Shown here piece by piece: positions 1-64,000 of a DNA stretch of 64,000 bases. The notes beneath the pieces were generated by a model. That model was given only the letters and a program-made list of their open reading frames with translations. It was not told where the DNA came from and did no database searches. This DNA is from Modestobacter sp. VKM Ac-2986 (GTDB lineage: Bacteria; Actinomycetota; Actinomycetes; Mycobacteriales; Geodermatophilaceae): positions 558,001 through 622,000 of the forward strand of contig NZ_JAPVBH010000003.1 in the NCBI RefSeq assembly GCF_026967795.1. Direction: 5' to 3'. The position numbers and the translations under genes are program-made. Every line of letters starts with the position of its first letter. Position 1 is the first letter of the stretch.

Positions 1-434
1 TGCGCGCCCAGCGCGGACAGCTCCGCCGCGTACCGCTCCGCCGCCGGGCCGGACACCAGCATCGGCGTGCGCAGCCCCTTCCCCGGCACCGGCGCCATCA
101 ACGCGACGTCGACGACCTGGACCGACTCCCCCGCCGCCTGCGCCAGGGCCACCTTGAGCGCGGGCGCGGCGGTGTTGAGGTCGGCCCAGACCGTGCCCGG
201 CCGCAGCGCGGGCAGCGCGGCGGTCAGCGCGGGCAGCGCGTCGTGCGAGCTGTTGACGCTGAGCACCAGGTCGGCGTCGGTGACCGCGGCCGCCTCGCCG
301 TCCCGGGGCGCCACGCCGGCCACGGTGGTCCCCTTCGGGTCGTACCCGCGCACGTCGGCGCCGGCGGCGACCAGGTCCCGGGCGATCTCGGACCCGGCCT
401 CGCCCAGGCCGAGCACCGCGATCCGGGTGCTCAC
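1..434 (-). CDS. NAD(P)-binding dehydrogenase of the 6-phosphogluconate dehydrogenase type (partial, C-terminus off the left edge)
   Basis: Only the N-terminal ~144 residues lie in the window. Translation from a GTG gives MSTRIAVLGLGEAGSEIARD, a textbook GxGxxG Rossmann dinucleotide-binding loop. An Asp (GADVRGYDP) follows the second strand, and further on come DLNT and APVPG motifs typical of the 6-PGDH/3-hydroxyisobutyrate dehydrogenase NAD-binding domain. The start codon overlaps the stop of the upstream extradiol dioxygenase gene by 4 bases (GTGA), so the two are probably translationally coupled and this is the fifth gene of the GntR-led operon. Its substrate cannot be told from the fragment. 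In this context it could oxidise a ring-cleavage product, but it is not a Gfo/Idh/MocA-type LigC. Confidence 0.75.
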   Translation of the reverse strand, partial: MSTRIAVLGLGEAGSEIARDLVAAGADVRGYDPKGTTVAGVAPRDGEAAAVTDADLVLSVNSSHDALPALTAALPALRPGTVWADLNTAAPALKVALAQAAGESVQVVDVALMAPVPGKGLRTPMLVSGPAAERYAAELSALGA

Positions 435-1387
435 GCCTGCTGCTCCCCCACCGGTGGCGTGCCGTGGGTGTGGAAGGTGGAGATGGTCTGCAGTCCCCAC
501 GCCTGGCCCCTGGCGCGCTCGGCCGCCGACCAGTCGACCGGCTGCCAGTCCGGCGCGAACACCAGCCGGGCGCCGGGGTTGTCCAGCTCGATCCGGTTGC
601 CGGCCGGGTCCCAGACGTAGAGGAAGAAGCTCTGCTGGATGGTGTGCTTGTGCGGCCCGGTCTCGATGTGGATGCCGTGCTCGATCGCCAGGTCGGCGGC
701 CCGGATGACGTCGTCCCGGCTGTCGACGGCGAAGGCCAGGTGGTGCAGCCGGCCGGCGGTGCCGGTGTTGTCCCGGGTCCACACGGCGTCGTAGCCCTTG
801 TTGGTGAACGTCGTCCAGCTGCCGGCGACCCCGTCGTCGAGCACGATCTGCTCGGTGACCATCCCGCCGAGGACGTCGACGGCGAAGTCCCGGTTGGCGA
901 CCGGGTCGACCCCGAGGTAGTTGATGTGGTCGATCCGGCGGACGCTGACGCCGCGACCCGGGTAGGCCTGCGCCTGGTTCTTCAGCGCCGGCACCAGGTC
1001 GCCCTCCGGCCGGTACCACTCGGTCTCGTAGTAGACGCCCATCTCGTGGCCGTCGGGGTCGGTGAACACGTAGACGGGGCCGTAGCCGGGGTCGCCGTCG
1101 GACCAGCCGCGGCCCAGCCCGGTCGCCTCGATCGCGGCGACCCGGCGCTGCAGCGCCTCGGGGCTGCTCGCCCGGAAGTTGGTCCGCCCCACCCCCGGCT
1201 GGGCGGCGGCGGTCAGCTTGATCGTGGTGTTCTCGTAGTCGTCCCAGGCGCGCAGGAAGACCGAGTCCCCGCTCCTGCCGTGCTCGGTCATCCCGAGGTA
1301 CCGGACGTAGAAGTCCAGGCACTCCTCCGGCTTGTCGGTGAGCAGCTCGACGTGGGCGAGGTGGGCGATGTCGTGCAGCGGGGGCAC
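431..1387 (-). CDS. VOC-family extradiol ring-cleavage dioxygenase (catechol 2,3-dioxygenase type)
   Basis: A 318-residue, two-module vicinal-oxygen-chelate protein. The N-terminal module (about 8-125) is the degenerate half. The C-terminal module (about 150-280) carries the metal triad: His154 in RIDHINY, His216 in RLHHLAFA and Glu267 in GNRIELDN. Length and layout match type I catechol 2,3-dioxygenases, which cleave a catecholic ring next to the two hydroxyls with Fe(II) and O2. The GTG start has AAGGAG eight bases upstream. The gene follows the PrpF-like gene and overlaps the next gene by 4 bases. The preferred ring (catechol, a methoxylated or a carboxylated catechol) is not visible. Family is secure, substrate is inference. 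Confidence 0.88.
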   Translation of the reverse strand: MPPLHDIAHLAHVELLTDKPEECLDFYVRYLGMTEHGRSGDSVFLRAWDDYENTTIKLTAAAQPGVGRTNFRASSPEALQRRVAAIEATGLGRGWSDGDPGYGPVYVFTDPDGHEMGVYYETEWYRPEGDLVPALKNQAQAYPGRGVSVRRIDHINYLGVDPVANRDFAVDVLGGMVTEQIVLDDGVAGSWTTFTNKGYDAVWTRDNTGTAGRLHHLAFAVDSRDDVIRAADLAIEHGIHIETGPHKHTIQQSFFLYVWDPAGNRIELDNPGARLVFAPDWQPVDWSAAERARGQAWGLQTISTFHTHGTPPVGEQQA

Positions 1388-1432
1388 AGCACTCTCCTTC
1401 GAGCACGTGGTCGTGCGGGGGTGGGTCCTGCG

Positions 1433-2509
1433 TCAGCGGGGGTAAGCGGTGCCGTCGAAGAGCTTGCGGGCGGTGCGCACGACGCCGGAGCGGACCACCC
1501 GGGGCGGGGTGGCGGCGGTGTCGACGACGACGTCGACGAGCAGGTGGCCGGTGGGGTGCTCGACGTCGACCTGCGAGGTGCCGGCCGGCCAGTCGGCGGT
1601 GAGCTCGTGCCCGACCGCGCCGGGCAGCAGCATCCCGGTGACGACGCTGACCGCGCCGAGGACGCCGATCGAGCTGTGCGGCTGCACCGGGATGAACGAC
1701 CGCGTGCTCACCTGGCCACCGTCGCGGGCCGCGGCGAGCAGCACCGTCTTGGGCACCGAGGACGACGACACGTCGCCCATCCCCATCAGCGCGGCGGCCT
1801 CGCGGCGGAAGGCGTCGACGCGGGCCAGCAGCGCGGCGTCGGCGGCGAGCTCCTCGTGCGGCTCGTACCCGGTGAGGCCGAACGCCTCGGCGTGGGCCAG
1901 GACGACGGGCATCCCGTTGTCGACGCAGGTGACCTCGACGCCGGCGACGGTGTCCCGCACCGACCCGGTCGGCAGCAGCGCCCCGGTGGCCGAGCCCTCG
2001 GTGTCGGTGAAGGCCAGCACCACCGGCGCCGCCGTCCCGGGGACGCCGGCGATCGCCACGTCGCCGCGGTACTCGACCCGGCCGCCGGGGGTCGGGAAGG
2101 TGGCCACGGCGACGCTGTCGGAGTTGACCATCCGGATGCGCACTCTGGTCTCGCCGTCCCCGGCCGGCACCAGCCCGCGCTCGACGGCGAAGGGCCCGAC
2201 CCCGGCCAGGACGTTGCCGCAGTTCTGCCGGTCGCTGACCGTGGCCTCGTCCACGCCCAGCTGCAGGAACAGGTAGTCGACGTCGACGTCGGGGCGCTCG
2301 GACGGCGAGACCACCGCGACCTTGCTGGTGAGCGTCGTGGCACCGCCCAGGCCGTCGATCTGCCGCGGGTCCGGCGTGCCCATCAGGCGCAGCAGGAGGT
2401 CGTCGCGCTCCGCGGGGTCGGTGGGCAGGTCGCGCGCCTCGACGAAGAGCCCGCGCGAGGTGCCGCCACGCAGCATCGTGCAGCGGACGCCGGTCTCGTC
2501 GTAGGTCAC
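1433..2509 (-). CDS. PrpF-family isomerase, likely 4-oxalomesaconate tautomerase (GalD/LigU type)
   Basis: A 358-residue PrpF-fold protein. Diagnostic pieces are CTMLRGGTSRGLF at the N-terminus and SDRQNCGNVLAGVGPFA near residue 85, which hold the conserved Cys/Gly motifs of the diaminopimelate-epimerase-like fold. The GTG start overlaps the stop of the aldolase gene upstream by 4 bases (GTGA), which decides the start although the frame stays open for a further ~160 codons. PrpF proteins beside RraA-type aldolases usually act on 4-oxalomesaconate in the gallate or protocatechuate 4,5-cleavage routes, moving the double bond before hydration. Other PrpF proteins isomerise 2-methylaconitate. The aromatic context here favours the oxalomesaconate role (inference). 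Confidence 0.82.
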   Translation of the reverse strand: MTYDETGVRCTMLRGGTSRGLFVEARDLPTDPAERDDLLLRLMGTPDPRQIDGLGGATTLTSKVAVVSPSERPDVDVDYLFLQLGVDEATVSDRQNCGNVLAGVGPFAVERGLVPAGDGETRVRIRMVNSDSVAVATFPTPGGRVEYRGDVAIAGVPGTAAPVVLAFTDTEGSATGALLPTGSVRDTVAGVEVTCVDNGMPVVLAHAEAFGLTGYEPHEELAADAALLARVDAFRREAAALMGMGDVSSSSVPKTVLLAAARDGGQVSTRSFIPVQPHSSIGVLGAVSVVTGMLLPGAVGHELTADWPAGTSQVDVEHPTGHLLVDVVVDTAATPPRVVRSGVVRTARKLFDGTAYPR

Positions 2510-3207
2510 CGCTCGGCCACCCACTCCGCGTGCGGCACGTACTCGACGCCGAGGTCGGTCAGCTTCTCGCGCAGGCCGTAGCGGTCCAGGCCCAGCTCGC
2601 CCTGCTGGAAGGCGGCGCGGGTGGCGGCCTCCTTGTCCAGCCGGGCCTGCCCGGCGGACAGCGCCCGTGGGACGTCGGCGCGCGGCACCACCAGGACGCC
2701 GTCGTCGTCGGCCAGGACCACGTCGCCGGGGCAGACCTGCTGGCCGCCGAGGACGACGGGGACGTTGACCGCGCCGGCCGTGGCCTTGACCGAGCCCTGC
2801 GCGCTGACCGCGGTCGACCAGGCCGGGAAGCCCATCTCGCGGAGCTCGGCGACGTCGCGGACACCGCTGCCCAGCACCACGCCGCGGACCCCGCGCTGGG
2901 CCAGCGCGGTGGCGAACAGCTCCCCGAACAGCCCGTCGGTGGACGGGGAGCTCGTGGCGACCACCAGCACGTCGCCGGGCCGGCACTGCTCGACCGCGAC
3001 GTGGATCATCAGGTTGTCACCGGGCCAGCACAGCGCCGTCACGGCGGTGCCGCCGATCCGGGCGCCGGGCCAGGCCGGCCGGAACGCCGGGCCGAGGTAG
3101 CCGACGCGGCCCAGCGCCTCGTGCACGGTGGCGACGCCGAAGCCGCCCAGGGTCTGCGCGTCCGCCGGGTCGGCGCGGGGCGGATCGGTGACGACGACGT
3201 TCCTCAT
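2506..3207 (-). CDS. RraA/LigK-family aldolase, likely 4-carboxy-4-hydroxy-2-oxoadipate aldolase
   Basis: 233 residues of the RraA-like class II (metal-dependent) aldolase fold. The signature GELFATALAQRGVRGVVLGS followed by GVRD contains the Gly-Glu-Leu and Arg-Asp residues that bind divalent metal and pyruvate enolate in HMG/CHA aldolases. These enzymes split 4-carboxy-4-hydroxy-2-oxoadipate into pyruvate and oxaloacetate and can decarboxylate oxaloacetate. The ATG start overlaps the GntR stop by 4 bases, so the regulator and enzyme are cotranscribed. With the PrpF-like gene downstream this gives the lower part of a 4,5-meta-cleavage pathway. True RraA RNase E inhibitors are shorter and an unlikely alternative here. 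Confidence 0.85.
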   Translation of the reverse strand: MRNVVVTDPPRADPADAQTLGGFGVATVHEALGRVGYLGPAFRPAWPGARIGGTAVTALCWPGDNLMIHVAVEQCRPGDVLVVATSSPSTDGLFGELFATALAQRGVRGVVLGSGVRDVAELREMGFPAWSTAVSAQGSVKATAGAVNVPVVLGGQQVCPGDVVLADDDGVLVVPRADVPRALSAGQARLDKEAATRAAFQQGELGLDRYGLREKLTDLGVEYVPHAEWVAER

Positions 3208-3854
3208 GCGGGGCCTCCGGGGGCGGTGGGCGGCTGCGACAGCGCCGCGATGACACTGCGGAAGTGGGCGACCGCGGCGGCGTCGGCCCGGTCGGGGTCG
3301 CGGTCGGTGATCGCGGCCACCAGCGCGGTGAGCTCGGCGAGGCTGACCTGCGGGCGGCCGGGCCGGAGCGAGAGCCGGAACTGGTGGCGGACCAGCTGGG
3401 CCTGCAGCTTCCCGACCAGGTCCGCGGCCACCGCGTGCCGGGCGACCTCGGCGATCAGCCCGTGCAGCTGCTGGATGAGCTCGCCGTACTTGAGCACGTC
3501 ACCGGCGGCGACGGCGCCGGTCATGGTCTCCAGGTGCGCGGCCAGCCGGTCGGCCTCGGCGTCGGTGACCCGCTCGGCGGCCTTGCGGGCGAGCAGCGCC
3601 TCCAGCGGCAGGCGGCACTCGGTGATCTCCACGGCCTCGGCCGTGGACACCACCCGCACCCGCGCTCCCTTGTTGGCGACCCGCTCGACCAGGCGCTCGG
3701 CGACGAGCGCGTCGAGGGCCAGCCGGACGCTGCCGCGGCTGACCCCGAACTGCTGGACCAGGTCGGCCTCCACGAGCCGGAGGCCGGGCGGCAGGTCCCC
3801 GCGGGAGATCGCCTCCCGCAGGCCCTGGACCGCGTGCTCGTGCGCTGCGCCCAC
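3204..3854 (-). CDS. GntR/FadR-family transcriptional regulator
   Basis: 216 residues: an N-terminal winged helix-turn-helix (about 8-70, with VEADLVQQFGVSRGSVRLAL as recognition region) followed by an all-helical FCD-type ligand domain. The GTG start has AGGAGG six bases upstream. It heads the operon for the aldolase, PrpF isomerase, extradiol dioxygenase and dehydrogenase, so it very probably controls them and itself in response to a pathway acid. A TTGACG/TAGCGT promoter and an inverted repeat lie directly upstream (3880-3927), consistent with autoregulation. The ligand is not predictable. Confidence 0.88.
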   Translation of the reverse strand: MGAAHEHAVQGLREAISRGDLPPGLRLVEADLVQQFGVSRGSVRLALDALVAERLVERVANKGARVRVVSTAEAVEITECRLPLEALLARKAAERVTDAEADRLAAHLETMTGAVAAGDVLKYGELIQQLHGLIAEVARHAVAADLVGKLQAQLVRHQFRLSLRPGRPQVSLAELTALVAAITDRDPDRADAAAVAHFRSVIAALSQPPTAPGGPA

Positions 3855-3879
3855 CGTCGCCTCCTCGGTCCGGAGGACG

Positions 3880-3909
3880 ACGCTAGTGCGCGCCCGGGCG
3901 GATCGTCAA
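3880..3909 (-). promoter_or_regulatory. Predicted promoter of the GntR-aldolase operon
   Basis: Read on the minus strand, TTGACG (3904-3909) and TAGCGT (3880-3885) are separated by 18 bases, and the -10 lies 25 bases upstream of the GntR start. TAGCGT recurs as -10 box at many genes in this window. Confidence 0.6.
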
Positions 3910-3927
3910 CAATCGCGTCCGACGATC
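3901..3927. promoter_or_regulatory. Inverted repeat GATCGTC-N13-GACGATC, candidate GntR operator
   Basis: Two perfect 7-base arms (3901-3907 and 3921-3927) flank 13 bases, and the left arm overlaps the predicted -35 of the GntR operon. Position and symmetry fit an autorepressor site. It also lies only 20 bases past the stop of the P450 gene. Confidence 0.5.
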
Positions 3928-3946
3928 TCCGGCCCTCTCCGCGCGG

Positions 3947-5158
3947 TCAGTCGACGGTCAGCCGGACGGGGAGGCTCTCCCAGGCGCGCAGGGTGTTGTT
4001 GTGGTGCCGCCGGGTCGGCCCGGCGAGCTCGATCGTCCGCACCCGACGGGCCAGCGCGGTCAGCACCGCCTCGGCCTCCAGCCGGGCGACGTGCTGGCCG
4101 ACGCACTGGTGCAGGCCCATGCCGAAGCCCACGTGGCCGGAGGGGTCGCGGCCCAGGTCGTAGCGGTCCGGGTCCGCCCAGCGCCGCGGGTCGCGGTTGG
4201 CCGCCGCGAGGAACATCAGCACCTTGCGGCCCTCCGGGACGACGGCGTCGCCGATCCGCACGTCGGTGGTCGTGGTGCGGAAGAAGGTCTGCACCGGTGA
4301 CTCCCAGCGGATCGCCTCGTCGAAGGCCACCCGGGCCAACGAGGGGTCGGCGACCAGGCGGGCCCACTGGTCGGGGTGCGTGGCGAAGGCGTAGAGGATC
4401 GCCGAGATCGCGTGCACCGTGGTGTCGACCCCGGCGGTCAGCAGCGACCGGACCACCAGCGGTGCCTGCTGTGGGGTGATCTCGCCGCGGTCGGCGGCCG
4501 CCCAGATCGCGGCACCGAACCCGTCGTCGGTGAGCGCCTCCCGGGCGCACTGCTCCCCCACCCAGCCCGACAGCTGGGCCACCCGGTGCTCGCCCTTCTG
4601 CACCAGGTCGTTGGGCGGGCCGAAGGCGTTGAACGCGTGGTCGCCGTAGGGCAGCAGGTTCTCCCGCCCGTCGTGGCCGATGCCGACGGCGTCGGGGAAG
4701 ACCCGCAGCGGGAAGGCCTCGGACAGGGCCGGCACGGCGTCGAACTCGGTGCCCGCGGCGAGCACCTGGTCGACGAGCTGCTCGGCGTCGGCGGTCCACC
4801 GCTCCCGCAGCGTGCGCAGCGCCCGCTGACCGAGCACGCTCGTCAAGACCCGGCGGGGCGCGTCGTGCCGGGGCGGGTCGGCCTCCAGCAGCAGGCTCGG
4901 CGGTCGCCAGGGCTCCTCGGTGCGGAAGTTCGACAACCCCACCCCGGCGGCGGACTGGAACCGCTGCCAGTCCACGAGCGCGGCATGGACCTGCTCGTAC
5001 CGGCCGACCGCGTGCACGTCGTAGCGGCTGAGGTACACCACCGGCCCGGCCTCGCGCAGGGCGTGGTGGAAGGGCAGCGGGTCCTCGAGGTGCTCGTGCC
5101 CGAAGGGGTCGGTGTCGTCGACCGGCACGTCGGTGGCGAGGTCGGGGGTCAGCGTCAT
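3947..5158 (-). CDS. Cytochrome P450, CYP199-like para-methoxybenzoate O-demethylase
   Basis: 403 residues, full-length bacterial P450. The I-helix has the acid-alcohol pair in LLTAGVDTTVHAISA, the K-helix ExxR is in EAIRWES, and the heme loop is HVGFGMGLHQCVGQ with ligand Cys near 352. The stretches GVGLSNF, EPWRPPSLLLEADPPRHD, FNAFGPPND and SPVQTFFRTTT closely resemble my recollection of CYP199A4 of Rhodopseudomonas. They include the Arg and Ser of RPPS and the Ser of VRSLL that hold the substrate carboxylate there. CYP199 enzymes remove para-methyl groups from 4-methoxybenzoate and convert veratrate to vanillate, releasing formaldehyde. GGAG sits six bases before the ATG. It follows its presumed reductase by 13 bases. 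Substrate is inferred. Confidence 0.85.
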   Translation of the reverse strand: MTLTPDLATDVPVDDTDPFGHEHLEDPLPFHHALREAGPVVYLSRYDVHAVGRYEQVHAALVDWQRFQSAAGVGLSNFRTEEPWRPPSLLLEADPPRHDAPRRVLTSVLGQRALRTLRERWTADAEQLVDQVLAAGTEFDAVPALSEAFPLRVFPDAVGIGHDGRENLLPYGDHAFNAFGPPNDLVQKGEHRVAQLSGWVGEQCAREALTDDGFGAAIWAAADRGEITPQQAPLVVRSLLTAGVDTTVHAISAILYAFATHPDQWARLVADPSLARVAFDEAIRWESPVQTFFRTTTTDVRIGDAVVPEGRKVLMFLAAANRDPRRWADPDRYDLGRDPSGHVGFGMGLHQCVGQHVARLEAEAVLTALARRVRTIELAGPTRRHHNNTLRAWESLPVRLTVD

Positions 5159-5171
5159 GGTCGGCTCCGGG

Positions 5172-6155
5172 TCAGAGGTCGAGGACGAGGCGGTCGCTGC
5201 AGGAGCGGGAGACGCAGGGGTACATGCAGTCGCCGGCGGCCCGCTCGTCGTCGTCCAGCAGCGAGTCGCGGTGGTCGGGCCGGCCGGCGAGGACGGTCGT
5301 CTCGCAGGTGCCGCAGGTGCCCTGCCGGCAGGAGGACAGCACCTCCACCCCGGCTGCGGACAGCGCCTCGAGCACCGACGTGTCCGGGGTGACGGTCACG
5401 GTGCGGCCGGAGCGGTGCAGCTCCACGTCGAACGCCGTCGTGCGCACCGGGGCAGCCTGCTCGGCCGCGACGAACCGCTCGGTGCGCAGCGCGCGGGCCG
5501 GCCACCCGGCGCACGCCCGCTCCATCGCCGTGAGCAGCGGACCGGGTCCGCAGGCGTAGACCGGGGTGCCCGGCCGCGGGTCACCGAGGAAGCCGGCCAG
5601 GTCCAGCAGCCCGTGCTCGTCCTGCGGTCGCACCTGCACCCGGTCGCCGTGGACCGACAGCTCGTCGAGGAAGGCCATCGAGCCACGGGTCCGGCCGCCG
5701 TAGAGCAGCCGCCAGTCCGCACCCAGCAGGTCGGCCTGCGCGAGCATCGGCAGGATCGGCGTGATGCCGATGCCACCGGCCACGAACAGGTAGGACTCCG
5801 CCGGCACCAGCGGGAAGTCGTTGCGCGGGCCACCGAGCCCGAGGACGTGCCCGGGCGCCAGCTGCTCGTGCACGTACCTCGACCCGCCCCGGCTGGCCGG
5901 CTCCAGCAGCACGCCCACCCGGTAGGTGTGCGCGTCCCAGCGGTCCCCGCACAGCGAGTACTGGCGGGTCAGCCCGCTCTCCAGGGTCAGGTCGACGTGC
6001 GCGCCCGGCGCCCAGTCCGGCAGCCGCCCGCCGTCGGGGGCCGCGAGCGTCAGCGTCACCACACCCTCGGCCACCTGGACCTTGTCCTGCACCTGCACCA
6101 CCGAGCGGTCCGTACCGCTGCGCCCGCGGGCGCCCACCTGCTCTACACCGAGCAC
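5172..6155 (-). CDS. Phthalate-dioxygenase-reductase-type oxidoreductase (flavin, NAD and [2Fe-2S] domains), P450 partner
   Basis: About 327 residues with domains in the order flavin-binding (about 10-110, RQYSLCG), NAD-binding (about 115-225, GGIGITPILPML) and C-terminal plant-type [2Fe-2S] ferredoxin (about 235-327, SSCRQGTCGTCETTV then PCVSR, that is C-x4-C-x2-C and a distal Cys). This is the VanB/PDR layout that carries electrons from NADH to a terminal oxygenase. Here the only adjacent oxygenase is the P450 13 bases downstream. The start is a GTG at 6153-6155 because AGGAGG lies five bases upstream; the frame stays open far further but runs antiparallel through the IclR gene. VanA-type Rieske oxygenase genes are absent. 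Confidence 0.87.
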   Translation of the reverse strand: MLGVEQVGARGRSGTDRSVVQVQDKVQVAEGVVTLTLAAPDGGRLPDWAPGAHVDLTLESGLTRQYSLCGDRWDAHTYRVGVLLEPASRGGSRYVHEQLAPGHVLGLGGPRNDFPLVPAESYLFVAGGIGITPILPMLAQADLLGADWRLLYGGRTRGSMAFLDELSVHGDRVQVRPQDEHGLLDLAGFLGDPRPGTPVYACGPGPLLTAMERACAGWPARALRTERFVAAEQAAPVRTTAFDVELHRSGRTVTVTPDTSVLEALSAAGVEVLSSCRQGTCGTCETTVLAGRPDHRDSLLDDDERAAGDCMYPCVSRSCSDRLVLDL

Positions 6156-6215
6156 GCCGACCTCCTCGTCGTCGTAGCCAGCGTGTCGGGCGGGGTGCGG
6201 CGGGCACCAGCACCT

Positions 6216-6230
6216 TCTCAATGGGTGAGA
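6216..6230. promoter_or_regulatory. TCTCA-N5-TGAGA inverted repeat, candidate IclR operator
   Basis: A 5-base perfect inverted repeat in the 96-base divergent space between the reductase-P450 genes and iclR, ending 21 bases before the iclR start. IclR regulators normally bind such sites between themselves and their target. Confidence 0.4.
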
Positions 6231-6251
6231 GACCTGTGTCACACTGCCGCC

Positions 6252-7037
6252 ATGGCGCGGACCCCGACGGGTGAGTCGGTGCTGGCCCGCGCGGTGCGGG
6301 TGCTGGACGCCTTCACCGCCGACGAGCCCAGCCTGACCGTCGGCGAGGTCGCCCGGCGCAGTGGCCTGCACGTCGCGACGGCGTCCCGGCTGGTCACCGA
6401 GCTCGCCGCCCACGGGCTGCTGGAGCGCACGGCCGACCGGAGGGTGCGGGTCGGCGTCCGGCTCTGGGAGCTGGGTGCGCGGGCCTCGCCGACGCTGGAC
6501 CTGCGGGAGGCGGCGATGCCCTTCCTGGAGGACGTGCACGCGGTCGTCGGCCACCACGTGCAGCTCGGGGTGCTCGACGGTGCCGACGTGCTGTTCCTGG
6601 AACGGCTCACCGCCCGGGACGCCGTCGTCAACTTCTCCCGGATCGCCGGCCGGCTCCCGCTGCCCACCTCGTCCTCCGGCGTGGTGCTGCTCGCCCACGC
6701 CCCGCACGAGCTGCAGGAGCAGGTCCTCGCCGCACCGCTGCGCCCGGTCACGCCGGCCGGGTTCGGCTCCCCCGCCCGGCTGCGTGCCGCCCTGGCCGAG
6801 GTGCGCCGCAGTTCCGCCGCCGTGCTCGACGGCCACCAGCACCCCGCCGCGACCGGTGTCGCCGTCCCGGTGCGCGACAGCGAGGGCCGGGTGGTCGCCT
6901 CGCTGTCGGTGATCGTGCCCAACGACGGGCGGGGCACCGCCCTGGTCCCCCTGCTGCTGGCGACCGCGCTCGGCATCACCCGGGTGCTCGGGCGGCCGGC
7001 CGGGTCCCTCCCCACGCCGCCCCGGCGCGGCGACTGA
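6252..7037 (+). CDS. IclR-family transcriptional regulator
   Basis: 261 residues: N-terminal winged helix-turn-helix (about 8-65, LTVGEVARRSGLHVATASRL) and a C-terminal IclR effector domain (about 80-245) with the usual LPLPTSSSGVVLLAH and ATGVAVPVRD blocks. It is divergent from the reductase and P450 genes and convergent with the ABC importer genes. The simplest model is control of the P450-reductase pair by an aromatic acid. PcaR, PobR and related IclR proteins govern protocatechuate and hydroxybenzoate genes in actinobacteria and proteobacteria. The ligand is unknown. Confidence 0.87.
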   Translation: MARTPTGESVLARAVRVLDAFTADEPSLTVGEVARRSGLHVATASRLVTELAAHGLLERTADRRVRVGVRLWELGARASPTLDLREAAMPFLEDVHAVVGHHVQLGVLDGADVLFLERLTARDAVVNFSRIAGRLPLPTSSSGVVLLAHAPHELQEQVLAAPLRPVTPAGFGSPARLRAALAEVRRSSAAVLDGHQHPAATGVAVPVRDSEGRVVASLSVIVPNDGRGTALVPLLLATALGITRVLGRPAGSLPTPPRRGD

Positions 7038-7068
7038 CGCGCCGCGCCCACCCGGGGCGGGCACGGCG

Positions 7069-7101
7069 GAGGGCGGCCCGTCCGCCGGACGGGCCGCCCT
7101 C
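7069..7101. terminator. Bidirectional hairpin terminator between iclR and the ABC importer genes
   Basis: Perfect 15-base GC-rich stem (7069-7083 with 7087-7101) and 3-base loop between two convergent genes. Confidence 0.75.
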
Positions 7102-7115
7102 GGGTCAGGCCGAGG

Positions 7116-8381
7116 TCACTCGAAGGCCTCGACCGTGCCGTAGCCCTTGCCGTTGAACTTCTGCACGACCACCGACGACACCGCGGGCTGACCGGGCTGG
7201 GTGGCGTCCACCGACGTGCCCGGCAGCATGAGCGGCGCCTCGAAGCCGGAGACCCCGCGCAGCGCCGTCATGAAGGCGTCCCGGGTCGGCTCGGTCATCT
7301 CGCCGAACGCCTGCTCCAGCGTCGCGCCGACCATCCAGCTCCACTGGCAGTGCGGGAACGCCGGCGGGTCCTGGTAGTTGCCGTACTGCTTCAGCGCCGC
7401 CAGGTACTCCACGACGTCCGGGTCCGCGGCGGCCGGGCCGGCCGGCGCCTTGGAGAACGCCACGGAGTACACGCCGGGGAACGCCGCGCCGCCGCCGGGC
7501 TCGAGGACCCCACCGGGGCTCGAGGTGTTCGAGGGCAGGAACCAGCTCGGCTTCCAGTTCAGCTGCTGCGCCTTCTGCAGCGACGAGACCGCGAGCGGGA
7601 CCAGCGACATCGCGTTGAACATGACGTCGGCACCGGTGGCGGCCAGCTGGGTCAGCTGCGCGTCGACCGACGTGTCGGTCGCCTCGTAGGTGAGCTCCTC
7701 GACGATCTCGATGTTGCTTGCGCCCTCGACGGCGGACTTGAAGCCCTCGACGTAGCCCGCGCCGTAGTCGTCGTTCTGCGACAGGATCGCGACCTTGTGG
7801 TCCTTGCCCGAGCTCGCCAGGAGCTCGCCGAAGGCCTGGCCCTCGTTCTGGTAGACCGGCACGAAGCCGAGCTGCCAGGGGCTCTCCTCGGGATCGCTGA
7901 ACAGCGGGTCGCCGGTCATGATCAGCGCCTGGGGCACCTCGTCGGCGATCGCCGCGTCGCGCCAGGCGCGGTTCGTCGGCGTGCCCAGCCCCGCGGTCAT
8001 GGCGAAGACGTCGTCCTTGAGCTGGTCGTAGTTGGCCTTGGCCTGCTGCGGGTCGTAGGCGTCGTCCAGCGCCTCGATCTCGACCGTGCGCTTCTTCCCG
8101 TCACCGAACTGGACGCCGCCCTCGGCGTTCTTGGCACCGAACCAGGCGGTGACGCCGGCGACCGTGCAGGTGCCCGGTCCGGCCGTGGCGCCACTGAGCG
8201 GTGTGGTGATGCCGAGCCGGACCGTCGTGTCGGTGATGCCGGGACTGGCCGCCCCCTCCGCACGACTGCCGCCCCCACCGCCCCCGCCGTCTCCCTCACG
8301 GCCACACCCCGAGACGGTCAGCGCGAGCGCCGACGCCAGGGCGATGCCGACGGCCCGCCGCGATCGAGAGTGCATGTTCAT
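7116..8381 (-). CDS. Periplasmic-type substrate-binding lipoprotein of a Liv-family ABC importer
   Basis: 421 residues. The signal peptide ends in a lipobox (LTVSGC, Cys about 28), followed by a Gly/Ser linker and a Leu/Ile/Val-binding-protein-like fold (VRLGITTPLSGATAG, then YDPQQAKANYDQL). The first ATG is favoured because GAGGA lies six bases upstream and it overlaps the LivM-type stop by 4 bases. It is the last gene of the importer operon. Members of this family near aromatic genes often bind benzoate-like or phenylpropanoid acids instead of amino acids, so uptake of a lignin-derived acid is plausible but not shown by sequence. Confidence 0.86.
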   Translation of the reverse strand: MNMHSRSRRAVGIALASALALTVSGCGREGDGGGGGGGSRAEGAASPGITDTTVRLGITTPLSGATAGPGTCTVAGVTAWFGAKNAEGGVQFGDGKKRTVEIEALDDAYDPQQAKANYDQLKDDVFAMTAGLGTPTNRAWRDAAIADEVPQALIMTGDPLFSDPEESPWQLGFVPVYQNEGQAFGELLASSGKDHKVAILSQNDDYGAGYVEGFKSAVEGASNIEIVEELTYEATDTSVDAQLTQLAATGADVMFNAMSLVPLAVSSLQKAQQLNWKPSWFLPSNTSSPGGVLEPGGGAAFPGVYSVAFSKAPAGPAAADPDVVEYLAALKQYGNYQDPPAFPHCQWSWMVGATLEQAFGEMTEPTRDAFMTALRGVSGFEAPLMLPGTSVDATQPGQPAVSSVVVQKFNGKGYGTVEAFE

Positions 8382-9460
8382 GCGTGTCCTCGCTTCTCTG
8401 TTCCTGTTTCCTCCGTCGCGGTGGCCGACCCTGCGGTCGACAACGGAGTGGTCGGTGACGCGCCGGGGCCGGGCTCGGCGCGCAGGCGCCGTCGGCCACG
8501 GCCCAGCCTGCGCACGAGCGACGCGAGGCCGCCGGGGAGGACGAAGAGCACGGCCAGCAGGACGACGCCCTGGAGCAGGGCCGTGAGGCTGGAGTCGACC
8601 TGGTTCGTCAGCTCGGGGACGAGCACGTACCAGGCGCCCCCGAGGAGGGAGCCGACGATGCTGCCCGCGCCGCCGATCACCATCGCGGCGAGCAGCTCGA
8701 TGGAGTGCCCGAAGCTCATCGTCTCCGGCGACGTGTACTGGATGACGAACATGTAGAGGAACCCGCTCACCCCGCCGATCAGCGAGGCGATCGTGAACGC
8801 CAGCACCTTGTACCGGTACGGCGAGATGCCCATGGACGCCGCCACGGCCTCGTTGCCCTTGACGATCGCGAACGCCCGGCCGAACTTGCCGCGGACGAGG
8901 CTGCGGGTCAGCAGGAAGACGATGCCGCCGATGACCAGCACGACGTAGAGCTGCCACTGGTCGTCGTAGAGGCCGGTCGCCTCGGGCGCATCGGCGAAGC
9001 GCGCGGACAGGCCCTGCGAGCCTCCGGTGTAGTCGCTCAGCCGCTTGGCCAGCGGCACGCCGACGATGGGCAGCGCGATGGTGACCATCGCGATGGCCAG
9101 CCCGCCGAGGCGTGCCGCCGCCAGTGCCACGAGCAGACCCGCGGCGGCGGCGCCCAGGCAGGCGAGCAGGAAGACCAGCACGATGTTCCAGTCCTGCTGG
9201 ACCCCGTAGCCGGTGATGTAGGCACCGAGGCCGAGGAAGAAGATCTGCCCGAGGGAGACCTGCCCGGTGTAGCCCATCACCACGTTGAGCCCCAGCACGG
9301 CGACGGCGAAGACGCCGATCCGGGCCAGCGTCTCGTTGGTGGACTCCGGGAGCACGAGGGGCAGCACGGCGAGCAGGACCACGAGCAGCAGCGGGGCTGC
9401 CAGCCGCACCCACGGGCGCTGCCGGAGCGAGGGAGCGGGGACGTCCACGGCGCGGGCCAT
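8378..9460 (-). CDS. livM: ABC importer permease, LivM type
   Basis: 360 residues with about nine to ten hydrophobic segments and the family blocks LNVVMGYTGQVSLGQIFFLG near residue 60 and AMVIGGAGSIVGSLLGG near residue 270. The cytosolic C-terminal tail is long and charged (about 45 residues). It pairs with the LivH-type permease encoded immediately upstream: the LivH stop and this ATG share one base (TGATG). Transmembrane channel half for the substrate delivered by the lipoprotein. Confidence 0.88.
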   Translation of the reverse strand: MARAVDVPAPSLRQRPWVRLAAPLLLVVLLAVLPLVLPESTNETLARIGVFAVAVLGLNVVMGYTGQVSLGQIFFLGLGAYITGYGVQQDWNIVLVFLLACLGAAAAGLLVALAAARLGGLAIAMVTIALPIVGVPLAKRLSDYTGGSQGLSARFADAPEATGLYDDQWQLYVVLVIGGIVFLLTRSLVRGKFGRAFAIVKGNEAVAASMGISPYRYKVLAFTIASLIGGVSGFLYMFVIQYTSPETMSFGHSIELLAAMVIGGAGSIVGSLLGGAWYVLVPELTNQVDSSLTALLQGVVLLAVLFVLPGGLASLVRRLGRGRRRLRAEPGPGASPTTPLSTAGSATATEETGTEKRGHA

Positions 9461-10341
9461 CAGACGCGCACCACGGTCTTGCGGCCGAACAGGCCCTGGG
9501 GCCGGACGAGCAGCACCACGAAGATCAGGATGAACGGCACAGCCACCTTCAGGTCGTAGCCGATGAACGGGACGTACACGGCGGCGAGGTTCTCCAGCAC
9601 ACCGATGAGCCACGCCGCGACGACGACGCCGACGGGGCTGGTGAGCCCGCCGAGGATGACGGCGGCCAGCGCGTAGACCAGGGCGTTGTCGAGCATCCCG
9701 GGGGTGAGCGTGAGCTGCGGGGCGACGAGGGCGCCGGCGACGGCGCCGAGGGCTGCGGCCAGGCCCCAGCCGACCATGAGGAGACGGCCGACGGGGAGCC
9801 CGGAGAACGCTGCGGACTCCGGGTTGTTCGCGACCGCACGCAGGGCCAGGCCGAGCTTGGTGCCGAGGAAGAGCCCCTGCAGCGCGGCCATGACCACGAT
9901 GATCACGGCCGTCGTCCCGAGGGAGCGCTGGCTGACCGAGACGCCCAGGAAGGACACCGTGTCCAGGGAGAACAGCGACGGGAACTGCTGGTTGTTGTAG
10001 GTCCACAGCCACCCGGCGACACCGGTGATCAGCGTCAGCAGGCCGATCGTGACGACCACGGCGGTGTCGGGGTCACCGCGCTCGAAGCGCCGCATGAGGT
10101 ACCGCTCGACGAGGGCACCGAAGGCGATCGAGAAGACGATCGACACCAGGAGGGCGACGATCAACGGCACGCCCCGGGTCGTCAGCCACCAGGCGATGTA
10201 GACCGACAGCACGGCCATCCCGCCCTGCGCGAAGTTGATCAGGCCGGTCGCCGAGTGGACGAGCACGATCGCCAGGGCGATCGCGGCGTAGACGGAGCCG
10301 GCCGACAGACCGTCCACGACCAGTTGGACGAAGGTGCCCAT
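9460..10341 (-). CDS. livH: ABC importer permease, LivH type
   Basis: 293 residues, highly hydrophobic. The N-terminus VDGLSAGSVYAAIALAIVLV and the block GLINFAQGGMAVLSVY are standard LivH signatures, and the C-terminus ends IFVVLLVRPQGLFGRK as usual for the family. One base separates it from the livF stop. Forms the permease dimer with the LivM protein. Confidence 0.88.
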   Translation of the reverse strand: MGTFVQLVVDGLSAGSVYAAIALAIVLVHSATGLINFAQGGMAVLSVYIAWWLTTRGVPLIVALLVSIVFSIAFGALVERYLMRRFERGDPDTAVVVTIGLLTLITGVAGWLWTYNNQQFPSLFSLDTVSFLGVSVSQRSLGTTAVIIVVMAALQGLFLGTKLGLALRAVANNPESAAFSGLPVGRLLMVGWGLAAALGAVAGALVAPQLTLTPGMLDNALVYALAAVILGGLTSPVGVVVAAWLIGVLENLAAVYVPFIGYDLKVAVPFILIFVVLLVRPQGLFGRKTVVRV

Positions 10342-10342
10342 G

Positions 10343-11053
10343 TCACCCTCCCAGGTAGGCGCGACGGATCTCGTCCATGCCCTTGAGCTCGGCGGACGTG
10401 CCGGTGAGCACGCTCCGCCCGGTCTCCAGGACGGTGGCGCTGTCGACGAGGGTGAAGGCGAGGTTGGCGTTCTGCTCGACCACGACCATGGCGATGCCCA
10501 GGGTCAGGCGCAGGTGTCGGATCGCGTCGTAGACGTTCTTCGCGGTGCTCGGCGCGAGGCCGAGCGAGGCCTCGTCGAGCAGCAGCAGGCGCGGCTTGGA
10601 CATGATCGCCCGGGCCACCGCGAGCATCTGCTGCTCGCCACCGGACAGCGCCGAGGCGTTCGACGTGATGCGGTCGGCCAGGTTCGGGAACAGCTCGAGG
10701 CAGAAGTCGATGTCCTCGGCGATGCCCTTGCGGTCCCGGCGGAGGTAGGCGCCGACCCGCAGGTTGTCCCGGACGGTGAGGTCGCCCAGCGTGCCGCGCC
10801 CCTCCGGGACGTGTGCGATGCCGAGGGCGGCGACCTGGTCCGGCCGCAGTCCGCGGATGTCCCTGCCGTCGAAGACGATGCGGCCACCGGTGCGCACGGT
10901 GCCGCTGATCGCGCGCAGCGTGGTGGTCTTGCCGGCGCCGTTCGCGCCGAGGATGCCGACCGCGCCGTTGTCGGGCACGCTCAGCGACACGCCGTCCAGC
11001 ACCTGCACGGGGCCGTAGGAGGCGGTGAGGTCCTCGAGCTCAAGCAGCGTCAT
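10343..11053 (-). CDS. livF: ABC importer ATPase, LivF type
   Basis: 236 residues. Walker A GANGAGKTT (about 35-43), Q-loop, signature ALSGGEQQMLAVARA, Walker B LLLLDEASLGLAP, and the LivF-typical C-terminus ending in RRAYLGG. It overlaps the livG gene by 14 bases, showing tight operon organisation. ATP hydrolysis subunit of the importer. Confidence 0.9.
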   Translation of the reverse strand: MTLLELEDLTASYGPVQVLDGVSLSVPDNGAVGILGANGAGKTTTLRAISGTVRTGGRIVFDGRDIRGLRPDQVAALGIAHVPEGRGTLGDLTVRDNLRVGAYLRRDRKGIAEDIDFCLELFPNLADRITSNASALSGGEQQMLAVARAIMSKPRLLLLDEASLGLAPSTAKNVYDAIRHLRLTLGIAMVVVEQNANLAFTLVDSATVLETGRSVLTGTSAELKGMDEIRRAYLGG

Positions 11054-11822
11054 CCGCGGCGTCCTTCCCGATGTAGGCCTCGATGACCCGGGGGTCGGAC
11101 TGGGCCTCGGCGGCCGATCCCTCCATGAGCGTGCGGCCGTGGTCGAGCACGACGACGCGGTCGGTGAGGGCGGCGATGAGGCCCATGTGGTGCTCGACGA
11201 TGACCACGGTGACGTCGTCCTCCGCGCGCAGCCGCCGGACCGTGGCGATCAGCGTCTCCACCTCGGCGTGCGGGAGGCCGGCGGCCGGCTCGTCGAGGAG
11301 CAGCAGCTTGGGCTTCATGAGCAGGGCCCGGCACAGCTCGACGCCCTTGTGGAGGCCGTGCGACAGCTCGTCGGCCGGCAGGTGCGCCGCCCACGCCAGG
11401 CCGTTGCGCTCCAGCAGGTCCAGCGCCTCGGTGCGCATCGCCTTCTCCGCGCGGCGGGTGCCCGGCGTCCGCAGCGACCACCCCAGGGGGCCGCCCGGGA
11501 GCCGGGAGTGCCCACCGAGCAGCACGTTCTCCAGGACCGTCTCGTGCAGCTGCAGAGCGGGGTGCTGGAAGGTCCGGGCCAGGCCGTGACCGGCGAGCGT
11601 GGCCGGGCGCGCGCCCTGCACCTCGGCGTCGTCGATGCGCACCGTGCCCGCGGTCGGCTTGTAGTGCCCGCTGATGCAGTTGAACAGGGAGGTCTTGCCC
11701 GCACCGTTGGGCCCGACCAGCCCGAAGATCTGGCCCGGCTCGACGACGAACCCCACGTCCTGCAGGACCTTGATGCCCCCGAACTGCAGGCTCACGTCCC
11801 GGAGGGTCAGCTCAGCCGCCAC
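11040..11822 (-). CDS. livG: ABC importer ATPase, LivG type
   Basis: 260 residues from a GTG with GGAG six bases upstream; the frame is open ~46 codons further but that stretch is Arg/Gly-rich and unlike the family. Walker A is GPNGAGKTS, Walker B LLLLDEPAAGL, H-loop IVEHHM. The signature loop reads LSHGLHKGVELC instead of the usual LSxGxQR; such divergence occurs in LivG proteins. First gene of the five-gene importer operon. Confidence 0.88.
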   Translation of the reverse strand: MAAELTLRDVSLQFGGIKVLQDVGFVVEPGQIFGLVGPNGAGKTSLFNCISGHYKPTAGTVRIDDAEVQGARPATLAGHGLARTFQHPALQLHETVLENVLLGGHSRLPGGPLGWSLRTPGTRRAEKAMRTEALDLLERNGLAWAAHLPADELSHGLHKGVELCRALLMKPKLLLLDEPAAGLPHAEVETLIATVRRLRAEDDVTVVIVEHHMGLIAALTDRVVVLDHGRTLMEGSAAEAQSDPRVIEAYIGKDAADDAA

Positions 11823-13976
<2,154 letters not shown>

Positions 13977-13991
13977 CCCGTAGCCGGGTCC

Positions 13992-14025
13992 GTGGCCGGG
14001 CGGCGACCCCTCGCCGCCCGGCCAC
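13992..14025. terminator. Strong hairpin immediately after ligM
   Basis: Perfect 15-base stem (13992-14006 with 14011-14025) with a CCCC loop, 15 bases past the ligM stop. The descending arm is part of a four-copy tandem repeat, so alternative pairings are possible. Probably attenuates transcription between ligM and its paralogue. Confidence 0.65.
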
Positions 14026-14088
14026 GGCCGAGCCGCCCGGCCACGGCCGAGCCGCCCGGCCACGGCCGAGCCGCCCGGCCACGGCCGG
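14013..14088. repeat. Four tandem copies of a 19-base unit between ligM and its paralogue
   Basis: The unit GCCGCCCGGCCACGGCCGA repeats head to tail at 14013, 14032, 14051 and 14070; the fourth copy differs in the last base. Each copy contains the sequence that pairs with the ascending arm of the hairpin at 13992. Confidence 0.9.
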
Positions 14089-14201
14089 CGCTCGGCCCCC
14101 GGCGGTCTCGAACGCGCCATCCGCACGACGGCCGGCTCCCCCGGCCGTGCTCCACCGGGCAGGCCCTCCTGTCCTCCCGACGACGAGAGGCCCAGCCCGA
14201 G

Positions 14202-15563
14202 ATGCCCGCCGAGAGCCTGGCCGCCGCCCTCGTCCGCGCCGGGGGGCCCGTCGCGCTACTGCGCGACCTCGCGTCCCCGCCGAGCACGTTCCCGGTGCAA
14301 CCGGAGTTCACCAACTGGCGCAGCGAGCAGCGGTCGTGGCTGGAGAGCTGCGCCCTGCTGGACCAGTCGCACCACATGACCGACCTGTTCCTCTCCGGTC
14401 CCGGGGCGCTCCCGCTGCTCAGCCACGTCGCGGTCAACTCCTTCGCCCACTTCGGCGTGGGCCGGGCCAAGCAGCTGGTGGCCGTCTCCCCCGACGGCCA
14501 CCTGATCGGCGACGCCATCCTCTTCCACCTCGAGGAGGAGCTGTTCGACCTGGTCGGGCACCCGATGGTCATCGACTGGGTCACCTTCCACCTCGAGCGG
14601 GGCGACTTCGCCGCCACCGTCGAGCGCGACGACAACTCCGCGGTCCGCGCGTCCGGCCCGCCCCGGCTCTACCGCTACGAGCTGCAGGGGCCCACCGCCG
14701 CCGCGCTGATGGAGGAGGTGACCGGCGGACCGTTGCCGGAGGTCGCGTTCTTCCGGATGGCCGAGTTCACCATCGCCGGCCGCCGCGTCCGCGCCCTGCG
14801 GCACGGCATGGCCGGGCAGCCGGGCTACGAGCTCTTCGGCCCCTGGGAGGACGGCGAGGCCGTGCTCGGCGCGCTGCTCGGCGCCGACGCCCGGCACGGT
14901 CTCGTGCGGGTCGGTGCGAAGGCCTACTCGACGGCCAACCTGGAGTCCGGCTGGGCGCCCGCGCCGATGACCGCCCTGTTCGGGGACGACCCGCTGCTGC
15001 AGGAGTACCGCGAGTGGTTGCCGGCCAGCAAGGCGGGCTCCATCGGCGGCAGCCACCACCCCGCCGACATCAGCGACCACTACCTGACCCCCTACGACAT
15101 CGGGTACGGCAAGCACGTCGCGTTCGACCACGACTTCATCGGCCGAGCCGCCCTGGAGCGGATGGCCCAGGCACCGCCGCGGACGAAGGTGACCCTGGTC
15201 TGGGACGCCGACGACGTCGCGGACGCGGTCGGCTCGTCCTTCCGGCCCGGCCCGGGCGCGAAGTACCTGGACCTGCCGAAGGCCCGCTACGCGACCCACC
15301 ACGAGGACGTGGTCCTCGTCGGCGGCCGGCAGGTCGGCATCTCCCTCGACTGCGGCTACCTCGCCAACGAGCGCGCCCTGGTCTCCCTCGCCACCGTCGA
15401 GAACGAGTTCGCCGTGCCCGGCACCGAGGTGACGGTGGTCTGGGGCGAGGACCCGGTCTCCGCCAAGCCGGCGGTCGAGGAGCACCGGCAGGTGCACATC
15501 CGCGCCACCGTCGCACCGGTGCCGTTCGTCGACTTCGCCCGGGAGGGGTACCGGTCGAGGTGA
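14202..15563 (+). CDS. LigM/DesA-like tetrahydrofolate-dependent aryl O-demethylase paralogue
   Basis: 453 residues, clearly homologous to the preceding LigM throughout: EFTNWRSEQRSWLESCALLDQSHHM, RALRHGMAGQPGYELFGPW, STANLESGWAPAPMTALF, EYREWLPASK and [14 protein letters not shown] line up with the same blocks. It is shorter at the N-terminus and much diverged in the middle (about 140-170 and 250-280). A different methoxyaromatic is therefore likely, for example syringate (the DesA role) or another guaiacyl acid. The ATG is 11 bases past AGAGG. It overlaps the next gene by 4 bases (GTGA). Function as demethylase is strong; substrate is inference. Confidence 0.85.
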   Translation: MPAESLAAALVRAGGPVALLRDLASPPSTFPVQPEFTNWRSEQRSWLESCALLDQSHHMTDLFLSGPGALPLLSHVAVNSFAHFGVGRAKQLVAVSPDGHLIGDAILFHLEEELFDLVGHPMVIDWVTFHLERGDFAATVERDDNSAVRASGPPRLYRYELQGPTAAALMEEVTGGPLPEVAFFRMAEFTIAGRRVRALRHGMAGQPGYELFGPWEDGEAVLGALLGADARHGLVRVGAKAYSTANLESGWAPAPMTALFGDDPLLQEYREWLPASKAGSIGGSHHPADISDHYLTPYDIGYGKHVAFDHDFIGRAALERMAQAPPRTKVTLVWDADDVADAVGSSFRPGPGAKYLDLPKARYATHHEDVVLVGGRQVGISLDCGYLANERALVSLATVENEFAVPGTEVTVVWGEDPVSAKPAVEEHRQVHIRATVAPVPFVDFAREGYRSR

Positions 15564-16450
15564 CGCCGTCCAGCACGGGCGAGGTGAGGCGCAGCGCGCC
15601 GGTCGACGGCTTCTCCCTCGCCTACGACCGCACCGGTGCCGGACCGCCGGTCGTGCTGCTGCACGGCTGGCCGGGCGACCGGGCCGACCACCGGCTGGTC
15701 GTGCCGCTGCTGGCCGACGTCGCCGACGTCGTCGTCCCGGACCTGCGGGGCTTCGGGGACTCCGACCGGCACCCCGTGGCACCCGCGGACGGCTACTCGG
15801 CGGCCGCCCAGGTGCGGAGCGTGCTGGGGCTGCTGGACGAGCTCGGTCTCGACCGGGTCGTCCTGGCCGGGTACGACATCGGCAGCCGCATCGCCCAGAC
15901 CGTCGCCCGCCAGGCCCCGGAGCGCGTGCACGCTCTGGTGGTGACCCCGCCCGTGCCCGGAGCCGGACAGCGCCTGCTCGCCCCGGACGTGCTGGCCGAG
16001 TTCTGGTATCAGGACCTGCACCGGCTCGACCTCGCCGCCCGGCTCCTCGACGGCCAGCGGGACGCCCTCCGCAGCTACCTCGCCCACTTCTGGACGCACT
16101 GGTCGGGACCCTCGTACGTGCCGGCCGACGACGCGCTCGACCGGCTCGCCGACTCCTACGCCCGGCCCGGGGCGTTCACCGCCTCGATCGGCTGGTACCG
16201 CGCGGGACCGCCGCTGCTGTCCCGGGGGCTGGCCGAGCAGGCCCCACCGCCGGCCGAGCGGCTGACCGTCCCGACCTCCGTGCTGTGGCCGGCCGAGGAC
16301 CCGCTGTTCCCGTCCGCCTGGGCCGACCGCCTGGGCGAGTTCTTCACCGACGTCACCGTGACGCCGCTGCCCGGGACCGGGCACTTCGTGCCGCTGGAGG
16401 CCCCCGACGCCCTGGCCGCCGCCGTGCGGTCGGCGCTCCCGGCGGCCTGA
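15560..16450 (+). CDS. Alpha/beta hydrolase, epoxide-hydrolase-like (Asp nucleophile)
   Basis: 296 residues of the alpha/beta-hydrolase fold. The oxyanion motif is LLHGWPGDRADH, the nucleophile elbow is AGYDIGSRIA, with Asp instead of Ser, and the catalytic His lies in GTGHFVPLEAP. Asp nucleophiles with HGWPG are typical of epoxide hydrolases and haloacetate/haloalkane dehalogenases. The GTG start overlaps the stop of the demethylase paralogue by 4 bases, so it is the third gene of the ligM operon. What it hydrolyses in methoxyaromatic breakdown is not evident. Confidence 0.82.
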   Translation: MTPSSTGEVRRSAPVDGFSLAYDRTGAGPPVVLLHGWPGDRADHRLVVPLLADVADVVVPDLRGFGDSDRHPVAPADGYSAAAQVRSVLGLLDELGLDRVVLAGYDIGSRIAQTVARQAPERVHALVVTPPVPGAGQRLLAPDVLAEFWYQDLHRLDLAARLLDGQRDALRSYLAHFWTHWSGPSYVPADDALDRLADSYARPGAFTASIGWYRAGPPLLSRGLAEQAPPPAERLTVPTSVLWPAEDPLFPSAWADRLGEFFTDVTVTPLPGTGHFVPLEAPDALAAAVRSALPAA

Positions 16451-16487
16451 CGGACCCCCGGCGGGCTCGCCGGCCGCAGGGTCCGTC
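16449..16487. terminator. Bidirectional hairpin between the hydrolase gene and ligB
   Basis: GACGGACCC (16449-16457) pairs with GGGTCCGTC (16479-16487) and encloses a smaller CCGGCG/CGCCGG hairpin. Sits between convergent genes. Confidence 0.65.
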
Positions 16488-16495
16488 GGGAGCGG

Positions 16496-17350
16496 TCAGC
16501 CGGTCGGCGTCCGGTTGTCGAACAGCGCGATGCCCGCTGCGGTGTTCGAGGCCGGCACGAAGTAGTCCGAGTGGACCCTCGTCACCTGCTCGTCCATCGC
16601 CCCGCGCATGACCAGCCACATGATCAGCTCGATGCCCTCGGAGCCGGCCTGACGGATCAGCTCCTCCCGGGAGAGCGCGGCCAGCCGGGCCGGGTCCTTC
16701 TCCACCGCCTCCATCCACATGGCGTCGAAGTCGGGGTTGATGAACCCCGCGCGGGTGCCGGCCAGCTGGTGCGACATGCCGCCGGTCCCGAGGACGCCGA
16801 CCGTGAGGTCGCCGGGGAAGCTCCTGATCGCCCGGCCGAGGGCCTGGCCCAGCGCGTAGCAGCGCGCTGCCGTGGGCTGCGGGTACTGGATGACGTTGAC
16901 CAGCAGCGGGATGACCGGGCAGGGCCAGGCGTCCCCCGGGTCCGGCGTCCAGACCGACATCGGCACGGTGAACCCGTGGTCCACGGCGAGCTCCTGGAAG
17001 ACGGTGAGGTCGAACCCCTCGTCCACCAGGCTCTCCACCAGGTGGAAGGAGAACTCCGGGTGGCCGAGCACGTCGGGCACCGGACGGCGGCCGAAGCCCT
17101 CGTCGGCGACCTCGTACCGCTCGGCCGTGCCGAGGCCGAAGGTCGGGACGAAGTCCAGGTCGATGCCGTTGGCGTGGTCGTTGTAGACCAGGACGGCGAC
17201 GTCGGGCCGGTGCTCGGCCAGCCACGCCCGCGCCGGGGCGTAACCGTCGAACAGCGCCTTCCACGCCGGGTCGTCGGTCTTCCCGCGGTCCATCGCCGCG
17301 CCGATCGAGGGCACGTGCGAGGTCGCCAGACCCCAGATGACCTCAGCCAT
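16496..17350 (-). CDS. ligB: Protocatechuate 4,5-dioxygenase beta (catalytic) subunit
   Basis: 284 residues of the LigB class III extradiol dioxygenase fold. Iron ligands are visible as His12 (ATSHVPS), His59 (VYNDHANG) and Glu241 (GSEGIELIMW). The catalytic His194 lies in GTGGMSHQL, and the family C-terminus ASNTA is present. It cleaves protocatechuate, or gallate/3-O-methylgallate in close relatives, between C4 and C5 with Fe(II) and O2. The start overlaps ligA by 8 bases, matching a two-subunit enzyme. It provides the ring-opening step after LigM. Which diphenol is preferred cannot be read from the sequence. Confidence 0.92.
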   Translation of the reverse strand: MAEVIWGLATSHVPSIGAAMDRGKTDDPAWKALFDGYAPARAWLAEHRPDVAVLVYNDHANGIDLDFVPTFGLGTAERYEVADEGFGRRPVPDVLGHPEFSFHLVESLVDEGFDLTVFQELAVDHGFTVPMSVWTPDPGDAWPCPVIPLLVNVIQYPQPTAARCYALGQALGRAIRSFPGDLTVGVLGTGGMSHQLAGTRAGFINPDFDAMWMEAVEKDPARLAALSREELIRQAGSEGIELIMWLVMRGAMDEQVTRVHSDYFVPASNTAAGIALFDNRTPTG

Positions 17351-17711
17351 CGCGGCGGCCCCCTGCGCGCATCGCGGCCAGGAAGTCGTCCTCGCCCATC
17401 CCGGTGAACACCCCGCCCAGGTACTGCATCGAGCGGCCGTCCATCATCGCCAGCTTGTACACGTAGAAGATGCTCCCTCCGAGGTCGATCATGGCCTGCC
17501 AGTCCCGGGCGAGCACGGCCTTCTCCTGCTCGGCCGTCAGCCCGAACTCGCGGCAGTAGGCGGCCTCATCGGCGAGGAACCGCTCGCGGGCCGCGGCGTC
17601 CCGCAGGCTCATGAAGAGCTTGTTCATCCGGAACCCGCGGCGGCTGGTGTCCCCGTCGAAGACCGGCGTGCCCGGCAGGTCGAGGCGGCCGGCCCCGGTC
17701 GGTGTGCTCAT
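17343..17711 (-). CDS. ligA: Protocatechuate 4,5-dioxygenase alpha (small) subunit
   Basis: 122 residues of the LigA family, all-helical: PGTPVFDGDTSRRGFRMNKL, MSLRDAAARERFLADEAAY and AVLARDWQAMIDLGGSIFYV match the small subunit that caps the LigB active site. The ATG overlaps the stop of the upstream isomerase-like gene by 4 bases and the gene overlaps ligB by 8 bases. In gallate dioxygenases of the DesB type this domain is fused behind LigB. Here the subunits are separate, as in Sphingobium LigAB. Confidence 0.9.
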   Translation of the reverse strand: MSTPTGAGRLDLPGTPVFDGDTSRRGFRMNKLFMSLRDAAARERFLADEAAYCREFGLTAEQEKAVLARDWQAMIDLGGSIFYVYKLAMMDGRSMQYLGGVFTGMGEDDFLAAMRAGGRRDG

Positions 17712-17986
17712 GCCTGCTCCTGCGGGTGGGTGGCCAGCGCCTCGACGTGGACGTCGAGCCACGGGGCCATCGGCAGCGACATCAGCGCGTCGTGCAGCGC
17801 GGCCGGGTCGGCGGCCTCGTAGAGGCCGATGGTCGCGTTGCGGCCGGGCACCCGCCACAACCGCTTGAGCACCCCGTCGGCGCGCAGCTCCATCGCCCGG
17901 GCGCGTTCTCCCGCCCGCAGCTCCGCGCGCTGCTGCGCCGGGGTGTCGGGCGGCAGCCGGTTCTCCGACCGGACCAGGAACTCCAC
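17708..17986 (-). CDS. Muconolactone delta-isomerase-like protein
   Basis: 92 residues, the length of CatC-type muconolactone isomerases, with the ferredoxin-like fold pattern: MEFLVRSENRLPP, an amphipathic helix with RAGERARAMELRADGVLKRLW, IGLYEAADPAALHDALMSLP and a short C-terminal tail. Muconolactone isomerase normally belongs to the intradiol beta-ketoadipate pathway. No intradiol dioxygenase or cycloisomerase is seen here, and the gene is tightly coupled to ligA (4-base overlap). It may therefore act on a lactone or hemiacetal formed from the LigAB product, which is inference. Confidence 0.75.
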   Translation of the reverse strand: MEFLVRSENRLPPDTPAQQRAELRAGERARAMELRADGVLKRLWRVPGRNATIGLYEAADPAALHDALMSLPMAPWLDVHVEALATHPQEQA

Positions 17987-17987
17987 G

Positions 17988-18725
17988 TCAGGTCTCCTCT
18001 CGTGCCGACGGGGCCGGCAGGGCGCCGGCGATGTCGGCCAGCACGCGGGCGAGCTCCGCGGGCGCGGTGACCATCGCCTCGTGACCGGTGGCGAGCTCGT
18101 GCACCGGCCAGCCCAGCGCCCGGGCCCGGTCGGCCTGGCCGGCGAAGACGCGCATCCAGTCGACGCACTCCACGAACGCGGCGGGCACGCCCTCGACCGC
18201 GCCGGTCAGGCGCAGCGGGTCGGTGTAGGTCCGCCACGGGTGCGGGGTGAGCTTCGGGAGCAGCCAGTCGACGTCGGCGGGGTCGGTCACGCCGAGCACC
18301 GACAGCTTGCGCACCGCCACGAGCCAGCCGAACCCCTGCTCGGCCGCGGACTGCGCCCAGTGGTGCTCGACGGTCCCGGGCAGCAGGTCGCGGGCGGACT
18401 CGCCGTCGGAGCCCACGAAGGCGTCCAGGTACACCCGCTGGGCGATCACGGCGGGGCGGCGGTCGGCGACCGCGGTCACCACCTGCCCGGCGTAGCTGTG
18501 CCCGACCAGGACGACGTCGGTCAGCCCCAGCACGTCGACCAGCCGGACGACGTCCTCGACGTGGGTCTCCAGCCCGACCAGCGGGGACAGCAGGTGCGCG
18601 CGCTCGGAGAGCCCGGTGAGCGTCGGCGCGTGCACGACGTGGCCGGCCGCGCGCAGCAGCGGGGCCACCCGGTCCCAGCACCACCCGCCGTGCCACGCCC
18701 CGTGCACCAGGACGAACGTGCTCAT
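17988..18725 (-). CDS. Alpha/beta hydrolase (EstC/methylesterase-like), Ser nucleophile
   Basis: 245 residues. It starts STFVLVHGAWHGGWCWDRV (HG oxyanion loop), the nucleophile elbow is VLVGHSYAGQV and the acid/His end reads ATGHEAMVTAP, as in plant-methylesterase/pyrethroid-hydrolase relatives. The ATG at 18725 is chosen because AGGAGG lies eight bases upstream; a GTG three codons earlier abuts that site. It leads the ligAB transcript with one base before the isomerase-like gene. It could hydrolyse an ester or lactone in the pathway; no direct evidence of substrate. Confidence 0.8.
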   Translation of the reverse strand: MSTFVLVHGAWHGGWCWDRVAPLLRAAGHVVHAPTLTGLSERAHLLSPLVGLETHVEDVVRLVDVLGLTDVVLVGHSYAGQVVTAVADRRPAVIAQRVYLDAFVGSDGESARDLLPGTVEHHWAQSAAEQGFGWLVAVRKLSVLGVTDPADVDWLLPKLTPHPWRTYTDPLRLTGAVEGVPAAFVECVDWMRVFAGQADRARALGWPVHELATGHEAMVTAPAELARVLADIAGALPAPSAREET

Positions 18726-18785
18726 CGTCGTCACCTCCTCGCGGTCACGGGCCTCCGGCCGGACGCCCGTGCACCCTGGCCGCCC

Positions 18786-18791
18786 ACGCTA
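18786..18791 (-). promoter_or_regulatory. Predicted -10 box (TAGCGT) for the hydrolase-isomerase-ligAB operon
   Basis: TAGCGT on the minus strand 60 bases before the hydrolase start. Exactly 19 bases upstream of it is CGATCC (within CATCGGGCCGATCC). The ferredoxin promoter at 19261 has the same CGATCC at the same 19-base spacing. Confidence 0.5.
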
Positions 18792-18897
18792 GGGACGGCG
18801 GCGCGCGACGGGATCGGCCCGATGTCATGGCCGGTCCACCGTCGCGACAGGGCGGGCCTACGTCATCCGTCGTGGTGCCGCCCCCGCGGTGCGCCGG

Positions 18898-19197
18898 TCA
18901 GAGGTCCAGCACCAGCCGGGGGCCCGCGGCGCGGGAGACGCAGATCATCATCGTCTCCCCCACCGTGCGCTCCTCCGCCGTCAGCACGCCGTCCCGGTGG
19001 TCGGGCGTGCCCTCCAGGACCCTGGTCTCGCACACCCCGCACCGTCCGTCGGCGCAGGCGGCCGGCACCTCCAGCCCGGCTGCCCGCACCGCCTCGAGCA
19101 CCGAGGAGGCCGGCGGGACGGCGAGGGAGATGCCGGCGACCGCGCAGACGACGTGCAGCGGGGCGAGGTCCGGGGCGCTCCCGGCAGTGGCGGTCAT
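18898..19197 (-). CDS. Stand-alone plant-type [2Fe-2S] ferredoxin
   Basis: 99 residues consisting only of a ferredoxin domain: AACADGRCGVCETRV gives C-x4-C-x2-C and the fourth Cys is in MMICVSRA. It matches the C-terminal domain of the reductase encoded at 5172-6155, sharing PDHRD and the C-terminal RLVLDL, so it probably arose from a PDR-type reductase. No flavin domain is attached. It may serve the local P450 or an oxygenase elsewhere. It has its own predicted promoter and lies 172 bases upstream of the hydrolase-ligAB operon. Confidence 0.85.
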   Translation of the reverse strand: MTATAGSAPDLAPLHVVCAVAGISLAVPPASSVLEAVRAAGLEVPAACADGRCGVCETRVLEGTPDHRDGVLTAEERTVGETMMICVSRAAGPRLVLDL

Positions 19198-19260
19198 GCG
19201 CGCCTCCTCCGTCGGGCGGCCGGCTCCGCGACGAGGTCCTGGGCTGCCCGACCGAGGGGA

Positions 19261-19266
19261 ACGCTA
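19261..19266 (-). promoter_or_regulatory. Predicted -10 box (TAGCGT) of the ferredoxin gene
   Basis: TAGCGT lies 63 bases before the ferredoxin start. CGATCC within CAAGCGGGCGATCC lies 19 bases upstream, matching the arrangement at 18786. Confidence 0.5.
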
Positions 19267-19320
19267 GGCGGCGGGGCCGGCCGGTGGATCGCCCGCTTGA
19301 CGGTGACCGGCGACGGCTGG

Positions 19321-19341
19321 TGTCGCGCTGCGCGCGCGACA
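19321..19341. terminator. Hairpin downstream of the response-regulator gene
   Basis: TGTCGCGC (19321-19328) pairs with GCGCGACA (19334-19341), 18 bases past the response-regulator stop. It probably ends the two-component transcript, though an operator role for the ferredoxin gene cannot be excluded. Confidence 0.5.
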
Positions 19342-19358
19342 TCTGACGCAGGGTCTCC

Positions 19359-20021
19359 TCACCGCGGCTGGACCAGCCCCTCCTTGACGGCCAGCAGCGC
19401 CGCCTGCGTGCGCGAGGTGAGCCCGACCTTGGCGAGCAGGTGGCTGACGTGCGTGCGGGCCGTCCGCTCGCTGATGACCAGGTGCTCGGCGATGTCCTTG
19501 TTGGACCGGCCCTCCGCCACCAGGATGAGCACCTCCTTCTCCCGGGCGGTCAGCACGCCCAGGCCGGTCCGCGGCGCCCGGATCTCCTGGGTCAGCCGCC
19601 GGGTGACCGCCGCGTCGAGGAAGACCTCGTCCCGGACCGCCGCCCGCAGCGCCGCGTCGACCTCGGCCGGCCCGGCGTCCTTGAGCAGGTACCCCGACGC
19701 CCCGCTCGCCAGCGCCGCGTGCACCCGCTCGGTCTCCCCGAAGCTGGTCAGGATCACCACCTTCAGCTGCGGGTACCGCCGGAGCACCTCCGCGGTCGCG
19801 GTCACCCCGTCCATGCCGGGCATCTGCAGGTCCATCAGGACGACGTCGGGCAGCTCCCCGTGCGCCGACGCCCGGGCCAGGCGGTCCAGCGCCTCCTGCC
19901 CGTCCGCGGCCTCGTCGGCCACCTCGACGTCGGCGAGGGCCTCGAGGTAGGCGATCACGCCGCGGCGCACGACCGAGTGGTCGTCGACCACCAGGACCCG
20001 GATCGGGTGCGGGACGGTCAC
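19359..20021 (-). CDS. NarL/LuxR-family response regulator
   Basis: 220 residues: receiver domain (about 7-125) with acidic pocket VVDDHS, phospho-acceptor Asp64 in VVLMDLQMPG and Lys in YLLKDAG, then a LuxR-type helix-turn-helix (about 150-215: LTAREKEVLILVAEGRSNKDIA). The GTG start has GGAGG eight bases upstream and overlaps the kinase stop by 4 bases. With the kinase it forms a two-component system embedded between the ligAB and metF-folD blocks. Control of these genes is the natural guess. Confidence 0.92.
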   Translation of the reverse strand: MTVPHPIRVLVVDDHSVVRRGVIAYLEALADVEVADEAADGQEALDRLARASAHGELPDVVLMDLQMPGMDGVTATAEVLRRYPQLKVVILTSFGETERVHAALASGASGYLLKDAGPAEVDAALRAAVRDEVFLDAAVTRRLTQEIRAPRTGLGVLTAREKEVLILVAEGRSNKDIAEHLVISERTARTHVSHLLAKVGLTSRTQAALLAVKEGLVQPR

Positions 20022-21622
20022 GGCGCGACCTCCGGGTCCGCCGGCGTCACCAGGAGGGTGGTCGGGAACGGCAGGCTCAGCAGCACGCTCGTCCCCCCGT
20101 CCGCCGGTTGCCGCACCCGGACGGCGCCGCCCCACCGGGCCGCGCGCTCCCGCATCACGGTCATCCCGAAGCCGCTGGACGCGCAGTTCCCGGCCCAGGC
20201 CGGGCCGGCCGGACCGTCCGGGGTGCCCAACCCGCGGCCGTCGTCGGTCACCTCGGCGACGAGCCGGCGGCGACGGCCGTGCGGCGCCACCGCGAGCCGC
20301 ACCTGGACGGCGGAGGCGTCGGCGTGCTTGACGGTGTTGTGCAGCGCCTCGGCGATGACGCGGTAGACGTCCTCCAGCAGCGCGGGGTCCAGCCCGGCCA
20401 GCTCACCGGCGGCGTCGTCGAGCTCCAGGGTGACCGGCAGGCCGGTGCGGGCCGCGGTGGTGTCGACCAGGGACCGGACCGCCGGGGCGAGCCCACCGGC
20501 CGTGGCCGCCGCCGGCCGCAGCTCCACCACCATGCCGCGCAGGTCGGCCAGCACGTCCTGGGCGGCGCTGCTCAGGTCGTCGGCCACCTGCGCCACCTCC
20601 GCAGGCGTCGGCGGCAGCCCGCGCGCGACGAGGACCTCCAGCGAGCGCGCCTGCATCATCATCGAGAACACCTGCTGGACCACCGAGTCGTGCAGGTCAC
20701 GGGCCAGCTTCTGGCGCTCCTCGCGGCGGGCGACGTCGCGCTCCCACTCCAGCAGCGCGGCGTGGTCGACGGCCATCGCGGCCTGCTCGGCCATCGCCAG
20801 CAGGAACTCCAGCTCGGTGTCCCCGACGACCCGGCCGGGGGCGAAGAAGGCGTTGAGGATGCCGACCGGCTCGCCGCGGGCGAGCAGGGGGACGCTGACG
20901 AACCAGTCCCAGCGGGGATGGCGCATCAGCTGCTGCAGCGGCGCCCACGCCGGGTCGGCCATGACGGCGTCGTACCGGTCCGCGGCGATGACCGGCTGCC
21001 GGGACTCCAGCGCCTCGAGCATCATCAGCCGGGCGCCCAGCGCGCGGCACTCCATGAGCTTGTCGAAGAAGTCGGTGGAGCGCCGGAAGCCGGCGGCCCC
21101 CACCACGTGCAGCCGGTCCCCCGTCGCGTTGACCGTGAGCACCTGGACGGCGGCGATCGCGTCCGAGCGCGCCACCTCCTGAGCCAGCACCTCCAGGGTG
21201 CCGACCAGGGAGCGTTTGGACGCGACGCTGGAGGCGGCCGCGGCGATCGCGGCCAGCCGCCGCTCGCGCAGCCGGCTCAGGGTGACGTCGCGGAAGGAGA
21301 CGACCCACCGCTGCTGGCCGGGGACGCGGGACAGGACGTAGCTGAACTCGCGCCGCTGGCCGGTCACCGGCTCCCAGGCGACGGTCAGCTCGCCGGACCG
21401 CCCGCTGCCCGCCGCGTCCTGCGGGGACGCGAAGGGCGAGGGCGCACCCGCCACCCGGTCCGGGTCCAGGTCGCACAGCACCACCGCGGCGGTGTTGGCC
21501 TCGACGAAGCGGGCGTCGGCGTCGATGACCGCCAGCCCGTCCGGGGCGTGCCGCACCACGTCCTCGGCCGCGACGACCGGACCGGTCCCCGTGCCGACGG
21601 TCAGCTGCCCTGCTGTCTCCAT
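20018..21622 (-). CDS. PAS-GAF sensor histidine kinase (NarX/DevS-like output)
   Basis: 534 residues, no transmembrane segment, so cytosolic. A PAS domain (about 18-115) is followed by a GAF domain (about 135-290), a HisKA_3 dimerisation region with phospho-acceptor His311 in KLARDLHDSVVQQ, and a HATPase_c domain (N-box EALHNTVKHA, G-boxes DDGRGLG and GFGM). The ATG at 21620-21622 is preceded by AGAGGTGGGG. PAS and GAF domains often bind small aromatics or heme. Which signal is sensed is open, but the position makes an aromatic or redox cue likely. Confidence 0.9.
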   Translation of the reverse strand: METAGQLTVGTGTGPVVAAEDVVRHAPDGLAVIDADARFVEANTAAVVLCDLDPDRVAGAPSPFASPQDAAGSGRSGELTVAWEPVTGQRREFSYVLSRVPGQQRWVVSFRDVTLSRLRERRLAAIAAAASSVASKRSLVGTLEVLAQEVARSDAIAAVQVLTVNATGDRLHVVGAAGFRRSTDFFDKLMECRALGARLMMLEALESRQPVIAADRYDAVMADPAWAPLQQLMRHPRWDWFVSVPLLARGEPVGILNAFFAPGRVVGDTELEFLLAMAEQAAMAVDHAALLEWERDVARREERQKLARDLHDSVVQQVFSMMMQARSLEVLVARGLPPTPAEVAQVADDLSSAAQDVLADLRGMVVELRPAAATAGGLAPAVRSLVDTTAARTGLPVTLELDDAAGELAGLDPALLEDVYRVIAEALHNTVKHADASAVQVRLAVAPHGRRRRLVAEVTDDGRGLGTPDGPAGPAWAGNCASSGFGMTVMRERAARWGGAVRVRQPADGGTSVLLSLPFPTTLLVTPADPEVAP

Positions 21623-21979
21623 GCGCCCCACCTCTCCACGCGGCTCCGTTGTCGCGAGACCCAGCAGTGGCCCAGGCCACCCCGCGACGATCCTGACACC
21701 CTCGCACCCCGGTGCCCAGTGGCCGGGGTCCCGGTGCACGCCCTCCCCCCGACGGACCGGGCGCCGGCCCGGTGGGCGACCCGGGGCACGGCCCGGGAGA
21801 CCGCGACCATTGACGTACGTCCGGCGACCGAACCGGTGCCGCAGGTGCCGTCATGTCACCGTCCCGCCCTGGACGTGGCCCAGGTCACCATGGTCGTCGG
21901 GGTGGACGACGTCCCGGCAGCGCCGCCGGCGACGTCGTCCCCACCGCGACCACCCCCACCGGGCAGAGGGAGACACCAC
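21623..21979. other. 357-base divergent control region between the histidine kinase and metF genes
   Basis: No gene supported. TTGACGTACGTCCGGCGACC (21810-21829) could supply a -35 hexamer toward metF and resembles the element upstream of ligM at 12357. No clear TANNNT box at standard spacing was found for metF. Confidence 0.45.
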
Positions 21980-22843
21980 GTGAAGCGTGTGCTGACCGTC
22001 CGCGACGGAGCCACGCGGGAGGCGCTGAGGCGGGCGGTCACCGACGTCGGCTTCGAGGTGATCCCGTTCAAGAAGACCGAGCAGGCCGTGCTCGACCACG
22101 TGCCCCGGGACGTCGCCCTGACCGTGACCGCGTCGCCGGCCAAGGGGCAGGACGCCACCGTCGACCTGGCCGTGGCGCTGGCAGGCCACGGCTACGCGGT
22201 GTCCCCGCACCTGTCGGCCCGCCAGGTCCGCGACCGCGCCCACCTGGCCGACGTCCTGGCCCGCTGCCGGGAGGCCGGCATCACCGGCGTCTTCGTCGTC
22301 GGCGGGGACCCCAGCGAGGAGGACACCGGCTTCGCCGACGCCCACGCGCTGCTGGTCGCCATGCACGAGATCGGCCACTCCTTCACCGACATCGGCATCG
22401 GCGGGCACCCCGAGGGGCACCCCAACGCCCCGGACGAGCTGCTCTTCGGGGCGCTGCTGGCCAAGGCGCCGCTGGCCACGCACATCACCACCCAGATCGT
22501 GTTCGACCCGAAGGTGATCCTGACCTGGGCGCGCGAGCTGGTCGCCCGTGGGATCGACCTGCCGGTGCACGTGGGCGTGCCCGGCGCGGTGCACCGGCAG
22601 AAGCTGATGCGCGTCTCCGGCGGGCTGGGCATCGGGGAGTCGGCGAAGTTCCTCAAGAAGCAGCAGAACCTGCTGTGGCGGTTCTTCATCCCCGGCGGCT
22701 ACAGCCCCGACAAGATCATCCGTGGGCTGGCCCCGCACATCGGCAAGCCGGACAACCACCTCCACGGCTTCCACGTCTTCACCTTCAACGACCTGGAGCC
22801 GACCGAGGCCTGGCGGCAGCAGATGCTGCGGGACCTTGCCTGA
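21980..22843 (+). CDS. metF: Methylenetetrahydrofolate reductase-family protein (MetF type)
   Basis: 287 residues, a TIM-barrel flavoprotein of the MTHFR family. Visible blocks are FEVIPFKKTEQ, ALTVTASPAKGQDATVD, GVFVVGGDPS, IGIGGHPEGHPN, THITTQIVFDP and HVGVPGAV, corresponding to the Glu/substrate, FAD and folate loops. The GTG start has GAGGGAG seven bases upstream. In the Sphingobium vanillate cluster metF sits with ligM and oxidises 5-methyl-THF to 5,10-methylene-THF. The same role fits here, although classical MetF runs the other way for methionine. It leads a tightly packed one-carbon and folate operon. Confidence 0.87.
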   Translation: MKRVLTVRDGATREALRRAVTDVGFEVIPFKKTEQAVLDHVPRDVALTVTASPAKGQDATVDLAVALAGHGYAVSPHLSARQVRDRAHLADVLARCREAGITGVFVVGGDPSEEDTGFADAHALLVAMHEIGHSFTDIGIGGHPEGHPNAPDELLFGALLAKAPLATHITTQIVFDPKVILTWARELVARGIDLPVHVGVPGAVHRQKLMRVSGGLGIGESAKFLKKQQNLLWRFFIPGGYSPDKIIRGLAPHIGKPDNHLHGFHVFTFNDLEPTEAWRQQMLRDLA

Positions 22844-22894
22844 CCCCCGCGGCGGCGGACACGCCGCCGGCCCCGACCGGTGGAGGGAGACCCG

Positions 22895-23758
22895 GTGACC
22901 GCACGGCTGATCGACGGCACCGCCGTGGCGCGCGGGGTGCGGGCCGACGTCGGACGCCGGGTGGCCGAACTCGTGGCCGCCGGCGGGACCGCCCCCGGGC
23001 TGGCCACCGTGCTCATCGGCGACGACCCCGCCTCGGAGGTCTACGTCCGCAACAAGCGCCGGCTGTGCACCGAGGCCGGGATGGCCGACCTGCACCGGCA
23101 CCTGCCCGGCGACGTCGACCAGGCCACCGTCGCCGCGCTGCTGGACGAGCTGGCCGCCGACCCAGCGGTGTCGGGCATCCTGCTGCAGCTGCCGGTGCCC
23201 GCCCACCTGGACGCCGAAGCGCTGCTGGGCCGCATCCCGGCGGAGAAGGACGTCGACGGGCTGACCACGGCCAACGCCGGGCTGCTCGCCCAGGGCCGGC
23301 CCGGGCTGCGGCCGTGCACCCCGGCGGGCGTGATGGCGCTGCTGGCCGAGCAGGAGGTCGCGCTGTCCGGCGCGGAGGCGGTGGTGGTCGGCCGCTCGGT
23401 GCTGGTCGGCCGGCCGATGGCGCAGCTGCTGCTGGCCGCGGACGCCACGGTGACCATCGCTCACTCCCGCACCCGCGACCTGGCCGCGGTCTGCCGGCGC
23501 GCCGACGTGCTGGTGGTCGCCGCCGGCATCCCGGGGCTGGTCGGGGCCGACGCGGTCAAGCCCGGCGCGACCGTCGTCGACGTCGGCATCCACCGGACCG
23601 AGCAGGGCCTGCGCGGGGACGTCGAGTTCGCCGCGGTGGCGGAGGTGGCCGGGGCGGTCACGCCGGTGCCCGGCGGGGTCGGCCCGATGACGATCGCGAT
23701 GCTGCTGGCCAACACCCTCACCGCCGCCACGGTCCAGCAGGGCCGCCCGAGCCGATGA
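22895..23758 (+). CDS. folD: Bifunctional methylene-THF dehydrogenase/methenyl-THF cyclohydrolase
   Basis: 287 residues. FolD hallmarks are present: ASEVYVRNKRRLCTEAG with the catalytic Lys, GILLQLPVPAHLD, PAEKDVDGLTTANAG, CTPAGVMALL, the NADP loop VVVGRSVLVGRPMAQLLL and VTPVPGGVGPMTIAMLLANT at the end. It converts 5,10-methylene-THF to 10-formyl-THF. The GTG with GGAGG upstream is chosen over another GTG five codons earlier. It ends in an ATGA overlap with pabB, so it is translationally coupled to folate synthesis genes. Confidence 0.95.
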   Translation: MTARLIDGTAVARGVRADVGRRVAELVAAGGTAPGLATVLIGDDPASEVYVRNKRRLCTEAGMADLHRHLPGDVDQATVAALLDELAADPAVSGILLQLPVPAHLDAEALLGRIPAEKDVDGLTTANAGLLAQGRPGLRPCTPAGVMALLAEQEVALSGAEAVVVGRSVLVGRPMAQLLLAADATVTIAHSRTRDLAAVCRRADVLVVAAGIPGLVGADAVKPGATVVDVGIHRTEQGLRGDVEFAAVAEVAGAVTPVPGGVGPMTIAMLLANTLTAATVQQGRPSR

Positions 23759-24930
23759 CCGGCCCGTGGGCGCGCTTCGACGACCTGGTCACGGGGGTGT
23801 CGCTGCGCTGCCCACCGCCGTCCCGGGTGCTCACCGCGGTGGACCCGGCCGAGGTCGCCGGCGTCCTGCAGGAGGTGCACGAGGCGACCGAGGCCGGCAG
23901 CTGGGCCTTCGGCCACGTCGGCTACGAAGCCGCGTCCGGGCTGGACCCGCAGCTGCCCGGCGCCCCGTCGGCACCCGGCGGGCTGCCGCTGGTGTGGTTC
24001 GGGCTGTGCGGCGAGCCGGTCGCGGTCGCGCCGCCCGCCCTGCCGGAGGACGCCGGACCGCGACCCGCGCCGTGGCGCCCGGACTGGACCGACGCCGAGC
24101 ACGCCCGCGCGGTGGGCGTCGTCCGGGCGCACATCGCTGCCGGCGAGACCTACCAGTGCAACCTCACCGACCGGCTGCGCTCCACCGTCCCCGGCGACGT
24201 CGAGCAGCTGTACACCCGGCTCGCCCTCGCCCAGCGTGGTGCGTACAACGCCTTCCTCGACCTCGGCCGGCACGTCGTGGCCAGCGCCAGCCCGGAACTG
24301 TTCTTCGAGTGGACCGGTGACGTGGTGCGGACCCGGCCGATGAAGGGCACCGCGCCCCGTGGCCGGACGCCCGCCGAGGACGGCGAGCGCAGCCGCGCGC
24401 TGCTGGCCAGCGACAAGGAGCGGGCCGAGAACCTCATGATCGTCGACCTGCTGCGCAACGACCTGGGCCGGGTGGCCGAGGTCGGCAGCGTCGTGGTCGA
24501 CGAGCTGTTCACCCTGGAGCGCTACCCCACCGTCTGGCAGCTGACCTCGCAGGTGAGCGCCCGCACCCGGCCGGGCACCGGGCTGCTGGAGCTGTTCGGC
24601 GCGCTCTTCCCGTGCGGGTCGGTCACCGGCGCGCCCAAGCGCCGCACCATGCAGCTGATCGACGAGCTGGAGCCCACGCCGCGGGGCGTCTACTGCGGCG
24701 CCGTGGGCCTGGTCGCACCCCCGACCGCACCGGTCCGCGCCCGGTTCTCCGTGGCCATCCGGACCGCCGTGGTCGACCGCAGCACCGGCGCGGCCGTGTA
24801 CGGGGCCGGCGGCGGGATCACCTGGGGGTCGCAAGCCGCGGCGGAGCGGGCCGAGCTGCTGGCCAAGGCCGCCGTGCTGACCCACGACGGAGCCGGGCAG
24901 CGCGAGCCGGTCCCGGTGGGCGGCCGGTGA
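23755..24930 (+). CDS. pabB: Aminodeoxychorismate synthase component I (para-aminobenzoate synthase)
   Basis: 391 residues of the chorismate-binding fold: GETYQCNLTDRL, FLDLGRHVVASASPELFF, RPMKGTAPRGRTPAEDGE with the catalytic Lys, DLLRNDLGRV, LFPCGSVTGAPKRRTM and GVYCGAVGLV. The PIKGT-like motif reads RPMKGT, as expected for PabB, and the N-terminal region is short. It aminates chorismate to 4-amino-4-deoxychorismate with glutamine-derived ammonia from a PabA subunit not seen here. It overlaps folD and folP by 4 bases on each side. The presence of folate-building genes inside a demethylase cluster is unusual. Confidence 0.92.
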   Translation: MTGPWARFDDLVTGVSLRCPPPSRVLTAVDPAEVAGVLQEVHEATEAGSWAFGHVGYEAASGLDPQLPGAPSAPGGLPLVWFGLCGEPVAVAPPALPEDAGPRPAPWRPDWTDAEHARAVGVVRAHIAAGETYQCNLTDRLRSTVPGDVEQLYTRLALAQRGAYNAFLDLGRHVVASASPELFFEWTGDVVRTRPMKGTAPRGRTPAEDGERSRALLASDKERAENLMIVDLLRNDLGRVAEVGSVVVDELFTLERYPTVWQLTSQVSARTRPGTGLLELFGALFPCGSVTGAPKRRTMQLIDELEPTPRGVYCGAVGLVAPPTAPVRARFSVAIRTAVVDRSTGAAVYGAGGGITWGSQAAAERAELLAKAAVLTHDGAGQREPVPVGGR

Positions 24931-25874
24931 CCGCGCACCGCGGCGCCGAGCTCGCCCGGCCCGGCCGCTGCGTGGTGATCGGGGTCCTCAACGTCACGCC
25001 TGACTCCTTCTCCGACGGTGGCCGGCACGACACCGTCGACGCCGCCGTCGCGCACGGGCTGGGCATGGTCGCCGCCGGGGCCGACTACGTCGACGTGGGC
25101 GGGGAGTCGACCCGCCCCGGCGCCGACCGGGTGGCCGCCGAGGAGGAGCTGCACCGGGTGCTGCCCGTGGTGACCGAGCTGGCCCGCGCCGGGGTCTCCG
25201 TCAGCGTCGACACCACCCGGTCGCAGGTGGCCGCCGCCGCCCTGGCCGCCGGCGCGGTGCTGGTCAACGACGTCAGCGGCGGCCTGGCCGACCCGGCGAT
25301 GGCCGCCGTCGTCGCCGACGCCGGCGTCCCCTGGGTGCTCATGCACCGCCGGGGCGACAGCCGCGACATGTACGCGCAGGCGAGCTACCGCGACGTGGTC
25401 GCCGAGGTGCGCCGCGAGCTGTGCCGGCGGGTCGACGCCGCACTCGCCGCGGGGGTGGACGCCGACCGCGTCGTCGTCGACCCCGGCCTGGGGTTCGCCA
25501 AGCTGCCCGAGCACGACCTCGCGCTGCTGGCCGGCCTGGACGCGGTCACCGGCCTGGGCCTGCCGGTGCTGGTCGGCGCCTCCCGCAAGCGCTTCCTCGG
25601 CGCGGTGCTCAGCGCCGCGGACGGGCGCACCCGCACCCCGCTGGAGCGCGACAGCGCCACGCTGGCCACCACCGTGCTGGCCGCCTCGGCCGGCGCCTGG
25701 GGCGTGCGCGTGCACGACGTCGCCGGCAGCGCCGACGCCGTCCGGGTCCTGGCCGCCGTCGCCGCGGCGGCCCCGGAGCCGGCCTCCCCCACAGACCTGG
25801 CGCACGCGCGCCGACCCGGGGGCCTCGTGACCCCGGTGCACACGGACGACACAGAGAGGTGGCGATCGGCATGA
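24927..25874 (+). CDS. folP: Dihydropteroate synthase
   Basis: 315 residues. Signature motifs are VIGVLNVTPDSFSDGG, VDVGGESTRPGA, VLVNDVSGG, WVLMHRRG, DPGLGFAK and VLVGASRKRFLG, all pterin- or PABA-contacting loops of DHPS. It condenses PABA with dihydropterin pyrophosphate. The GTG overlaps pabB by 4 bases; the C-terminal ~35 residues after LAAVAAAAP extend beyond the usual end. The stop overlaps the aldehyde dehydrogenase start. FolB/FolK/FolE are absent from the window, so this is a partial folate branch and probably an extra copy (inference). Confidence 0.94.
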   Translation: MTAHRGAELARPGRCVVIGVLNVTPDSFSDGGRHDTVDAAVAHGLGMVAAGADYVDVGGESTRPGADRVAAEEELHRVLPVVTELARAGVSVSVDTTRSQVAAAALAAGAVLVNDVSGGLADPAMAAVVADAGVPWVLMHRRGDSRDMYAQASYRDVVAEVRRELCRRVDAALAAGVDADRVVVDPGLGFAKLPEHDLALLAGLDAVTGLGLPVLVGASRKRFLGAVLSAADGRTRTPLERDSATLATTVLAASAGAWGVRVHDVAGSADAVRVLAAVAAAAPEPASPTDLAHARRPGGLVTPVHTDDTERWRSA

Positions 25875-27352
25875 CGGACACGCTGAGCACGACGGCCCCG
25901 GTGACCACGGGGCTCTACATCGGAGGGCAGGCGCGGTCCACGGCCGACGTGCTCGAGGTCGTCGACCCGGCCCGCCCGGGCGTCGTCGTCGGCACCGCGG
26001 CCGCGGCGACCGCACAGGACGTCGACGACGCCGTCGCCGCGGCCGCGGCGGCCTTCCCCGCCTGGTCCGCACTGCCCGCCACCGAGCGCGCGGCGCAGAT
26101 GGCGGCGGCGATCGCCGGCCTCGCCGACGAGCGCGACGAGGACGCCCGGGTGCTGTCGCTGGAGAACGGCAAGATCGTCCACGAGGCGTGGGTCGACGCG
26201 CTGGTGTTCGAGATCCGCTGGCAGCTCGCGCTCTCCCTCGCCGACGAGGTCGAGCAGGCCACCGTGCTCGCCCCGGCGCCGGGCATCCCGGTCGAGACGA
26301 CCGTGACCCACCAGCCGCTCGGCGTGGTGACGCTCATCGTGCCGTTCAACTGGCCGATCGCGATCCTCGGCGCGGCCCTCCCGCACGCGCTCCTGGCGGG
26401 CAACACCGCCATCGTCAAGCCGCCGCCGTCCACCCCGCTGGCCACCACCCGGCTGGTGCAGCGGGTCGCCGAGAAGCTGCCCCCGGGCGTGCTCAACGTC
26501 GTCACCGGCCGGGACAGCGAGATGGCCGGGCTGATCGACAACCCGCAGGTGGCCAAGATCTGCTTCACCGGCAGCGTCAACGGCGGCAAGAAGATGATGG
26601 AGATGGCCTCCCGCAACCTCACCCGGGTCACCCTGGAGCTGGGCGGCAACGACGCGGCGATCGTCCGCGCGGACGCCGTCCTCGACGACGAGCACCTCGA
26701 CCGGCTGTACGCCGGGATCTTCGACACCACCGGCCAGATCTGCATGGCCGCCAAGCGGCTGTACGTGCACCGCTCGCGGATGGAGGAGCTGGTGGCCGGG
26801 CTGTCCGCGCGGCTGGAGCGGGTCGTCCTGGGGCACGGCCTGGCCGAGGGGACGACGATGGGGCCGCTGCACCAGCCCGCGCAGAAGGCGTTCGTCGCCG
26901 AGATCGTCGAGGAGGCCCGGGCCTCCGGGGCGACGGTGCTGGAGTTCGGCGAGCTGCCTGCCGGCGAGTTCGCCGAGGGCAACTTCCTGCGCCCGGCCAT
27001 CGTGGTCGACCCCGACCCGTCGCTGCGGGTCGTCACCCTGGAGCAGTTCGGCCCGGTGATCCCGGTGCTCCCCTACGACGACGACGACGAGGCGGTCCGG
27101 CTGGCCAACGACACCTGGGGCGGGCTGTGCGGCTCGGTGTGGTCGGCCGACACCGCCGCGGCCGCCCGGCTCGGCGGGCAGCTGCAGTGCGGGTACGTCT
27201 GGGTCAACGACCACGGCGCCACCCGGCTGGACCTGCGCGCGCCCTTCGGCGGCATGAAGCAGTCGGGCATGGGTCGGGAGCAGGGCATCCAGGGGGTCCG
27301 TGCCTTCCAGGACACCCGGTCGATCGCGCACCTGACCCCGGCCGAGGGCTGA
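25871..27352 (+). CDS. NAD(P)-dependent aldehyde dehydrogenase, candidate vanillin-type dehydrogenase
   Basis: 493 residues of the ALDH superfamily. FNWPIAILG (cofactor loop), KPPPSTPLA, FTGSVNGGKK, the catalytic Glu in LELGGND, catalytic Cys in TTGQICMAAKR and FGGMKQSG at the end are all present. It is the last gene of the metF-folD-pabB-folP run, with a 4-base overlap with folP and a strong terminator directly after. In this cluster oxidation of vanillin or syringaldehyde to the acid that enters LigM is the best guess. Oxidation of another aldehyde is possible. There is no formaldehyde dehydrogenase signature (no zinc or glutathione motifs). Confidence 0.88.
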   Translation: MTDTLSTTAPVTTGLYIGGQARSTADVLEVVDPARPGVVVGTAAAATAQDVDDAVAAAAAAFPAWSALPATERAAQMAAAIAGLADERDEDARVLSLENGKIVHEAWVDALVFEIRWQLALSLADEVEQATVLAPAPGIPVETTVTHQPLGVVTLIVPFNWPIAILGAALPHALLAGNTAIVKPPPSTPLATTRLVQRVAEKLPPGVLNVVTGRDSEMAGLIDNPQVAKICFTGSVNGGKKMMEMASRNLTRVTLELGGNDAAIVRADAVLDDEHLDRLYAGIFDTTGQICMAAKRLYVHRSRMEELVAGLSARLERVVLGHGLAEGTTMGPLHQPAQKAFVAEIVEEARASGATVLEFGELPAGEFAEGNFLRPAIVVDPDPSLRVVTLEQFGPVIPVLPYDDDDEAVRLANDTWGGLCGSVWSADTAAAARLGGQLQCGYVWVNDHGATRLDLRAPFGGMKQSGMGREQGIQGVRAFQDTRSIAHLTPAEG

Positions 27353-27363
27353 GTCCCAGGGCT

Positions 27364-27391
27364 CGGGGGTGCGGGGGCTCCCGCACCCCCG
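27364..27391. terminator. Bidirectional hairpin terminator after the aldehyde dehydrogenase gene
   Basis: Perfect 12-base stem (27364-27375 with 27380-27391) with GGCT loop between two convergent genes. Confidence 0.75.
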
Positions 27392-27395
27392 GGCC

Positions 27396-28718
27396 TCAGC
27401 CGGCGAGGACCGCCCAGCCGTGCGGCGCGAGCCGGACGGCGTCGCCCTGCACCGTGCCGGCGCCGGCCAGCACCTCGCCGGCGCCGGGGGCGGGCAGCGT
27501 GGCGGGGGCGTCGGCCAGGTTGAGCGCGACCACCAGCCGCTCGCCGTCCCCGGCCACCGCTCCGCCCGTCACCGCGTAGCTCAGCTGCCGGTTGTCCCGG
27601 TGGAGCATCGTGGTGCGGGCGGTGTGCAGCCAGCGGTGCCGGCGGCGCAGCCCGATCAGCTCCTGGTGCAGCCGGAACGTGGGCTCCCCGAACGGGGCGA
27701 GCCCGGCCGGGGTCTCCGGGAAGGGCGGCCGCACCGCGTCGTCCCCGCCTGCCCGGTCCTCCTTGACGCCGGTGAAGGCCTGCTCGTCCCCGGCGTAGAC
27801 CGACGGCGTCCCGCCCACGGTGAACAGCACGGCGAGGGCGTGCGGCAGGTGCCGCGGGTCGGTGAGCCGGCTGGCGATCCGGGTGACGTCGTGGTTGCCG
27901 ACGAAGGTCAGCGGCACGAACGTGTCGAGGAAGCCGTCGTGCCGGCCCAGGGCGTGCGCCAGCTCGTGCAGGTTGCCGTCGTTGAGCGAGCTCCAGACCG
28001 CCTTCCACAGCTCGTACTGGGTGACCGCGTCCATCCCCGACTCGGTGACGATCCGGGCGTAGTCACCGTGGATGACCTCACCGATGACGTAGGCCTCGGG
28101 GTGGGCCGCCCGCACCCGCGGGAGCACGGTCGCCCAGAACGCGGGCGGCACGGCGTAGGCGGCGTCCAGGCGCCAGCCGTCGGCGCCGCGGTCGAGCCAG
28201 TGGGTCATCACCTCGGCGACCCAGTCGGCGACCACGGGTGCGGAGTGGTCGAGGGCGACGAGCTGGTCGTGGCCCTCGAAGGTGTCGTACCCGGGCACCA
28301 CGCCGGGCTGCCAGTCCGCCGGCCAGCGCAGCCGGAACCAGGCCGCCGAGGGGGCGTCGGGCCCGCGCTCCACCACGGCCTGGAACGCGGGGTGCTGCCG
28401 GCCGACGTGGTTGAAGACGCCGTCGAGCAGCACCCGCAGGCCGCGGTCGTGCGCCTCCTCGACGAGGGCGTCGAAGTCCTCGTCGTCGCCCAGCCGCGGG
28501 TCGATCCGGCCGTGGTCGACGGTGTCGTAGCCGTGCGTGCTGGAGGCGAACACCGGGCCCAGCGCCAGGCCGTTGGCGCCCAGCTCGACGGCGTAGTCCA
28601 GCCAGTCGCCGATCCGGTGCAGCCGGGAGGTGACCTCCTCGGTGGCCTCCTTCTCCGCGCCCACGAAGCCCAGCGGGTAGACGTGCCACCACACCGCGTC
28701 CTGCACCCAGTCCGGCAC
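27396..28718 (-). CDS. GH13 alpha-amylase/alpha-glucosidase-family glycosidase
   Basis: 440 residues with the GH13 conserved regions: DGVFNHVG (region I), GWRLDAAYAVP with nucleophile Asp (II), VIGEVIHGD with acid/base Glu (III) and FVGNHDVTRI (IV). The sequence begins PDWVQDAVWWHVYPLGF as in intracellular trehalose/maltose-type enzymes. No signal peptide is seen, so it is probably cytosolic. A GTG at 28716-28718 has GGAGGAG six bases upstream and is preferred to another GTG five codons earlier. A compact C-terminal beta domain follows. Exact substrate among alpha-glucans, trehalose or sucrose is not determined. Confidence 0.88.
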   Translation of the reverse strand: MPDWVQDAVWWHVYPLGFVGAEKEATEEVTSRLHRIGDWLDYAVELGANGLALGPVFASSTHGYDTVDHGRIDPRLGDDEDFDALVEEAHDRGLRVLLDGVFNHVGRQHPAFQAVVERGPDAPSAAWFRLRWPADWQPGVVPGYDTFEGHDQLVALDHSAPVVADWVAEVMTHWLDRGADGWRLDAAYAVPPAFWATVLPRVRAAHPEAYVIGEVIHGDYARIVTESGMDAVTQYELWKAVWSSLNDGNLHELAHALGRHDGFLDTFVPLTFVGNHDVTRIASRLTDPRHLPHALAVLFTVGGTPSVYAGDEQAFTGVKEDRAGGDDAVRPPFPETPAGLAPFGEPTFRLHQELIGLRRRHRWLHTARTTMLHRDNRQLSYAVTGGAVAGDGERLVVALNLADAPATLPAPGAGEVLAGAGTVQGDAVRLAPHGWAVLAG

Positions 28719-28758
28719 GCGCGTCTCCTCCACTGATCAGGGCTCACTGGCGCTACTG

Positions 28759-28776
28759 ACGCTACCTCACTAGCGT
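28759..28776. promoter_or_regulatory. Overlapping divergent promoters with inverted repeat ACGCTA-N6-TAGCGT
   Basis: The right arm TAGCGT (28771-28776) is a -10 box 7 bases before the tetR GTG, giving a leaderless mRNA. The left arm reads TAGCGT on the minus strand and can be the -10 for the glycosidase gene. The repeat is also a plausible TetR operator. Confidence 0.5.
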
Positions 28777-28783
28777 GCGTCCC

Positions 28784-29425
28784 GTGGCCCGCACCGATCG
28801 TTCACCGCGCCGGCGGCTGGACCCCGCGCAGCGCCGGGACGCCATCCTCGACGCCGCCCGTGAGGCGTTCGCCACCGCGCCCTACGCCGCGGTCGGCGTC
28901 GCCGGCATCGCCGCCGCGGCCGGGGCGTCCGAGGCGCTCGTGCACCGCTACTTCACCGGCAAGAGCGGCCTGTACCTGGCCGTGGTGGCCGAGGGCATCG
29001 ACGAGCTGCTCACCCGTCAGGTCGCCGCGGACACCGCCCTCGGCGCGCGGGCGGCGGTGCGACTGCGGCTGGCCACCTCCATCGAGGTCTATCTGGAGGT
29101 GATCAGCAACAGCCCGGTCGGCTGGGCCGCGCCGCTGCAGGACACCCGCTCCGACGTGCCCGCCGCGGCGGACCTGCGCGCCCGGGCCCGCGAGCGGTAC
29201 GTCGACCTGCTGCGCGGCATCCTGGGCCTGGCGGCCGACCAGCCCCGCGACCCCGCCCCGTCCGACCACGCGCTGCACGGCCACCTGGGCTTCCTCGACG
29301 CCGCCTGCCTGTCCTGGGTGGCGGCCGGCTGCCCGCCGGAGCAGCGCACGGCGCTCGTCGCGATGGCGGTGGCCGCACTGGCCGGGGCGCTGGACGCCGT
29401 GGGCACCCCGCACGCGCTCACCTGA
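28784..29425 (+). CDS. TetR-family transcriptional regulator
   Basis: 213 residues: N-terminal TetR helix-turn-helix (about 12-60: ILDAAREAFATAPYAAVGVAGIAAAAGASEALVHRYF split over two helices) and a helical ligand-binding domain. The GTG at 28784 lies 7 bases after a TAGCGT box, so it is probably the transcript start as well; a GTG three codons earlier lies inside the -10 box. It is followed by an MFS exporter gene, the usual TetR target. The ligand is unknown. Confidence 0.88.
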   Translation: MARTDRSPRRRLDPAQRRDAILDAAREAFATAPYAAVGVAGIAAAAGASEALVHRYFTGKSGLYLAVVAEGIDELLTRQVAADTALGARAAVRLRLATSIEVYLEVISNSPVGWAAPLQDTRSDVPAAADLRARARERYVDLLRGILGLAADQPRDPAPSDHALHGHLGFLDAACLSWVAAGCPPEQRTALVAMAVAALAGALDAVGTPHALT

Positions 29426-29473
29426 CCGCAGCGGCGTGAGCCGACGCACGCCCCCGACCACCGCGTCCGGGGT

Positions 29474-29479
29474 TAGCGT
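29474..29479 (+). promoter_or_regulatory. Predicted -10 box (TAGCGT) of the MFS gene
   Basis: TAGCGT seven bases before the GTG start; implies a leaderless transcript. Confidence 0.45.
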
Positions 29480-29486
29480 CGTCGGC

Positions 29487-30953
29487 GTGACACCGGTCGA
29501 TGCGCAGCGCAACCTCTCCCCCGGGCCGCCGGCCGCGCTGGTCCCGGTGCTGGTCTTCCTGGCGGTGCTCGTGGCGGTCATCAGCAGCCTGGGCGCCCCC
29601 CTGGTGCCGGCCATCGCCGCGGCCAACGACGTCTCAGTGGCCGACGCCCAGTGGTCCCTGACGATCGCGCTGCTGGTCGGCGCGGTGGCCACCCCGGTGA
29701 TCGGCCGGCTCGGCGACGGACGGCACCGGCGCACCGTGGTGCTCGTCGTCCTGGCCGTGGTGCTGGCCGGCAGCGTGCTCGCCGCGCTGCCGCTCGGGCT
29801 GGGTTGGCTGATCGCCGGGCGCGGGCTGCAGGGCGTCGGGATGGGGCTCACCCCGCTGGCCATCGCCACCGCCCGGACGGCGCTGAGCGGGGAGCGCGCC
29901 CGGACCACCGTCGCCGCGCTGTCGGTCACCGTCGCGGCCGGCGTGGGCCTGGGCTACCCGCTGACCGGGGCGATCGCCGAGCTCGGCGGGATCCACGCCG
30001 CCTTCTGGTTCGGCGCCGCGGCGAGCGCGGTCGCGCTGGTGGCGGCGGCGGTGGTCTACCCGCCGTCGGGCGACGTCCCGCCGCGCCGGCTGGACCTGCT
30101 CGGTGCCGCACTGCTCGGCACGGGGCTGGCCACCGCACTGCTGGCGCTGGCCGAGGGGGAGAGCTGGGGCTGGACGTCGCCGGCGGTGCTCGGCCTGGCC
30201 GCGGTGGCCCTGGTCGCGCTCGCCTGCTGGGTGGTCTGGCAGCTGCGCGCGCCCGCCCCGCTGGTCGACCTGCGCCTGGCCCGCGGCCGCGACGCCGCCA
30301 CCGCGCACGGCACGGCGCTGCTGGCCGGCCTGTCCAACTACCTGCTGCTGGCCTCGGTGCCCCGGCTGGCCCAGGAGCCGGAGTCCGCCGGGGGCTTCGG
30401 CACCTCGATCGTGGTGGCCGGGCTGGTCCTGCTGCCGTTCTCCCTGGCCAGCTTCGCCGCCAGCCGGGTCGCGGCGAGGCTGGACCGGTCGCACGGACCA
30501 CGTGTGGTGCTGCCCCTGGCCGCGCTGGTGCTCGGCACCGGACAGCTGCTGTTCGCCCTGCTGCGCGACGAGCTCTGGCAGCTGTTCCTGGCGAGCACCG
30601 TCGTGGGCCTGGGGGTCGGCACCATGTTCGCCGCACTCCCCGGGCTGATCGTGCGCGCCGTGCCCACGAGCGAGACCGGCAGCGCGATGAGCCTCAACCA
30701 GGTGCTGCGCTACGTCGGCTTCTCCCTCGGCAGCGCGCTCAGTGCCACCGTGCTGGAGGCCGCCACCCCGGCCGGGTCCGCGTTCCCGGCCGGCAGCGGC
30801 TACACCACCATCGGCCTGATCGGCGTCGGCGCGTGCGTCGCGGTCGGTCTGCTCACCGCGGTGCTGCCCACCCGCACCCCGCGGCGGCCGCGGGAGGGGG
30901 CGGCGGTCGAGGCGGCGGACGCTGGGGTCGCCCCGCACGGCCCGGCCCGCTGA
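29487..30953 (+). CDS. MFS drug-efflux-type transporter
   Basis: 488 residues, about 14 hydrophobic segments, in the QacA/EmrB-like DHA2 style. The cytoplasmic loop between TM2 and TM3 reads GRLGDGRHRRTVV (motif A) and TM4 has GRGLQGVGMGL. The GTG start is set by a TAGCGT box seven bases upstream; an ATG/GTG 17 codons earlier would fall before that promoter. Located 61 bases after tetR on the same strand, so probably regulated by it. Exported compound unknown. Confidence 0.87.
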   Translation: MTPVDAQRNLSPGPPAALVPVLVFLAVLVAVISSLGAPLVPAIAAANDVSVADAQWSLTIALLVGAVATPVIGRLGDGRHRRTVVLVVLAVVLAGSVLAALPLGLGWLIAGRGLQGVGMGLTPLAIATARTALSGERARTTVAALSVTVAAGVGLGYPLTGAIAELGGIHAAFWFGAAASAVALVAAAVVYPPSGDVPPRRLDLLGAALLGTGLATALLALAEGESWGWTSPAVLGLAAVALVALACWVVWQLRAPAPLVDLRLARGRDAATAHGTALLAGLSNYLLLASVPRLAQEPESAGGFGTSIVVAGLVLLPFSLASFAASRVAARLDRSHGPRVVLPLAALVLGTGQLLFALLRDELWQLFLASTVVGLGVGTMFAALPGLIVRAVPTSETGSAMSLNQVLRYVGFSLGSALSATVLEAATPAGSAFPAGSGYTTIGLIGVGACVAVGLLTAVLPTRTPRRPREGAAVEAADAGVAPHGPAR

Positions 30954-30960
30954 CCCCGGC

Positions 30961-31419
30961 TCAGGCCGGGTGGCCCTCCAGGAGGGCGGTCATCGCGGGC
31001 AGGTCGAAGAAGGCGGCCGTCGCGCGGGCGCTGGGCTGACCGGCATCGGGGTCCGCGCCCGCGGTCAGCAGCGCGCGGACGGAGTCGGCGGACTGCTTGA
31101 ACACCGCGGCCGCCAGCGGCGTCTGACCGCGGTCGTTGTACCGGCCGTGGTCCGCGCCGCGCTCCAGCAGCGCGGTGACCGTCGCCGCATGGCCGTGGTA
31201 GGCGGCCAGGATCAGCAGGGTGTCGCCCTTCTCGTTGGTCAGGTTCGCCGGCACCCCGGCGTCGAGGTAGGCGGCGAGCTCCTCGGTCTCCCCGGCCCGG
31301 GCCAGCCCGAACACCCGGACGGCGAGGTCCAGCACGCCCTGCTCGATGGGCTCCGACTGCCCCGCCTGCTCGATGGGCTCCGACTGCCCTGCGGGTCCCT
31401 GTCCCTGCTGTTCGCTCAC
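30961..31419 (-). CDS. Small ankyrin-repeat protein
   Basis: 152 residues with about three ankyrin repeats (about 45-150): NEKGDTLLILAAYHGHAATV, NDRGQTPLAAAVFKQSADSV and a last repeat with SARATAAFFDLPAMTALL. The N-terminal tail contains an in-frame 27-base duplication giving QSEPIEQ twice. The GTG start lies seven bases from a TAGGCT box (31427-31432), so the mRNA is likely leaderless. Bacterial ankyrin proteins of this size often bind a neighbour such as a catalase or hydrolase; the function here is unknown. Confidence 0.8.
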   Translation of the reverse strand: MSEQQGQGPAGQSEPIEQAGQSEPIEQGVLDLAVRVFGLARAGETEELAAYLDAGVPANLTNEKGDTLLILAAYHGHAATVTALLERGADHGRYNDRGQTPLAAAVFKQSADSVRALLTAGADPDAGQPSARATAAFFDLPAMTALLEGHPA

Positions 31420-31426
31420 GCCGACC

Positions 31427-31432
31427 AGCCTA
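31427..31432 (-). promoter_or_regulatory. Predicted -10 box (TAGGCT) of the ankyrin gene
   Basis: TAGGCT on the minus strand, seven bases before the GTG start; leaderless arrangement. Confidence 0.4.
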
Positions 31433-31447
31433 GGTGCGCCCGCACGG

Positions 31448-31477
31448 CCCGCCCTCCCCCGTGCGGAGGAGGGCGGG
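31448..31477. terminator. Hairpin after the dienelactone hydrolase gene
   Basis: CCCGCCCTCC (31448-31457) pairs with GGAGGGCGGG (31468-31477), just past the hydrolase stop at 31485. Confidence 0.6.
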
Positions 31478-31484
31478 CGGTGGG

Positions 31485-32237
31485 TCAGCGGACGGCGACC
31501 CGGTCGGTGAGCGCGAGCACGTGCCGCCAGGCGTCGTCGCAGGCCTCGGCCCACTCGCCGAACGCGCGGTCGAAGAACGAGTGCGGGGCCCCGTCGTAGA
31601 CGACGTCGTCGACCTCGGCGCCGGCGGCGCGCATGGTGGCCGCGAGCTCCAGCTGGTCGGCGACCGGGGTGGCGGTGTCGGCGCCGGCGATCAGCATCAC
31701 GACCGGTCGGCGGGCCGCGCTCGCGGCCTCCCCGACCAGGCTCGGCCGGCCGTAGAACCCGGCGCTGCCGGCCAGGTCCAGGTCGGCGCCGGACTGCCGC
31801 CAGGCGTGGCTGCCGCCGAAGCAGAAGCCCACCGTGACCACCGGCAGGTCCGGGCGGGTGCGGCCGCGGAGGTACTCGATGCCGGCGGCGGTGTCGGCGT
31901 CGATGCCCTCGGGCGTGGTCTGCGGGATGTGGGACTGCCAGTCGAAGTCGTCCTCGCGGGTGCCGGTCTCGGCGAGGCCGGCGGTGCGACCGAAGTAGTC
32001 CAGCGCCACCGCGGGGACGCCGGCCTGGGCGAACCGCTCGGCCAGCGCGACGTAGTAGGGGTGCAGCCCGCGGATGTCGGGCAGGATCACGACCCCGGCG
32101 GTCGCCGGGGCAGCCGGGGCGGCGTAGGCGGCGGACAGCTGGTTGCCGTCGGCGGCGGTCAGCTCGAGGGTGCCGCGCTCGGCGACGTCCCCGGAGCGGG
32201 GCGGTGCGGGCGGGCGGCTGTCGTGGTCGTGGCACAT
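31485..32237 (-). CDS. Dienelactone hydrolase-family protein
   Basis: 250 residues of the DLH fold. Cys nucleophile in VGFCFGGSHAW, Asp in IAGADTATP and His in DGAPHSFFDRAF form the triad. DLH enzymes hydrolyse dienelactones to maleylacetate in chloroaromatic pathways, but many genomic members have other lactone or ester substrates. Start ATG has a TAGACA box (minus strand) seven bases upstream, suggesting a leaderless message. It lies 5 kb from the aromatic island and could contribute to lactone hydrolysis there, without direct evidence. Confidence 0.87.
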   Translation of the reverse strand: MCHDHDSRPPAPPRSGDVAERGTLELTAADGNQLSAAYAAPAAPATAGVVILPDIRGLHPYYVALAERFAQAGVPAVALDYFGRTAGLAETGTREDDFDWQSHIPQTTPEGIDADTAAGIEYLRGRTRPDLPVVTVGFCFGGSHAWRQSGADLDLAGSAGFYGRPSLVGEAASAARRPVVMLIAGADTATPVADQLELAATMRAAGAEVDDVVYDGAPHSFFDRAFGEWAEACDDAWRHVLALTDRVAVR

Positions 32238-32297
32238 GGCCCTGTGTCTACCTGCGGACCCGGCCGTCCGCGCGCCCGGCCCCGGCCGGGCCCCGGG

Positions 32298-32846
32298 TCA
32301 GGCCTCGGTGGTGTCGGCGACGACGTCGGGGTCGCCGCCGAAGACGCCGGCGGCCACCTCGCGGCGGGCCTCGGTCAGCCAGAGGTACTGCCGGTGGGCC
32401 TGGTCGATCAGCGACTCGACGAGCACCGGGTCGATGCGGGGGTCGACGGTCGCGGCGATCCGCAGGGTCTCGAAGCCGCTGCGCTTGCCACGCACCGCCG
32501 ACGCCAGGAACTCGAACTCCACCAGCCCGGACAGCGGGGACCGGGTCAGCACGTGGCCGTTGAGCTTGAGCCGGCTGGCCTTCTCCGCGATCCACACCGC
32601 GACCTGCTTGTACTGGCGCACCGGCAGGCCCAGGGCCGCCGCGATCGTCTCCAGGTCGGTCTTCTCCTGGCGCAGCTCGTCCAGCAGCTGCCGCAGACCG
32701 GCCTCGTGCTGGTTGCCCCGGTTGACCCCGATCATCCGGGTGACCAGCTCGATCCCGCCGGCCGCGGAGGCGATGTGGTCGTTGAGGTACACGGCCAGCA
32801 GCTCGGGGTGGGCGACGGCGCCGGTGGGTGCGGGGGTCTGGGACAT
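32298..32846 (-). CDS. Conserved hypothetical helical protein, 182 aa
   Basis: I do not recognise a firm family. The sequence is mostly amphipathic helix: LLAVYLNDHIASAAGGIELV near the N-terminus, LRQLLDELRQEKTDLETIA, and VESLIDQAHRQYLWLTEARR near the end. This suggests a four-helix bundle, possibly ferritin-like. No Glu/His pair pattern clear enough for a metal site was confirmed. No signal or membrane segment. GGAG six bases before the ATG supports the start. It lies alone between the dienelactone hydrolase and a small membrane protein, all on the minus strand. Confidence 0.75.
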   Translation of the reverse strand: MSQTPAPTGAVAHPELLAVYLNDHIASAAGGIELVTRMIGVNRGNQHEAGLRQLLDELRQEKTDLETIAAALGLPVRQYKQVAVWIAEKASRLKLNGHVLTRSPLSGLVEFEFLASAVRGKRSGFETLRIAATVDPRIDPVLVESLIDQAHRQYLWLTEARREVAAGVFGGDPDVVADTTEA

Positions 32847-32921
32847 CGGGTGCTCCTCGCGCGTGGTGCCGGGGTCGGCCGGGTCATCATCCCCCGCACC
32901 CCCGCAGAGGGCACCGGGAGA

Positions 32922-33140
32922 TCATCTGCGCTGGTTGCGCCGGCTCCAGCTGGTCCAGCTGTAGTCCCGGGCCAGGGGGTCCACCAGGTCGGCGTCCCGC
33001 CGGCTCTCCCGCACCTCGAACCAGAGGTCGGAGTGGTGGGCCGCCCGCGAGCCCCGGCGCTGCACCGCCCGGTCCATCCGCCAGGCCCCGAACAGGACCA
33101 GCAGGACCACCACCCCGACGACTGCCCAGACGATGCCCAT
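32922..33140 (-). CDS. Small single-span membrane protein, 72 aa
   Basis: MGIVWAVVGVVVLLVLFGAW forms one N-terminal transmembrane helix, followed by an Arg-rich cytosolic segment with WFEVRESRRDADLVDPLARD. Start choice (ATG at 33138-33140) follows the onset of the hydrophobic helix; no strong ribosome-binding site is seen. Divergent from the HTH-MurA gene by 74 bases. Function unknown. Confidence 0.6.
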   Translation of the reverse strand: MGIVWAVVGVVVLLVLFGAWRMDRAVQRRGSRAAHHSDLWFEVRESRRDADLVDPLARDYSWTSWSRRNQRR

Positions 33141-33185
33141 GCCGCATGGTGCCGGAACGGGACCGTCCCGGCACACGGCGTGTTG

Positions 33186-33206
33186 ATCTCATCTGTGAGA
33201 TATCGT
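33186..33206 (+). promoter_or_regulatory. Inverted repeat ATCTCA-N4-TGAGAT abutting a TATCGT -10 box, upstream of the HTH-MurA gene
   Basis: The 16-base repeat (33186-33201) ends where the -10 box TATCGT (33201-33206) begins, and the ATG follows eight bases later. A repressor bound here would block RNA polymerase, and the downstream protein has its own HTH domain. Confidence 0.5.
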
Positions 33207-33214
33207 GAGCGGCG

Positions 33215-34759
33215 ATGACGATCACCGAGGAAGCCACCGGTCAGTCCCTGCGCCAGATCGGCACGCTGGTCCGCGATGCCCGGCGCCACCACGGCCTGAC
33301 GCAGTCCCAGCTCGCCGAGCGGCTGGGCACCAGCCAGAGCGCGATCGCCCGGATCGAGCAGGGCAACCAGAACCTCACCCTGGAGCTGCTGGGCCGGCTG
33401 TCGGCGGCCCTGGACAGCGAACTGATCACCGTCGGCCGTTCCGGCCCGACGCACCTGCGGGTCAGCGGCGGACTGCAGCTGTCGGGCAGCGTGACGGTGA
33501 AGTCGTCGAAGAACGCCGCCGTCGCCCTGCTGTGCGCCTCCCTGCTCAACCGCGGCCGCACCACGCTGCGCAACGTGTCCCGGATCGTGGAGGTCGACCG
33601 CATCCTCGACGTCCTCACCTCGATCGGGGTCTCCGCCACCTGGGACGCCGCCGGCCGCGACCTCACCCTCGTCGTCCCCGAGCAGCTGGACCTGACCGCG
33701 ATCGACGCCGACGCCGCCCGTCGGACCCGCAGCATCATCATGTTCCTGGGCCCGCTGCTGCACCGCGCCGAGCAGTTCGAGCTGCCCTACGCCGGCGGTT
33801 GCGACCTGGGCACCCGCACCATCGAGCCGCACATGATCGCGCTGCGGCACTTCGGCCTGCAGATCGAGGCGCACGCCGGTGAGTACCACGCCACCGTGCA
33901 GCGGCCGGAGTCCCGCGACCGCTCGATCGTGCTGACCGAGCGCGGGGACACCGTCACCGAGAACGCGCTGCTGGCCGCCGCCCGCCACGACGGGACCACC
34001 ACCATCCGCAACGCCAGCCCGAACTACATGGTCCAGGACCTGTGCCTGTACCTGGAGAAGCTCGGCGTGGGCATCTCCGGCTTCGGGACGACGACGCTGG
34101 TGGTCACCGGCTCGCCGGTGCTCGACGCCGACGTCGATTACACGATCTCCGAGGACCCGGTCGAGGCGATGAGCCTGCTGACCGCCGGCATCGTCACCGG
34201 CTCGGAGCTGACCGTGCGCCGCGCGCCGATCGAGTTCCTGGAGATCGAGCTGGCCACGCTCACCGAGATGGGCCTGCAGTACGACCTGTCGCCGGAGTAC
34301 GCCGCCGACAACGGCCGCACCCGACTGGTCGACGTCACCATCCACCCCTCGCAGCTGCGGGCGCCGATCGACAAGATCCACCCGATGCCGTTCCCGGGGC
34401 TCAACATCGACAACCTGCCGTTCTTCGCCGTCATCGCGGCCACCGCGACCGGCGAGACCGTCATCCACGACTGGGTCTACGACAACCGGGCCATCCACCT
34501 GTCCGACCTGACCCGCCTCGGCGCCGACGTCCGGCTGCTGGACCCGCACCGCGTGCTGGTCAACGGGCCCACCCGCTGGTCGGGGGCGGAGATCGTCTGC
34601 CCGCCGGCGCTGCGGCCCGCGGTGGTCATCCTGCTGGCGATGCTGGCCGCCAAGGGCGACTCGGTGCTGCGCAACGTCGACATCATCGCCCGCGGCTACG
34701 AGCAGCTCTACGAGCGCCTCGTCGAGATGGGCGCCCAGATCGAGGTCTTCACCGACTGA
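33215..34759 (+). CDS. XRE helix-turn-helix fused to UDP-N-acetylglucosamine 1-carboxyvinyltransferase (MurA-like)
   Basis: 514 residues. An XRE-type HTH (about 10-72: LTQSQLAERLGTSQSAIARIEQG) precedes a full EPSP-synthase-fold MurA domain (about 80-514). Catalytic features of MurA persist: Lys99-Asn100 (VTVKSSKNAA), the phosphoenolpyruvate-reactive Cys196 in YAGGCDLGTR, Asp in GLNIDNLPF, and RGYEQLYERL at the end. MurA makes the first committed peptidoglycan precursor, so either a second MurA or an enzyme-like regulator sensing UDP-GlcNAc is possible. The operator-like repeat 14 bases upstream suggests self-regulation. The fusion is visible; its role is inference. Confidence 0.9.
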   Translation: MTITEEATGQSLRQIGTLVRDARRHHGLTQSQLAERLGTSQSAIARIEQGNQNLTLELLGRLSAALDSELITVGRSGPTHLRVSGGLQLSGSVTVKSSKNAAVALLCASLLNRGRTTLRNVSRIVEVDRILDVLTSIGVSATWDAAGRDLTLVVPEQLDLTAIDADAARRTRSIIMFLGPLLHRAEQFELPYAGGCDLGTRTIEPHMIALRHFGLQIEAHAGEYHATVQRPESRDRSIVLTERGDTVTENALLAAARHDGTTTIRNASPNYMVQDLCLYLEKLGVGISGFGTTTLVVTGSPVLDADVDYTISEDPVEAMSLLTAGIVTGSELTVRRAPIEFLEIELATLTEMGLQYDLSPEYAADNGRTRLVDVTIHPSQLRAPIDKIHPMPFPGLNIDNLPFFAVIAATATGETVIHDWVYDNRAIHLSDLTRLGADVRLLDPHRVLVNGPTRWSGAEIVCPPALRPAVVILLAMLAAKGDSVLRNVDIIARGYEQLYERLVEMGAQIEVFTD

Positions 34760-34770
34760 CCCCTCCCCCT

Positions 34771-34804
34771 CTGGAGGGCGAAAGTGGCCACTTTCGCCCT
34801 CCAG
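34771..34804. terminator. 34-base perfect palindrome between the HTH-MurA and DUF559 genes
   Basis: The sequence is its own reverse complement over 34 bases with no spacer, centred at GTGGCCAC. It lies between convergent genes, so it can act as a terminator. Its central 26 bases recur exactly at 35744-35769. Confidence 0.8.
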
Positions 34805-34836
34805 GGAGACGGGACGGGCGGGGTCGCGTCCGCTCC

Positions 34837-35691
34837 TCAGTGGCCCAGCGCGGCCCGGACCCGGACGACGACGCCGTCGAGGTCCCGCAAGTCGGCGGCG
34901 CTGAGCCGGACCACCCGCCAGCCGGCCGCCTCCAGGCGGGCGAACCGCTCGTCGTCCCGGGCGATCTGGTCCCGCTCGAAGTGGTGGGCACCCTCGTACT
35001 CGACGAGCACCCGCTGCTCGGGGAAGGCGAGGTCCACCCGGCCGAGGAAGGCCCCCGACGACCAGACCTCGAACTGGGGCACCGGCGCCAGCCCGGCGAG
35101 CACCAGCGCCACCCGGACCCGCGACTCCGGCGGCGACTCAGCCCGTGGGTCCACCAGCCCGACCGCGCGGCGGACCCGCACCACGCCCCATCGGCCGGTG
35201 CCGTCCTCGACCTGAGCGGCCAGGGCGGACAGCGAGACCGAGCCGGAGCGGACCATCGCGTCCAGGGCGGCCACCGAGGTCCCGAGCGACTCCAGACCGG
35301 CGACGTCCCAGGCGGTGCGCAACGCCGAGGTGACCGGCACCCCGTCCCGCTGCTCGACGTCCCCGTCCGCCAGGTCCCCTCGTCGCACCCGGACCTCGCG
35401 GGGTCCCTTCCACAGCACGGACGGCGGCCGGATCACCGTCACCGGGTCGGTGGGGCCGGCGAAGGGCGCCCCGTGCCACGCGGCGGCGGAGTGACCGCCG
35501 ATCGCCGCCCCCGGTGGCAGGACCAGGGCCACGCCGGTGCACCGCAGCCGGTGGTCGAACTCCAGGCCGGGATCGGCGTAGACACCCTGGACGAGCCGAC
35601 GGTAGCTCCGCTCCCGCAGCTGCTTCGGGGTGAGCAGCCCCTCGGCGACCGCGTGGCTGCCGACGAAGACGCCCGTGAGGCGGGAACGCAT
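34837..35691 (-). CDS. DUF559-type (Vsr-like) endonuclease-domain protein with AbiEi-like N-terminal region
   Basis: 284 residues. The N-terminal part (LLTPKQLRERSYRRLVQGVYADP, about 14-40) resembles the winged-helix region of AbiEi-like antitoxins. The C-terminal part (about 185-284) has the Vsr/DUF559 nuclease layout: RVDLAFPEQRVLVEYEGAHH with Asp and Glu, then DERFARLEAAGWRVVRLSA. Start ATG at 35689-35691. The gene is flanked on both sides by perfect palindromes sharing a 26-base core. No adjacent toxin or methylase gene is seen. Catalytic activity and partner are unproven; such proteins are often multi-copy in actinobacteria. Confidence 0.78.
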   Translation of the reverse strand: MRSRLTGVFVGSHAVAEGLLTPKQLRERSYRRLVQGVYADPGLEFDHRLRCTGVALVLPPGAAIGGHSAAAWHGAPFAGPTDPVTVIRPPSVLWKGPREVRVRRGDLADGDVEQRDGVPVTSALRTAWDVAGLESLGTSVAALDAMVRSGSVSLSALAAQVEDGTGRWGVVRVRRAVGLVDPRAESPPESRVRVALVLAGLAPVPQFEVWSSGAFLGRVDLAFPEQRVLVEYEGAHHFERDQIARDDERFARLEAAGWRVVRLSAADLRDLDGVVVRVRAALGH

Positions 35692-35740
35692 CCGCCGAGC
35701 GTGCCGACTCCACCGCCGACGCCGCGCCCGTCGTCCACAG

Positions 35741-35772
35741 CCCAGGGCGAAAGTGGCCACTTTCGCCCTGGG
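35741..35772. repeat. 32-base perfect palindrome sharing a 26-base core with that at 34771
   Basis: Perfect self-complementary sequence between the DUF559 start and the stop of the membrane-protein gene upstream on the same strand. It may terminate the satD operon. The identical core flanks the DUF559 gene on both sides. Confidence 0.85.
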
Positions 35773-35782
35773 GAGGGGGCGG

Positions 35783-36304
35783 TCAGGAGTGGAGGAGGAC
35801 GCTGACGCCGACGCAGGCGAGGGCCCAGAGGCCGCTGGCGAGGGTGCCGATGATGAAGCGCTCGGCGGCGACCGGGGCCTTGAGCTCGTTGAACCGGCCC
35901 AGGCCCTTGACCGCGACCAGGACCGGCAGGCCCTCCTTGTACTGGGCCAGCACGACCGCGGCCACGGCCGTGCGCTCGAGGACGCCGATCCAGGTGCCAC
36001 CGCGCAGCACCTCCGGGTCCGAGGCCCGCCGCCGGTCCGGACCGCGGTCGGGGTCGGCGGCGCGCAGCACCGCGGTGGTGACCGGCCCGCCCCCGAGGGC
36101 GGCCGCGGTGACCGCCAGCACCACGCCGAGGGTCTCGACCTCGTCGCTGAGCCGACCGGTGCGCCACGCCAGCGCGGCTGCCACGGCCAGCACCGACACC
36201 AGGAACAGCGCCCCGGCCGGGCTGCGGCGGCGGTCGCTGCGCGGGGTCAGCGCGGCACCGGCGACGGTGACCACGGCGAGCAGGACGAGCACGGCGATGC
36301 TCAC
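35783..36304 (-). CDS. Membrane protein cotranscribed with a SatD-like regulator
   Basis: 173 residues with about four hydrophobic segments (residues about 2-20, 30-48, 58-80 and 150-172). Between the last two lies a conserved-looking amphipathic stretch LAQYKEGLPVLVAVKGLGRF, then NELKAPVAAERFIIGTLAS. It begins eight bases after the SatD-like stop, a standing arrangement for SatD operons as far as I recall. No enzymatic motif was recognised. The two proteins probably act together at the membrane, which is inference from order. Confidence 0.7.
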   Translation of the reverse strand: MSIAVLVLLAVVTVAGAALTPRSDRRRSPAGALFLVSVLAVAAALAWRTGRLSDEVETLGVVLAVTAAALGGGPVTTAVLRAADPDRGPDRRRASDPEVLRGGTWIGVLERTAVAAVVLAQYKEGLPVLVAVKGLGRFNELKAPVAAERFIIGTLASGLWALACVGVSVLLHS

Positions 36305-36311
36305 CGGCCGC

Positions 36312-36896
36312 TCACCCCGCTGCCCGGGCGAGCAACCGGGTGGCCACCGGTCGCAGGTCGCGCTCGATCTCCCAGCTGCCGGCGGCCAGCCGCTGGCCGA
36401 CCGCCTGCCGGGTGACCCCGAGCGCGGCCGCGGCCTCGACCTGGGTCCGGCCGGCCTCGACGTGCTCGACGGCCTCCCAGGCCTGGACGCTGCGCCGCTC
36501 GAGGAGGGCGGCCAGCGCGGTCAGCACCGCCTGGGCGTCACCGGCGGGCTCACCGACCACCCCCCGGACGGCGATCCGCACCGGACGCTTCTTGGCCGCC
36601 TCCACCGCGGCCCGGGCGGCGAGGAAGGCCGGACCGGCGCCGGCCCGGGTGCTGCTGGGCAGCGGCGTCTGCACCGGGCCGGCACCGATGCCGATGCTCC
36701 AGTCACCGTCACGGACCAGCCGCCGGACGGCCTCGACCACCGCCGCGGCGTCGTCCAGCACGCCCTGGAACTCGTCGCCCGCGGTGCGCTCGAACCGCAG
36801 CACGGTGGGCACGCCGGAGAGCACGGTGAGCGCGCCGGGCACCCGGTCGGGGGCGCGGCGGCTCCCCCGCTGGTCGATCGTCAGCACGAAGGGCAC
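36312..36896 (-). CDS. SatD-family protein with C-terminal helix-turn-helix
   Basis: 194 residues. It starts PFVLTIDQRGSRRAPDRV and contains FERTAGDEFQGVLDDA, reminiscent of the nucleotide-cyclase/GGDEF core, as in SatD proteins. The C-terminus (about 150-175: QVEAAAALGVTRQAVGQRL) is a DNA-binding helix-turn-helix. The GTG start lies 16 bases after a CTTGCA/TGCAAG inverted repeat in an unusually AT-rich patch. In Streptococcus SatD is tied to acid or secretion stress; no such role can be asserted here. It precedes its membrane partner by seven bases. Confidence 0.7.
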   Translation of the reverse strand: MPFVLTIDQRGSRRAPDRVPGALTVLSGVPTVLRFERTAGDEFQGVLDDAAAVVEAVRRLVRDGDWSIGIGAGPVQTPLPSSTRAGAGPAFLAARAAVEAAKKRPVRIAVRGVVGEPAGDAQAVLTALAALLERRSVQAWEAVEHVEAGRTQVEAAAALGVTRQAVGQRLAAGSWEIERDLRPVATRLLARAAG

Positions 36897-36912
36897 CGAG
36901 CAAGTCCAGCAG

Positions 36913-36932
36913 CTTGCAAAACGGAATGCAAG
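36913..36932. promoter_or_regulatory. Inverted repeat CTTGCA-N8-TGCAAG upstream of the satD-like gene
   Basis: Perfect 6-base arms (36913-36918 and 36927-36932). A further CTTGCT half-site (minus strand) lies directly before the GTG. Suits binding by the HTH of the SatD-like protein. Confidence 0.5.
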
Positions 36933-36955
36933 GACCTGGCCTTGGCGGGTCGTGG

Positions 36956-37420
36956 TCAGGCGCCGGCGAGCTCGGGCGGGAAGCCGCCGGTGGCGACCGG
37001 CCCCCAGCGCTCGATGGTCACCCGCAGCAGCGACTTGCCCTGACGGACCATCGCCGCCCGGTACTCGTCCCAGTCGGGGTGCTCACCGCTGATGGCGCGG
37101 AAGTAGTCGACCAGGGGCTCGACGGAGTCGGGCAGGTCGAGCACCTCGGCCGAACCGTCGACCTGCACCCAGGGGCCGTCGAAGTCGTCGGACAGCACGC
37201 ACAGCGACACCCGCGCGTCGCGCCGGGCGTTGACCACCTTGGCCCGCTGCGGGTAGGTGGAGATCACCACCCGGCCCTCCGCGTCGACACCACAGGTCAC
37301 CGGGGACAGCTGGGGGGTGCCGTCGCCGCGGCGGGTCATCAGCAGGGCCTTGTGCCGGGGGCGGAGGAAGGCGAGCAGTTCGTCGCGCTCGACGCGGTCG
37401 GCGGTGGCGGTCTTGGGCAT
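36956..37420 (-). CDS. PPOX-class F420-dependent oxidoreductase-like protein
   Basis: 154 residues of the split beta-barrel flavin/F420-binding fold: LAFLRPRHKALLMTRRGDGT, SPVTCGVDAEGRVVISTY, RAKVVNARRDARVSLCVL and WVQVDGSAEVLDLPD. This is the TIGR03618-like (Rv1155) pattern that binds coenzyme F420 in actinobacteria. Such proteins reduce small unsaturated compounds or biliverdin; the substrate here is unknown. Monocistronic on the minus strand, divergent from the AI-2E family transporter. Confidence 0.85.
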   Translation of the reverse strand: MPKTATADRVERDELLAFLRPRHKALLMTRRGDGTPQLSPVTCGVDAEGRVVISTYPQRAKVVNARRDARVSLCVLSDDFDGPWVQVDGSAEVLDLPDSVEPLVDYFRAISGEHPDWDEYRAAMVRQGKSLLRVTIERWGPVATGGFPPELAGA

Positions 37421-37517
37421 GCGGGCAACCTACGACGGAGGTGCGACAGGCCGCTGCTCCGGTGTGACGTCGTCCGATCGAGAAGTGCTCCGGCCCGGGA
37501 TGTGCTGGGATCAGCAC

Positions 37518-38903
37518 ATGCCCGACGACCGTTCCGCCGAGCCCACCGACCCGACCAGCACGTCGGGCAGCGGAGCGACGACCACCAGCCCCACGAACGA
37601 CGACCCGAACTCGGTCGGCACCAAGGCCCCCGCACCGGGACCCGACCGCACCCGCCGCCTGCAGGCCGCCACCCGCAGCGTGGCCATCGGCTCCGCCCAG
37701 CTGATCCTGATCGTCATCGCCCTGGTCATCCTGGGCCGGGTCTTCAGCATCATGTGGGTCGTCCTGCTCCCGGTCGTGCTCGGGCTGCTCTTCACCACCG
37801 TGCTCTGGCCGCTCACCCGGTTCCTGCGCAGCCACTCCTGGCCGCCGGCGCTCGCCGCCGCCACCGTGCTGCTGGGCTTCCTCGCCGTCATCGGCGGCAT
37901 CTTCGCGGTGATCGTCCCGCAGGTGGTGAGCCAGGTCGAGGAGGTCGCCAACCAGTTCAGCGGCGGCCTGCAGGAGGTGCAGGGCTACCTCGCCGGCCCG
38001 CCGTTCAACCTCGACGACGACCAGGTCGGCAACGCCGTCCAGGCCCTGATCGACCGGGTGCAGAGCAACGCCACCCAGATCGCCTCCTACGCGGCCTCCA
38101 CCGCCGCCACGGTGGGCAACATCTTCCTCAACCTGGTCCTCGCCCTGCTGCTCACCTTCTTCTTCCTCAAGGACGGCCCCAAGTGGGTGCCGTGGCTGGC
38201 CGCGCAGACCGGCCCGCGCGCCGCCCCGCACGTGGCCGCCCTGTCGGTGAAGACCTGGTCGACCCTGTCGGAGTTCATCAAGCAGCAGGCGCTGGTCGGC
38301 TTCGTCGACGCGTTCTTCATCGGCCTGGGCCTGCTGGTCCTCGGCGTCCCGCTGGTGCTGCCGCTGACCGTGCTGACCTTCTTCGGCGCCTTCATCCCGA
38401 TCATCGGCGCCTTCGCCGCTGGGGCGTTCGCGGTGCTCATCGCCCTGGTCAGCGTCGGGCTCACCAAGGCGCTGATCGTGCTGGGCATCGTCGTGCTGGT
38501 CCAGCAGCTGGAGGGCAACGTGCTCCAGCCGATCCTGCAGGGCCGCGGCCTGAACCTGCACGCCGCGGTGGTCATCCTCGCGGTCACCGCCGGCAGCAGC
38601 ATGTTCGGCATCATCGGTGCCTTCCTGTCGGTGCCGGTGGCCGCCCTGATCGCCGTCTTCTACCGCTACGGCCGCGACCAGCTCGACGGCCTGTCCCCCG
38701 AGGTGGCCGCCGACGGCACCAGCCAGCAGCTGGCCGGTGACTCCTCCGGCGCCCAGCTGGTGCGCCGGAAGGCGGAGAAGGCGGAGACCGCACCGCTGGT
38801 CAACCCCGACTCCGACGGCGCCGAGGACGCCGGCACCACCACCGACGGGCAGCGGATCGGGCTCATCGGGAATGCCGCGCGCCGGCTGCGCCTTCACCGC
38901 TGA
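37518..38903 (+). CDS. AI-2E family (PerM-type) membrane transporter
   Basis: 461 residues. A Pro/Ser/Thr-rich cytosolic N-terminus (about 55 residues) is followed by two helix pairs, a soluble central domain (about 130-185), and four to five C-terminal helices containing FFGAFIPIIGAFAAGAFAVL and QQLEGNVLQPILQG, the family hallmark. The acidic C-terminal tail is about 70 residues. A small TGTGCTG/CAGCACA hairpin (37501-37518) abuts the ATG. PerM-type proteins export small solutes or act as Na+/H+ antiporters. The quorum-signal role is not implied. Confidence 0.88.
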   Translation: MPDDRSAEPTDPTSTSGSGATTTSPTNDDPNSVGTKAPAPGPDRTRRLQAATRSVAIGSAQLILIVIALVILGRVFSIMWVVLLPVVLGLLFTTVLWPLTRFLRSHSWPPALAAATVLLGFLAVIGGIFAVIVPQVVSQVEEVANQFSGGLQEVQGYLAGPPFNLDDDQVGNAVQALIDRVQSNATQIASYAASTAATVGNIFLNLVLALLLTFFFLKDGPKWVPWLAAQTGPRAAPHVAALSVKTWSTLSEFIKQQALVGFVDAFFIGLGLLVLGVPLVLPLTVLTFFGAFIPIIGAFAAGAFAVLIALVSVGLTKALIVLGIVVLVQQLEGNVLQPILQGRGLNLHAAVVILAVTAGSSMFGIIGAFLSVPVAALIAVFYRYGRDQLDGLSPEVAADGTSQQLAGDSSGAQLVRRKAEKAETAPLVNPDSDGAEDAGTTTDGQRIGLIGNAARRLRLHR

Positions 38904-38949
38904 CAGACCTCCAGCCGTCCCGGAGGCAGTCGACCCAGGAGGAGAACCC

Positions 38950-39900
38950 GTGCCGCAGCGACCGGAGGACCTCGTCGAGGTCCTCCCCCCGGCCGAGCCG
39001 TTCCTCATCCGTGAGGCGGCGGTCAGCTCACCCGAGCAGCGTCGCGGGCTCGTGCTCGTGCACGACCTGGCCGGCGAGTTCGACGCCGCCCACGCCGGCG
39101 CGCTCGCCGGCGCGCACCTGCTCGACGCCCTGCCCAACGAGGTGATCGCCCGCTTCGACGCCGACGCCCTGGTCGACTACCGCGGCCACCGGCCGCGGAT
39201 CGTCTTCTCCGGCGACCGCTACGAGTCGATCGTCTCCCCCGAGATCGCGCTGTACGCCCTCGAGGACGACGCCGGGATGCCGTTCCTGCTGCTGCACGGC
39301 GCCGAGCCGGACTTCGCCTGGGAGCGCTTCGTCGCCGCGGTCATCGGCCTGGTCGACCGGCTCGGGGTCACCTCGGTGGTCGCGCTGCACGCCTTCCCGA
39401 TGCCGGTGCCGCACACCCGCCCGGTCACGGTCACCGCACACGCCACCCGCCGCCAGCTGATCGAGTCCTACCCGGTCTACTGGGGCGAGATGCGGGTGCC
39501 CGGCAGCGTCGGGGCCCTGCTGGAGATGCGCCTGGGCGAGGCCGGCGTGGACGCCCTGGGCATCGGCGCGCACGTCCCGCACTACCTGGCCCAGGCCACC
39601 TACCCCGCGGCCTCGCTCACCCTGCTGGAGCACCTGGCGGAGCTGACCGGGCTGCACGTGCCGACCGAGACGCTGCGCGAGGCCGCGGAGGCCAACCGCA
39701 CCGAGGTCGACGAGCAGATCGCCCGGTCCAGCGAGAACACCGCGGTGGTGGCCCAGCTCGAGCAGCAGTTCGACGACTTCACCGCCTCCCGTGAGGACAC
39801 CGGCCTGCTCGGCTTCGGCGGGCAGATGCCCAGCGGCGAGGAGCTGGGCGCGCAGATCGAGCAGTTCCTCGCCGAGCAGGACGACCGCCCCACCGAGTGA
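38950..39900 (+). CDS. PAC2-family protein (proteasome-assembly-chaperone-like)
   Basis: 316 residues. PAC2 features are LVLVHDLAGEFDAAHAGALA, FSGDRYESIVSPEIALYAL, LLLHGAEPDFAWERFVAAV and SVVALHAFPMPVPHTRPV. The C-terminal third is a charged helical tail ending EELGAQIEQFLAEQDD. Actinobacteria have proteasomes, and PAC2 proteins occur in them with unresolved function. The GTG start is preceded by AGGAGGAG. It follows the AI-2E transporter gene by 46 bases and is probably cotranscribed. Confidence 0.85.
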   Translation: MPQRPEDLVEVLPPAEPFLIREAAVSSPEQRRGLVLVHDLAGEFDAAHAGALAGAHLLDALPNEVIARFDADALVDYRGHRPRIVFSGDRYESIVSPEIALYALEDDAGMPFLLLHGAEPDFAWERFVAAVIGLVDRLGVTSVVALHAFPMPVPHTRPVTVTAHATRRQLIESYPVYWGEMRVPGSVGALLEMRLGEAGVDALGIGAHVPHYLAQATYPAASLTLLEHLAELTGLHVPTETLREAAEANRTEVDEQIARSSENTAVVAQLEQQFDDFTASREDTGLLGFGGQMPSGEELGAQIEQFLAEQDDRPTE

Positions 39901-39905
39901 CGGCC

Positions 39906-39933
39906 GCCGGTGCACGGACCACCGTGCACCGGC
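39906..39933. terminator. Bidirectional hairpin between the PAC2 gene and the SnoaL-like gene
   Basis: 12-base perfect stem (39906-39917 with 39922-39933), 4-base loop ACCA, between convergent genes. Confidence 0.7.
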
Positions 39934-39934
39934 C

Positions 39935-40285
39935 TCAGAGCGGCCCGAGCGGGTCCCCGACGTCCATCCGGGCCACCCGGTCCCCGGCCAGCGTGTGGGT
40001 GTGCAGGACGGTCGCCCCGCCCAGCAGGTCGCCGTCGGCGTCCCGGACGACCACCTCCACGAGCACCTCGACCCGCCCGTCGGGCAGCACGCGCGTCCGC
40101 CGGGGCGCCATCGTCACGTCCAGCACCGCCCACTGGTCCTGCCAGTGCCGCCGTACCGCGTCCCGCCCGCGCAGGCGCCCGCCACCCATCGGCTCGGGCC
40201 AGTCGACGTCCGGGGCCAGCAGCGCGGCCAGCCGGTCGGCGTCCCGGGCGTCGACCGCCTCGTACACCTGCGCGACGACGTCCAC
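39935..40285 (-). CDS. SnoaL/NTF2-fold small protein
   Basis: 116 residues: DVVAQVYEAVDARDADRLAA, LLAPDVDWPEPMGGGRLRGR and RHWQDQWAVLDVTMAPRR, then beta strands ending VARMDVGDPLGPL. This is the cone-shaped SnoaL-like/NTF2 fold, used as isomerase, hydrolase or ligand-binding protein. The GTG at 40283-40285 is favoured because a TACGGT -10 box (40292-40297, minus strand) lies six bases upstream, giving a leaderless mRNA. Function unknown. Confidence 0.75.
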   Translation of the reverse strand: MDVVAQVYEAVDARDADRLAALLAPDVDWPEPMGGGRLRGRDAVRRHWQDQWAVLDVTMAPRRTRVLPDGRVEVLVEVVVRDADGDLLGGATVLHTHTLAGDRVARMDVGDPLGPL

Positions 40286-40291
40286 GCCGGC

Positions 40292-40297
40292 ACCGTA
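40292..40297 (-). promoter_or_regulatory. Predicted -10 box (TACGGT) of the SnoaL-like gene
   Basis: TACGGT on the minus strand six bases before the GTG; leaderless arrangement. Confidence 0.4.
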
Positions 40298-40313
40298 GCG
40301 ACCCCGGACAGCA

Positions 40314-40348
40314 CTGCGGGCCACGACCGGATCGGTCGTGGCCCGCAG
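40314..40348. terminator. Hairpin terminator after the catalase gene
   Basis: 15-base perfect stem (40314-40328 with 40334-40348) and 5-base loop, 22 bases past the catalase stop. Confidence 0.75.
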
Positions 40349-40370
40349 GTGGTGCGTCAGTGCAGATGGA

Positions 40371-42035
40371 TCACTTGGCCAGGACGACGCGCTCGTTGGG
40401 CACGGTGTGCGTCATGGTCAGGCCGGTGACGTCGCGCGGGCCGTTCTTGCCCAGGTTCGCCGCGCGCTGCAGCTCGTCCTCCGACAGCGTCTGGGTCTGG
40501 AGGGGCTCCAGGCCACGGACGTCGTCGGCGCTGATGCCCAGGCCCTCGCCGACGCGGGCACCCAGCTCGTCGTCGCACATGAGGAAGTGCCACACCATCC
40601 GCTGCTGCACCTCGGGGACGGCCTGGCCGATGAGCGTGACGAAGTTGGCGACCAGGTCGTCCTTCTCCCACTGCTCCATCAGCTGGTAGCGCTGGCCGGC
40701 CTGCGTGTAGTCGTTGGTGCGCTCGATGCGCTTGCGGGTGAGCCGGCCGGTGATGACCGGGCCCTGCTCGTCGTGCGTGGGGTACTGGTCCTCACGCAGC
40801 CCACCGGTGATGGAGGGCTCGTAGTTGACGTGCGGGTTCTGGCCCGGGCCGAGGTCGACGCCGAAGGACATCTGCCCGCCGCGCTGGTTGGTCTGCACGA
40901 CCGCGTTCTTGGCCGAGTTCACCGGCAGCTGCAGGTAGTTCGGGCCCACCCGGTAGCGCTGCGCATCCGAGTAGGAGAACGTGCGGCCGACCAGCATCTT
41001 GTCGTCGGAGAAGTCCATCCCGTCGACGAGGACGCCGGTGCCGAACGCGCTCTGCTCGTTCTCGTTGTGGTGGTCGTCGACGTTGCGGTTCAGCGTCATC
41101 GTGCCGACCAGCTTGGGCTCGAACTCGTTCTCCGGCCACACCTTGGTGTCGTCCAGGGGGTCGAAGTCCAGCTCGGGGTGGTCGTGGTCGTCCATCAGCT
41201 GGACGTAGAGGTCCCACTGCGGGAAGTCGCCGCGCTCGATGGCCTCGAAGAGGTCCTTGGAGGCGTGGCCGAGGTCGCCGCCCTGGATGACCGCGGCGTC
41301 GGCGTCGGTCAGGCTCTTGACGCCCTGCTTGGGCTGCCAGTGGTACTTGACCAGCTTGGTCTCACCCTGCGCGTTGACCCACTTGTAGGTGTTCACGCCG
41401 AAGCCCTGCATGTGCCGGTAGTCGGCCGGGATGCCGCGCGGGGAGAACAGGTTGACCAGCATGTGCATCGACTCCGGCGTCTGCGACATGAAGTCGAAGA
41501 TGCGGGCCGGCTCCTGGCGGAAGCTGATCGGGTCGGGCTTCAGGGAGTGGATGACGTCGGGGAACTTGATCGCGTCGCGGATGAAGAACACCGCGAGGTT
41601 GTTGCCGACGATGTCCCAGTTGCCGTCCTCGGTGTAGAACTTCACCGCGAAGCCGCGCGGGTCGCGCGCCGCCTCGGAGGAGTCCCGGCCGCCGATGACG
41701 GTGGAGAAGCGGATCGCCAGCGGCGTCTTCTTGCCCGGGGCGTTGAACAGCTTCGCGCGGGTGTAGCGCTCGATGGGCTCGTCGCCCCACTGGCCGGTGG
41801 CCTCGAACTCGCCGTAGGCGACGAAGCCACGGGCGTGGACGACGCGCTCGGGGATGCGCTCGCGGTCGAAGTGGCTGATCTTCTCGAGGAACTGGTAGTT
41901 CTCCAGGGTCGCCGGGCCACGCGAGCCCACCGTCCGCGAGTTCTGGTTGTCGTAGACCGGGTGGCCCTGACGGTTGGTCAGGATCGGCCGGCTCGCCTCA
42001 CTGGCGGCCGGGCCCTGCGATGCGACGTCGGTCAT
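40371..42035 (-). CDS. katA: Monofunctional heme catalase
   Basis: 554 residues. Catalytic His67 in [15 protein letters not shown], the catalytic Asn in [14 protein letters not shown], and the proximal Tyr in [12 protein letters not shown] define a clade of small-subunit catalases. The family N-terminus [19 protein letters not shown] is complete. It breaks down hydrogen peroxide to water and oxygen. The ATG overlaps the Fur-family gene by 4 bases, so both are one operon under the Fur box at 42524. The C-terminus has the short helical region but no class I glutamine-amidotransferase-like domain. Confidence 0.95.
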
Positions 42036-42502
42036 GCTCCCACTCCCTCTCCGATTGCTGTGTTCGATCCGTACCCGTGCTGACTGCGCCGTACCTGACA
42101 GTCGGCGCAGAGTCCCCAGAAGACGACCTCTGCCTCGTCGACGGCGAAGCCCGCCGCGTCCGAGGGGGTCAGGCAGGGCGCCTGGCCCACCACGCAGTCG
42201 ACGTCGGCGACCGTCCCGCACCCGCGGCAGACCAGGTGGTGGTGGTTGTCGCCGACCCGCAACTCGTAGAGCGCGGGCCCACCGGCCGGCTCGATCCGCC
42301 GGGCCAGGCCGGCCCCGGTCAGCGCCTTGAGCACCCCGTAGACCGCCTGCGGCGAGATCGAGGGGTGCACGGCGCGGGCCGCGGTGGCGATGGTGTCGGC
42401 GTCGACGTGCGGGTGCTCGGCGAGCACGCCCAGCACCGACAGCCGGGGCCGCGTCACGCGCAGCCCCGCCGTCCTCAGCTGGTCGTCCCAGGCCGTCTCC
42501 AT
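42032..42502 (-). CDS. Fur-family peroxide/metal repressor (CatR/FurA-like)
   Basis: 156 residues: winged-helix domain (about 8-80: [32 protein letters not shown]) and dimerisation domain with the metal segment [12 protein letters not shown] and a second Cys pair in GLCADCQ, the structural zinc site. The ATG at 42500-42502 lies six bases from a TTGGGT -10 box, so the mRNA is likely leaderless. A perfect 15-base palindrome overlaps the -35. Coupled by a 4-base overlap to the catalase, as in Streptomyces catR-catA and mycobacterial furA-katG. Confidence 0.92.
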
Positions 42503-42508
42503 GTGCCC

Positions 42509-42538
42509 ACCCAACCGTCTTCTTTTGACTGAGTCAAA
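42509..42538 (-). promoter_or_regulatory. Promoter and Fur-type operator (TTTGACT-G-AGTCAAA) of the fur-catalase operon
   Basis: On the minus strand TTGACT (42532-42537) and TTGGGT (42509-42514) are 17 bases apart. The 15-base perfect palindrome 42524-42538 covers the -35. Strong sign of peroxide- or metal-responsive autoregulation. Confidence 0.75.
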
Positions 42539-42563
42539 TCAACGGCGGGTGAACGTCGTCCAC

Positions 42564-43439
42564 CTAGGCGAAGACGATGGTGCGGTCGCCCTCGACGATG
42601 ACCCGGTCCTCCACGTGCCAGGTCACGGCCTGGGCGAGCACCTGGCGCTCGACGTAGCGGCCGATGCGGCGCATGTCCTCCACCGTGGCGCGGTGGTCGA
42701 CCCGGGCGACCTCCTGCTCGATGATCGGCCCGGCGTCGAGCTCGGCGGTCACGTAGTGCGCGGTCGCCCCGATCAGCTTGACGCCCCGGTCGTGGGCGGC
42801 CCGGTAGGGGTTCGCACCGACGAAGGCCGGCAGGAAGCTGTGGTGGATGTTGATCAGCCGCTCCGGGAACCGGCTGCAGAAGTCGGCGGAGACGATCTGC
42901 ATGTAGCGGGCCAGCACCACCAGGTCGACGTCCCCGACCAGCTCCAGCGCGCGGGCCTCGGCGGCGTCCTTGGTGTCGGGGGTGACCGGCACGTGGTGGA
43001 AGGGCACCCCGGCGGCGCGGGCGACCGGCTCGAGGTCGGGGTGGTTGGAGACCACGGCGGCCACCTCGGCGCGCAGGTCGCCCGAGCCCACCCGGTAGAG
43101 CAGCTCCTGCAGCACGTGGTCGGCCTTGGACACGAACACCGCCACCCGCGGCTTCCGGGCCGCCTCGGTGAGCCGCCAGGTGAACTGCCACTCCCCCGCC
43201 AGCCCGGCCAGCGCGGCCTCCAGCTGCACCCGCCGGCTGGCCAGGTCGGCCAGCACGAACTCCAGCCGCAGCGTGAACACCCCGCCGACCGGGTCGGAGG
43301 AGTGCTGCTGGGACTCGGTGATGTTCGCGCCGGCGTCGGCCATCAGCCGGGACAGGACGGCGACGATGCCCGGCCGGTCGGGGCAGCGGACGACGAGCCG
43401 TCCGACGTCGGCGAGGCGGGCATCCGAGGGCGCTGACAT
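42564..43439 (-). CDS. purU: Formyltetrahydrofolate deformylase
   Basis: 291 residues: an N-terminal ACT domain (about 12-85: LVVRCPDRPGIVAVLSRL) and a formyltransferase-fold domain (about 92-291) with INIHHSFLPAFVGANPY and IGATAHYVTAELDAGPII, the catalytic Asn/His/Asp region of PurU. It hydrolyses 10-formyl-THF to formate and THF. Placed far from metF and folD, but together they could regenerate the free THF that LigM-type demethylases consume. It also balances the one-carbon pool for purine synthesis. It starts at ATG 43437-43439; no neighbour overlaps. Confidence 0.95.
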   Translation of the reverse strand: MSAPSDARLADVGRLVVRCPDRPGIVAVLSRLMADAGANITESQQHSSDPVGGVFTLRLEFVLADLASRRVQLEAALAGLAGEWQFTWRLTEAARKPRVAVFVSKADHVLQELLYRVGSGDLRAEVAAVVSNHPDLEPVARAAGVPFHHVPVTPDTKDAAEARALELVGDVDLVVLARYMQIVSADFCSRFPERLINIHHSFLPAFVGANPYRAAHDRGVKLIGATAHYVTAELDAGPIIEQEVARVDHRATVEDMRRIGRYVERQVLAQAVTWHVEDRVIVEGDRTIVFA

Positions 43440-43508
43440 GCGCGAGATCGTGGCAGAACCGGCTCGCCGGGCTCGCACGGCCCCGACCCGTCCGCCGACA
43501 TCTGCGCT

Positions 43509-43539
43509 CTCGTGGCCTCTCGGATCCAGAGGCCACGAG
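43509..43539. terminator. Hairpin after the LigD polymerase-domain gene
   Basis: 12-base stem (43509-43520 with 43528-43539), 7-base loop, 10 bases past the stop at 43550. Confidence 0.65.
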
Positions 43540-43549
43540 GACGCAGCTG

Positions 43550-44467
43550 TCAGCGCGCGGGCAGCGACGCGCGGCGGCGGGCGGTGACGTCGAACAGGTC
43601 GCCGTGGGCCTCGACGCGGGCCAGCACGTCGTCGGTGCGGAAGCGGACCGACTCCGGGTCGTCGCCCTCGCGCAGCGCGTCCACCTCGGCCCAGCGCAGC
43701 GGCGTGGACACCGTCGCCAGCGGCCGGGCGCGCAGCGAGTACGGCGCGACCGTCGTCTTCGAGGTGTTGTTCTGGCTCCAGTCCAGCAGCACCTTGCCCG
43801 GCCGCAGCGCCTTCTCCATCCGCCACACCACGTGCTCGGGGGTCTCCGCGCTCAGCTCCTGGGCCAGCGCCTTCGCGTAGCGGCTGGGGTGGTCGGCGTC
43901 CCGGCAGCGGATCGGCGCGTAGACCTGCAGCCCCTTGGAGCCCGAGGTCTTCACCACCGGGTCCAGGCCGTCGTCGACCAGCCGTTCGCGCAGCCGGTGC
44001 GCCAGTTGCGCGCACTCGACGACGCTCGTGCCCGGGCCCGGGTCGAGGTCGAGCACCAGCAGGTCGGGCAGCTCGGGCTGTCCACGGGCGCCCACCTGCC
44101 ACTGCGGCACGTGCACCTCCAGGGCGGCCAGGTTCGCCGACCAGACCAGGTCCGGGACGGCGGTCAGCAGCACCATCTCCAGCGTCTCCCGCCCCTTGGT
44201 CGAGCCGGGCGAGGGCACGGTCACCGTGTGCACCCACGGCGGGGAGTGCCGGGCGTTGTTCTTCTCGAAGAACGCCTGCCCCTCGACCCCGTTCGGCCAC
44301 CGGGTGAAGGTGACCGGCCGGTGCGCCACGTGCGCCAGCAGCACCGGCGCGATCCGCACGTAGTAGTCGATGACCTGGGCCTTGGTGAACCCGACCTCGG
44401 GGAAGAGCACCTTGTCCAGGTTGGACACCTCGAGTTCGCGGCCGTCGATGTGCACCCGCTGTCTCAC
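43550..44467 (-). CDS. LigD-type polymerase (prim-pol) for non-homologous end joining
   Basis: 305 residues equal to the polymerase domain of LigD alone. LVLDLDPGPGTS holds the metal-binding Asp pair, KTSGSKGLQVYAP the Ser/Lys nucleotide loop, and LLDWSQNNTSKTTVAPYS the third catalytic Asp. It adds ribonucleotides or nucleotides at broken ends. In Mycobacterium and Pseudomonas this domain is fused to phosphoesterase and ligase. Here it is a separate gene 19 bases after the ligase gene, so the complex is split. Confidence 0.92.
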   Translation of the reverse strand: MRQRVHIDGRELEVSNLDKVLFPEVGFTKAQVIDYYVRIAPVLLAHVAHRPVTFTRWPNGVEGQAFFEKNNARHSPPWVHTVTVPSPGSTKGRETLEMVLLTAVPDLVWSANLAALEVHVPQWQVGARGQPELPDLLVLDLDPGPGTSVVECAQLAHRLRERLVDDGLDPVVKTSGSKGLQVYAPIRCRDADHPSRYAKALAQELSAETPEHVVWRMEKALRPGKVLLDWSQNNTSKTTVAPYSLRARPLATVSTPLRWAEVDALREGDDPESVRFRTDDVLARVEAHGDLFDVTARRRASLPAR

Positions 44468-44486
44468 GGCTCGGCCACCCCGTTCC

Positions 44487-45953
44487 TCACGGCTCCGCCA
44501 CGACGTCGTCCGGGTCGAGGTCGTCGCGCAGCCCGCGCCAGGCGGGGTGCCGCAGCCGGCCCTCCCGCGTCCACTCGCCGAACGCGACCTCGCCGACCAG
44601 CGTCGGCTCCACCCAGTGCGCGTCGCGGGTGACCTCGCGCGGCAGCGCGTCGGCGAACGGGGACGTCGACCGCGCGGTCAGCAGCGGCTCGAGGTCGGCC
44701 AGCGCCCTCGCGGTGAACCCGGTGCCCACGTGCCCGGCGAACACCAGCCGGCCGGTGTCGTCGTGCACGCCCAGCAGCAGCGAGCCGATGCCGCCGGCCC
44801 GCCGCCCCGCACCCGGACGCCAGCCGCCGACGACGACCGACTGGGTGCGCAGGTTCTTCACCTTCCGCCAGTCCGGGCCCCGCCCGCCGGGGCGGTAGAC
44901 GGAGTCCAGCCGCTTGGCGAGCACGCCCTCCAGCCCGTTCTCCCGGCTGGCCGCCTGCACCTGGTCGCCGTTGCCCACGAACCAGGGGGTGGTCGTCCAG
45001 CGGCCCCCGGCCAGGCCCAGGGCGTCCAGCCGCGCGCGGCGCTCGGTCCAGGGCAGGTCGAGCAGGCTCTCGCCGTCCAGGGCGAGCAGGTCAAACACCA
45101 GGTAGCTGACCGGTGCCGCGGCGGCCATCCGGGCGACCTCGGGCCCGGTGCGGTGCATCCGGCCCTGCAGCAGCCCGAAGTCCGGCCGGCCGGCGGCGTC
45201 CAGCGCGACGACCTCGCCGTCGAGCACCGCGTCACGGCCGCTGAGCACAGCGGGCAGCGCGTGCAGCTCGGGGTAGGTGGCGGTCACGTCGTTGCCGCTG
45301 CGGGCGCGCAGCCGCAACCGGCCCGACCGCACGTGGGCCAGCGCCCGGACGCCGTCCCACTTGAACTCGTAGCCCCAGCGCGGGTCGTCGGCCGGCGGCA
45401 GCTCACCGATCGCGGCGAGCATCGGCGGCAGATCCTCGGGCACACCGTCGGCGACCGGGGCCGCCGTCACCGGGTCGGGGTCGAGCTGGCGCAGGTTCCA
45501 GCTGCCGTCGGGCAGCCGGAACAGCAGGTACCGGCCGGTCAGCCGGGAGCCGGCGAAGGCGACGGTGACGTGGTCGTCGGTCCACTTCTCGGTGGCGTAG
45601 CGGCCCGCGTCCCAGATCGTCGACACCCCGCCGCCGTACTCACCGGCGGCGATGGTCCCAGAGAAGGAGGCGTACTCCAGCGGGTGGTCCTCGGTGGGGA
45701 CGGCGAGCCGGTTGACCCCCGGCTCGAGCGGAGGGCCCTTGGGCACCGCCCAGCTGCGCAACACCCCGTCGCGCTCCAGCCGCAGGTCCCAGTGCACGCG
45801 CTCGCCCGTGCGGCCGCGCGGCGTGTGGTGCTCGTGGACGACGAACGTGTCGTCGTCGCCCTGCGGCAGCGGCTGCCCGGCCGGCGGGACCGGCTCGGCG
45901 GTGCGGGTCGGGTCACGCCTGGCCCGGTAGGTGGCCAGCGGGTCGGCGGCCAC
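44487..45953 (-). CDS. ligD: LigD phosphoesterase-ATP-dependent DNA ligase fusion
   Basis: 488 residues. The N-terminal 3'-phosphoesterase domain (about 35-150: FVVHEHHTPRGRTGERVHWD with the His/Asp metal site) is followed by an ATP-dependent ligase (about 175-488) with the adenylated Lys in YEFKWDGVRALAH and later motifs DGEVVALD, YLVFDLLALDG, EGVLAKRLDS and WRKVKNL. It seals double-strand breaks with Ku. The polymerase domain is encoded by the next gene. The GTG start lies four bases after the Ku stop, so Ku, LigD and polymerase form one operon. Confidence 0.93.
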   Translation of the reverse strand: MAADPLATYRARRDPTRTAEPVPPAGQPLPQGDDDTFVVHEHHTPRGRTGERVHWDLRLERDGVLRSWAVPKGPPLEPGVNRLAVPTEDHPLEYASFSGTIAAGEYGGGVSTIWDAGRYATEKWTDDHVTVAFAGSRLTGRYLLFRLPDGSWNLRQLDPDPVTAAPVADGVPEDLPPMLAAIGELPPADDPRWGYEFKWDGVRALAHVRSGRLRLRARSGNDVTATYPELHALPAVLSGRDAVLDGEVVALDAAGRPDFGLLQGRMHRTGPEVARMAAAAPVSYLVFDLLALDGESLLDLPWTERRARLDALGLAGGRWTTTPWFVGNGDQVQAASRENGLEGVLAKRLDSVYRPGGRGPDWRKVKNLRTQSVVVGGWRPGAGRRAGGIGSLLLGVHDDTGRLVFAGHVGTGFTARALADLEPLLTARSTSPFADALPREVTRDAHWVEPTLVGEVAFGEWTREGRLRHPAWRGLRDDLDPDDVVAEP

Positions 45954-45957
45954 CGGG

Positions 45958-46932
45958 TCAGGCCGTCTTGCGGGCCCGGGACGCGCGCTTGGCCGGCTTC
46001 GCGGGCTCCTCGGCCTCGGCGGCGGGGGCCTTCTTCGCGGGAGCCCGCTTCGCCGGGGCCTTGGCCGGTGCGGCCTTCTTCGCGGCGGCCTTCTTGGCCG
46101 GTGCCTTCGCGGGCGGGGCGTCGTCGGCGTCGTCGTCCGGGGCCGCCTTCGGCGCGGAGCCGCCGGCGCGCTCGACGCTGCGGCGCAGCGCGCTCATCAG
46201 GTCCACGACCGCGCCACCACCGGTGTCGGCGGCCTCGGGGGCGGCCTGCACCTCACCGCCGGACTGCTTGGCCTCCAGCAGGGCCTGCATGGCCTCGCGG
46301 TAGTCGTCGGTGAACGCGGAGGGGTCGAAGTCACCGGCCATCGTGGAGATCAGCGACTCGGCCATCGCCAGCTCCTGGGGCTTGACGGCGACCTCCTCGT
46401 CGAGGAAGGCGAACCCGGGACGGCGGATCTCGTCGGGCCAGCGCATCGTGTGCAGCACCAGCACGCCCTCGCGCACCCGCAGCGCGGCCAGCGACTCGCG
46501 CTGCCGGATCGCGATCTTGGTGATCGCCACCTGGCCGGCGTTCTCCAGCGCGGTGCGCAGCAGCACGTAGGGCCGCGTCGCGACGCCGTCGGGCTCCAGG
46601 TAGTAGGTCTTCTCGAAGTGGATCGGGTCGATCTGCTCCTGGTCGACGAACTGGAGCACCTCGATCTCCCGGGTGGTGACCAGCGGGAGCTCGTCGAAGT
46701 CCTCGTCGGTCAGGACCACCAGCTGGCCGTCGGGCAGCTCGTAGCCCTTGCCGATGTCGTTGTACTCGACCGTCTCGCCGTCGACGGAGCAGATGCGCTG
46801 GTACTTGACCCGGCCGCCGTCGGTCTTGTGCACCTGGTGGAAGCGGATGTCGTGGTCCTCGGTGGCCGAGTACAGCTTCACCGCGATGGAGACCAGGCCG
46901 AACGAGACCGCGCCACGCCAGATCGACCGCAT
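45958..46932 (-). CDS. ku: DNA end-binding protein Ku
   Basis: 324 residues. The Ku core (about 1-255) begins MRSIWRGAVSFGLVSIAVKL and includes GKGYELPDGQLVVLTDEDF, DPIHFEKTYYL and LVLHTMRWPDEIR, all bacterial Ku hallmarks. The C-terminal ~60 residues are an Ala/Lys/Pro-rich tail (KAPAKKAAAKKAAPAKAP) like those that hold DNA in Mycobacterium and Streptomyces Ku. The ATG has GGAGG seven bases upstream. First gene of the end-joining operon. Confidence 0.95.
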   Translation of the reverse strand: MRSIWRGAVSFGLVSIAVKLYSATEDHDIRFHQVHKTDGGRVKYQRICSVDGETVEYNDIGKGYELPDGQLVVLTDEDFDELPLVTTREIEVLQFVDQEQIDPIHFEKTYYLEPDGVATRPYVLLRTALENAGQVAITKIAIRQRESLAALRVREGVLVLHTMRWPDEIRRPGFAFLDEEVAVKPQELAMAESLISTMAGDFDPSAFTDDYREAMQALLEAKQSGGEVQAAPEAADTGGGAVVDLMSALRRSVERAGGSAPKAAPDDDADDAPPAKAPAKKAAAKKAAPAKAPAKRAPAKKAPAAEAEEPAKPAKRASRARKTA

Positions 46933-47115
46933 GCCCCGACCTCCCCACCCGGGGCCCCACGGCACCCGACGAGCCCTGAGCGTAGGTGCGCGGGTGCCTG
47001 CACGGCAGGCCGAACCGGTCACGCTGCGCGAGGGACCACCCAGAGGGGTGACGGTCTGGCCGCGCCGCTGCCTGCCCGGCTCGGTCCGAACCGGGCACGC
47101 AGCGTCACCGACCGG

Positions 47116-47676
47116 TCAGTCGTCGTCCCCGCCGGACATCGCCTGCTGCTGCAGGGAGTCGTAGGCGAACTGGCCGACGTCGGCCAGCGCCACCATCGTC
47201 ATGGTCAGCGCGGCCAGCCGCGTGGCCCCCGGCACCGTCGCGTAGCCGAACACCAGCGCCGTCGCCGTCCACTGGGCCAGGCAGAACGGACAGGTGACGA
47301 GCTCGCCGATCGCGTGCTTCACGCCGCCGTGCACCCGGATCTCCTCGGCGATCTCCGCCTCCCCGGACTGGCCCTGGAAGGTGGTGAACGGTGCCCGGAG
47401 CGGGCTGGCCACCGGGTCCTTGGCGATCGTGCGGGCGATGCGGAACGTCGCGACGGTCAGCAGGACCGCGTCCCCCAGCGGGATCCGGGTGGGCAGCTCC
47501 CGACCCGACGCGCGCACCGCGGCCGCGCCGGCCGCGGTCAGGGTCAGGTAGGTGCTCATCGCCCCGAGCAGGCCACCGAGCGGGCGGTCCTCGTCCGGGG
47601 AGTACTCGTGCTTCTGCTCCTTCGCCCACCGCCGCAGCGGAGACGTCAGCCGCTGGACCTCGTCCGTGATCGCCAT
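47116..47676 (-). CDS. DUF1360 membrane protein
   Basis: 186 residues with two or three hydrophobic segments. The family signature is VTCPFCLAQWTATALVFGY (about residue 128-146), with the Cys pair typical of DUF1360, a sporulation-annotated membrane family of unknown function also present in non-sporulating bacteria. FRIARTIAKDPVASPLRAPF precedes it. Stands alone between Ku and the DUF5709 gene. Confidence 0.82.
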   Translation of the reverse strand: MAITDEVQRLTSPLRRWAKEQKHEYSPDEDRPLGGLLGAMSTYLTLTAAGAAAVRASGRELPTRIPLGDAVLLTVATFRIARTIAKDPVASPLRAPFTTFQGQSGEAEIAEEIRVHGGVKHAIGELVTCPFCLAQWTATALVFGYATVPGATRLAALTMTMVALADVGQFAYDSLQQQAMSGGDDD

Positions 47677-47847
47677 GGGACGCAGCTACCCGCGCCGCCA
47701 CCCGGCCATGCCAGGCGGGACGGGCATCACGCATGGCGGCGGGACGGGCGGGTAGGGCGCTGACCACGACGCCGGTCACCCGACCGGCTCCCCCGTCCCC
47801 CTCCGGGACGGACGAGCGTGCCCAGCACGCAGGACGGAGGCACCGCC

Positions 47848-48396
47848 ATGACCACGCCCGACCCCACCGAGGTCGACCAGGCCGCGATCGACCAGGCCGC
47901 ACGTGACGGCGCCCTGAACGACGCCGAGTTCCCCGACGACGAGCGCGGCGTCACCGGCGCCCGCGACGGCGTCACCGGAGACGTCGGCCCCGAGGGCCAG
48001 ACCGCCCGCGACATCTCCTACGAGGACGACGGCGTCCCCGAGATCGCCGACGACGACATCCAGACCGCTGCTGCGGCCGAGGACCCGCAGTTCGAGCCGG
48101 TCCCCGGCGAGCGCGCCAACGCCACCGTCGACTTCGGGACGACGGCCCGTGAGCAGGCCGAGGGCGAGTCGCTCTCCGCCCGGCTCGAGCGCGAGGTGCC
48201 CGACGACGCCGACGCGGTCCGCCCGGCCGAGGACCCCGACCGCGCCTTCGCCCAGCTCGACCAGGACGAGGACACCGACGCCCTCAGCGACTCCGGCACC
48301 AACCGCACCGGCGACGACGTCGAGGCCTTCGCCGACGCGCCGGCCGGTGGCGAGGGTCCCGAGGCGAGCGCGGTGCACGTCGTCGAGGAGAGCTGA
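47848..48396 (+). CDS. DUF5709-like acidic protein
   Basis: 182 residues, strongly acidic and low in hydrophobic residues, so probably disordered: AAIDQAARDGALNDAEFPDD, TARDISYEDDGVPEIADDDI and RLEREVPDDADAVRPAEDPD. It resembles the actinobacterial DUF5709 family, whose function is unknown and which is often stress-induced. The ATG at 47848 is set by GGAGG seven bases upstream. A strong hairpin follows. Confidence 0.72.
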   Translation: MTTPDPTEVDQAAIDQAARDGALNDAEFPDDERGVTGARDGVTGDVGPEGQTARDISYEDDGVPEIADDDIQTAAAAEDPQFEPVPGERANATVDFGTTAREQAEGESLSARLEREVPDDADAVRPAEDPDRAFAQLDQDEDTDALSDSGTNRTGDDVEAFADAPAGGEGPEASAVHVVEES

Positions 48397-48410
48397 CCCG
48401 ACCGCGACGT

Positions 48411-48438
48411 CCAGGCCCCGGCGGCGTCCGGGGCCTGG
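48411..48438. terminator. Hairpin terminator after the DUF5709 gene
   Basis: 11-base perfect stem (48411-48421 with 48428-48438) and 6-base loop shortly after the stop. Confidence 0.7.
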
Positions 48439-48637
48439 AGTGGTGCGGCGATCATGCCGCGACTAGGTTGGGCGCCACGGTTGAGCAGCCAGCCGCTGCC
48501 TGCCCGCAAGTCGCCGGGCAGGTCTGCCCGGAACCTCGGTGCGCCGAGGCCACACCCCGACCGGACCGTGTGCAGGGCTACATTGGTCCGGCGAAGGCGT
48601 GCCCGCGGGGCACCGCCGCTGAGAGGAGCTGCAGTCC

Positions 48638-49036
48638 GTGACCTCATCCGACTCACCCGCCGAGGGCTCGCGCGACGTGTCGGCCCCGGCTGACTCGAAC
48701 GAAGCGCCCTTCGACGACGTGATCACGCTGTCGACGTCCACCGACGACGACGGCACGGTCACCGTGACCGTCGTCGGCGAGGTCGACACGTTCACCGCCC
48801 CGGTCCTCCGGGCGTCGCTGGACACCCAGCTCGAGCAGCAGCCCACCGCGCTCGTGATCGACCTGTGCGGCGTCCAGTTCCTCGGCTCGGCCGGCCTGGC
48901 CGTGCTCGTGGAGACCCAGAAGTCGGCGCGCTCCCGCGACGTCGGCCTGCGGCTGGTGGCCAACACCCGCGCCGTGACCCGTCCCCTCGAGGTCACCGGC
49001 CTGATCGACCTGTTCACCATCGCCGAGAAGGCCTGA
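48638..49036 (+). CDS. STAS-domain anti-sigma factor antagonist
   Basis: 132 residues, mainly a STAS domain (about 28-130): VVGEVDTFTAPVLRASLDTQ, ALVIDLCGVQFLGSAGLAVL with the phospho-acceptor Ser in LGSAG, and LRLVANTRAVTRPLEVTGL. The GTG follows AGGAG by nine bases. Such RsbV-like proteins free a sigma factor by binding its RsbW kinase. An RsbW-SigF pair is 1.4 kb to the right, a natural partner. Confidence 0.9.
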   Translation: MTSSDSPAEGSRDVSAPADSNEAPFDDVITLSTSTDDDGTVTVTVVGEVDTFTAPVLRASLDTQLEQQPTALVIDLCGVQFLGSAGLAVLVETQKSARSRDVGLRLVANTRAVTRPLEVTGLIDLFTIAEKA

Positions 49037-49075
49037 CGCCCACCGGCACAGCACTCCCGGGGCCCCGGCCCCACA

Positions 49076-49117
49076 GACGACGAAGGCGCCCCGCAGCCGC
49101 GGGGCGCCTTCGTCGTC
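49076..49117. terminator. Strong hairpin terminator after the STAS gene
   Basis: 19-base perfect stem (49076-49094 with 49099-49117), loop AGCC; between convergent STAS and topoisomerase genes. Confidence 0.85.
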
Positions 49118-49172
49118 TCCGGCCCTGCTGCAGGTCCCCATCGCGAGGTCGCGCGTGGAGGCAGCAGGGTCC

Positions 49173-50180
49173 TCAGGGTGTCAGCATCGAGCAGACCGCT
49201 GCCTCGATGGTCCGCTGGGCCGTGCGGTCGTCCGGGGCCTGCGCGGCCTCGGCGAGCGCGTCCGCCACGGTCTCCCCGTGCTCCCAGCGGTCGACCACCC
49301 GTGGGTCGACGTAGCTGTTCTTGGCCACCGTCGGGGTGTTGCCCAGCTGCTCGCTGACCCGCACGTACGCCTGCTTGACCACCTTGTTGCGGGCGGTCTT
49401 GCTGCTGGGCTTGGGCTGCTCGGCCAGCGTGGCGGCCATCAGCACGGTGGCGCTCCAGGTGCGGAAGTCCTTGGCGGTGATCTCCGCGCCGCTGATCTCC
49501 TTGAGGTAGGCGTTGATCTCGTCGCTCGTGACGTCGTGCCAGCTGCCGTCCTCGAGGGGGTAGCCCAGCAGCTCCTGGCCCTGGTCGGCCGGGCGCTCCA
49601 GCAGCGCCCGGACGACGGTGGCCGTGGGCCGGTCCAGCAGCTCGACCTCGCGCTCGATGCCGTGCTTGGCCCGGTAGTGGAAGAACACCCGCTCGCCGCG
49701 CACCGAGACGTGCTCCCGACGCAGCGTGGCCAGGCCGTAGGTGTGGTTGTCCTCGGCGTACTGTTCGCTGCCGATCCGGAACGCCCCGAGGTCCAGCAGC
49801 CGGACGGCGCAGGCCAGCACCCGGTCGCGGTTGAGCCCGCGGGTGCGCAGCGCGGAGACCACCTCGTCGCGGACGTCGGGCAGCTGGTGGGAGATCTCCA
49901 GCACCCGCTCGTGCTTGGCGGCGTCCCGCTTGACCCGCCACTCGTCGTGGTAGCGGTACTGCCGCCGGCCGGCGGCATCGGTGCCCACGGCCTGGATGTG
50001 CCCGTTGGGCCAGGGGCAGATCCAGACGTCCTTCCAGGCCGGTGGGACGGCCAGCGCCTTGAGCCGGTCCAGCCGCTCGTCGCGGATCAGGACGCCGTCG
50101 GTGTCGTAGTAGGCGAAGCTCTTCCCGGCCCGCCGACGTGTGTAGCCCGGGACGTGCACGTCACTGCGGCGGAGTCTCAC
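49173..50180 (-). CDS. Bacterial DNA topoisomerase IB
   Basis: 335 residues of the poxvirus-like TopIB family: RDERLDRLKALAVPPAWKDV, ICPWPNGHIQAVGTDAAGRR with active-site Lys/Arg region, FRIGSEQYAEDN (catalytic Arg), ALLERPADQGQELLG and near the end VAKNSYVDPRVVDRW with the DNA-linking Tyr. It relaxes supercoils by a 3'-phosphotyrosine intermediate. Start GTG at 50178-50180 is chosen over a TTG 11 codons earlier; the ribosome-binding site is weak. Divergent from the RsbW-SigF operon. Confidence 0.92.
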   Translation of the reverse strand: MRLRRSDVHVPGYTRRRAGKSFAYYDTDGVLIRDERLDRLKALAVPPAWKDVWICPWPNGHIQAVGTDAAGRRQYRYHDEWRVKRDAAKHERVLEISHQLPDVRDEVVSALRTRGLNRDRVLACAVRLLDLGAFRIGSEQYAEDNHTYGLATLRREHVSVRGERVFFHYRAKHGIEREVELLDRPTATVVRALLERPADQGQELLGYPLEDGSWHDVTSDEINAYLKEISGAEITAKDFRTWSATVLMAATLAEQPKPSSKTARNKVVKQAYVRVSEQLGNTPTVAKNSYVDPRVVDRWEHGETVADALAEAAQAPDDRTAQRTIEAAVCSMLTP

Positions 50181-50264
50181 CCCGGTCAGGTGGGCACGAC
50201 CGGGTCGCCTCAAACCCGCAGCCGGCAGGAGTCACCCGCTCGCCCACCCGTGCGGACGTCACTC

Positions 50265-50289
50265 GTTTCGCGCCCGTCCAGGTGGGCAT
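50265..50289 (+). promoter_or_regulatory. SigF/SigB-type promoter (GTTT-N15-GGGCAT) of the rsbW-sigF operon
   Basis: GTTT (50265-50268) and GGGCAT (50284-50289) at 15 bases match the actinobacterial SigF/SigB consensus. Suggests positive autoregulation of the sigma operon about 170 bases upstream of rsbW. Confidence 0.6.
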
Positions 50290-50457
50290 GACAGTCTGTC
50301 GGTGCAGCTGCCGTCGGCACGGCCGGGCCCGCCCCGGACGTCACCCGCGGAGCTGCCGGCCCCCGCGCGCGCTCCGCTGGAGCGAGGGCGGGTGCGCGAG
50401 CACAGACCGCCACGTCCCCGTCCCGGGGCGCGGGGACGACGAAGGAGCGAACGACGC

Positions 50458-50916
50458 ATGGTCGACACGACGGCTGCCGCCACCGGCGAGCGGCGCCCCG
50501 AGCGGCTGGAGCTGCGGGTCCCGACCTCGCCCACCCAGCTGCCCGCGGTGCGCGCGATGGCCGGTGACCTCGCGATGCGGATGGACTTCGACCTGGACGC
50601 GGTCGAGGACCTCCGCCTGGCCGTCGACGAGGCCTGCGCGACGCTGTCCTCGGTCGCCCTGGGCGACTCCCCGCTGACGGTGGTCTTCGAGGCCTTCCGC
50701 GAGGGCCTGCGGATCGACGCCTGGGTGCCCACCGAGCCCGGTGTCGACGTGCCCCGTGACGGCTTCGGCTGGGCGGTGCTGCACACCCTGGTCGACACCG
50801 TCGAGGCCGGCCCCAACACCCAGGCCACCGTGGTCGCCGGTGACGGCTCCAGCGCGCCGGTCGCCTGCATCGCCCTGGTGAAGAAGCTGCGCCAGTACGC
50901 GTCGGTCGCACTGTGA
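50458..50916 (+). CDS. rsbW: Anti-sigma factor, RsbW-type serine kinase-like ATPase
   Basis: 152 residues of the GHKL/HATPase_c anti-sigma fold: LPAVRAMAGDLAMRMDFDLD, then AVEDLRLAVDEACATL, the N-box region with Glu and Asp (the Asn is replaced), DGFGWAVLHTLVDTV as G-box. The ATG has AAGGAG ten bases upstream. It overlaps the sigma factor by 4 bases (GTGA), the standard rsbW-sigma arrangement. It should hold SigF inactive until a STAS protein competes. Confidence 0.88.
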   Translation: MVDTTAAATGERRPERLELRVPTSPTQLPAVRAMAGDLAMRMDFDLDAVEDLRLAVDEACATLSSVALGDSPLTVVFEAFREGLRIDAWVPTEPGVDVPRDGFGWAVLHTLVDTVEAGPNTQATVVAGDGSSAPVACIALVKKLRQYASVAL

Positions 50917-51959
50917 CCCGGTCGGCTGCCACGGACGTTCCGGCCGCCGACGACGCCGTCCTCGACCAGCGTGGGCCCGTCCGGCCCCGCACCCCCGCCA
51001 CCGCTGAGGCCGGGGTCCCGACCCCACCGGCTCCTGCGGGCGCTGCCACGGAGACGACCCAGATGACCACCGAGTCCACCGACACCGCGCCCGACCTCCC
51101 CGCGCTGACCGACACCGATCCGGACCTGCCGGCCGTCACCGACACCTCCCCGGAGATCCCGGCGGTCACCGCGGACGCACCCCCCGTCCCGCTGTCGGAG
51201 AACCGCAGCCGCGCCGAGCGCACCGCACCGCTGTTCGTCGAGCTGGCCGCGCTGGAGAAGGGCGACCCCCGGCGGGAGCGGCTGCGGGAGATCCTGGTCG
51301 AGGAGCACCTGCCCCTCGTCCGGCACTTCGCCCGGCGGTTCAGCAACCGCGGCGAGCCCTTCGACGACCTGCTGCAGGTCGGCACCCTGGGCCTGATCGC
51401 CGCGATCGACCGGTTCGACCCCACCCGCGGTGTGGAGTTCCTGTCCTTCGCCGTCCCCACGATCACCGGAGAGATCAAGCGGCACTTCCGCGACCAGGGC
51501 TGGTCGGTGCGCGTGCCGCGCCGGCTGCAGGAGCTGCACCTGTCGCTGAACGCCGCGGTGAGCGAGCTGTCCCAGAAGAACGGGCACGCCCCGACCCCGT
51601 CGGAGCTGGCCGAGCACCTGGGCATCCCGCGCGCGGAGGTCCTGGAGGGGCTGGCGGTGGCCAACGCCTACCGCAGCAGCTCCCTCGACGAGCGCCTCTC
51701 CGGTGAGGAGGACTCCCCCACCCTGGCCGCGACGCTGGGCGAGGAGGACGCCGCGCTCGAGGGCGTGGAGTACCGGGAGTCGCTGCAGCCGCTGCTGGCC
51801 ACCATCCCGGCCCGCGAGCGCCGCATCCTCATCCTGCGGTTCTTCGGCAACATGACCCAGTCGCAGATCGCCGCCGACATCGGCATCTCCCAGATGCACG
51901 TGTCCCGGCTGCTCAGCCAGACCCTGGCCAAGCTCCGCGAGGGCCTGCTCAAGGACTGA
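50913..51959 (+). CDS. sigF: SigF/SigB-family RNA polymerase sigma factor with long N-terminal extension
   Basis: 348 residues. Regions 2 (EEHLPLVRHFARRFSNRGEP, then FDDLLQVGTLGLIAAIDRFD), 3 (ATPSELAEHL-like TPSELAEHLGIPRAEV) and 4 (MTQSQIAADIGISQMHVSRL) are complete over about 105-345. The first ~95 residues are an added Ala/Pro/Asp-rich segment with a repeated DTxPxxPAxT pattern; typical SigF proteins are about 260 residues. A later ATG at 51063-51065 (codon 51) could give a shorter form. GTG overlaps rsbW. Confidence 0.92.
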   Translation: MTRSAATDVPAADDAVLDQRGPVRPRTPATAEAGVPTPPAPAGAATETTQMTTESTDTAPDLPALTDTDPDLPAVTDTSPEIPAVTADAPPVPLSENRSRAERTAPLFVELAALEKGDPRRERLREILVEEHLPLVRHFARRFSNRGEPFDDLLQVGTLGLIAAIDRFDPTRGVEFLSFAVPTITGEIKRHFRDQGWSVRVPRRLQELHLSLNAAVSELSQKNGHAPTPSELAEHLGIPRAEVLEGLAVANAYRSSSLDERLSGEEDSPTLAATLGEEDAALEGVEYRESLQPLLATIPARERRILILRFFGNMTQSQIAADIGISQMHVSRLLSQTLAKLREGLLKD

Positions 51960-51966
51960 TGAAGGA

Positions 51967-52017
51967 CCCCCTCGCCCCCCACCGCGAGCAAGCTCGCGCC
52001 GGGACCCTGCGAGGGGG
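51967..52017. terminator. Hairpin directly after sigF
   Basis: CCCCCTCGC (51967-51975) pairs with GCGAGGGGG (52009-52017) around an inner CGCGAG/CTCGCG hairpin, eight bases past the stop. Confidence 0.65.
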
Positions 52018-52020
52018 CCG

Positions 52021-52067
52021 GGACGCCAGTGGCCCAGGACCGAGTCGGTCCTGGGCCACTGGCGTCC
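52021..52067. terminator. 21-base-stem hairpin between sigF and the SPFH gene
   Basis: Perfect stem (52021-52041 with 52047-52067), loop GAGTC, between convergent genes; serves the SPFH transcript. Confidence 0.85.
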
Positions 52068-52091
52068 ACGCCTCGTCGCGGCGAGGACCTC

Positions 52092-53357
52092 CTACTGCGG
52101 GGCGGGGGCGTCTCCGCTGCCGAGCTGCGCGGGAGAGGCCTCCCCACTGCCGAGCTGCGGGGTGGTGCGGACCTCCTCGGTGGCCTGCGCGAGCGACGGC
52201 CGCGGGGCCGACGCGGTCGGCAGGCTGGGCTCCACGCCGATGCTGGACAGCGAGATCTTGGCCTCGGGCTGCTCGGCGGCCGGCGGGAGGTTCGAGTCGA
52301 ACCACGTGCTGGTGTCCAGCGACTGCGCGGGTGCCGCAGCCGCAGCCGGTGCAGCCGCGGGGGCCGCCGTGGCACCGTTGCCGTCGGGTGCGCGGTCGAC
52401 GTCCAGCCAGGAGCGCTGCTCGCCGTCGGAGCCGCCGAGGCGGCCCAGGCCCTCCAGCGCCTTGCTGAACTCGCTGGGGACGATCCACATCTTGTTCGCG
52501 TCGCCCTGGGCGATCTTGGGCAGCGTCTGCAGGTACTGGTAGGCCAGCAGCCCGGAGTCGGGCTTGCCGTCGTGGATGGCCTGGAAGACCGTCTCGATCG
52601 ACTTGGCCTGACCCTGGGCCTGCAGGAACAACGCGGCCCGCTCACCCTCGGCGCGCAGGATCCGGCTCTGCCGCTCGGCCTCCGCGTCGAGGATCGCCGC
52701 CTGCTTCTTGCCCTCGGCCGACAGGATCGCCGCGGCCTTCTGGCCCTCGGCGGTCGTGATCGCCGACTGCCGCTGCCCCTCGGCGGTGAGGATGACGGCG
52801 CGCTTGTCGCGGTCGGCGCGCATCTGCTTCTCCATCGAGTCCTGGATGGAGGGCGGCGGGTCGATCGCCTTGATCTCGACCCGGGCCACCCGCAGGCCCC
52901 ACGGCCCGGTGGTGCCGTCGAGCACGCTGCGCAGCTGGGAGTTGATGCCGTCCCGGCCGGTCAGCGCGCCCTCGAGGTTCAGCCCACCGACGACGTTGCG
53001 CAGCGTCGTCGTCGTCAGCTGCTCCATGCCGGTGATGTAGTTCGCGATACCGTAGACGGCCAGCCGCGGGTCGGTCACCTGGAAGTAGACGACGGTGTCG
53101 ATGCCCACCTGCAGGTTGTCGGCGGTGATCACCGGCTGCGGCGGGAAGGAGATGACCTGCTCGCGGAGGTCGATGGTCGCGCGGACGCGGTCGACGAAGG
53201 GCACGAGCAGGGCGAGGCCGGGCGAGAGGGTGCGGCTGTAGCGGCCGAGCCGTTCGACGACCTTCGCCTGGGCCTGCGGGACGATCGTCACGCTCTTGGC
53301 CAGGACGACGACCGCCAGCAGCACGACGACGATCAGTGCGATGAGTGCGGGTTCCAC
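52092..53357 (-). CDS. SPFH/stomatin (band 7) membrane protein
   Basis: 421 residues. N-terminal transmembrane helix (about 5-22), SPFH domain (about 23-185: VPQAQAKVVERLGRYSRTLS, LREQVISFPPQPVITADNL), then a coiled-coil helix with repeated AEGQ/AEG units (TAEGQRQSAITTAEGQKAAA) and a low-complexity Ala/Pro tail. This is the QmcA/HflK-like group that forms membrane microdomain cages. It lies 99 bases after an nfeD-type gene, the standard partner. Confidence 0.9.
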   Translation of the reverse strand: MEPALIALIVVVLLAVVVLAKSVTIVPQAQAKVVERLGRYSRTLSPGLALLVPFVDRVRATIDLREQVISFPPQPVITADNLQVGIDTVVYFQVTDPRLAVYGIANYITGMEQLTTTTLRNVVGGLNLEGALTGRDGINSQLRSVLDGTTGPWGLRVARVEIKAIDPPPSIQDSMEKQMRADRDKRAVILTAEGQRQSAITTAEGQKAAAILSAEGKKQAAILDAEAERQSRILRAEGERAALFLQAQGQAKSIETVFQAIHDGKPDSGLLAYQYLQTLPKIAQGDANKMWIVPSEFSKALEGLGRLGGSDGEQRSWLDVDRAPDGNGATAAPAAAPAAAAAPAQSLDTSTWFDSNLPPAAEQPEAKISLSSIGVEPSLPTASAPRPSLAQATEEVRTTPQLGSGEASPAQLGSGDAPAPQ

Positions 53358-53456
53358 GGTGCTCCGTTCCTCGGAGGTGGGGCGTCCCCCCGATGGTGCA
53401 CCGTCCCCGCGGGGACGATCACCTCCGACGGGGCAGCGTCACCCGATCGCAACGGG

Positions 53457-53888
53457 TCAGGTGTGGCTCACGTAGGCGATCGGGCCCTCGATCTGCACGA
53501 TCCGCACCTCGGTGCCCACCTCGTAGACCTCGCCGTCGAGCTGCGTGCGGGCCGACCACTCGTCGTGACCCATCCGCACCTGGCCGGCGTCGCCGTCGAC
53601 GCGCGCGCTGACCACGGCGGTGCGCCCGACGATGGCCTGGACGCCGTCGATCTGCTCCGGCGTGCGGTCGACCAGGTGCCGCTTGGCGACCGGTCGCACG
53701 ACGGCCAGCAGCCCCACCGAGACGATCACGAAGGCGGCCAGCTGCACCGGCACGCTGTCGGTCAGCAGCGCCGCACTCATCCCGCCCAGGGCGCCACCGG
53801 CGAACATGAGCAGGACCAGGTCCAGGCTGGCCATCTCGCCGGCGGCGAACAGCCCCGCGGCGATCAACCAGAGCAACCAGGCAGCCAC
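53457..53888 (-). CDS. NfeD-like membrane protein
   Basis: 143 residues: two or three transmembrane helices (about 2-20, 25-45, 48-68) and a C-terminal OB-fold domain (about 85-143: VQAIVGRTAVVSARVDGDAG, VRIVQIEGPIAYVSH). NfeD short forms of this size accompany SPFH proteins and are thought to anchor or modulate the cage. The GTG at 53886-53888 (VAAWLLWLIAAG) begins the first helix and is the best start. Confidence 0.87.
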   Translation of the reverse strand: MAAWLLWLIAAGLFAAGEMASLDLVLLMFAGGALGGMSAALLTDSVPVQLAAFVIVSVGLLAVVRPVAKRHLVDRTPEQIDGVQAIVGRTAVVSARVDGDAGQVRMGHDEWSARTQLDGEVYEVGTEVRIVQIEGPIAYVSHT

Positions 53889-53984
53889 GCTCCGCAGTCT
53901 CGCACGCCCAGCTGTGTCCGACCGGTCCGCGCGACCGTCGGCGACCTCACTGCCCGGGCATCCACATCGGGCCGCCGGGGGTCG

Positions 53985-53990
53985 TAGCCT
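53985..53990 (+). promoter_or_regulatory. Predicted -10 box (TAGCCT) of the 246-aa hypothetical gene
   Basis: TAGCCT eight bases before the GTG; leaderless arrangement. Confidence 0.4.
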
Positions 53991-53998
53991 CGACAACC

Positions 53999-54739
53999 GT
54001 GCACGACATCGCCGCCGGCCGCTTCGCCGTCTGGGCCACCGCCTGGCTCACCGGACGCACCTCCTACGACGAGGCACTCGACGCCCTCGTCGGCGACACC
54101 GCGCACCGGGTGGTCGGCCTGCCGGACACCACGGAGGCCGTGCCGCTGGGGTGGGCGCTGAGCGCGCTGCGCGGGCTGGGTGAGCAGCGGCTGCGGCTGG
54201 TCCTGCCCGTGCCCGGCGACACCCGCGGCGTCCCGGCGCTGCCCGCACTGGTCGCGCTGGCGCTGGAGTCCGGCCAGGCCGTGGTCGGCACCCGGATCGC
54301 GCTGGTGCCCGAGGAGATCGGCAGCGAGGTGGTCTCCTGGACGGCGGTGTCGCTGGACGGCGCCCCGCCCGCGGCCCCGCCGGTGGAGGGCACCCTGCGC
54401 GCGGTGTCCGGCGCCCTGGACCTCGCGGTCGGCGACTCCGCGCGCACGCTGGCCGCGCTGGACCTGGCGCGGTGGAACCCCGAGGTGCCCGCGCTGCTGG
54501 CCGGGCTGGCCCGCCGGGTGCACGCGCCGGGCCTGCCCGACGACCACGACCAGCTCGCGGCCTCGGTGCTCGGCCGGGCGCAGCGGCTGTCGCAGGTGCT
54601 GGACCTGGCGATGGCCGACGCCCCCGGGGCCGCGGTCACCCACGCCCAGGCCGCCCGCCGCGACGAGGCGCTGCGCCCCCTGGCCTCCGCCGTCCGCGAG
54701 GCCACCGTCGCCGCCTACAACTGGGTCCCGCGCGGCTGA
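53999..54739 (+). CDS. Conserved hypothetical protein, 246 aa
   Basis: No family recognised with confidence. It begins HDIAAGRFAVWATAWLTGRT, has an alternating strand/helix N-terminal half (RLVLPVPGDTRGVPALPALV) and a helical C-terminal half (VLGRAQRLSQVLDLAMADAP). No signal, membrane or catalytic motif is evident. The GTG is eight bases after a TAGCCT box. Convergent with hemH and set between nfeD and hemH, so not part of either operon. Confidence 0.72.
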   Translation: MHDIAAGRFAVWATAWLTGRTSYDEALDALVGDTAHRVVGLPDTTEAVPLGWALSALRGLGEQRLRLVLPVPGDTRGVPALPALVALALESGQAVVGTRIALVPEEIGSEVVSWTAVSLDGAPPAAPPVEGTLRAVSGALDLAVGDSARTLAALDLARWNPEVPALLAGLARRVHAPGLPDDHDQLAASVLGRAQRLSQVLDLAMADAPGAAVTHAQAARRDEALRPLASAVREATVAAYNWVPRG

Positions 54740-54751
54740 CCCCGCCCCTCG

Positions 54752-54811
54752 TGCGGTCTTCCCCCCGCTCCTGCGCCGGTGCAGCAGCGTGAGACCGGGG
54801 GGAAGACCGCA
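54752..54811. terminator. Long-loop hairpin after the 246-aa hypothetical gene
   Basis: 15-base perfect stem (54752-54766 with 54797-54811) with a 30-base loop. Confidence 0.65.
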
Positions 54812-54855
54812 AGGGCACGGCCCGGGACGGCGGGACGGCCGCCGCAGCGCCGGCG

Positions 54856-54888
54856 GCGGGGCGCCGCCCGTCGGGCGGGCGGCGCCCC
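54856..54888. terminator. Hairpin terminator after hemH
   Basis: 14-base stem (54856-54869 with 54875-54888), 5-base loop, just past the hemH stop. Confidence 0.75.
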
Positions 54889-54893
54889 GGCGA

Positions 54894-56081
54894 TCAGGTG
54901 GCCGCGGCCGCCGGGCGGGCCGCGGGGCGCTGGACGAAGCAGCAGAACGCCGGGCAGTTGGTGCCCAGCCGCGGCTCGCCGCCGGCGCGGCGCTCCTCCA
55001 GCAGCTCCCGCAGCGAGCTGACGAACGCCGGGTGGGTGCCCGCCGTCGCGGCCCGCGCGAAGGCCAGCCCGAGCTCGCCGGCGGTCTCCAGCGCCTCGTT
55101 GTCCAGGTCCCAGATGACCTCGAGGTGGTCGCTGATGAACCCGACCGGGAAGACCACGACGGCCTGCTCGCCGTTCTCGGCCAGCGCCCGCAGGTGGTCG
55201 TTGACGTCGGGCTCCAGCCACGGCACCGACGGCGGGCCGCTGCGGCTCTGCCACACCAGGTCGAAGGACCGGCCCGGCGCAGCGGCGTCGACGACGGCCT
55301 GCGCGGCGGCGGTCAGCTCGGCCTCGTAGGCACCACCCTGCGGCCCGGCGACGGCGGCCATCGCGTTCGGGATGCTGTGCGCGGTGGCGACCAGCCGGGC
55401 GCCGTCCCGCAGCTCGGCCGGCAGCGAGGCGATCGCGGCGGCCAGCGCGTCGGCGTTGGCCTGCACGAAGCCCGGTGCGTCGAAGTAGTGCGGCAGCTTC
55501 TCCGCCGTCGGCCCGGCCGGGGCGGTCGGGTCGGACTCCAGCGCGACCCGGGCCCGGGCGACGTCCTCGTGGTACTGCCGGCACCCGGAGAACGAGGCGT
55601 AGGCCGAGGTCGCGAGCACGTAGGCGTGCTCGATGCCGTCGTCGGCCATCTGCCGCCAGGCGTCCTCGACGTAGGGCGCCCAGTTGCGGTTGCCCCAGTA
55701 GACCGGCATGTCGACGCCGACCGAGCGCAGTTCGGCCTCCAGGGCGCTGATCAGCGCCTTGTTCTGCTCGTTGATCGGGCTCACGCCGCCGAAGTGGTGG
55801 TAGTGCTCGGCCACCTCCTCCAGCCGCTCGGGCGGGATGCCACGGCCGCGGGTGACGTTGAGCAGGAAGGGCATGACGTCGTCGTGGCCCTCGGGCCCGC
55901 CGAAGCCGAGCACCAGCAGCGCCTCACGCCGTCCGGCCGGGGCCGGGGCGGACGACGGCTCGACGCCGCCGTTGTTGCGGACGGCGAGCGAGGGGTCGGC
56001 GTTCGGCTCCTGGCCGGCCGGGGTGATGGAGACACCCTCGGGCAGAGGGTGCCGGGGGCGGGCGAGATCAGGCGCGGTCAC
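54894..56081 (-). CDS. hemH: Ferrochelatase (coproporphyrin ferrochelatase type)
   Basis: 395 residues. Family blocks are LLVLGFGGPEGHDDVMPFLL, HYHHFGGVSPINEQ, VYWGNRNWAPYVED, LATSAYASFSGCRQY, LVATAHSIPNAM with the catalytic His, FDLVWQSRSGPP and VVFPVGFISDHLEVIWDLDN with the catalytic Glu. Cys residues in SGCRQY and near the end (GTNCPAFCCF) fit the [2Fe-2S] cluster of actinobacterial enzymes. It inserts Fe2+ into coproporphyrin III in this phylum. It follows inhA by seven bases; the first ~50 residues are an added disordered segment. Confidence 0.95.
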   Translation of the reverse strand: MTAPDLARPRHPLPEGVSITPAGQEPNADPSLAVRNNGGVEPSSAPAPAGRREALLVLGFGGPEGHDDVMPFLLNVTRGRGIPPERLEEVAEHYHHFGGVSPINEQNKALISALEAELRSVGVDMPVYWGNRNWAPYVEDAWRQMADDGIEHAYVLATSAYASFSGCRQYHEDVARARVALESDPTAPAGPTAEKLPHYFDAPGFVQANADALAAAIASLPAELRDGARLVATAHSIPNAMAAVAGPQGGAYEAELTAAAQAVVDAAAPGRSFDLVWQSRSGPPSVPWLEPDVNDHLRALAENGEQAVVVFPVGFISDHLEVIWDLDNEALETAGELGLAFARAATAGTHPAFVSSLRELLEERRAGGEPRLGTNCPAFCCFVQRPAARPAAAAT

Positions 56082-56088
56082 GAGACCG

Positions 56089-56865
56089 TCATACCCCCAC
56101 GGCGTGGAAGCCGCCGTCGACGTGCACGATCTCGCCGGTGGTCGCCGGGAACCAGTCGCTCAGCAGCGCGGCGACGGCCTTGCCGGCGGGCTCGGTGTCG
56201 GTGACCGACCAGCCCAGCGGCGCGCGGCCCTCCCAGGCCTCCTCGAACTGGTTGCTGCCCGGGATCGACTTCATGGCCATGGTGCGCAGCGGGCCGGCGG
56301 CGACGAGGTTGACCCGCACGCCCTCCGGGCCGAGCTCACGGGCCAGGTAGCGGGAGGTGGACTCGAGTGCGGCCTTGGCCGCCCCCATCCAGCCGTAGAC
56401 CGGCCAGGCCACCGTGGCGTCGAAGGTCAGCCCGACCACGGCGGCGGTGTCGCCGAAGAGCGGGCGGCAGGCCTGGGTGAGGCTGGCCAGCGACCAGGTG
56501 GACACCTGGAAGGCCGTCGCCGCGTGCTCCCAGGCGACCTCGGTGAAGCCCTCGCCCATGGCCTCCTGCGGCGCGAAGCCGATGGAGTGCACGACGCCGT
56601 CCAGGCGGGCGTCGGCGCCCAGGTGCTCGCGCAGCCGGTCGGCCAGCGTGGCCAGGTGCTCGGTGTTCGTCACGTCGAGCTCCACGACCGCGGCCTCCTG
56701 CGGCAGCCGCTTGGCGATCCGCTGGCACAGCGACAGCGCCCGGCCGAAGTTCGACAGGACGACGGTGGCGCCCTGCTCCTGGGCGATCTTCGCCGCCGAG
56801 AACGCGATCGAGGCCTCGGTCAGCACGCCTGCGACCAGGATGGTCTTGCCTTCGAGAATGCCCAT
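56089..56865 (-). CDS. inhA: Enoyl-acyl-carrier-protein reductase (InhA/FabI)
   Basis: 258 residues of the short-chain dehydrogenase fold with divergent FabI/InhA motifs: GKTILVAGVLTEASIAF (cofactor loop), VVHSIGFAPQEAMGEGF, VGLTFDATVAWPVYGWMGAAK with the catalytic Tyr and Lys, and VRVNLVAAGPLRTMAMKSIP. It reduces the enoyl-ACP double bond in FAS-II. Gene order fabG-inhA-hemH is the same as in mycobacteria. One base separates it from fabG. Confidence 0.96.
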   Translation of the reverse strand: MGILEGKTILVAGVLTEASIAFSAAKIAQEQGATVVLSNFGRALSLCQRIAKRLPQEAAVVELDVTNTEHLATLADRLREHLGADARLDGVVHSIGFAPQEAMGEGFTEVAWEHAATAFQVSTWSLASLTQACRPLFGDTAAVVGLTFDATVAWPVYGWMGAAKAALESTSRYLARELGPEGVRVNLVAAGPLRTMAMKSIPGSNQFEEAWEGRAPLGWSVTDTEPAGKAVAALLSDWFPATTGEIVHVDGGFHAVGV

Positions 56866-56866
56866 G

Positions 56867-57571
<705 letters not shown>

Positions 57572-57676
57572 TCAGCCCACCTCGCCACTCGCCGGGTACA
57601 ACCGCCCATGAACCTAGTCGGTGGTCCGGCGGCGCACCCCCGCGCGGTCGGCGTCCGGCCGCCGCACACTGGTGCC

Positions 57677-57967
57677 GTGCCCCCTCCCCCCGCCCCGGCG
57701 CGCGGACTGGTCCGGCTGCTGAACACCGCCGACGGACGCGCGCTGTGCCTGGCCGGCGCCGTGGACGCCGGCGCCGTGGCGGACTTCCGGTCCCGCTACG
57801 GCGCCGAGCCGGCGCGGATCGAGGTGCTCGACGCACGCTCGGTCACCTCGCTCAGCGGCGCCGCCCTGGAGCTCGTGCGCGACCACCTGGACGTCGCCGC
57901 GTTGGGCGGGCGCAGCGTGCAGGTGCACCGCTCCCCCGCGGTCGACCGGCTGTTCCCGACCGACTGA
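57677..57967 (+). CDS. Small STAS-like protein
   Basis: 96 residues: LVRLLNTADGRALCLAGAVD, then RIEVLDARSVTSLSGAALEL with a Ser at the phospho-acceptor position, and LGGRSVQVHRSPAVDRLF. This fits a compact STAS domain of the anti-anti-sigma type, but with weak similarity. The GTG at 57677 lies six bases after a CACACT box, suggesting a leaderless start; an ATG 23 codons earlier is possible. Divergent from fabG. Confidence 0.65.
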   Translation: MPPPPAPARGLVRLLNTADGRALCLAGAVDAGAVADFRSRYGAEPARIEVLDARSVTSLSGAALELVRDHLDVAALGGRSVQVHRSPAVDRLFPTD

Positions 57968-58417
57968 CCCGGCCCTCGGTCGGCCCCGGACGGCGGGACC
58001 CACGCGGCACGGACCACCGCGACGGCGACCCCGTCCACCGTCGACCGTGCACTGGTGGGCGTCCCGGCTCGACGAGACGACCACCAGCGCACACCCGACG
58101 CGCCCGGGACAGCTCGCCGTCGGCCGACAGCGGCCAGCCCCCCTCAGGTGTCACCCGTGGGTGTCACCGCATGCGGGCACGGCCCTGACCGCCGCCCTCC
58201 AGCGGTCCCCTGCGGTGCTCCTGCGCTGTCCGTGACTGCTGCACTCACCCGTCCGGTGACGTTGGGTAACCCGCTGGTGTGACGATGAGTGACGGCATCC
58301 GGGCAGTTCTCTACGGTCGGTGACGATCGCTCGAGGACGCGGCCGGTGCTGTCCCCCTCCCGCGCGGTCGTCCATGACCGTGTGCGGCTGGTGCCGCAGG
58401 GAGAAGAGGTGTGCTCG
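57968..58417. other. 450-base region before the lipoprotein-GT2 genes
   Basis: No coding region is supported. Visible items are a tandem GTGTCACC repeat (near 58148-58170), GGGTAACCC (near 58264) and GTGACGAT repeats near 58278 and 58320. These could be regulator sites for the downstream operon, but no promoter could be fixed. Confidence 0.4.
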
Positions 58418-59071
58418 ATGCGAGCAGGTGGAGCACGGCGGGGTGCAGTCGGACTGGGGGCCGCGCTGACGTTCGGGGCGCTGCTGACCGGCTGCCAGCT
58501 GCCCGACGTCGGCATGAGCCCGGGGCTCTCGGCCGCAGCGGCGGAGACCTCGGCGGCGACGACCTCGGCCGCCCCGGCGACCACGGCCGGGCCCGCAATC
58601 ACGCCGGTCGCCGAGGAGGCCCCGGTCACCCCGGTGCGCAGCGCCGGCGACCTGGACACCGGGTCGGTGACCCACACGGTGGCCGCCGGCGACCGGGACG
58701 TCGTCATCGACTGGTGGACCGACCAGGAGGCCGTCTCCTGGACCGCCGCCGACGCCAAGACGATCCAGCTGGCCGCGCACGTCGAGGGCGGCACGGCACG
58801 GCAGGCCGTGAAGGTCACCCGCTTCGCCGCCACCGCCGACGACGGCACGACCCGCACCACGGTCACCGAGGACCGCGGCGAGTTCGTCCTCACCCCGCCC
58901 TTCGACTACACCAGCGCGCTCAACGTGGCCCCGTCGGCCGCCACCGCCACCCAGCTCACCGTGTACGTGCAGTTCGACCTGCTCGTCGAGACCGCCATCG
59001 GCTCGGGCGAGTACTTCCGACAGACCGTCCAGGACAGCATCGAGCTGCCCCTCCTGCAGGAGACCTCATGA
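58418..59071 (+). CDS. Secreted lipoprotein upstream of a GT2 synthase
   Basis: 217 residues. The signal peptide GARRGAVGLGAALTFGALLT ends in lipobox LLTGC (Cys about 26), then a Ser/Thr/Ala-rich linker (about 40-75) and a beta-rich domain (about 80-215: VTHTVAAGDRDVVIDWWTDQ, FVLTPPFDYTSALNVAPSA). No enzymatic motif is seen. The ATG follows AGAGG by nine bases. It overlaps the glycosyltransferase by 4 bases (ATGA), so the product probably helps export or anchor the polymer made by that enzyme. Confidence 0.8.
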   Translation: MRAGGARRGAVGLGAALTFGALLTGCQLPDVGMSPGLSAAAAETSAATTSAAPATTAGPAITPVAEEAPVTPVRSAGDLDTGSVTHTVAAGDRDVVIDWWTDQEAVSWTAADAKTIQLAAHVEGGTARQAVKVTRFAATADDGTTRTTVTEDRGEFVLTPPFDYTSALNVAPSAATATQLTVYVQFDLLVETAIGSGEYFRQTVQDSIELPLLQETS

Positions 59072-60549
59072 CCGAGCTCGTCGTCCCGGGCATGCGCCGG
59101 GCCACCGACCGCATCCAGCTGCTGGCCCGGGGCACGGTGGTGCCGCCGGACATCTCCTCCCTCGTCCCCGACGAGTGGGCCGACCAGCGGTCGGGCAGCG
59201 AGCGGCGCACCGCCACGATCAGCTGCATCATCCCGGCCTACAACGAGGAGGGGACGATCGCCGCCGTCCTCACCTCGCTGCTGTCCCAGACCCGGCTGCC
59301 CGACGTGATCCACGTGATCATCAACAACACCGACGACGACACCCCCGAGATCGCCCGCAGCTTCGAGGGCGCGCACGAGCGGGTCGTCAAGGGCGAGCTG
59401 TTCCGCACCGTGGTGCACGTGCACGACATCGGGGAGAACGCGGACAAGAAGGTCGGCGCCCTCAACATCGGCTACCACCTCAGCCGCGGGTACGACTACA
59501 TCCTCGGCGTGGACGGCGACACCACCCTGGACCGCCGCTGCGTGGAGTGGCTGGAGAAGGAGATGGTCACCGACCCCCGCATCGGTGGGCTGTCGGCCGT
59601 CTACAGCTTCGACAAGTCCAAGGTCCACGGGGCGATGGCGCGCTTCCTGCTGGCCGGCCAGCGGGCCCAGTTCGCCGGGTTCAACATGGACAACCTCGTC
59701 CGCGGCCGCAACATGGCCGTCCTCGGCGGGCAGTGCAGCCTCTTCAGCGTCCGGGCCCTGGAGACGGTCATGTACCGCCACCACCAGTCCTCCCCCTGGG
59801 TGCGCGACTCCGAGGTCGAGGACTCCAAGCTCTCGCTGCAGATCAAGGACGCCGGGTTCAACACCAAGATCAGCGCCCGGGCCCGGGCCTACGTGGGCCC
59901 GATGACCGACCTGCGCTCGCTGCACGGCCAGCAGGTCAAGTGGAACTTCGGTGGCATCGACCTGCTGTGGCCGGGCCAGCGCGGGGACAACAAGGGCCAG
60001 CCGCTGCACCCGAACCTGCGGCTGCGCTGGTACGAGAACATCTCGATGGTCTTCAACATCAGCACCCGGATGGCCTTCGCCCTGCTGCTGGCCGCCGCGC
60101 TGTCGATCGACGCGTTCGTGTTCAACCCGGTGTGGCTGATCCCGCCGGCGGTGGCGACCCTGCTGAACCTGCGGATCGCGGCGTCGATGCACGACAAGAG
60201 CGCGACGGACATCCTCTACGCCGTGCTCATCGCCCCGGCCGAGCTCTACATGTGGGTCCGGATGGGCCACTTCGTCACCGCCTGGGTGCAGTTCCTGGCC
60301 CGGGTGGAGAAGGACAACTGGGCCGCCCAGGCGGCTGCCGAGCGCGGGCGCGGCTCGGCCTACGTGATGCCGGCGCTGTGCGCGGTCGCCACGTTCACGG
60401 TGCTGATCTTCGCCTGGAGCCAGCAGAGCGTGGGCGTGCAGTCGGCGATCCTGTCGATCGGCTGGCCGGTGCTCTACCTGGTCACCGTGCTGCAGACGCT
60501 GTTCATGATCAAGAAGCTGGTGCGCCGCCAGCGCGGCTTCACCGTCTGA
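59068..60549 (+). CDS. Family 2 membrane glycosyltransferase (processive polysaccharide synthase-like)
   Basis: 493 residues. Cytosolic GT-A domain (about 50-320) with IIPAYNEEGTIAAVL, the metal-binding VDGDTT, the catalytic acidic pair in EVEDSKLSLQI and QQVKWNFGG, a variant of the QxxRW motif of processive synthases. Two or three C-terminal transmembrane pairs follow (about 330-380 and 430-485). Cellulose- or hyaluronan-like synthases share this layout. A diguanylate cyclase gene is directly downstream, but I see no PilZ domain. The polymer is unknown. Confidence 0.87.
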   Translation: MTELVVPGMRRATDRIQLLARGTVVPPDISSLVPDEWADQRSGSERRTATISCIIPAYNEEGTIAAVLTSLLSQTRLPDVIHVIINNTDDDTPEIARSFEGAHERVVKGELFRTVVHVHDIGENADKKVGALNIGYHLSRGYDYILGVDGDTTLDRRCVEWLEKEMVTDPRIGGLSAVYSFDKSKVHGAMARFLLAGQRAQFAGFNMDNLVRGRNMAVLGGQCSLFSVRALETVMYRHHQSSPWVRDSEVEDSKLSLQIKDAGFNTKISARARAYVGPMTDLRSLHGQQVKWNFGGIDLLWPGQRGDNKGQPLHPNLRLRWYENISMVFNISTRMAFALLLAAALSIDAFVFNPVWLIPPAVATLLNLRIAASMHDKSATDILYAVLIAPAELYMWVRMGHFVTAWVQFLARVEKDNWAAQAAAERGRGSAYVMPALCAVATFTVLIFAWSQQSVGVQSAILSIGWPVLYLVTVLQTLFMIKKLVRRQRGFTV

Positions 60550-60554
60550 CCCGA

Positions 60555-60590
60555 ACCGGCTGTCAGGTCCTCGGGGACCTGACAGCCGGT
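60555..60590. terminator. Hairpin terminator after the GT2 gene
   Basis: 16-base perfect stem (60555-60570 with 60575-60590), loop TCGG. Confidence 0.8.
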
Positions 60591-60694
60591 GCGGCGTCGT
60601 CCCGGTGGGGCCGGACGTCGCAGTAGCCTCCGCTGGCGCAGCGGCGGGACCGGCCCGTCCCCGCGTCCGGCCGGGACGGCGAGAGGGGTTGCTG

Positions 60695-62170
60695 GTGCAC
60701 GGCAGGTCGCGGGGCTTCCTGGTGGTGCTGACCCTCCTGGGGCTCGCCTCGGTCGGCGTGGAGCTGACCCGGTCGGCCCCGGCACTCGCGCAGGCACCGG
60801 GCACCTGGGCGGTCACCACCGCCGTCGTCGCCCTGTTGCTGTTCTCCCCGGTGACCGTCGGCCGCCGTGACCGGGCCACCCACATGACCTTCGGCGAGAC
60901 GGCCGCCGTCCTCGCCTACGCCGTCCTGGCCCCGGCGGCAGCGGCCCTCTCCCTCGGCGCCGCCGCGCTGGTGCTGGTGCTGTCGCTGCGCACCAGCGCG
61001 GTCAACCGGCTGTTCAACGCCACCTCGACGCTGACCGCCGCGGCGGCCGGCGCGCTGACCGTGGCCGCGCTCTCCGGGCACGCCCCCCGGCTGGGAGCCG
61101 CCGCCGCTGCCGCCGTGGTCTTCGGCACCGTGAGCCACCTGCAGGTCGTCACCGTGCTGAGCCTGACCCGGGGACGGCTGATCGCGGGGTTCACCAGCGG
61201 GCTGCGCCAGCTCGCCGTGGTCGAGACCGCCGGGGTGGTGCTCGGGCTGCTCCTGGCGCCCCTGCTGGTCCGCGACCCGGCGGGCGCCTGGCGGCTGCTG
61301 CCGCTGCTGGCGGTCCTGGCGGTGCTCAGCCGGCGGTACACCCGGCTGGCCACCGAGCGGGACCTGCTCGACGCGCTGGCCGAGGCCACCGCCGAACTGC
61401 ACGCCACCCTGCACCCGGACCGGGTGCTCGACGCCCTGCACGCGCACGCCACCCGCCTGCTGCCCCGCAGCGAGGTCGCGCTGCAGCCGGGGCCGCCGCA
61501 GCCCCACCAGGTGGGGGACGTGGTGGCCGACGACACCCTGTGGCTGGTGGCCCGCACCGGGGTGGCGCAGGTCGGCGTCCCGGCCGAGCAGCGGGTGCTG
61601 CACGGGCTCACGGCCGCGGCGCGCCGGGCCCTGGACAACGCCCGCCTGCACCGTCAGGTCGAGGAGCAGGCACTCACCGACGCCCTGACCGGCGTGCCGA
61701 ACCGGGCGGCGCTGGTGCGGCACCTGACGCGGGAACTGGCCCGGGCCCACCGCCACGGCAGCTCCATCGGGCTGCTCTTCCTCGACCTCGACGGGTTCAA
61801 GCGGGTCAACGACGTGCACGGGCACGAGGCGGGCGACGCCCTGCTCTGCGACGTCGCCGCCCAGCTGCGCGGTGCGGTGCGGACCGAGGACCTCGTGGCC
61901 CGGCTGGCCGGCGACGAGTTCTGCGTCGTGCTGGACGGCATGGCCGACCGGGCGCAGGCGAGTGGGGTGGCCGAGGACCTGCGGAGCCGGCTGGAACGCG
62001 GCCTGGGTGCACGCGGGGTCGGCGTCAGCCTCGGCCTGGCGCTCGGCCCCGGGGACGGCGACGACCCGGCCGCGCTGCTGCGTGCGGCGGACGAGGCGAT
62101 GTACGCCGACAAGACCGCCCGCGCCCGCACCGGCGCCTCGTCCGCCCGCCCGGCCGCCGTCGACGACTGA
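60695..62170 (+). CDS. Membrane-bound GGDEF diguanylate cyclase
   Basis: 491 residues. Six or seven N-terminal hydrophobic segments (about 5-215) are followed by a short GAF-like/coiled linker (about 225-325) and a GGDEF domain (about 325-480: DALTGVPNRAALVRHL, FLDLDGFKRVNDVHGHEAGD, VARLAGDEFCVVL). The active loop reads AGDEF, a variant with Ala first that is often still active. It should make c-di-GMP. The GTG is preceded by GAGAGGGG; a terminator separates it from the GT2 gene, but the two lie on one strand and may be functionally linked. Confidence 0.9.
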   Translation: MHGRSRGFLVVLTLLGLASVGVELTRSAPALAQAPGTWAVTTAVVALLLFSPVTVGRRDRATHMTFGETAAVLAYAVLAPAAAALSLGAAALVLVLSLRTSAVNRLFNATSTLTAAAAGALTVAALSGHAPRLGAAAAAAVVFGTVSHLQVVTVLSLTRGRLIAGFTSGLRQLAVVETAGVVLGLLLAPLLVRDPAGAWRLLPLLAVLAVLSRRYTRLATERDLLDALAEATAELHATLHPDRVLDALHAHATRLLPRSEVALQPGPPQPHQVGDVVADDTLWLVARTGVAQVGVPAEQRVLHGLTAAARRALDNARLHRQVEEQALTDALTGVPNRAALVRHLTRELARAHRHGSSIGLLFLDLDGFKRVNDVHGHEAGDALLCDVAAQLRGAVRTEDLVARLAGDEFCVVLDGMADRAQASGVAEDLRSRLERGLGARGVGVSLGLALGPGDGDDPAALLRAADEAMYADKTARARTGASSARPAAVDD

Positions 62171-62206
62171 CCCGTCCTCCCCCGGCCGGGAGCGGCCCGG
62201 GTGCGG

Positions 62207-63163
62207 TCAGAGGAGCCGGTTGGTCCACAGCAGCGAGGCGACGATGCCGAGGAAGGCGAAGAGCAGGCCGCCGCGGACGAACCACGGGCTGATGTCCTGG
62301 GCCTCGGTCGTGTAGCCGATCTGGCTGCCGAGGTCCTCGTACACCTGCTCCAGCTCCGCGGCGCTCGCCGCCTCGCTGTAGCTGCCGCCGGTCTCGTCGG
62401 CGATGTCCTCCAGCGTCGAGCGGTCGACCGGCACCGGGAAGCGCTCGCCGTTGAGGTCCAGGACGCCGTAGTCGGTGCCGAAGGCGATCGTGGACACCGG
62501 CACCTGGGCCGCCACAGCCGCCTCGACGGCCTGGGTCGTCTCCCGGCCCACCGTGTTGTAGCCGTCGGACAGCAGCACCACCCGGGCCGGCGGCACCTCC
62601 TCGCCGCCGGTCTGCAGCGTCGACTGGAAGTTCGTCACCGCGCTCAGCGAGGTGAACACCGCCTCCCCGATGGCGGTCGCCTCGGCCAGCTGCAGGTTGC
62701 GCAGCGCGGTGCGCACCTGCTCGCGGTCGGTCGTCGGGGTGACCAGCGTGGTCGCCGTCCCGGCGAAGGACACCAGCCCGAGGTTGATCCGGGCGGGCAG
62801 GACGTCGACGAACTGCTCGGCCGCCACCTGCATGGCCTGGAAGCGGTCGGGCTCGATGTCGGTGGCCCGCATGGACAGCGAGACGTCGACGGTCATGATC
62901 ACCGTCGCCCGTTCCCGCGGCACCCGGACCTCGGTGCTGGGCACCGCCAGGGAGGTCACCAGCACCGCCAGGCCCGCGGCCACCAGACCGAAGGCCACGT
63001 GCCGGCGCCACCCGGCCCGCTTGGGCACCAGCGAGCCGAGCAGTGCGACGTTGGTGAAGCGCGCGGCGTACTTCGCGCGACGCAGCTGCAGGACCACGTA
63101 CAGCGCGACCAGCGCTCCGACGGCGAGCAGCGCCACCAGCCACCACGGGGACTGGAAGGTCAT
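62207..63163 (-). CDS. VWA-domain membrane protein (BatA-like)
   Basis: 318 residues: two N-terminal helices (about 7-25, 55-73), a von Willebrand A domain (about 85-270) with metal-site MTVDVSLSM and LLSDGYNTVG, and one C-terminal helix (about 290-312). Such BatA-type proteins sit with MoxR ATPases and DUF58 proteins and act in envelope stress or metal insertion. It overlaps the DUF58 gene by 4 bases. The MoxR gene is probably just beyond the right edge. Confidence 0.9.
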   Translation of the reverse strand: MTFQSPWWLVALLAVGALVALYVVLQLRRAKYAARFTNVALLGSLVPKRAGWRRHVAFGLVAAGLAVLVTSLAVPSTEVRVPRERATVIMTVDVSLSMRATDIEPDRFQAMQVAAEQFVDVLPARINLGLVSFAGTATTLVTPTTDREQVRTALRNLQLAEATAIGEAVFTSLSAVTNFQSTLQTGGEEVPPARVVLLSDGYNTVGRETTQAVEAAVAAQVPVSTIAFGTDYGVLDLNGERFPVPVDRSTLEDIADETGGSYSEAASAAELEQVYEDLGSQIGYTTEAQDISPWFVRGGLLFAFLGIVASLLWTNRLL

Positions 63164-64000
63164 CGGGAGGCTCCTCCGTTGCCGGCACGCCGGCGGTGGG
63201 CGACGTAGGCGACGACGTCGGCCATCCAGTCGCGGTCGGTCTGCAGCCGCAGGTGCCCTGCACCCGTCCGGCGCAGGGCGGCGGCGATCTCCGCCCGCTG
63301 GGCGGCGGCGCCCTCGGCGAAGCGGCGGCGCACGTCGGCGTTGCCGGTGGGCACCTCGAGGGTCTGCCCGCTCTCCGGGTCCACGACGGTGAGCAGGCCG
63401 ACGTCGGCCAGCTCCAGCTCGCGCGGGTCGACGACCTCGATGGCCAGCAGCTCGTGGCGGGCCGACAGCCCCCGCAGCGGGCGCTCCCAGTCCAGGTCGC
63501 CGAGGAAGTCCGAGATCACCACGACCAGCCCGCGGCGGCGCGGTGGACGGCGCAGCGAGTCGATCGCGGTGGCCAGGTCACCGCGGCGTCCGCTCCCGGC
63601 CCGCGGGGTGTCCACCACGGCGCGCAGCAGCCGGTCGACCGCCAGCCGGCCCGGCACCGCCGGGTACCGGTCGACCCGCTCGCCGGTGGTCACCACGGCG
63701 CCGAGCCGGTTGCCGCCCCGCACGGTCAGGTGGCCGACCGCGGCCAGGCCGGCGATGGCCAGGTCGCGCTTCTCCGAGTCCGCGGTGCCGAAGTCCAGGC
63801 TGGCGGACAGGTCCAGCACCACCCAGGTCTCCAGCTCGCGGTCGGCCACGGTCTCCCGGACGTGCGGCGACTGGGTGCGCGCGGTCACCGCCCAGTCCAT
63901 CCGGCGGACGTCGTCGCCGGGGTGGTACGTGCGGGCGTCGCCGGCCTCGCTGCCCGAGCCCGGGACCAGGCCGAGGTGGTCGCCCTGCAGCAACCCGTCC
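63160..64000 (-). CDS. DUF58 protein (partial, N-terminus off the right edge)
   Basis: At least 279 residues, reading through the window edge (DGLLQGDHLGLVPGSGSEA at the start). DUF58 motifs ARTYHPGDDVRRMDWAVTAR and VVLDLSASLDFGTADSEKR, then VVISDFLGDLDW (VWA-like second half). It pairs with the VWA protein and a MoxR AAA+ ATPase in other genomes. The true start lies outside the window, and the TTG near 63993 is not it. Confidence 0.88.
   Translation of the reverse strand, partial: DGLLQGDHLGLVPGSGSEAGDARTYHPGDDVRRMDWAVTARTQSPHVRETVADRELETWVVLDLSASLDFGTADSEKRDLAIAGLAAVGHLTVRGGNRLGAVVTTGERVDRYPAVPGRLAVDRLLRAVVDTPRAGSGRRGDLATAIDSLRRPPRRRGLVVVISDFLGDLDWERPLRGLSARHELLAIEVVDPRELELADVGLLTVVDPESGQTLEVPTGNADVRRRFAEGAAAQRAEIAAALRRTGAGHLRLQTDRDWMADVVAYVAHRRRAGNGGASR

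Follow-up and report, generated by a model that had tools for sequence, protein, structure and literature searches.

Perfect palindromes around an AbiEi-DUF559 gene of Modestobacter point to a possible self-spreading DNA element

In this study, a Modestobacter gene whose product combines an AbiEi-like domain with a DUF559 nuclease-like domain was found to lie between two perfect palindromes that share one core. We suggest that the palindromes and the gene together make up a small element, selfish or domesticated, a reading to which we assign a probability of a little under 0.6; it would amount to a selfish system that resembles REPIN/RAYT pairs or homing genes and has the AbiEi-DUF559 nuclease at its center. 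Bracketing throughout the gene family, a copy number that follows the gene, the matching of palindrome type to gene, differences in place between species, exchange of the gene as a cassette and a fixed spacing of doublets are all shown by comparison of genomes, and from them we infer recognition, cutting and templated copying of the palindromes by the protein.

The stretch of DNA that was analyzed, referred to here as the window, spans 64 kb (G000:C9:558001-622000) of a 4.19-Mb genome (G000). The first palindrome (34771-34804, 34 bp) separates the DUF559 gene from a convergent murA-like gene, and the second (35741-35772, 32 bp) lies upstream of the DUF559 gene and directly follows the stop codon of the adjacent minus-strand gene. 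Both are perfect and spacer-free, and they have the 26-mer AGGGCGAAAGTGGCCACTTTCGCCCT in common, just as the earlier note had described them. With up to three mismatches allowed, the 24-mer core occurs at two places in the window, both of them these palindromes, compared with 0.00 expected from 100 dinucleotide shuffles. The gene that they enclose (34837-35691, minus strand; the ATG at 35691 is assumed to be its start) encodes 284 amino acids, and the motif CTGTGGACGAC (35730-35740, minus strand) is found between its start and the upstream palindrome. Two landmarks stand outside the element: the MurA-like gene (33215-34759, plus strand), with the occupied site at its 3' end, and a gene for a 173-amino-acid protein (35783-36304, minus strand) without a Pfam match at E 0.1, which is located near murA also in element-free genomes. 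The MurA-like gene joins an EPSP-synthase family domain to an N-terminal helix-turn-helix (HTH_3, E 2.9e-13). Elsewhere in the window, two 35-nt arms with 89% complementarity and 1 nt between them make up an inverted repeat at positions 52009-52079.

According to folding, both strands of each window palindrome yield stable RNA hairpins (-29 to -36 kcal/mol), but a terminator scan that requires a T run listed neither of them; for this reason their role as terminators, stated outright in the earlier note, is putative and is read from the hairpin and its position. An RNA family was considered as well and dropped, as an Rfam search of positions 34000-36500 gave no match at the gathering score.

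The domain content read from the sequence in the earlier note, a gene of Vsr/DUF559 type with an AbiEi-like N-terminus, was borne out. The protein matches Pfam DUF559 above the cut-off (E 2.7e-6, residues 219-280) and MTES_1575 below it, its N-terminus matches the PADLOC AbiEi models (best E 2.9e-8, residues 27-162), and the Y1 transposase family is absent from its Pfam matches; AbiEi_1 is matched in 12 of 74 family members. In an AlphaFold2 prediction built from 74 related sequences (mean pLDDT 93.2, pTM 0.89), an AbiEi-type fold is followed by a nuclease domain most similar to I-Bth0305I and Vsr. AbiEi of Streptococcus agalactiae (6y8q) is the match to residues 1-181 (Z 9.8, rmsd 6.3 over 172 residues), and residues 182-284 align with I-Bth0305I (Z 9.5, rmsd 2.6 over 93 residues), with 3hrl (Z 9.1) and with Vsr (Z 7.5, rmsd 1.9). 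The best PDB match by sequence profile is likewise I-Bth0305I, in the form of 3r3p (E 1.9e-5), deposited as 'Mobile intron protein'. Residues E189, D220, E231, H237 and D246 are invariant in all 74 sequences and are candidates for the residues of the EDxHD motif. Neither the MurA-like gene nor the unmatched 173-amino-acid gene shows a nucleotidyltransferase toxin family in Pfam. Carriage of the gene by plasmids or phages was dropped, with three plasmid records at 33-35% identity and no phage record.

Bracketing is widespread among relatives of the gene, which come from records named, among others, Modestobacter, Blastococcus and Geodermatophilus. The best 80 of 542 confirmed candidates from a protein search were sampled, of which 76 could be tested and four were lost at contig edges; from homology-defined gene ends, the bracket score takes a mismatch-tolerant segment common to both sides, and 513 other predicted genes at the same loci served as controls. 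At a score of at least 15, 61 of the 76 relatives are bracketed compared with 7 of the 513 controls, and at a score of at least 18 the counts are 50 of 76 and 0 of 513. This statistic was switched once, after the first result was known: the earlier version, with predicted gene starts and at least 14 shared bases, gave 15 of 46 against 2 of 395, with no ORF called for 33 DUF559 loci and one locus skipped at a contig edge. When spacer-free palindromes were required on both sides, 20 of 76 relatives and 5 of 513 controls remained, the other brackets consisting of looped or longer repeats instead, and by the score test 15 of the 76 relatives have no bracket. The bracketing repeats vary from one gene lineage to another. 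At loci named for genera that we take to belong to Micromonosporaceae or Pseudonocardiales, a bracket is present in three of eight (L141, L143 and L159, as opposed to L139, L142, L150, L151 and L154). Outside this split fall a 'Frankiales' metagenome bin, with one of its two loci bracketed, and a Bacillus-titled record, with neither of its two. The loci titled 'Bacillus sp. AZ43' (L087 and L135; SPQJ01000049.1 and SPQJ01000012.1, UNVERIFIED_ORG) carry genes 71% and 48% identical to the window protein, and this organism name is probably wrong.

A second feature recurs upstream of the gene. The word CTGTGGA occurs within 250 bp upstream in 61 of the 76 relatives and in 3 of the 513 control genes, and in 60 of those 61 loci it lies 49-79 bp upstream of the start codon, mostly at about 50-60 bp. 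The motif adjoins the upstream palindrome as CTGTGGACGACG, with the variant CTGTGGATAACC in L117, and it may be a promoter, be linked to replication or form part of a recognition site; CTGTGGACGAC and CTGTGGACGACG resemble a DnaA box.

In the window genome, all seven other listed protein matches are bracketed too (scores 34, 15, 18, 15, 34, 56 and 20 with 250-bp flanks, so that two score just 15), in each case by repeats other than the window palindrome. A short Vsr-like gene of the same genome has a bracket score of 9, and its predicted start may lie too far in. None of the five other Pfam DUF559 matches lies within 5 kb of the 33 copies of the window core, because those genes have repeats of their own. 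The link between the core and DUF559 genes that the earlier note envisaged thus failed for the paralogues of its own genome and survived in another form, as family-wide brackets made of other repeats. One paralogue (L293; G000:C8, gene at 452529) is bracketed by a hairpin centered on CAGGTGACCTG, with the score of 56; the same center is also intergenic in G016 and G019, orthologous to positions 120262 and 273212 of the G018 block, where relatives differ. These hairpins probably form another dispersed family, linked to a different paralogue. In 0.31 Mb of the window genome and in four sister-species blocks of 400 kb, two 11-base words from paralogue repeats occur 3-7 and 2-5 times per block, compared with 0 for the reversed words, and other words occur 0 or 1 times. 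All four blocks (L162-L241) also contain several palindromes centered on GTTCCACGTGGAAC, which we take to resemble parS.

The window palindrome itself is dispersed. Its 16-bp center has 15 copies in the window genome and the 24-mer with up to three mismatches has 33, both against 0 for the reversed control; several of the imperfect copies carry a transition in one arm, which places a G-T pair in the hairpin. By the calls of a purpose-written gene predictor, 24 of 28 pattern matches in 25 regions of the window genome are intergenic and four lie inside predicted genes, and 22 of 23 sites are intergenic in the four sister-species blocks. The 24 intergenic sites comprise 14 in convergent, 10 in tandem and none in divergent gene pairs, compared with 28, 59 and 27 among background pairs of the same regions with gaps of at least 40 bp, and in 23 of the 24 a predicted stop codon lies no more than 50 bp away. 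Past the core, the arms vary from site to site and yet stay complementary (a mean of 2.8 pairs against 0.9 when permuted; 0 of 5000 permutations over 24 sites). By eye, the 24 flanks in the window genome have no tetranucleotide in common. Half-sites number four in the window, all within the two palindromes, and 1 to 7 per type in the four 400-kb blocks, which is about the content of the perfect and imperfect palindromes there. A DNA uptake sequence was ruled out on this account, as single half-sites are not enriched. Carriage of other bracketed genes as cargo was likewise rejected, since the genes in the two cases seen (ferritin-like and cupin-like, named from their translations) seem to be ordinary ones that are flanked by a copy on either side.

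Such placement raises the question of whether the palindromes are plain bidirectional terminators, kept by selection and homogenized by general recombination, with the DUF559 gene merely having one at each end. The nearness of stop codons, the strong hairpins and the variable but complementary outer arms would all suit this explanation, which nonetheless has to contend with the missing T run, with the rarity of brackets around control genes at the same loci, with paralogues that carry other repeats and, as follows, with a copy number that tracks the presence of the gene; we regard it as quite improbable. Copies were counted with a degenerate pattern over the orthologue's bracketing types, for which the reversed pattern gave 0 in all 23 genus genomes. 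The 16 genomes with an orthologue (at least 68% identity) hold 19-70 copies and the seven without it 0-14 (U test, p 1e-4), where the pattern derives from orthologue-bracketing types, orthologue-free genomes could hold types that it does not see, and three of those seven genomes are only 67-72% complete. Among genomes at least 90% complete, the contrast is between 14 and 4 genomes (p 0.0017). The orthologue-free genome with 14 copies (G003) has a broken orthologue, and another (G012) has an orthologue-like fragment of 41 residues.

Palindrome type also goes with the gene. In 12 of 15 genomes, the type that brackets the orthologue is the commonest dispersed type (exact counts, five types), and none of 20,000 permutations reached the observed share; G008, whose core was not counted on its own, was left aside, and, related genomes being non-independent, this permutation and the p values given above describe a pattern and amount to no clean p value. 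The exceptions, in copies of the bracketing type against another, are G005 (11 against 19), G018 (13 against 15) and G021 (5 against 49), and they look like genomes in transition.

A comparison of 400-kb syntenic blocks from four close species (G016, G017, G018 and G019) covered nine orthologous site groups, two of them DUF559 brackets, which were read by eye together with decayed copies. Eight of the nine are occupied in all four species within flanks that are mostly 90-98% identical, and at the remaining one, 1.67 kb of other sequence is found in G019. Two or three types are present across the four species in seven of the nine; at G016:381243, for instance, G016, G017, G018 and G019 have P2, P1, P1 and P3, respectively, between flanks about 90-97% identical. 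Blocks of some 24-28 bp thus differ as wholes in conserved surroundings, and the comparison indicates that palindromes were replaced in place by others of another type. Palindrome-free convergent intergenic regions also diverge fast, with 15-46% of them below 0.65 identity. Gain of new sites stays open to doubt, because no clean palindrome-free ancestor was seen among the nine site groups.

Doublets show the same behavior. Among at least 243 exact copies listed, 19 of the 20 same-type neighbors less than 400 bp apart are separated by 50-55 bp and one pair by 31 bp; by their flanks, the 19 doublets fall into 11 groups, one of which joins two G009 doublets through a weak match. At four orthologous doublet sites, both palindromes switch type between species within flanks 82-93% identical. 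One such site is common to G000 (P0), G016 and G006 (both P2) and G011 (P3), a second to G017 (P3), G015 (P1) and G009 (P4), and the other two are each common to two species. The spacer is partly kept between G000 and G016 and little kept in the others. Mixed-type neighbors were also seen at 31-34 bp (G017:C1:432628/432663, G002:C41:22294/22326 and G001:C153:7456/7487), a spacing of about three helical turns compared with about five for the same-type doublets.

These observations bear on a further explanation, in which the protein binds DNA without any mobility: it would be a regulator or chromosome-binder, the palindromes its co-evolving sites and the bracket a matter of autoregulation. AbiEi and Rv2827c are reported to bind 23-bp inverted repeats and to repress their own promoters (PMC7319586, accessible part), the doublet spacing would suit a complex on one face of the helix, and agreement of type with gene in most genomes could follow from co-evolution. 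Stepwise evolution of sites, however, would hardly exchange whole 24-28 bp blocks between such similar flanks, autoregulation leaves the downstream palindrome unexplained, and the sites lie at gene 3' ends, with none in a divergent pair; the invariance of the nuclease residues in all 74 sequences is a further point against it. We therefore consider this explanation rather unlikely.

The 3' end of murA offers a view of the element at its own site. Among 23 genomes, the element is found in four (G000, G001, G007 and G009), remnants of it in two (G003 and G013) and one palindrome without the gene in four (G002, G016, G018 and G019); nine genomes have no such palindrome in the 200 bases examined, the locus is rearranged in G021, and the comparison stops short of the site in G011, G012 and G015. 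Occupied and empty sites, which the earlier note proposed to compare, were thus encountered in part, as occupied, decayed and gene-less versions of the murA site, and differential loss would look alike; the sister species displayed in-place replacement rather than clean empty sites.

Identities at the gene itself point to exchange. G002 and G019 are 98.2% identical in murA but 79.1% in DUF559, G000 and G007 are 97.2% and 75.4% identical, and in both pairs the palindrome types differ. Pairs of the same type have DUF559 identities of 93.7% (G002 and G018) and 90.5% (G017 and G019), although G006 and G016, against the pattern, have type P2 in common at only 72.4% identity. The DUF559 tree requires 8 type changes, a number as low in 8 of 200 shuffles, and the murA tree requires 10, as low in 142 of 200. 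Comparison of the genomes thus shows that the DUF559 gene was exchanged between related species as a cassette.

Neither this exchange nor the wholesale change of type in place would be explained if the protein were a caretaker of palindromes, that is, a Vsr-like enzyme that keeps them perfect by mending mismatched hairpins after extrusion (quasi-palindrome correction), with spread as a by-product. The modeled Vsr-like fold would fit such a function, as would the imperfect copies with a G-T pair in the hairpin, and VsrA of Caulobacter, a Vsr-like DUF559 protein, is described in the accessible part of its report as responsible for the SOS response in the absence of cytosine methyltransferase (PMC12907096). 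We consider this possibility very remote.

Under the selfish-element reading that we prefer, the following course of events could account for the data. The AbiEi-type N-domain would recognize a palindrome of about 24 bp of its own sequence type, and the Vsr/EDxHD-type nuclease domain would cut palindromic sites in the genome, those of older types included. During repair, the break would receive a copy of the palindrome that the element carries, so that a set of about 20-70 palindromes scattered over the genome, most of them at the 3' ends of genes, would be converted one by one to the type that belongs to the resident gene. The cassette as a whole would move between related species at its own site, in the fashion of a homing gene, and decay. 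Dispersed palindromes would be tolerated because hairpins past stop codons can serve as transcript ends or spare them. We propose this sequence of recognition, cutting and repair by analogy, since the 23-bp repeats of AbiEi are close to the palindrome in size and the target of I-Bth0305I, nearly 60 bp, is close to the doublet spacing.

A bolder version, to which we would give somewhat short of even odds, is that AbiEi-DUF559 nucleases represent a new class of bacterial mobile DNA that homes into genomic palindromes and overwrites them. An incoming allele would rewrite tens of intergenic hairpins of its host in place to its own type and leave a layered record of past invasions. The nuclease would assemble on the doublets, with their spacing of about five helical turns, and every paralogue would have a separate family of palindromes under its control.

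To our knowledge, Y1 transposases are the only type of enzyme known to partner REP sequences. If our reading is correct, a second and unrelated type of enzyme is tied to dispersed palindromes, and this lifestyle arose more than once. The reading would also suggest a role for DUF559, by name a 'domain of unknown function', where it is joined to an antitoxin fold, and the replacement of short words at fixed sites could be followed among close relatives in a directly testable system. Recurring repeats whose sequence at a given site changes from one close species to another point to a kind of self-spreading DNA that is undescribed. The literature on DUF559, Vsr/AbiEi, REP/REPIN/RAYT and Modestobacter palindromes, as far as it is openly accessible (most subscription papers and bioRxiv lie outside this scope), yielded no such system among the titles and abstracts listed, and the main text of the RepRanger survey of REP sequences contains neither 'DUF559' nor 'RAYT' (PMC12306157).

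Known systems resemble the element in separate parts. REP sequences and REPINs, with their RAYT (TnpA-REP) enzymes, are alike in that short, dispersed, intergenic palindromes occur beside a dedicated enzyme gene and that doublets of set spacing are over-represented (PMC3116915, accessible part); here, this spacing is 50-55 bp. A RAYT, however, is a Y1 (HUH) tyrosine transposase, whereas the present enzyme combines an AbiEi domain with a nuclease of DUF559/Vsr type. REP sequences are usually present in more than 100 copies, according to the accessible part of PMC2817692, and the present palindromes in tens. The foot of a REP palindrome bears a GTAG or CGTC tag, as the accessible part of PMC3733652 has it, and by eye the 24 sites of the window genome share no flanking tetranucleotide of this kind; the palindromes here are, moreover, perfect and spacer-free, and their sites are seemingly overwritten in place. 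The mobile unit of REP/RAYT kind that the earlier note had in mind therefore gains support from the brackets (61 of 76 against 7 of 513), from copies that follow the gene and from the match of type (12 of 15), and the likeness holds for dispersed palindromes that flank a dedicated gene; membership in that group does not, as the enzyme is not a Y1 transposase.

In the N-terminal 181 residues, the likeness is to the AbiEi antitoxin and Rv2827c of type IV toxin-antitoxin systems, which have this fold. Here, unlike in AbiE, the fold is fused to a nuclease, and neither flanking gene matches a nucleotidyltransferase toxin in Pfam. With VsrA of Caulobacter, the protein has DUF559 and likeness to Vsr in common, although VsrA is tied to cytosine methylation and the accessible part of its report makes no mention of palindromes (PMC12907096). 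Finally, I-Bth0305I, an EDxHD homing endonuclease of Vsr-like fold, dimerizes on a target of nearly 60 bp, as given in the accessible part of PMC3943268. In contrast to it, the element described here lies outside any intron or intein, has an AbiEi-fold DNA-binding part, a multi-copy palindrome family and putative cutting activity; the two are nevertheless alike in their nuclease fold, in a significant sequence match and in a cassette-like exchange at a fixed site.
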